DNA of 20,967 bases from Ectocarpus siliculosus. Its lineage: Eukaryota; Sar; Phaeophyceae; Ectocarpales; Ectocarpaceae. Position 1 is the stretch's first letter; each line of letters starts with the position of its first letter. Position numbers and translations under genes: made by a program. Of the stretch, positions 1 to 20,967 are shown in pieces. The stretch is from positions 607,668 through 628,634 of the forward strand of contig FN649730.1 of the NCBI GenBank assembly GCA_000310025.1. The letters are read 5' to 3'. The notes under the pieces are model-generated. The model was not told the DNA's origin. It made no database searches and was given only the letters and a program-made list of their open reading frames with translations.

Positions 1-534
1 GGGGGGGGGGGGGGGGGGGAGGGGGGGGATGCAACGCAACGACCGCGGGTTGTAAGGGTTGTTTGTTGTCCCGTCTGTTCTTTAGACGTGCGTCTGCACA
101 CCTGCTTTGATTTCGGTTTGAGGAAATGTATGTTTGATGTGTGCATATCAGCCGGGTTAGTGGACGGGTGATTGGTACTTAGAGGAAAAAATTGTTCGAT
201 GTATGCATGCACATGTTGGGGATTGGTTGCAAGCTTAGGTTTGGCTCCGCGAGACGGACAAACAAATCGTGCATTTTACATAGGTGTAGACAACAAGTCT
301 TTTTTTTGTTTTCCCCCACACACTGAAAACACTCAACACATCCCCTTTCGACTGAAGTGGGATTATCTCAATCGGGCTCTTTACAGCAGTAAAGTCTTTC
401 GTCTTTCTTGCTACACTGCGGTATTCCTTTTGCAGAAGCACTGCTGTGTACGTCGGCTTCCCCGGCCCTCTTTCTACGTACATGCGGGCGGAGGGTTGTT
501 GTTGTTATTGTTGCTGTCTTCACATTAAACTCGT
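1..534. other. Gene-free stretch starting with a G-run
   Basis: Positions 1-28 are nearly pure G with one A, followed by unique sequence. The run could be a true G-tract or an assembly edge. No supported gene. Confidence 0.6.
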
Positions 535-2749
535 GTCAGTTGCTAAATTAATTCCAAAATCTAGCAAAGACGCGGTCCGTGGTCACAAACATTCTAGAGA
601 CATCAGAAGATCCAAAGAACACGCAAACTAGCAAGAAAAGGGTACACAAGCCCGAAGAGGTACACCTACATCCCTGCAGCACGTTTGCGTGCCCAAAAAC
701 TGAACTACCCGTCCACACACTGCATGCGACTACAGCAGCATCACCCCCCCTGTCCTACACTTTACCAAAATGAATGTCGACTACAGCGTACAGCTGTCTG
801 GAGTGCTGCCTGTACAGTAACACCATGGTAGGCATGGTACAAGTTTGGGGCGCGCAACTGCTGTCTGAAGTGCTGTCAGAATGCGTCCGTGGACATACAA
901 CAGTGAAAAAGAACAACCAACCAAGGCCATCATTGCAATTGACAATCACCGAATCTACGCCTGATCATCTGTGTTGACACAGCAGTGTAAATAATCGACA
1001 CAGATTAGGAATCGTTCCATATTGAAGGGGTCTTCCACGATGCAGGTACACAATAAAGGCACCCGGGCTATCCGCGCCATGTCTGCCGGTGGGGGGGGGT
1101 GTACGTTTTCGAACGTGGACGTTCGGGGGCCGGCGGAACATTCTGCGAGCCGTCGCGACGGATACTCGCTTCGCAGGGAACGCGTCAACGACGTCCAACA
1201 GTTTGATGTGTGTAGCCGGCCGTGCACCGCGGTTGCTAGAGTTGTCCGCTTGTCGCAGACAAACCGCAACGCTGGTCCATTTCACAACAGCATCGCTCTC
1301 TGCAGACGGGAACTCGTCGTGCTCAAGACTAAAGCTAGGTTCGCGCTTGACAACAGCAGTACAAAGAGCAGCTTGTAGGATACCACCACTGCGGCAGTGC
1401 TTGAAGTCTAATGCTGAAAGACAACAAATACACTACTGCTGTAGGCAGCAGTGCTGAAGAAAATAACACTGCTGGTGCGGCAGAAAAATGTACCGGTCAC
1501 AACGTGCTTGTGACGTTTGAACAACAGCAGCAGTGCGGTTCGCTCTCAAGTCGCCACAAGGAAATGCGAGACCTGCTCAGATAACCGCTGTGCGTGTATG
1601 GCGAGTCGGGAGAGTGGTGTGACTCCGACTGGCATGTGCTCTAGCTGTGCACCAGCAGAAACATAACTACCCCGCCGCCTCCGTCTGCAAAGAAAGCAAT
1701 CTCGGCCACTTCGCCGGCTGTGCCACATACGCTGCTTTTTTCCTCTTGAAGGCGGGCGCGTGTCTTTCTCAAGAACCAACAGTACCCCCGCATACAGATT
1801 CAGCAGCCGCTGCTGCTCCCCCGCCAGCGAACTCTTACTCTCTAGACACAACCCACAGCACGGCACCAAGCATACACCTCTTCTAGTCCACCCCTGGGAG
1901 GATGGTTGTGATGCTCCCGTGGTTGACAGGTCGTTCGTCATATACAGGCTGCAGCAGCACTTTCGGCAGGCACTCTTTCTCATGCCGCACATAATAGAGC
2001 TTGTCGACTTCAAAGCGGCAGCTCTCTCTCAGTACAACCCTTCATGCAACACGTAATGCCGCGTACACGCCAATAACGCCCCCCCATTGTCACGGAAGGC
2101 GGAAATGGGAGTAACCAATCATCACGGCCCACCGCCCCTCCTCGTACGCAGCAGGACCGACGCCGTCCCCGAGCCAACTAACTCTCTCAGCCACTAAAAC
2201 ACGTGCACACACACACGCGTGAGGCCTTTTCTCACCTGCTGAGGATCGATGCGCTTGGACCCGGTGTTGTTGTTATTGTTGTTTCTACGGAACCGAGGCA
2301 TGAGTGCTGGCGGGGGGGTGCTGGTTCTTTGATCTTTGACCCAAGCGCCGGCCTGCGCTCGGCCGCTTGCTTGTACAGCGCGAGGAAATTTCGGAAATTT
2401 CCGAGCGACTTCCGCCCCAAATCCTTGGGCTGTCCCCAAAAATCTCGCCAGGATCCGCTCTGCGGGCCCGGTAAATGACGGTCAGTCGGGTTTTCATCGG
2501 TTATCGTGTTTCCTGTTCTACGTCCCGTCGTGTTTGGAGATTGGCCTCCGATCTGCGCGTAGCGCAGAACCATCAGCAAATGCAGCGCTGCAGCAGCAGT
2601 AGTGCGGAAGTCGTTTCGAGGCCGTCAGATTTAGAAACAAGAAATTCCTGTGCGTACAAATTGTAATTGTTCTTTGGATCTTCTGATGGCTCTAGCATTT
2701 TTGTGACCACGGACCGCGCCTTAGCTAGATTTTGGGATTAGCAACTGAC
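535..2749. mobile_element. Segment bounded by inverted repeats, possible TIR-type non-autonomous element
   Basis: The left arm 535-620 and the right arm 2669-2749 are reverse complements with a few mismatches and one 4-bp gap. Shared blocks include CCAAAATCTAGC, GCGGTCCGTGGTCACAAA and ATCAGAAGATCCAAAGAAC. Just outside each arm is a GTT/CAA microsatellite in mirrored orientation (about 494-520 and 2753-2780), so similarity may continue outward. No transposase is recognised inside and no target-site duplication is evident. Two repeat copies in opposite orientation are the alternative reading. Confidence 0.5.
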
Positions 2750-4470
2750 ATGACAACAGCAACAACAACAACAACAACAAAATTATAATTCGCCGTCTGT
2801 CTTCGTTGGTCTGCACATCATTTATTGTGCACCGCACGTTTTCATCAGTTGTTGCTCGCGGTACATGCAAGACGGATGCGTATGTATCGGGGTAATGGTG
2901 CAATATTCGGAGTTCCTCGGCGGAGACCGATCTGTGAAGTCCCGACAAACCCTCGGTTGTGTATCCGTTGCGACACCTCTATTATTGCCTATTGTTGTCA
3001 TGCTTGACAATACTGTATTCTCCAAGTAACTCTGCGGCGGCGGTAAGTTGATCTACAGTCGTGAGTCTAATCTCGATTTCTTCGTCTCTGTACCCATCCA
3101 TCTCCAGATGACAATTTATTGACGGATAGACCTATGCTATATAGGAAGCTCTTGTTTGGGCCGAGGCTGTTCATTATTCCTAAAAATTTAGGCTACAATA
3201 TACCGAGCTCAAGTTTTCTAAGTCTTGATATGGCGTTGAGCACTGTCAAGTTCACAAGTGCGGGCGCTATAACCACTGCTGCTGTCTTTAGTTTGATTGA
3301 ACCTTAAGTCTAACATTCACATCTAATATTTGGTTTTCTCCTCCTTGTCGGTTATTATTCCCCTTCGTCTACAAGTAAGAACCGGTCCCCATGACAGTCT
3401 ACCCCAGCTATAGTCTTGCCAAGTATCGAACAACCTCAAGAGCTTGCCCGATGCGCGGTCGAGCACAAGTCGCACACAAACCTACCTCCCCAACGGCGCA
3501 CCACACCTGCCTGCCTTCGTTTGATTTCGCGAGAAGACGTATGCATATGCATATCATTCAACGATTCCTTCTCAAAGTCATGATGGAACGAACACTGTTC
3601 TACTGGTACAGCACAGCAGCACAGAGCACAGCAGCTGCAGCAGCTGCAGGGGAGGGATTGACAACCCCTGGAGTGGAAATTCACTGTACGGGCTTCGACC
3701 TGTGGCCGCTAGGAGGCCTAGAGAGTGTCGACAACGCCACCAGCGACCGACTGCTTCGCGTTTGTTTTCTGTCAACGGGTGATTCATGAGAGAGATTATA
3801 GGGCGACATCACGCATTCGGCACAAAATGAGCCTCGGTGTGGTGTGCTTTCTAAAGCATGTACCCGAGTCAGCTTCCGGCAACGTTATCATGGGGTGTGC
3901 TGCGGTACAACTTGGCATTCATCATCGCCAGACCAACCGCAAAGAACGCGGCAGTCCACATGACTACGGCAACGATTCCTTTCTACATATTGGCACGCAA
4001 CCCATGCAAGCACAAGATGCCCACGAATGTCCCAACATAGACACGCGAAACGCGTACGCGTATGCAGAGCAGTCTTTTATCCCTACGGCTGGCTGGCTTC
4101 CCGTCGGGTTGGAGGGCTGTGCTCGCGCACCTTGACAAAACAACAAACGGTCGATTAAGCTGGTGGAGGCAGCAGTGGCTTCTATACCCCACGCGACTCT
4201 ATCTTCAGCAGAACTTTCCTGAAACACACGGGTCATTGAGGGGGGCCGAAACGGGGGCGCACAAAGCATTAGCAACCCACTCCTATAACTACGCGCTTCT
4301 ACGGGCGCTAAAATTTTAGCGCCTGTTTACCACGTGGGTAAAGACGGAGAAACGATGGCCGTGCCGGCTGCCGAAATTCTACGCTTGCGCCAGCGGAACG
4401 CCCGACCAAAAAAACGTCGCACCCTTTGCCTTTTGTGTACCACGTGCCGCACACCGCACACACACACAGT
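2750..4470. other. Gene-free stretch, probable 3' UTR of the membrane-protein gene near its right end
   Basis: Holds a (CAA)n tract at 2757-2780 and a CAG-rich stretch at 3609-3650 with CAGCTGCAGCAGCTGCAG. The part nearest 4470 would be the 3' UTR of the minus-strand gene. No exon with family similarity was found. Confidence 0.55.
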
Positions 4471-4638
4471 CTACGTCCGATCGCCGACGTTAAGCTTTTT
4501 CCGTCGCGCTTCCTCCTGTGCCAGCTCTACCGCTTGGGGTTTCTCGCTGTCGAAGAGCCCGTGTCCCGGCTTAGGCCGATTCGGCCGGAGAACGGGGATC
4601 GCGCAGATGGCGCAGATCGTTGTGACGCCCACGAACAC
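4471..4638 (-). CDS. Exon 2 of the small membrane-protein gene
   Basis: 56 codons including the stop. It holds the predicted membrane helix and the complete cytosolic, matrix or stromal tail. The polypyrimidine tract before the AAAG acceptor is weak, so the exact 5' border is the least certain point. Confidence 0.7.
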   Translation of the reverse strand: MFVGVTTICAICAIPVLRPNRPKPGHGLFDSEKPQAVELAQEEARRKKLNVGDRT

Positions 4639-5771
4639 CTTTCAGTCGAAACCAACGGCGGTGGAGGCGAAAAGATGCGGTCGTCTGTAAGCGAGAACAC
4701 CTGTCCGTCAGTCTCCCTGGGAACGTCATTCTGCTGGAAAAAGGCTATATCTACGACGTCCACGGTGTGGGTGGACCCGTAGAGTGTGCTGCAGCAGGCG
4801 TTTTTGCGGAATGTGTGAGTAGCTGCTGCTGCTGCTGCTGCTGCTGCAATGAGTTGCATGGGAAGTAATCGATAAGAGAGCACAGTACGTTTTTGGAGTA
4901 TGAAGGATAATGGGTTGCGATCGTCAAATGAAGATCCGTTTCCGACCCCAGATATTCTCCTCTCCTCATGTACCTCGAAACATGGCTGCTGTAATCTACC
5001 GAACGGCCTTGATGGTACTGCGGGAAGGATTGGAAAAATCGTAGGGTGTTTAACCGCTCTCAAGCGGCATCCATGGACTTGGGGGGGTCTGGACAAACTG
5101 ACATCAAATAGCTTAGGGAGCATCTCCTGTCCATCGGAACCTCGGGTGAACAGTCGAGGATGATTGGGAAACCAGAATCTTCCGCGCGCTATGTATTTTT
5201 TCACGTATGGCTCTGCCAATGACAGAGACACGGGTGCGGGGGTCACTGACGGCAATAGGGAGCACTACAAAAAACTTGAAGACACTAGAGGACGACACGT
5301 CGTCGCAGGTTTCTGTCTGACTTCAAGAATTACTTGCGCCAACATTCTGGGAGATTTAAGTGGATTATTTCTTGCCTGTTAATCCCTAGACAAGTATCCA
5401 GGGCATTGGGGTACTGAGGGTCGCCTTCAACCGGTCAAAAGAGTCAGTCCTCGTATGTTACGGTAGCACCAGAGGTACCGCCCCGAGAATGCAGTATCGT
5501 AAAAGTGAGGTTGGTGGTGTGCTCCCCGTGAAAATTGACATCGTTTTAGGACATGCAACTAGTCTGCATTACCCTCGTGCACAAAACCAACGACTTCCCA
5601 GGTAACAAAACGACGCTGCGGGCATCTGGAAGTGATACATAGCGTGCGTCTCTACAGCGTTGTATTTGTAGAGAGGACTACACAGAGTGCCTCCCATGCG
5701 AGGTTGCTTACCTTTTGCTGCTCGGTGAGAGGAAGCCCGGCCAGCGCCCTGTAGAGCCTGGTTGCCACCAT
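4471..5771 (-). CDS. Small single-pass membrane protein of unknown function, two exons, 75 residues
   Basis: Exons are 5712-5771 (MVATRLYRALAGLPLTEQQK, donor AAG|GTAAGC) and 4471-4638 (acceptor CTGAAAG, 55 codons, stop TAG), phase 0. Exon 2 begins VFVGVTTICAICAIPVL, a likely transmembrane helix at residues 21-37, followed by a hydrophilic tail with RPNRPKPGHGLFD and a charged AQEEARRKKLNVGD end. An in-frame TGA just before the exon 2 acceptor fixes that border, and an in-frame stop upstream of the ATG supports the start. The exon join is my inference from phase and splice signals; another phase-0 exon inside the 1073-nt intron cannot be excluded. I do not recognise the family. A short basic N-terminal helix, one membrane span and a charged tail would suit a small organelle inner-membrane protein, but this is a guess. 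Confidence 0.7.
4639..5711 (-). other. Intron of the small membrane-protein gene
   Basis: 1073 nt, GT-AG. It contains a (CTG)n tract at about 4821-4848 (nine uninterrupted units) and otherwise nothing recognisable. A long minus-strand open frame across it is in a different frame from exon 2 and has no family similarity. Confidence 0.65.
5712..5771 (-). CDS. Exon 1 of the small membrane-protein gene
   Basis: Twenty codons from ATG to AAG|GTAAGC, a strong 5' splice site. The peptide RLYRALAGLPL could form an amphipathic helix. The LYR triplet recalls LYR-motif proteins, but the rest of the product does not fit that family. Confidence 0.72.
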
Positions 5772-6018
5772 CGTGAACGGGTTACGCAATAAAGGGTTTG
5801 GTCACGCTCTAGGGCAGATGGCTCTCTCTCTGACGCACAGCAACCCCACGGTGGCGTGGTGGTGTTCTACGGAGATTCTCGGGGACCGTTTACGTGGGTA
5901 CGTATGCTTTCTTGCCCGCGGACCCCCCTCCCACCCACCTCACCTTGCCCACCTGCGCGTTTGCTCCGTCTTTGGTCGCGGGGAGTGCACGCTGTATAGC
6001 TCCCGTGAATCGACCAAG
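5772..6018. promoter_or_regulatory. Head-to-head spacer, probable bidirectional promoter
   Basis: Only 247 bp separate the start codons of the minus-strand membrane-protein gene and plus-strand MZT1, so both 5' UTRs and core promoters must lie here. No clear TATA box is seen. A C-rich stretch of CCCTCCCACCCACCTCACC type lies at about 5926-5945, and a CT-rich tract is near 5821-5832. The promoter role is inferred from gene orientation. Confidence 0.55.
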
Positions 6019-6055
6019 ATGCCCGGTGCGAGGGATATGCGTGACTCTATCGATG
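6019..6055 (+). CDS. MZT1: MZT1 exon 1 (37-nt coding part)
   Basis: Twelve codons plus one base. The RDMRDSID stretch is the acidic start of the first helix (compare AREALEVL in relatives). The split codon G|TA restores Val exactly where the family has Val or Leu. The exon is far too short for ORF-based gene finding. Confidence 0.87.
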
Positions 6056-7444
6056 GTGAGGAAGCCCGCGACTGCACCCGCACGCGAACACAATTGGAAC
6101 TCAAAACTCATCCGAATTTTGCATTTTTCAAATTTCAAACAGTACAACAGCAGTACCCTCGGACGCGGTGTAATTACGTTAGTCGGTGCAGTTGATGTGC
6201 AGGACACTCTTGCTGCACTGCTCGGTGGAGTGGACAGGCCTGCCTTGATGTATCCGAACTCAAGTGGGTAGATGTAAAGCTCAAGGTTGCGAGGCTGTTG
6301 TTTTTATGTTCCGAAACACGTGCACGCCAGCCTTACGTCTGGCGCACAACGGCAATCGGCGAGTCACCGAGGTGTAGTCAAACTCTTGACCAGCCATGGT
6401 TCAAGATCCTCCGTTCAGATCGAGAGAATGCGCAGTGTTAGTAAAACCATGCATGTGCAAAATGCCATGAATGCGCGACTCTTCTCCTCTGGGTATTGTA
6501 CAGCAGTAGTAGTTTGCCGAACAGACCGACCCTTGTGACAAGACCTCCCCAATCAACCCGTAGCCTTCGCTATCATAAACTAATTAATCTCGCGGAGGCG
6601 GTCCCTGAAAACAGGACACCACTGATGTTATGGGACTTGAATGTATGGAGTAATCCGCAGTACAGAACGGGCCCGGAGGTAAGAAAAGTGAAATTCGGGT
6701 CCGAGGCTCAGTTCTTATTTCATCGCCACTGTTGAGCACAGCGGGGTGTATAGAAGTTAGTCCAGGATCTAGCTGAGCTGTGTCTCTAACCCTGTTTTCT
6801 TCTCTTTCGTGAAATTTTGAGCCTCTGTTTCTTGCCGAAATATTTCGTAACTGTGGGCCGTACGTTCTGCTGTATTGCGGGCTAATATCCCCAGAAGCAA
6901 GTAAGTGCGCGAGAAAGAAGCTGCTGTAACTCCCGATTGAAGGATGAAGCAGGGGACAGGGCCTTTTCAGCCCCAGTTAGAAGGAGCTGGCCTACCCCCA
7001 CCTGCTCAGTCTTCCAAAAGGAGCAAGACAACAGCTGCTGCCCATACGAGAGGAATCAAGTTATAAGCGAGTCTTGACCAGGGGCTTGAGGGATTGCTAT
7101 GATACACGTGCCAACCCCTTCGCACCGCTTTTGCTTCCTACCCCTTGGTTGCGATGTCCCAGCACCGAAACATACCATCACTGCTGTAGTTGACAACTCC
7201 CAACACTGATTGATTGCTGACTAGCCCGGGCGTCTTGGTCTCACAACGCGTGCGCTTCGTGTTGGTGCTTCGACAACAACCAACAGTATTGCACGAGATT
7301 TCCACGATCCTCGACACCGGCCTGGACCGCAAGACTCTGAGCCTGCTCCTCGAGCTGATTGAGAGCGGTGTCAACCCGGAGGCCTTGGCCGCCGTCGTGA
7401 AGGAGCTCAGAAGAGAGGCTGCCACGCTGAGCAGGCAGCGATAA
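6019..7444 (+). CDS. MZT1: Mitotic-spindle organizing protein 1 (MOZART1/GIP1), two exons, complete
   Basis: Exons are 6019-6055 and 7287-7444, giving 64 residues. MOZART1 is the small helical protein that binds GCP N-termini and helps recruit gamma-tubulin complexes to microtubule-organising centres. Exon 1 (37 nt) encodes [12 protein letters not shown] plus the G of a Val codon, with donor GATG|GTGAGG. The intron is 1231 nt and ends CAACAG. Exon 2 supplies TA and then [39 protein letters not shown], ending SRQR and stop TAA. The ISxILxTGLDxxTL and [15 protein letters not shown] blocks are diagnostic of the family, which is usually about 65-85 residues. The start is the first ATG whose frame splices correctly. 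It is transcribed divergently from the small membrane-protein gene. The 3' end is tandemly duplicated (7413-7549). Confidence 0.93.
6056..7286 (+). other. MZT1: MZT1 intron
   Basis: 1231 nt, donor GTGAGG, acceptor CAACCAACAG. It contains copies of an ACAGCAGT octamer (6147, 6500, and 7180 in reverse). No ORF or RNA gene recognised. Confidence 0.85.
7287..7444 (+). CDS. MZT1: MZT1 exon 2 (core domain and stop)
   Basis: 158 nt after the acceptor CAACCAACAG. It encodes 51 residues covering the whole MOZART1 core and the stop. The open frame extends upstream of 7287 but that stretch has no family similarity and no ATG in frame, so it is intron. Confidence 0.95.
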
Positions 7445-7549
7445 CAACAATGCCCGTTTGTTGTTCTTGTTGTTGAAGGAGGAAGAGAGAGGCTGTCACG
7501 CTGAACAGGCATCGATAACAACAATGCCCATTTGTTGTTCTTGTTGTTG
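7413..7549 (+). repeat. Tandem duplication of the MZT1 3' end
   Basis: A 63-bp segment (7413-7475) covering the last ten codons, the stop and the start of the 3' UTR is repeated at 7487-7549, a period of 74 bp, with about four differences. The shared part runs from GAGAGGCTG through the stop and on to a TTGTTGTTCTTGTTGTTG tail. The second copy lies downstream of the stop and is not translated in the normal frame. Confidence 0.9.
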
Positions 7550-7628
7550 CGAGAGAGGGCGTGCAACAGCAGTAGTTGCGAAGAGTTTCGTGTGGACGTA
7601 TAGGGGCGGGAAGCAACGTGAAACGCAT

Positions 7629-7811
7629 GTGCTTTACAGCTCGCAATGTATTACCAATACCCTGGGGATGAGATTGCTCTCGCGTTTACAGCGATAACAG
7701 GGATAGAAGGTGTGGTACTAATCGTTGCGGAGATATTCAGGCGGCGGGTGTGCTTTTTTAGCTCGAAAAGTATTACCAATACCCTGAGGAATGAGACGTG
7801 TTTCGCGAATT
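7629..7811. repeat. Direct repeat pair, ~60 bp, 120-bp period
   Basis: Copies start at 7629 and 7749. They share GTGCTTT...AGCTCG, then TATTACCAATACCCTG, then GGAATGAGA-like and TCGCGTTTA-like blocks. They lie in the presumed MZT1 3' UTR or just beyond. Confidence 0.8.
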
Positions 7812-9047
7812 AACCGTCAATGCATGGGCCATGCTCTTGGGTGGCGTGCGATGGACATGGCGTACGTGCGGTTGTCGTGCCGGCGTGGTTGCATGTTTCC
7901 TTCGACACAGCATTAATGCGTGCACGTCAAACGTGATGAGGGTTTGGAGACGAGACCTGCACAGGCTATTGTAGGGTTCCTCCAATGGTGGATTGATTCT
8001 GGTGGCACCGAAATGTGGGTTAGGAGTCTCGTGTTCTGTGAGCGGGGCGATGCCTACTACTTGGTCGGCATTGATGGACGCGTTGCCTGTTTTGGTGCTT
8101 TTTGTGCCGGGCAGTCCTTGGTTAGTCCAAGCCGCCATTCGTGTGTTCGGCTTTGGCTTCGTCCGTCGTATCGCCTGCGGCATCTATAACCTCCGGCTGT
8201 CATCCACATTTCTGTCGTATCATGTTCTCGTTTTTTTTTTATTTGTCCTCTGGGTTGTTCTTGTTGATTGAGTGTATCGTAGTGTGTTGGTGCCCTTGTT
8301 AGCTAGGGGTTAGGTTAGCCTGTGACCACGCGAGGCGTCGATGTCATTCGCACCAGTACGGATGGCAGAAGGTGCTAACCAGAGACCAGAACGGTTTTTA
8401 ATGTCAAGACATCCAACAGCAACAACACAACAAGGTTAGATTCATTTCTTTACGGTTTCGGGAGTTGTCCGGCGGTCAGGTCGACTCTCATTTTTCAGTG
8501 TTGAGCATTTTTTTGGGCGGGGAACTCTTCACCTGTCTTGTTTCGATCGTGATCATGTTCGGGTGACGGCCGGTTTCCTCTTGGGTGGGTTACCCCATCA
8601 CGACTTCTAGGGGTAAGCCAATCCAAAATTGTGCGCTTCTTCTTGCGACAAAGGAAACAGAGTGCGGCCGCTCTTTGATTGAATACGTTCTCCACAAAGG
8701 CGACTCAACTTGACTGGTGGGCGTACGGGATGGATAGGTGTATGAACGCACCGTCATCAGTGCTGGAATGTTCACAACTCTTTTAGCTAGTGATGGGGGA
8801 AAGTACATGGTTAACTACCGCAAACGTTCGTGTGGCCGCATATTGTCCCCTTGCTACCAAAGCTCGGTTGCTCTGCACAACCAACGGGGCACGGAAAACG
8901 ACCGATACGCACAGCAAACATCTCAACGAGCTCTTGTCCAAGCCAACCCTTGTAGGCACTAGCAAGCCTGTTCCTCTTGGTTGGGGAGCAGCGAATCAGC
9001 CGGCTGGCTCCTGGGAGAGGTTATCCAGGAGAGAAACAAGGGCACGA

Positions 9048-9185
9048 GCGAATAGTGTTCTCTGGTACGGGCGAATAGTGCAATCTGGTACGGGCGAACG
9101 GTGCTCTCTGCTGCGGGCGAGGAGTACTCTCTGCCGTCGGCAAGCAGTACTCTCTGCTGTCGGCAAGCAGTACCCTCTGCAACGA
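9048..9185. repeat. 23-bp minisatellite, six units
   Basis: Units begin at 9048, 9071, 9094, 9117, 9140 and 9163, an exact 23-bp period. The core is GCGAATAGTGCTCTCTGGTACGG-like, drifting to GCAAGCAGTACTCTCTGCTGTCG in the later units. Confidence 0.9.
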
Positions 9186-10287
9186 GTGCGCATCATATGC
9201 ACCCGGTAATCCTGTGCTTAGGGCTGTCAATTAGGGTTGTAAACCCATGCTTAGGGGTAAGGGCAAGGGTTCGACATGTTCCCAGAGACGCCGCCCAATT
9301 TTTCATCCGCTCGAGGTCTCACGCGTACTGATTAAACAGGATTGATTACAATTGCTCCGTCTTCTTTATCCTCACAACCGTACAACGTGCTCCGAAGAAA
9401 CGGGGGGGCAACTGTGGAAGCCACCGACGCAGCCTCCCCCTCCCCCGCCCTTTCTACCCAAATCACAACCTCTGCCGCAAAATCCCCTCTGCTCCCCTCC
9501 TGTCACAAACCGCCGGTTCAAGCCATGGAAAGCGAAGTGCCTTCCGCGAAGTGATGGAGCACGGAAGTACCTTCTATTTTGACTTCCTACAATGACTGCT
9601 ACTGTCGTCTCACGTATCGCGCGTGTATGCATACAAAACCAACGGAGAAATAACACTAAAAACAGACAACCGATACGTAAAAACGACGCGCCTACGCAGT
9701 CGCAGAGAAATCAAATACCTCTTGCCGCTTGGCCATCTTGCACAAAGACTGGTGCGTCGCACGTTCTAATTGTGCCTCTGGCGCAAATTTGGAAACGCGT
9801 ACTACTACGCCCTACAATATCAGTCCCCACGATATACTTACTTGTCAAAAATTTCTGCGCTTGTGGGCTCTAAGCACCAAGCTGCGTGAACCCAAACCTA
9901 GCCCCGCCCGCCGCCTCCGGCTGGCTGCCAGTTACAGGAGACTAGTTGTATTGGACGCTACTCTCTTCGTATTCTCGTCGTCAAATCTGGATGTCCGGGC
10001 TGAAGACAAGGTTCGGGGGTTCAGCGGAAGGACCCCCCCCCCCCCCTTCCAACTTGCCATCGAGACCGAGCTTCAGACCATGGGTAGAAAACAAATTGCA
10101 CAATAGTCTCGTAACAAAACCTACAGAATGCTACTCGACGCGGTACATTCCGCAAACCTACCCTACCGAAGGCGCGTATTTTGCGGGAAAAACCGTGGAA
10201 GATGCACATGGGTCGTCGCCTACTGGCTTTGTGCAGAGCATGACCCAGACACTACTAGTCAGCCTAGCAGCAAAAAACATCCACAAT

Positions 10288-10320
10288 AATGGTGCTGCTG
10301 CTGCTGCTGCATCTGCTGCT
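10288..10320. repeat. (CTG/CAG)n microsatellite in the PPOX 3' UTR
   Basis: A GCTGCTGCTGCTGCTGC run with one interruption, starting about 10 nt after the PPOX stop codon in transcript orientation. Confidence 0.9.
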
Positions 10321-10329
10321 GCTTTCCCT

Positions 10330-10423
10330 CTACGCTGCAACTGCTTCTTTGTCGGACACGCTCTGCTGCCCGTCCAAGGCACCGCTCTTGAGCATCTCCT
10401 CGATCCGCTCCGCCTCTTCGTAC
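10330..10423 (-). CDS. PPOX: PPOX terminal coding exon
   Basis: 94 nt. Acceptor GCTCGACAG; one base completes the Gly codon split by the upstream intron, then 30 codons [19 protein letters not shown]...DKEAVAA and stop TAG. The helix-forming start corresponds to the family's final GayetAxev helix; the Ala/Asp/Ser-rich tail is a lineage-specific extension. The exon fits in phase and directly follows GDCVQYG. A CTG/CAG microsatellite starts about 10 nt after the stop. Confidence 0.9.
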
Positions 10424-13400
10424 CTGTCGAGCAAGGACACAAAGCAAAACAAAAAAAAAATGTTTTACAAGTGCACTGTACAGGCTTGAATAGACTCAAA
10501 AAGAGCCCAGTACCTAGCCGGTGTTTTTTCCCGTCCCCCTCGACCGTGGTATTTTCCCGAACGGGTATGCATAGTATTTCCGTGATTGGATATATATTTT
10601 CTCAAAAGATGGCACACAGGTATATATTACACGTGTCTTCGTAGACGTACCAGGAACAACAGAGCAAAACGCGGGCGCAACAGGGGGTGTGCATTGCTTG
10701 ACCGTCATAAGAGCAAAGAGCAATAACAAAAAAACAGAGGTCTAGAGAGGGGGGTCATGATCAAATATTTTACGACCTCGCCGCTTTGCCAATCCACCCC
10801 TGCCGACAATTCGTGACCAATCGTGCGACGAAAGGGGCAACAGGTCTCATACAACAGCCTCGTCGATTTTTGCATCACGCCCTTCTGTGCTCGCCGGCGC
10901 CTTTGTACTCCAGGATTGGGACAGGGACAGGTTCTCTTAACAATGTATGTACAGACGGCAGTCATTTTGCCCTCTATACGGCGGGTATGTGCCAGGTCGA
11001 TTCACCTACCCTATGTAGCGAGCACCCGCCCCATAAGAGGGCACCCGCCCTAATCCAATAGTAGTCTACGCAGCAAAATTGACTTGAGCAAACATATGTT
11101 TAAAAGTATTCAATCCGTCCTTTGGGGTTAGGGTTGGGGCTAGGGATACGGTCTGCGTGCCCCCCTCCTTATTATTTTTCTATATACGCTTAAAATCCTG
11201 CGTAGGCGGTCCTAAATCAAAGAACAATCCGACTTCATTGTTCCACCCTTTCCAAGACGTTCCATACGCCCTTTACAGTCCCCCCTGCAGAGGGGCCGTG
11301 CCTTTACTCAAGACCGTGCTTACCCATACTGCACGCAGTCTCCAAAGGCCACTCCGGTGATGTAGTTTCCCCCCATACGAAGCCCCGGGGCGGCCTTGAG
11401 TCCCTCTTGCAGCTCCTCCAGGATGGCCAGGTGGCCCCTCTGGTACCTGCGGTCGGTGTTCGCAGCACATGTCAGAGCAGCGAGCGGTGAAGAGCGGTGA
11501 AGAGTATGACGGCACGATTCTAGGGGATGGGGCAGTTTGTTGTCGTGTGACTGCAACGGCGACAACAGCAGCAGCGGTACTCAAAAAAACAACAACAGCA
11601 GACCTTAAGACCCACCAGCAACACAACAGCAGCATCAACAACAGCAACAACAAATACATCAGCAACAGCAACAACAACATCATCACCAACAACAACAACA
11701 ACATTAACAGCAGCAACGACGCCCAGCCGGAAAGCGGACGCTTATTTCGAGGGGGGGGGGGGGGGGGGATCTACAGATAGGACCGGGCGAATGTGGTGCG
11801 CGCTTGGGGTAGCGGTTTTCGGTGATCAGCCGCAGCCAGGCACTTCCAACCGAAACAATGGTGTTTGCATTGCACCGCACTACCATTGTCGTCGCTGACA
11901 TCGTATTCTCTATTCCAAAAAAAAAAACAAAGCACCCTGTGTATAACATGGACGCGTATTTGCAAGGAGGTTGACGAAACAACATCTACCCGAAACCTAA
12001 AAGTAGCAATGAAAACAAAGCATACTCCCCCCTCTTTATGTTCATCCATCCGAAAAATAAATACCAGTAGAACTTCGGAGCACGGAAATGTTGGAGTTCA
12101 ACGATGAAAATGAAGAGAAAAATACTCTATAGGTCGTGAGACGAGCAGACCAGCTCACTGTCGTGTGGGATGACATTTCCCACACCACAAAGCAGCAGCG
12201 ATATATATGGCGCCTCCACAACAACAGAGCATGGTGTGCATCATGCCTTCAATCTTGCAAAACACGCCAAAAAAACTAATCTCTAAATATCTCAATCGAC
12301 GTAGCAAAGAATAGTTTTGTCGGAATTTTCGCCGTAAAGACTTACGAGAAAAAAAGGCCACTACTTCACAATAACGCGGAATGGAAAAACCGTTACACAT
12401 GGTATGGACCATTTTACTGGTGTGGGAGGGCTAAGGTTCAAGACTCACTGCGGGATGGCGGTTTTCCACAAGCGGCAGCCGAGAACCTTCGGGGGAGGCG
12501 CATCGTCCTTGAGAAGGATTGTGCGGATGTCCCTGTCGCACTCCGCCACGATCTCATCGTCCGAAAGGTCCTGTTACAAAAGAAGAATACAAGACCGAAC
12601 GGGTAGTCTTTCTGTGAGGTTATGTTTACCTTCTAAAAACGACCATGGTTGGCGAAAAAAGAAGGATAAACAACGTAAATAGAGATATTCATCGTACAAG
12701 AACGACGGGTTGCACCAACAATCACTAGGCCACGATATTGAGTCCCCAAAACTGAAAGATAAAAATACCCAAACAAAAACAAAACTGGGACCGGTTGTAT
12801 AATTCCACGAATTGTGCGGCTATCGGTTACTGTATATCGCAACGGGGTCGTTGCTGTAACTCGGTACTGTATCTCGTCCGCAAGGTCTTAATTATTTCTA
12901 GGATAAAAGTTGATGGACAAAGGGAAACAAACGAGAGAGATACATGAGATATTAGTTACAGAAGAACACTGGGATGCGCCAACAATCAATCCGCCACGGT
13001 ATGTATCACGCCCGAAAGGGCATTTCAAGGAAAAAGTAACGGTTGAAAACGCACATGCCTTGACATAAAAAAAAAAACACGCACAACACAGTCGCAGAAA
13101 CATATCGGTAGGCACCAACCAATCACAATCACGCCGCTCAAGTGGGAGGGAACAAACACGAAACCATCCAACCCAACATACACACAACCACCCAACACGT
13201 CGCCTGTACAAGCAGTGTTGGTTTGTGTCTCACACATCTATCTTGTCGTCCGAACGAACGGTCTTGGGAAAGGACCACGAATAACGAAAAACTTCAAGGC
13301 ATTTTGTATGGCATATCGTTGGCCCTGATGGACGGGTCCGCAGTCGCCCCCGCTTTAAGAATACTAGTCTAATGGTTTGTATATTTTTTTTAGTGTCCAT

Positions 13401-16146
13401 AAAGGGGGAAAGTGTCCGTACAATAATATGCCTCCCTTATCGAAAGTTAGGTGTGTTGTTGTAGACTGGCTCCACAATAGTAAGGTTAACATTCAGGGCA
13501 CCATGGTTCTGAAATAAACATCACCTGTAAGCGGGGGTTATCCTTTACTTACAGTAGCGGTTCTAAAGCGGGAGCGACTACTGTATTCAGGGGGTGGCAC
13601 CTTCGACGAAATGATTCTATTGTTTGTCCGCTTTGTGGCACGACACCACTAGGCCGCTGTCTCGACGCGTAACATCGACAGAAATGGTTGTATCCACGAC
13701 GGGAATAAAACACAGTCGCCCCTCAGTAGAGGACACACATGGTTTATACACGTGTCCTCTAAACCGGAGAAGTGTTCTTCAGGTTGATACCCCTCCTCAC
13801 GTTGTATACTCTGCGAGCCACCATGCCTGTGAAAAAAGGTTGTTCTTAACCGCGGGGAGTGTCCTTTAAAATGGTGCACACAACCGAGAGATAACGAGAT
13901 AACTGCGTACCTTGATCGCGGGGTCTTGGGCACCCCCGATGTAGTTGAGCAGCATGGCGTAGCCCTCTGGGGCTCTCCCTGGGAATAGCGACGATGACCA
14001 GATCGTGCCCAAGGTCCTAACAAAAAAATGACGGTTACAGCAATAGATATGACAGTTACATCAGTAGATATGACAGTCGCAGCAGCGAATATGACGGTGA
14101 CTGCAGTTGGCGTTCGGGACAAAACGCCCAGCGGAAAACCGCACGAGCGGTGAACAATCCAGGGCGGAAAGCGGGCATTTTTTTTTCATTGAGCACGACA
14201 AGAATAGTGCCTGATGGTGTAAAATACCGTATACGACACAAGATAACACACCCCCTGGATCAATTTTCAAACCTCGATTACTCCATGACGAAGAGGATGC
14301 ATAAACGAAACGATGCGTTTTCGGAGAGCTCTCGACCAGACGGGCACCGTGACACTTTCTGCTGTTGATAAATCGAGCTTTGAAAATCAGTCCAATGGGT
14401 GTGTTATCTTGTGTCGTATGCGGTAGGTGTAACTCCCAGTGGGTTACTGCTGTGACTGGGATGGTTGAGCCACTTTGCGATCTTTGTCGAAGGTTTTGAA
14501 GGCTCGAAGTGGACTACGTCGACAACGACAACAGCTGAACAACCGCGGCATCACCACCAGCACCAGTACCAGCAACAAGAATCACGACGTTCAAACAACA
14601 AACAACAACGACGACGACAACAACAACCACCACAACAAACGACGTCAACCACCCACAACAACAGCAACGATGCCAGCACCAGCACTAGCACCCAGCACTA
14701 GCAACAGCAACACCAGCTACACGAATCACAATGTCCTCCAAACAACAGCGAAAACAACGACGTCAACAACGTCAACATCAAACAACGTCACACCCACACC
14801 CACAACAACAACAACAACAGCACCGGTGCCAGCACCAGCACTAGCACCCAGCACTAGCAACAGCAACACCAGCTACAAGAATCACAATGTCCTCCAAACA
14901 ACAGCGAAAACAACATCAAACAACGTCACACCCACAGCAACAACAACAACAGCACCGGTGCCAGCACCAACACTAGCACCAGCCCCAAAAATGACAACAT
15001 GACAACGTCAAAAACAATACGAGAATTGGCACAAACACCACCACCACCAGCAACAAAAATGACAACAATATGAGGACATTGTCGATGACGGCGACGTCGG
15101 ATCCAAAAGACAAGAGCCAAGCTACAGACCTGATCTTCATCTTCCTCGGGATGAGGTTGCCGAACCCGGTGAGGTCGACCTTGAAGGACGACTTGGGGTA
15201 CGCCAGGGTTACGCTCGCCACGGGGGGGTAGTACACCTCGTCCAATCGCGCCGCTTCCGGCACAATATCCTGAGTTTTAAGACAAAAACAAAAAAATGAA
15301 GTATACAACACCAAAGGATGGAGGGAGGGGGGGGGGGTAGTAATGAAAACGCATGCCTTAGTCGTTAGACCATTGACCCCGCATCTCTACAATGCCGGGA
15401 AGGATCCATATGCACTAGGTGGCCCGATATATCCCGAGTTTAAAACAATAGCAGCAATGAACAACACAAGTCGGCAGTGACAACAAATCACCAAATTAAT
15501 ACAGTAAACAATCGGCAAGTCGCAATCACATTTGCTGGCACACTAACATAAAACCCCGACAAATCAGAATCACAAAGAGTACACAACTATACATGATCGA
15601 CATATCGGAACCGCAAAAAACACAGCAGTTACAATCATCCACGATCGACAAATCGGATTCCCAAACACATACTGTACACCCGTTGTAAACAAATATCGAC
15701 AAATCAGAACCACAGCACCACAAATGCTGTCATCATACAACTAAAATATTCGACAAATCGGAACCTTAATCGTCCCTTCTCACCCGCAGTCCCTCGACGG
15801 AGGCCAGCCTGTGGGCCGGCGCGGTGCAAACGGCAACCTTAGCCTGGAGGCGTTTGGGCCCCTTGGGGGTGTCGAAGGCGAGGAGGTAGCCGCCGTCCTC
15901 TGACCGCTTGATGCCCTTCATCACCCACGACGTCCGCATCTGGTTCACAGAAAGGGTGGGAGAGGGGTGTGTGATCTGTCCGCAGAATTCTGATTGAGGG
16001 CAACAATCACAGCGACAACTGTCACCACAAACAACGACAGCACCAACACCAACACCTACACCAACGACAAAAATAATTATCACTACCACCACCACCACCA
16101 TGATCACCACCAACACCTTGATCACCACCACCACCACCACCACCAC

Positions 16147-16181
<35 letters not shown>

Positions 16182-19100
16182 CCACTAACATAATAAAAAC
16201 AAACCAAAAGAGAAAGGGGTGCAGGCTTAAGAGACAACCATCACCATTACCACCAACTTGTGCACCTTGTCTTTCCCCATGGCCTTAAGAGCAGCGTTGG
16301 GGAGCATCTGCAGCCCCTCGCGGAAAGAGCCCAGGCTGCCTCCCTGGTACGTGGGAAGGTCCTCCGATTGCAGCGGCTCCGGGAGCTCCTTCTCCTGCCG
16401 TGCACGCTCCTAACACCCAGGGGGGTAAGTTTTAAACACATCAAAACATCAAGGATGCCAGATATGAAAGGCAAACAAGACAAGGAAAAGTGAGAGCGGA
16501 AATCACGAAAAAATGGTGGTGGTGGTGGTGGTGTTGGCCAGACATGAAAGACAAACAATTGCAAGGAAAAGCGAGAGTGGAAATCGCGAAAAATTGGTGG
16601 TGGTGGTGGTGGTGGTGGCTAGAGTGAACGACAAACAATTCGATAGGAAAAGTGAGAGAGGAAAACACGAGAGGACAGCGCGAAGGGGGGGGTAGAGAAA
16701 AATTTCAGAACAAATGGCGGGGGGTTCCGTAGTATCTCTCGAGTTTGACACCCCAATGTCCTGTTCCACGCGTTCTTGGCAACGAAAATATAAGTGAGAG
16801 CGGAAAACACGAAAAAACAGCGCTAGGGGGTGGGTAAAAGCAAATTTCAAGAGAAAAAACTGCGTGTGGGTTCCGTAGTACCTCTCGCGCTTGAAACCCC
16901 TACATATGTCGTGCTTCACGCGTTCATGGCAACGAAATATATGTGAGAGTGGAAAACACGAATAAACAGGGCTAGGGCGGGGTAGAGAAAACAGCACAAG
17001 AAAAAGCTGCGTGTGGGTTCCGTAGTACCTCTCGAGTTTGAAACCCCTACATATGTCCTGCTTCACGCGTTCATGGCAACGAAAAAATATGATACGGCAT
17101 GTCTTCTGCGATGACGGAAAATAATCTCTACGACGACTGGTCAGGTACGAGAGACGGAAGCCCTAAGGAGAAGGGGAAGGTCAGGACGTTTCTTATCCAA
17201 CGCAGAGGGAATACCGCGAACGTAACACGGCATGACAAATGCCGCACTGAACCGATGTGCATCCGCGTCTTCGATGACCGGCTGAACGATAACACGATTG
17301 TTTTGAGGGGGATTAAGAGCACCGCCCCGCCTAGTCCGGCATGGACCCTTCCCCGGGGAGTGTGCGGCATGGAGAAAACGAAACGGGTTCAGCTCTTGGA
17401 CTCAGAGCGCAAGGAAGACAAACGACGAAAAATCACGTCCATTCTGGTTACAAAAAAAACATTCTGGTTACAAAAAGGTACTCTAACGCGCTTCAATACT
17501 CGTCCACACGACCGACACCTCTTTTACTCACTGAGTGCTACAGGGAGCTATCCATCTCCTGACTTGTCTGCAGCATTTTTTGCATGGTGGCGCCCGTCTG
17601 CTAGAATATACTGGGGTCGACCTCTCTCTTCTGGATCTCTCTCTCTCTCTCTCTCTCTCACTCTCTCTCTCTCCTTCTCCCTTCGCCTCACCCGGCTCTC
17701 CCTGGTTCTCTTTTCCCGACAATCTTTTTCTCCCCATGCTCAGCTTCAGACCTCTGTCTTCAGTACCTCTGCCTCCAATATGCATGGACTAAGTTCCTGC
17801 CGACTGACCTTAAGCCTGAGAATAGCACCGTCGATCAAGCCCGGACCGCCCAACACTTCCAACCGAGCGACCTGGACAACAATTGCGGAGCAGCAAAGAT
17901 CGAAGGCAGAGTACCACAGGAAGGGTGGGGTGAACTCTTCTGTGTAGCCACGTGTTGGAGTAAACGACACACGTGCGGTGAGCGCTGATATAAAGTGAAG
18001 ACAAACAAAAAAAATAGAGCAAGAGCGGCTGAGGGTAAGAAGCGTGCTTGCGAAGCACAGCATGAATTGATCTCCGGAACCACCTGACGAAAACAGCAGT
18101 GCCTGCGTTTTCGGAGGAAAATCGAAATTACTGCCACGGCTGTTGCCGAAAAGAGTACAAGCATGTTTGGAGGAGAACCCAGCACACGAGAGCATAGTTG
18201 CTTTTGTTGCCGTTGCCGTTTCTGTCACAGCTGTTGTTGTTGTTGTCGGGGATTGTCGTTGTTGTCCTCGTGACAAACCAATCATCATCCTTGTCCTAAA
18301 GTTCATTCATCCATGTTCGCATTCCCGCGTGAATCAATCCTACGCTTTGAAGTAGTTCATCCTTATCCTTGTGCTTTTCCTTATCCCTATCACGCGTGGA
18401 TAACCCCCAATTGTATACTCATTCTCATGTTTGTCTTTGTATCGATCGTTATCTTCATCCCTCTCCGGCGTGGATCAATCCCACCTATTGGAAGCGGTTT
18501 ACCCTTGTCCTCGTCCATATCCCCGTCCCGACTGGATCAACCCCAACTCTTTGAGCGGTTTATCCGTGTCCGTTTCATGTATCCTTATCCTTGTCCATAT
18601 CCCCCGTGGATAAATCCCACGTGAAAGCGGGTTAACGTTATACTCAATCGTATCCTTATCCCCGTCCCGCGTGGATAAATCCAACCCTTGAAATCGGTTT
18701 AACCTTACGCTCGCCCTTACCCCTACGCCACGTGGACCGTCCCCACCTTCTTAAGGGCGGCCTTGATGGCCAGCTTGGACGGGTCACCCGCGTAAACCCC
18801 GCTCACGAAGGGGTCGATGAGCCTTTCGAACGCCTCTGGCCCCAGGTGCCTAGTAACGAACTCTTTTACGCTCTCCTCGTAGTCCGAAGGGGGGGGCAGC
18901 ACCAGCCCGATGGCACCCAGCCCGGCCCTGCGGTTTTTTCATCACAGGGGTCATGGTAATGGATATATGGAAATGGTTACACGGTGTATGGTTGTATGAA
19001 ACTGTGATGAATATGGTTATATGCTGTATTTCGTGGTCCGAAGGGGGGGCAGCACCAGTCCGACGGCACCCAGCCCGGCCCTTCGGATATTTCCATCACA

Positions 19101-20933
19101 CGGGCCATGGTAATGGATATATGGCAATGGTAAAACGGTTATATAGAACTGTGATGAACATGGTGATGTGCTGTATTTCGTGGTCCGAAGGGAGACGCAG
19201 CACCAGCCCGACCCTACGGTTATTTCCGTCATACGGGCCATGGTAATGGATACATGGCAATGGTAAAACGGTTATATAGAACTGTGATGAATATGGTGAG
19301 GTTATATAGAACTGTGATGAATATGGTGATATATTTCGTGGTACGAAGCGGGAGGCAGCACCAGCCCAATAGAACGCAGCCTGGCCCTGCGTTTTTTTCC
19401 ATCACACGGGTCATGGTAATGGATATATGGTAATGGTTACACGGTTTATGGTCGTATGGAACTGTGATGAATATGGTGATATATTTCGTGGTACGAAGGG
19501 GGAGGCAGCACCAGTCCGATAGCACCCAGCCCGGCCCTGTGGTTTCTTCCATCACACGGGCCACAAAAACCCCACGGTTTGGTGAGGCAAGACACAAGAG
19601 ATGTGCCGCTTCTACGCAGTCTGTACTCATGCCATCGACGATGTGTTTCCGGGAAACTGCAGGCGGCCCGCCGGGTCAGCTGGGCCAAGGCACTCAGCAG
19701 AGATCGGAACGGCTTTCACTATGGGGGCAACCACAACAACATAACCGTACCGTAGACCAGAACGGTTCTTTGATGTGAAGACAACACCACCAAATGCATT
19801 ACCTTTGAATAGACCGGAACGGTTCTTCAACGTGAGACAACAACGGCAACGACCACCACCACAACAACGACATTACCTTTGCATAGATCGGAAAGCTTCT
19901 TGCATGTGAAGACAACAATGCCACCACCACAACAACGACGTTACCTTTGCATAGATCGGAAAGCTTCTTGCATGTGAAGGTGAAGACAACAATGCCACCA
20001 CCACAACTGGAACAACAACGACAAAACAGTGACAACATTACCGTTGCGTGGACCGGGACGGTTCTCAAACGTCAAGACAACACCAACAACGACAACAAGA
20101 ACGAAAACAAAAAATAAACGCACTTCTGTACACTACCTGATCTTTCCGGGCCATGAAAGCAACCAAAAGTCCGTAATGATCGACTGCAGGGAAGAGGGAA
20201 GGGGGAACAGGCCTCCCTCCCAGAACACGAAGCGGGGCAGGGTGGGGTCCGCCAGAACGAGGTCCTCCTGTGTCGCAACGAAAAAAAACACAGGCCGGCA
20301 TGTACACGTTACAGTTCAGTATGTTGTAGGCTTGAGCAGACTCAAAATAAAAGCCCATTGCCCAGTAGATATTTTCTCAACGCCTGCTCCAAAGTCTCCC
20401 ACACAATGCGTACGCTTTAAACAGACGTAAATTAAGCCGCAGTTTTTCTCAACACTCCGTATTTGTTAAGACTTGTGGCAGGATCTCGAGCGAGCATCGT
20501 CTTTCGGCGATGGTACGTACAGTATATGTTCCAAAAACCCGGATCACATCAGACACGAGCAAACAGACCGGCTCAATCGATGTACCCAACTGACCGACGG
20601 GTCATCGGACAAATCGACCGGTGCTTCAACAAACATTGTTCCTCTTAAACAGCGGTTAGTACCTGCTGAATAACTCCGCAGCCAAGAAATTCACGCTCAA
20701 CATTACATCAAACATAAGAACCTGAAGCGCCATTGTCAGCCCACAAGAGGAAACAACAGCTCCAGCATCGACCAAACTAGAGGTTCAGAAGGGGCGGGCA
20801 CGACGCTGATACTGACAAAAAAATGTAACTTTCAATTGATCGATCTTTAGTTACCTTGAGGCCCAGGTCGACCGTGGTCCGCATGATGTAGGGTGTCGGC
20901 TGGAACGAGTTGGGGCCCTCTTCCCACAGGAAT
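10330..20933 (-). CDS. PPOX: Protoporphyrinogen IX oxidase, C-terminal 445 residues, 11 exons (5' end outside window)
   Basis: This gene encodes the FAD flavoenzyme that oxidises protoporphyrinogen IX to protoporphyrin IX, the last step shared by heme and chlorophyll synthesis, normally in the plastid of algae. Coding exons on the minus strand are 20855-20933, 20137-20267, 18747-18927, 17809-17871, 16266-16409, 15784-15939, 15130-15269, 13911-14016, 12449-12570, 11324-11446 and 10330-10423. All ten introns begin GT, end AG and keep phase. Family landmarks appear in order: [102 protein letters not shown] and the C-terminal FAD-contacting [15 protein letters not shown]. The family is usually about 480-550 residues, so only the N-terminus (targeting peptide and GxGxxG motif) is missing. 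It converges on MZT1. Family membership is recognised from memory of plant PPO1/PPO2-type enzymes; plastid location is inferred. Confidence 0.95.
11324..11446 (-). CDS. PPOX: PPOX exon with C-terminal FAD-contact motif
   Basis: 123 nt, one base plus 40 codons plus two bases. Acceptor GACCGCAG, donor TATGG|GTAAGC. It encodes [17 protein letters not shown] and [20 protein letters not shown]. The GGNYxxGVAxGxCV motif contacts FAD at the C-terminus in known structures of the family. Confidence 0.96.
11585..11712. repeat. CAA/CAG microsatellite
   Basis: AACAACAGC/AACATCA-type simple repeat in the 1002-nt PPOX intron 11447-12448, followed at 11751-11768 by a run of G. Confidence 0.95.
11751..11768 (+). 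repeat. G18 run
   Basis: An uninterrupted G-tract inside a PPOX intron; on the transcribed sense strand it becomes a poly-C tract. Length is likely to vary and may be misassembled. Confidence 0.9.
12449..12570 (-). CDS. PPOX: PPOX exon
   Basis: 122 nt, phase 0 in and phase 2 out. Acceptor TTGTAACAG, donor CCGCA|GTGAGT. It encodes [40 protein letters not shown] and two bases of a Gln codon. The W-x-x-AIPQ motif, split across the intron, is conserved in the family. Confidence 0.94.
12684..13030. repeat. Dispersed direct repeat pair in a PPOX intron
   Basis: About 12684-12760 and 12947-13030 share GAGATA, ACAAGAACGACGGGTTGCACCAACAATCA-like text (GAACACTGGGATGCGCCAACAATCA in the second) and GCCACGRTAT. 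A diffuse third trace (CACCAACCAATCACAATCACGCC) lies at 13113. Confidence 0.6.
13911..14016 (-). CDS. PPOX: PPOX exon
   Basis: 106 nt, one base plus 35 codons. Acceptor TTTGTTAG, donor ATCAAG|GTACGC. It encodes [34 protein letters not shown], equivalent to TLGTIYSSSLFPNRAPPGR and LLNYIGGS of plant enzymes. Four exact 21-bp-period repeats lie directly upstream of the acceptor (14028-14111). Confidence 0.96.
14028..14111. repeat. 21-bp repeat, four units
   Basis: ATGACAGTTACAGCAGTAGAT-like units start at 14028, 14049, 14070 and 14091, an exact 21-bp period, ending 12 nt before the acceptor of exon 13911-14016. Confidence 0.93.
14216..14430. repeat. Inverted repeat with potential to form a large hairpin
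   Basis: The left arm 14216-14280 and the right arm 14368-14430 are reverse complements with few mismatches; the best block is CGACACAAGATAACACACCC. The loop is about 87 nt. It sits in PPOX intron 14017-15129, so the primary transcript could fold here. It may be a MITE remnant. Confidence 0.85.
14530..15062. repeat. CAA/CAG/ACC-rich compound repeat
   Basis: Low-complexity sequence with a higher-order duplication: AGCACTAGCACCCAGCACTA at 14681 recurs at 14837 (156-bp period), followed by the same ~90-bp block, with a third partial unit at about 14955. It gives long but meaningless plus-strand open frames. Confidence 0.92.
15130..15269 (-). CDS. PPOX: PPOX exon
   Basis: 140 nt, phase 0 in and phase 2 out. 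Acceptor AAAACTCAG, donor ATCAG|GTCTGT. It encodes [30 protein letters not shown] and [12 protein letters not shown], plus two bases of an Arg codon. [13 protein letters not shown] is a hallmark of the family. Confidence 0.95.
15557..15765. repeat. CGACAAATCGGAACC repeat, five units
   Basis: Cores begin at 15557, 15598, 15646, 15697 and 15751 (spacing 41-54 bp), with a weaker one near 15512. They occupy the half of intron 15270-15783 next to the upstream exon. Confidence 0.88.
15784..15939 (-). CDS. PPOX: PPOX exon
   Basis: 156 nt, 52 codons, phase 0 on both sides. Acceptor GTGAACCAG, donor CTGCGG|GTGAGA. It encodes [42 protein letters not shown] and LASVEGLR, aligning with the family's KLSWKLSGI...SGGYNLTYETP...VMTVPSHVAS. 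The initial ATG is internal and not a start codon. Confidence 0.94.
16021..16188. repeat. ACC/CAC and CAGCAA microsatellite cluster
   Basis: Simple-sequence runs of CACCAC and CAACAG type fill much of the 326-nt PPOX intron 15940-16265. Confidence 0.9.
16266..16409 (-). CDS. PPOX: PPOX exon
   Basis: 144 nt, 48 codons, phase 0 on both sides. Acceptor GTGTTAG, donor GACAAG|GTGCAC. It encodes [31 protein letters not shown] and LKAMGKDK. The [11 protein letters not shown] stretch corresponds to the family's GSFRKGLRMLPEAI. The charged start is the variable loop of plant enzymes. Confidence 0.94.
16456..17080. repeat. Nested tandem repeats in a PPOX intron
   Basis: At 16456-16680, three ~80-bp units combine ACAAACAA..GGAAAAG, GTGAGAGCGGAAA and, in two of them, (TGG)n runs. 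From 16690 to 17080 three ~140-bp units follow, marked by TTCCGTAGTA at 16735, 16871 and 17018, each with TCTCG.GTTTGA and CACGCGTTCATGGCAACGA. The two families share the GTGAGAG.GGAAAACACGA module. Confidence 0.88.
17639..17676. repeat. (CT)n microsatellite
   Basis: A nearly pure CT run with one interruption, inside the intron 16410-17808 of PPOX. Confidence 0.95.
17809..17871 (-). CDS. PPOX: PPOX short exon
   Basis: 63 nt, exactly 21 codons, phase 0 on both sides. Acceptor TTGTCCAG, donor AAG|GTCAGT. It encodes [21 protein letters not shown], aligning with the family's KVWxLEqnGGSIIGGTFKAIQ segment, which bridges the neighbouring exons. A symmetric exon this small could be skipped without a frameshift, but it carries conserved residues. 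It lies antisense within a long plus-strand open frame (17099-17947). Confidence 0.9.
18326..18735. repeat. Degenerate tandem repeat abutting a PPOX donor site
   Basis: CGTGGATAAATCC-type cores occur at 18326, 18393, 18469, 18531, 18605, 18670 and finally 18731, spaced 61-76 bp, linked by CTTATCC/CCGTCC-rich sequence. The last core sits inside the donor region of exon 18747-18927. Confidence 0.8.
18747..18927 (-). CDS. PPOX: PPOX exon with amplified 5' boundary
   Basis: 181 nt, acceptor CCGCAG, donor AAG|GTGGGG. The first base completes the Arg codon split by the upstream intron, then 60 codons follow: [37 protein letters not shown] and IKAALKK. This is the substrate-domain block conserved in all plant-type enzymes. 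The acceptor plus about 50 coding bases recur as four degenerate tandem copies upstream (19029-19560). The first copies carry frameshifts or altered acceptors, which supports this exon as the functional one: it alone continues into SGVYAGDPS. Confidence 0.95.
19029..19561. repeat. Four tandem decoy copies of the PPOX exon 18747-18927 acceptor region
   Basis: Units begin near 19029, 19176, 19334 and 19484 (periods 147, 158, 150 bp). The true junction at 18876-19028 forms the fifth member. Each unit carries, on the minus strand, a CATTACCAT intron tail, a GTGTGATGG block, an acceptor-like site and about 50 nt matching the exon start (GGCCGGGCTGGGTGC...). Unit 2 is deleted within the exon part. 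A 30-bp piece is duplicated again at 19270-19329. Confidence 0.92.
19745..20092. repeat. Degenerate minisatellite in the same PPOX intron
   Basis: Five units start at GACC/GATC positions 19755, 19812, 19886, 19954 and 20051. Each has GACCGGAACGGTTCTT or GATCGGAAAGCTTCTT, then a GTGAAGACAACA block and a CAA/CCA-rich tail. Units 3 and 4 are nearly identical. An isolated related copy lies at 8384-8437. Confidence 0.85.
20137..20267 (-). CDS. PPOX: PPOX exon
   Basis: 131 nt, acceptor CGACACAG, donor ATCAG|GTAGTG, phase 0 in and phase 2 out. It encodes [16 protein letters not shown] through LLSWPGKI plus the first two bases of an Arg codon. The block corresponds to the family's KDDLVLGDPxAPRFVxW and GKIR segments. 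The preceding intron (20268-20854, 587 nt) has no strong tandem repeat. Confidence 0.95.
20855..20933 (-). CDS. PPOX: PPOX exon (first one in window)
   Basis: 79 nt. The acceptor TTTGCCAG is followed by one base completing a split codon (phase 2 intron upstream), then 26 codons [14 protein letters not shown]...VDLGLK. The donor is AAG|GTAACT, phase 0. It matches the conserved GPNSFQP block that follows the FAD-binding domain start in this family. The upstream intron and the N-terminal exons lie beyond the window edge. Confidence 0.93.
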
Positions 20934-20967
20934 CTGGCAAATTTATCAGCACACCGCGAAAAAAAGA

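Follow-up and report, generated by a model that had tools for sequence, protein, structure and literature searches.

The window, by which we mean the whole 20,967-nucleotide stretch of Ectocarpus siliculosus DNA analysed here, carries a gene for protoporphyrinogen oxidase (PPOX) on its minus strand. It corresponds to 607668-628634 of contig C5. Eight predicted exons, running from 20933 to 13911 and separated by introns of 326-1,399 nt, join in an uninterrupted protein frame, and the 333 aa that they encode match TIGR00562 (protoporphyrinogen oxidase) with 245 bits (cut-off 97.85, E 1.1e-72) as well as Pfam Amino_oxidase. A genome-wide search (189 Mb, 492 contigs; G+C content 53.6% in the sampled DNA) found this gene to be the sole match to the profile region 120-181, while three other loci match the N-terminal part of TIGR00562 only, up to profile position 58. 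A minus-strand reading frame at 11320-11450 resembles a C-terminal PPOX exon by eye, and the gene seems to continue past the eight exons used. One of the PPOX introns ends in an array of repeats that involve its own acceptor and the exon that follows. The features of this region are listed below in the direction of transcription; a slash marks the splice position, scores in bits refer to the matrices described further on, and the acceptors of copies 1-4 are called decoys.

20137..20267, minus strand: PPOX exon before the array-bearing intron, ending in ...PGKIR; donor AG/GTAGTG, 6.9 bits
18928..20136, minus strand: array-bearing intron, 1,209 nt; its removal by splicing keeps the PPOX frame
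19486..19560, minus strand: copy 1, CACAG/GGCC, exon-like part from 19536, 51-nt exon head, in frame; acceptor 3.6 bits
19411..19485, minus strand: spacer 1, 75 nt
19336..19410, minus strand: copy 2, CGCAG/GGCC (19386), 51-nt exon head; acceptor 2.2 bits
19238..19335, minus strand: spacer 2, 98 nt, with an additional 30-nt tandem repeat at 19270-19329
19178..19237, minus strand: copy 3, CGTAG/GGTC (19213), 36-nt exon head (15-nt deletion); acceptor -0.5 bits
19105..19177, minus strand: spacer 3, 73 nt
19031..19104, minus strand: copy 4, CGAAG/GGCC (19080), 50-nt exon head (1-nt deletion, frameshift); acceptor 2.8 bits
18950..19030, minus strand: spacer 4, 81 nt, adjoining the real acceptor block
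18877..18949, minus strand: last copy, CGCAG/GGCC, with the first 51 nt of the real exon; acceptor 6.3 bits
18747..18927, minus strand: real PPOX exon after the array, 181 nt, ending in ...AALKK; TIGR00562 match

Within the last 633 nt of the intron, four partial copies of the acceptor block and exon head, each followed by a spacer, precede the real exon. A unit measures roughly 150 bp, and the array holds about 4.5 of them. Each begins with 22-24 nt of acceptor block, continues with 36-51 nt from the start of the exon and, in every copy but the last, closes with a spacer 73-98 nt long. On the minus strand the five blocks of acceptor and exon head start at 19560, 19410, 19237, 19104 and 18949, the last being the real one, and the array stops at 18877, having covered 51 nt of the real exon. 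Leaving indels aside, the exon part of every copy stops at exon base 51. Copies 1-4 pass from there into a spacer, and only 18949..18877 enters the full 181-nt exon. Since spacer 4 directly precedes the real acceptor block, the upstream context of the functional acceptor is itself array sequence. All four decoys retain the AG, and two of them (not those of copies 3 and 4) retain CAG/G. Copy 1 has an additional AG 9 nt upstream of its acceptor, and both copies 1 and 2 carry amino-acid changes in their exon-like parts. The initial annotation of this DNA had delimited the array as 18876-19561, which is right to a base (19560 to 18877), and had placed the flanking donor at 20137/20136 and the acceptor at 18928/18927, where we also find them, with the PPOX frame uninterrupted over the eight predicted exons. 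Its description of the unit as the intron 3' end plus the exon start is borne out by the five copies of acceptor and exon head; the figure of ~50 nt for the exon part suits copies 1, 2 and the last (51 nt), but copy 3 lacks 15 nt and copy 4 lacks 1 nt.

The likeness of the exon start to the upstream intron is not a chance one. Aligned to that intron, the leading 50 nt of the exon gave a best local score of 77, the maximum in 300 dinucleotide shuffles being 30, and the same test at the other 13 PPOX exon borders gave a top score of 24. The comparison of intron 6 with its downstream exon, which reached 24 and beat 300 shuffles, was rejected as a duplication, for the match is a shared 12-nt C-rich word. 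Pairwise identity between copies of the array, counted over aligned positions, is 82-94% for exon parts, 75-95% for acceptor blocks and 85-93% for spacers. The exon part is no more alike than the spacer, so there is no sign of it being under additional constraint. By identity, spacer 1 pairs with spacer 4 (93%) and spacer 2 with spacer 3 (92%), whereas, judged by the end of the exon-like part, copies 1 and 2 go together (GTACCACGA), as do copies 3 and 4 (GGACCACGA). Such mosaic pairing would be usual for arrays evolving by unequal exchange or conversion. Among the best candidates scored, with very common words skipped, the whole array as a query found one place in the 189-Mb genome, and a 107-nt query across spacer 1 found four matches, all of them within the array. 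An introner or another transposon-derived repeat would need the unit to occur at many unrelated places, and within that scope the matches speak against such an origin.

We consider it probable, at roughly 80%, that the array is a neutral or nearly neutral product of tandem duplication, a 'mirage', tolerated as only its last copy reaches the full exon. The initial annotation had listed a tolerated slippage product, with only the last copy continuing into the exon, among three options, and of these it is the best supported, with slippage as one presumed mechanism. The intron-exon border would have been tandemly duplicated first, the duplicated segment reaching from ~24 nt inside the intron to base 51 of the PPOX exon and taking in a spacer of ~75 nt; expansion to about 4.5 units would then have come through ordinary minisatellite turnover, by replication slippage or unequal exchange. 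The earlier copies would sit in the intron and normally be removed with it. Only the last copy leads into the full exon because the remaining 130 nt of the exon and its donor follow that copy alone. We infer that this is how the array arose by mutation, that splicing picks the last acceptor and that selection on the array is absent or weak. The left edge is less simple. It coincides with the start of the acceptor block of copy 1, and the 100 nt before it do not resemble the spacer significantly (p 0.19-0.72). With no spacer before copy 1, a simple integer duplication does not fit this edge, which is compatible both with a duplication of spacer, acceptor and exon head followed by loss of the first spacer and with a duplication involving filler.

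Several features of the sequence bear on whether the decoys could compete with the real acceptor. Acceptor and donor matrices were derived by expectation-maximisation on homology-located exons of the genome (156/157 with candidates). The real site (6.3 bits) scores 2.7-6.8 bits above the four decoys and is the best of 9 AGs, itself included, over the preceding 400 nt; four others, farther upstream in the same intron, outscore it on this weak matrix. The weakness can be gauged from the eight PPOX acceptors, three of which, in other introns, rank second, third and eighth among nearby AGs. Of the four exon-like acceptors that the initial annotation saw ahead of the real one, the AG is thus present in all, but none reaches the score of the real site, to the extent that the matrix can be trusted. 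The pyrimidine tract of the real acceptor is the poorest among the seven introns compared (0.55 versus 0.60-0.68, with decoys at 0.42-0.55), and its best 15-mer holds 10 pyrimidines versus 11-14 in the other introns compared. The AG-free zone before the acceptor, itself array sequence, measures 74 nt at the real site and 68-75 nt in copies 2-4. Given a real tract as poor as that of the decoys and a weak matrix, competition between decoy and real acceptors would be possible.

The array may cut PPOX splicing efficiency without any regulation and represent a mildly harmful expansion heading for loss. The similar upstream context of decoys 2-4 and the real site would agree with this, as would a mild depletion of exon-touching tandem duplications in sampled DNA (2 versus a mean of 6.1, P(<=2)=0.035; see below). 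However, the exon parts of the copies have diverged by 6-18%, so the array has persisted, and the eight examined exons keep an intact frame; we regard this reading as unlikely.

The decoys might instead act as regulated poison sites, their use leading to a premature stop and mRNA decay and thereby tuning PPOX output. Joined to decoys 1-4, donor 20137 would lead to a stop 29, 27, 38 and 20 codons further on, respectively, so that use of any decoy would suit this role. The presence of AG in all four decoys and of CAG/G in two, a real acceptor context about as pyrimidine-poor as that of decoys 3 and 4, and the AG-free zones before copies 2-4, which resemble that of the real site, all point the same way. 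Against these stand the lower decoy scores, with CAG missing from copies 3 and 4, and exon-like parts that are no better conserved than the spacer. Moreover, AG retention matches chance: in simulations that let the real or the consensus acceptor drift by 8-18%, AG was kept in 4/4 decoys with a probability of 0.21-0.53, so its survival is no sign of selection or function. Poison cassette exons, as proposed in the initial annotation, are not supported, for the top donors past the decoy acceptors score 3.9-4.3 bits versus 6.4-8.4 bits for the true donors of the PPOX gene, and none falls within the range of the latter. Regulated poison sites thus appear quite improbable. We find it harder still to credit a splicing throttle, in which condition-dependent engagement of the decoys would send PPOX transcripts to decay and couple heme and chlorophyll supply to a minisatellite of variable copy number; the tests made do not support regulation by the array. 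Least credible of all is an assembly artefact, since the copies differ by substitutions (6-18% in the exon part) and indels, which argues against simple assembly stutter, and since the array lies within a 2.2-Mb contig, matched no second place in the search and is flanked by a coherent gene.

We also asked how often exon borders are duplicated elsewhere in this genome. We compared 157 conserved exons (98/138 kinesin rows, 56/59 CCT rows and 3 amine-oxidase-like; 40/138 kinesin and 3/59 CCT rows were left out) with their own flanks of up to 1.2 kb, taking the edges of HMM matches, not annotated splice sites, as exon edges. A first sample had given 6/54 exons with a match at E<0.01; the larger one gave 12 match rows at E<=1e-3 from 8/157 exons, all direct and none inverted. 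Five cases were aligned and their splice sites placed with the matrices, and the remaining ones were judged from coordinates alone. Strict border duplications were found in 2/154 kinesin and CCT exons, both CCT and 0/98 kinesin, a sample too small for inference about gene classes. In the CCT exon C8:2702768-2703031, a single copy of the predicted acceptor with 47 nt of exon lies 213 bp off, beyond the acceptor, and is 96% identical. By this identity, the duplication would be younger than the PPOX array; its copied acceptor reaches 9.2 bits, more than the 6.0 of the real one, which cautions against reading usage from the matrix. In the CCT exon C38:125688-125810 (the case at C38:125707), 20 nt of the exon end and the donor have been copied 98 bp downstream, and the GT of the copy has become TT.

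Other candidates were rejected as border duplications. The case at C11:1435968-1436223 is a tandem copy of a CCT coding end with a putative TAG stop and the sequence that follows, the copies lying 139 bp apart and being about 71-77% identical, and it was not counted. After splice-site placement, C38:123783 and C8:2704832 proved to be intronic. From coordinates alone, the four rows of a kinesin on C9 concern intron sequence lying about 10 nt beyond the match, C11:4403346 is a weak 30-nt match, and the reciprocal match of two C8 exon stretches covers 19 nt only.

Tandem duplications as such are common in this genome. The kinesin, CCT and three other loci, 218.7 kb in all, hold 21 clusters of them, and the 21-kb window holds seven; inverted pieces within 600 nt number eight in the 218.7 kb, counted unclustered. 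When the 21 clusters were placed at random, they touched an exon match 6.1 times on average and crossed a match edge 4.4 times, whereas 2/21 observed clusters touch a matched exon (P(<=2)=0.035) and one of these crosses its edge as matched. In this count the C8 case is scored as inside the exon, the HMM match extending a few bases beyond the predicted acceptor, and the C38 case, which falls below the length cut-off of the placement test, is not one of the two exon-touching clusters. No enrichment of tandem duplications at exons was thus found in the 218.7 kb and, if anything, there is mild depletion. On these samples, the idea of a general amplification of exon borders in the genome was rejected. 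Tandem duplications are common, and exon borders are sometimes hit.

Minisatellites also occur elsewhere within the PPOX introns, at 16457-17084, 14655-14951 and 19722-20076, with units of 81, 147, 156 and 59-68 nt. For the 59-nt array at 19722-20076, a coding-strand match at the preceding donor was looked for and not found. A further degenerate array of seven ~67-nt units (60-83% identical to the reference copy) occupies 18309-18746 and reaches the donor of the post-array exon. By eye its unit resembles that exon end with the donor, but the idea was rejected: in a search of the window, a profile of the six inner copies gave the exon end no better than E 14 (0.1 bits), which is not significant.

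The closest counterparts of the PPOX array known to us are the 'mirages' of amphioxus (lancelets), minisatellites whose units span the 3' end of an intron and the start of an exon. The mirage of the globin gene BflGb6 has a unit of 150-160 bp, present 6 and 3 times in two haplotypes and 81-100% identical, and its splice signals are retained in many, though not all, units; PGBD5 and TnC are further mirage genes (PMC3902484). RT-PCR together with data on Adh3 is reported to suggest that mirages leave regular splicing undisturbed. The PPOX array resembles them in joining the intron 3' end and the 5' part of the exon in units of similar length. It differs from the BflGb6 mirage in belonging to the PPOX gene of a brown alga, in having about 4.5 units with exon parts 82-94% identical, and in being known from the sequence of one assembly. 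With a unit that holds the exon-intron border and a single copy that enters the full exon, the array, as its predicted splice sites define it, is a mirage in structural terms.

Two other phenomena invite comparison, to the extent that the sources consulted describe them. Intron gain by tandem duplication (the Rogers model, cited in PMC3087553) likewise copies exon sequence bearing splice signals within a gene, but the PPOX copies all lie inside one intron and a new intron is not evident. In human segmental duplications, internal tandem repeats located at exon-intron borders (PMC2812944) are likewise minisatellite expansions altering gene structure; however, they alter the length of exons or introns or create introns in recent paralogues, whereas the PPOX coding exon is predicted to be unchanged. 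In the open-access literature searched, as far as its accessible text goes, lancelet and human cases were found and no report of border arrays in algae. The PPOX array is thus apparently a known kind of structure in a new lineage. Should mirages prove common in brown algae, and not in lancelets alone, tandem duplication in genomes rich in introns would have led to duplicated borders more than once. Border arrays would then serve as natural experiments in which the spliceosome has to select one of several nearly identical acceptors. With a real acceptor and four graded decoys, the PPOX array would be well suited to a test of that choice.
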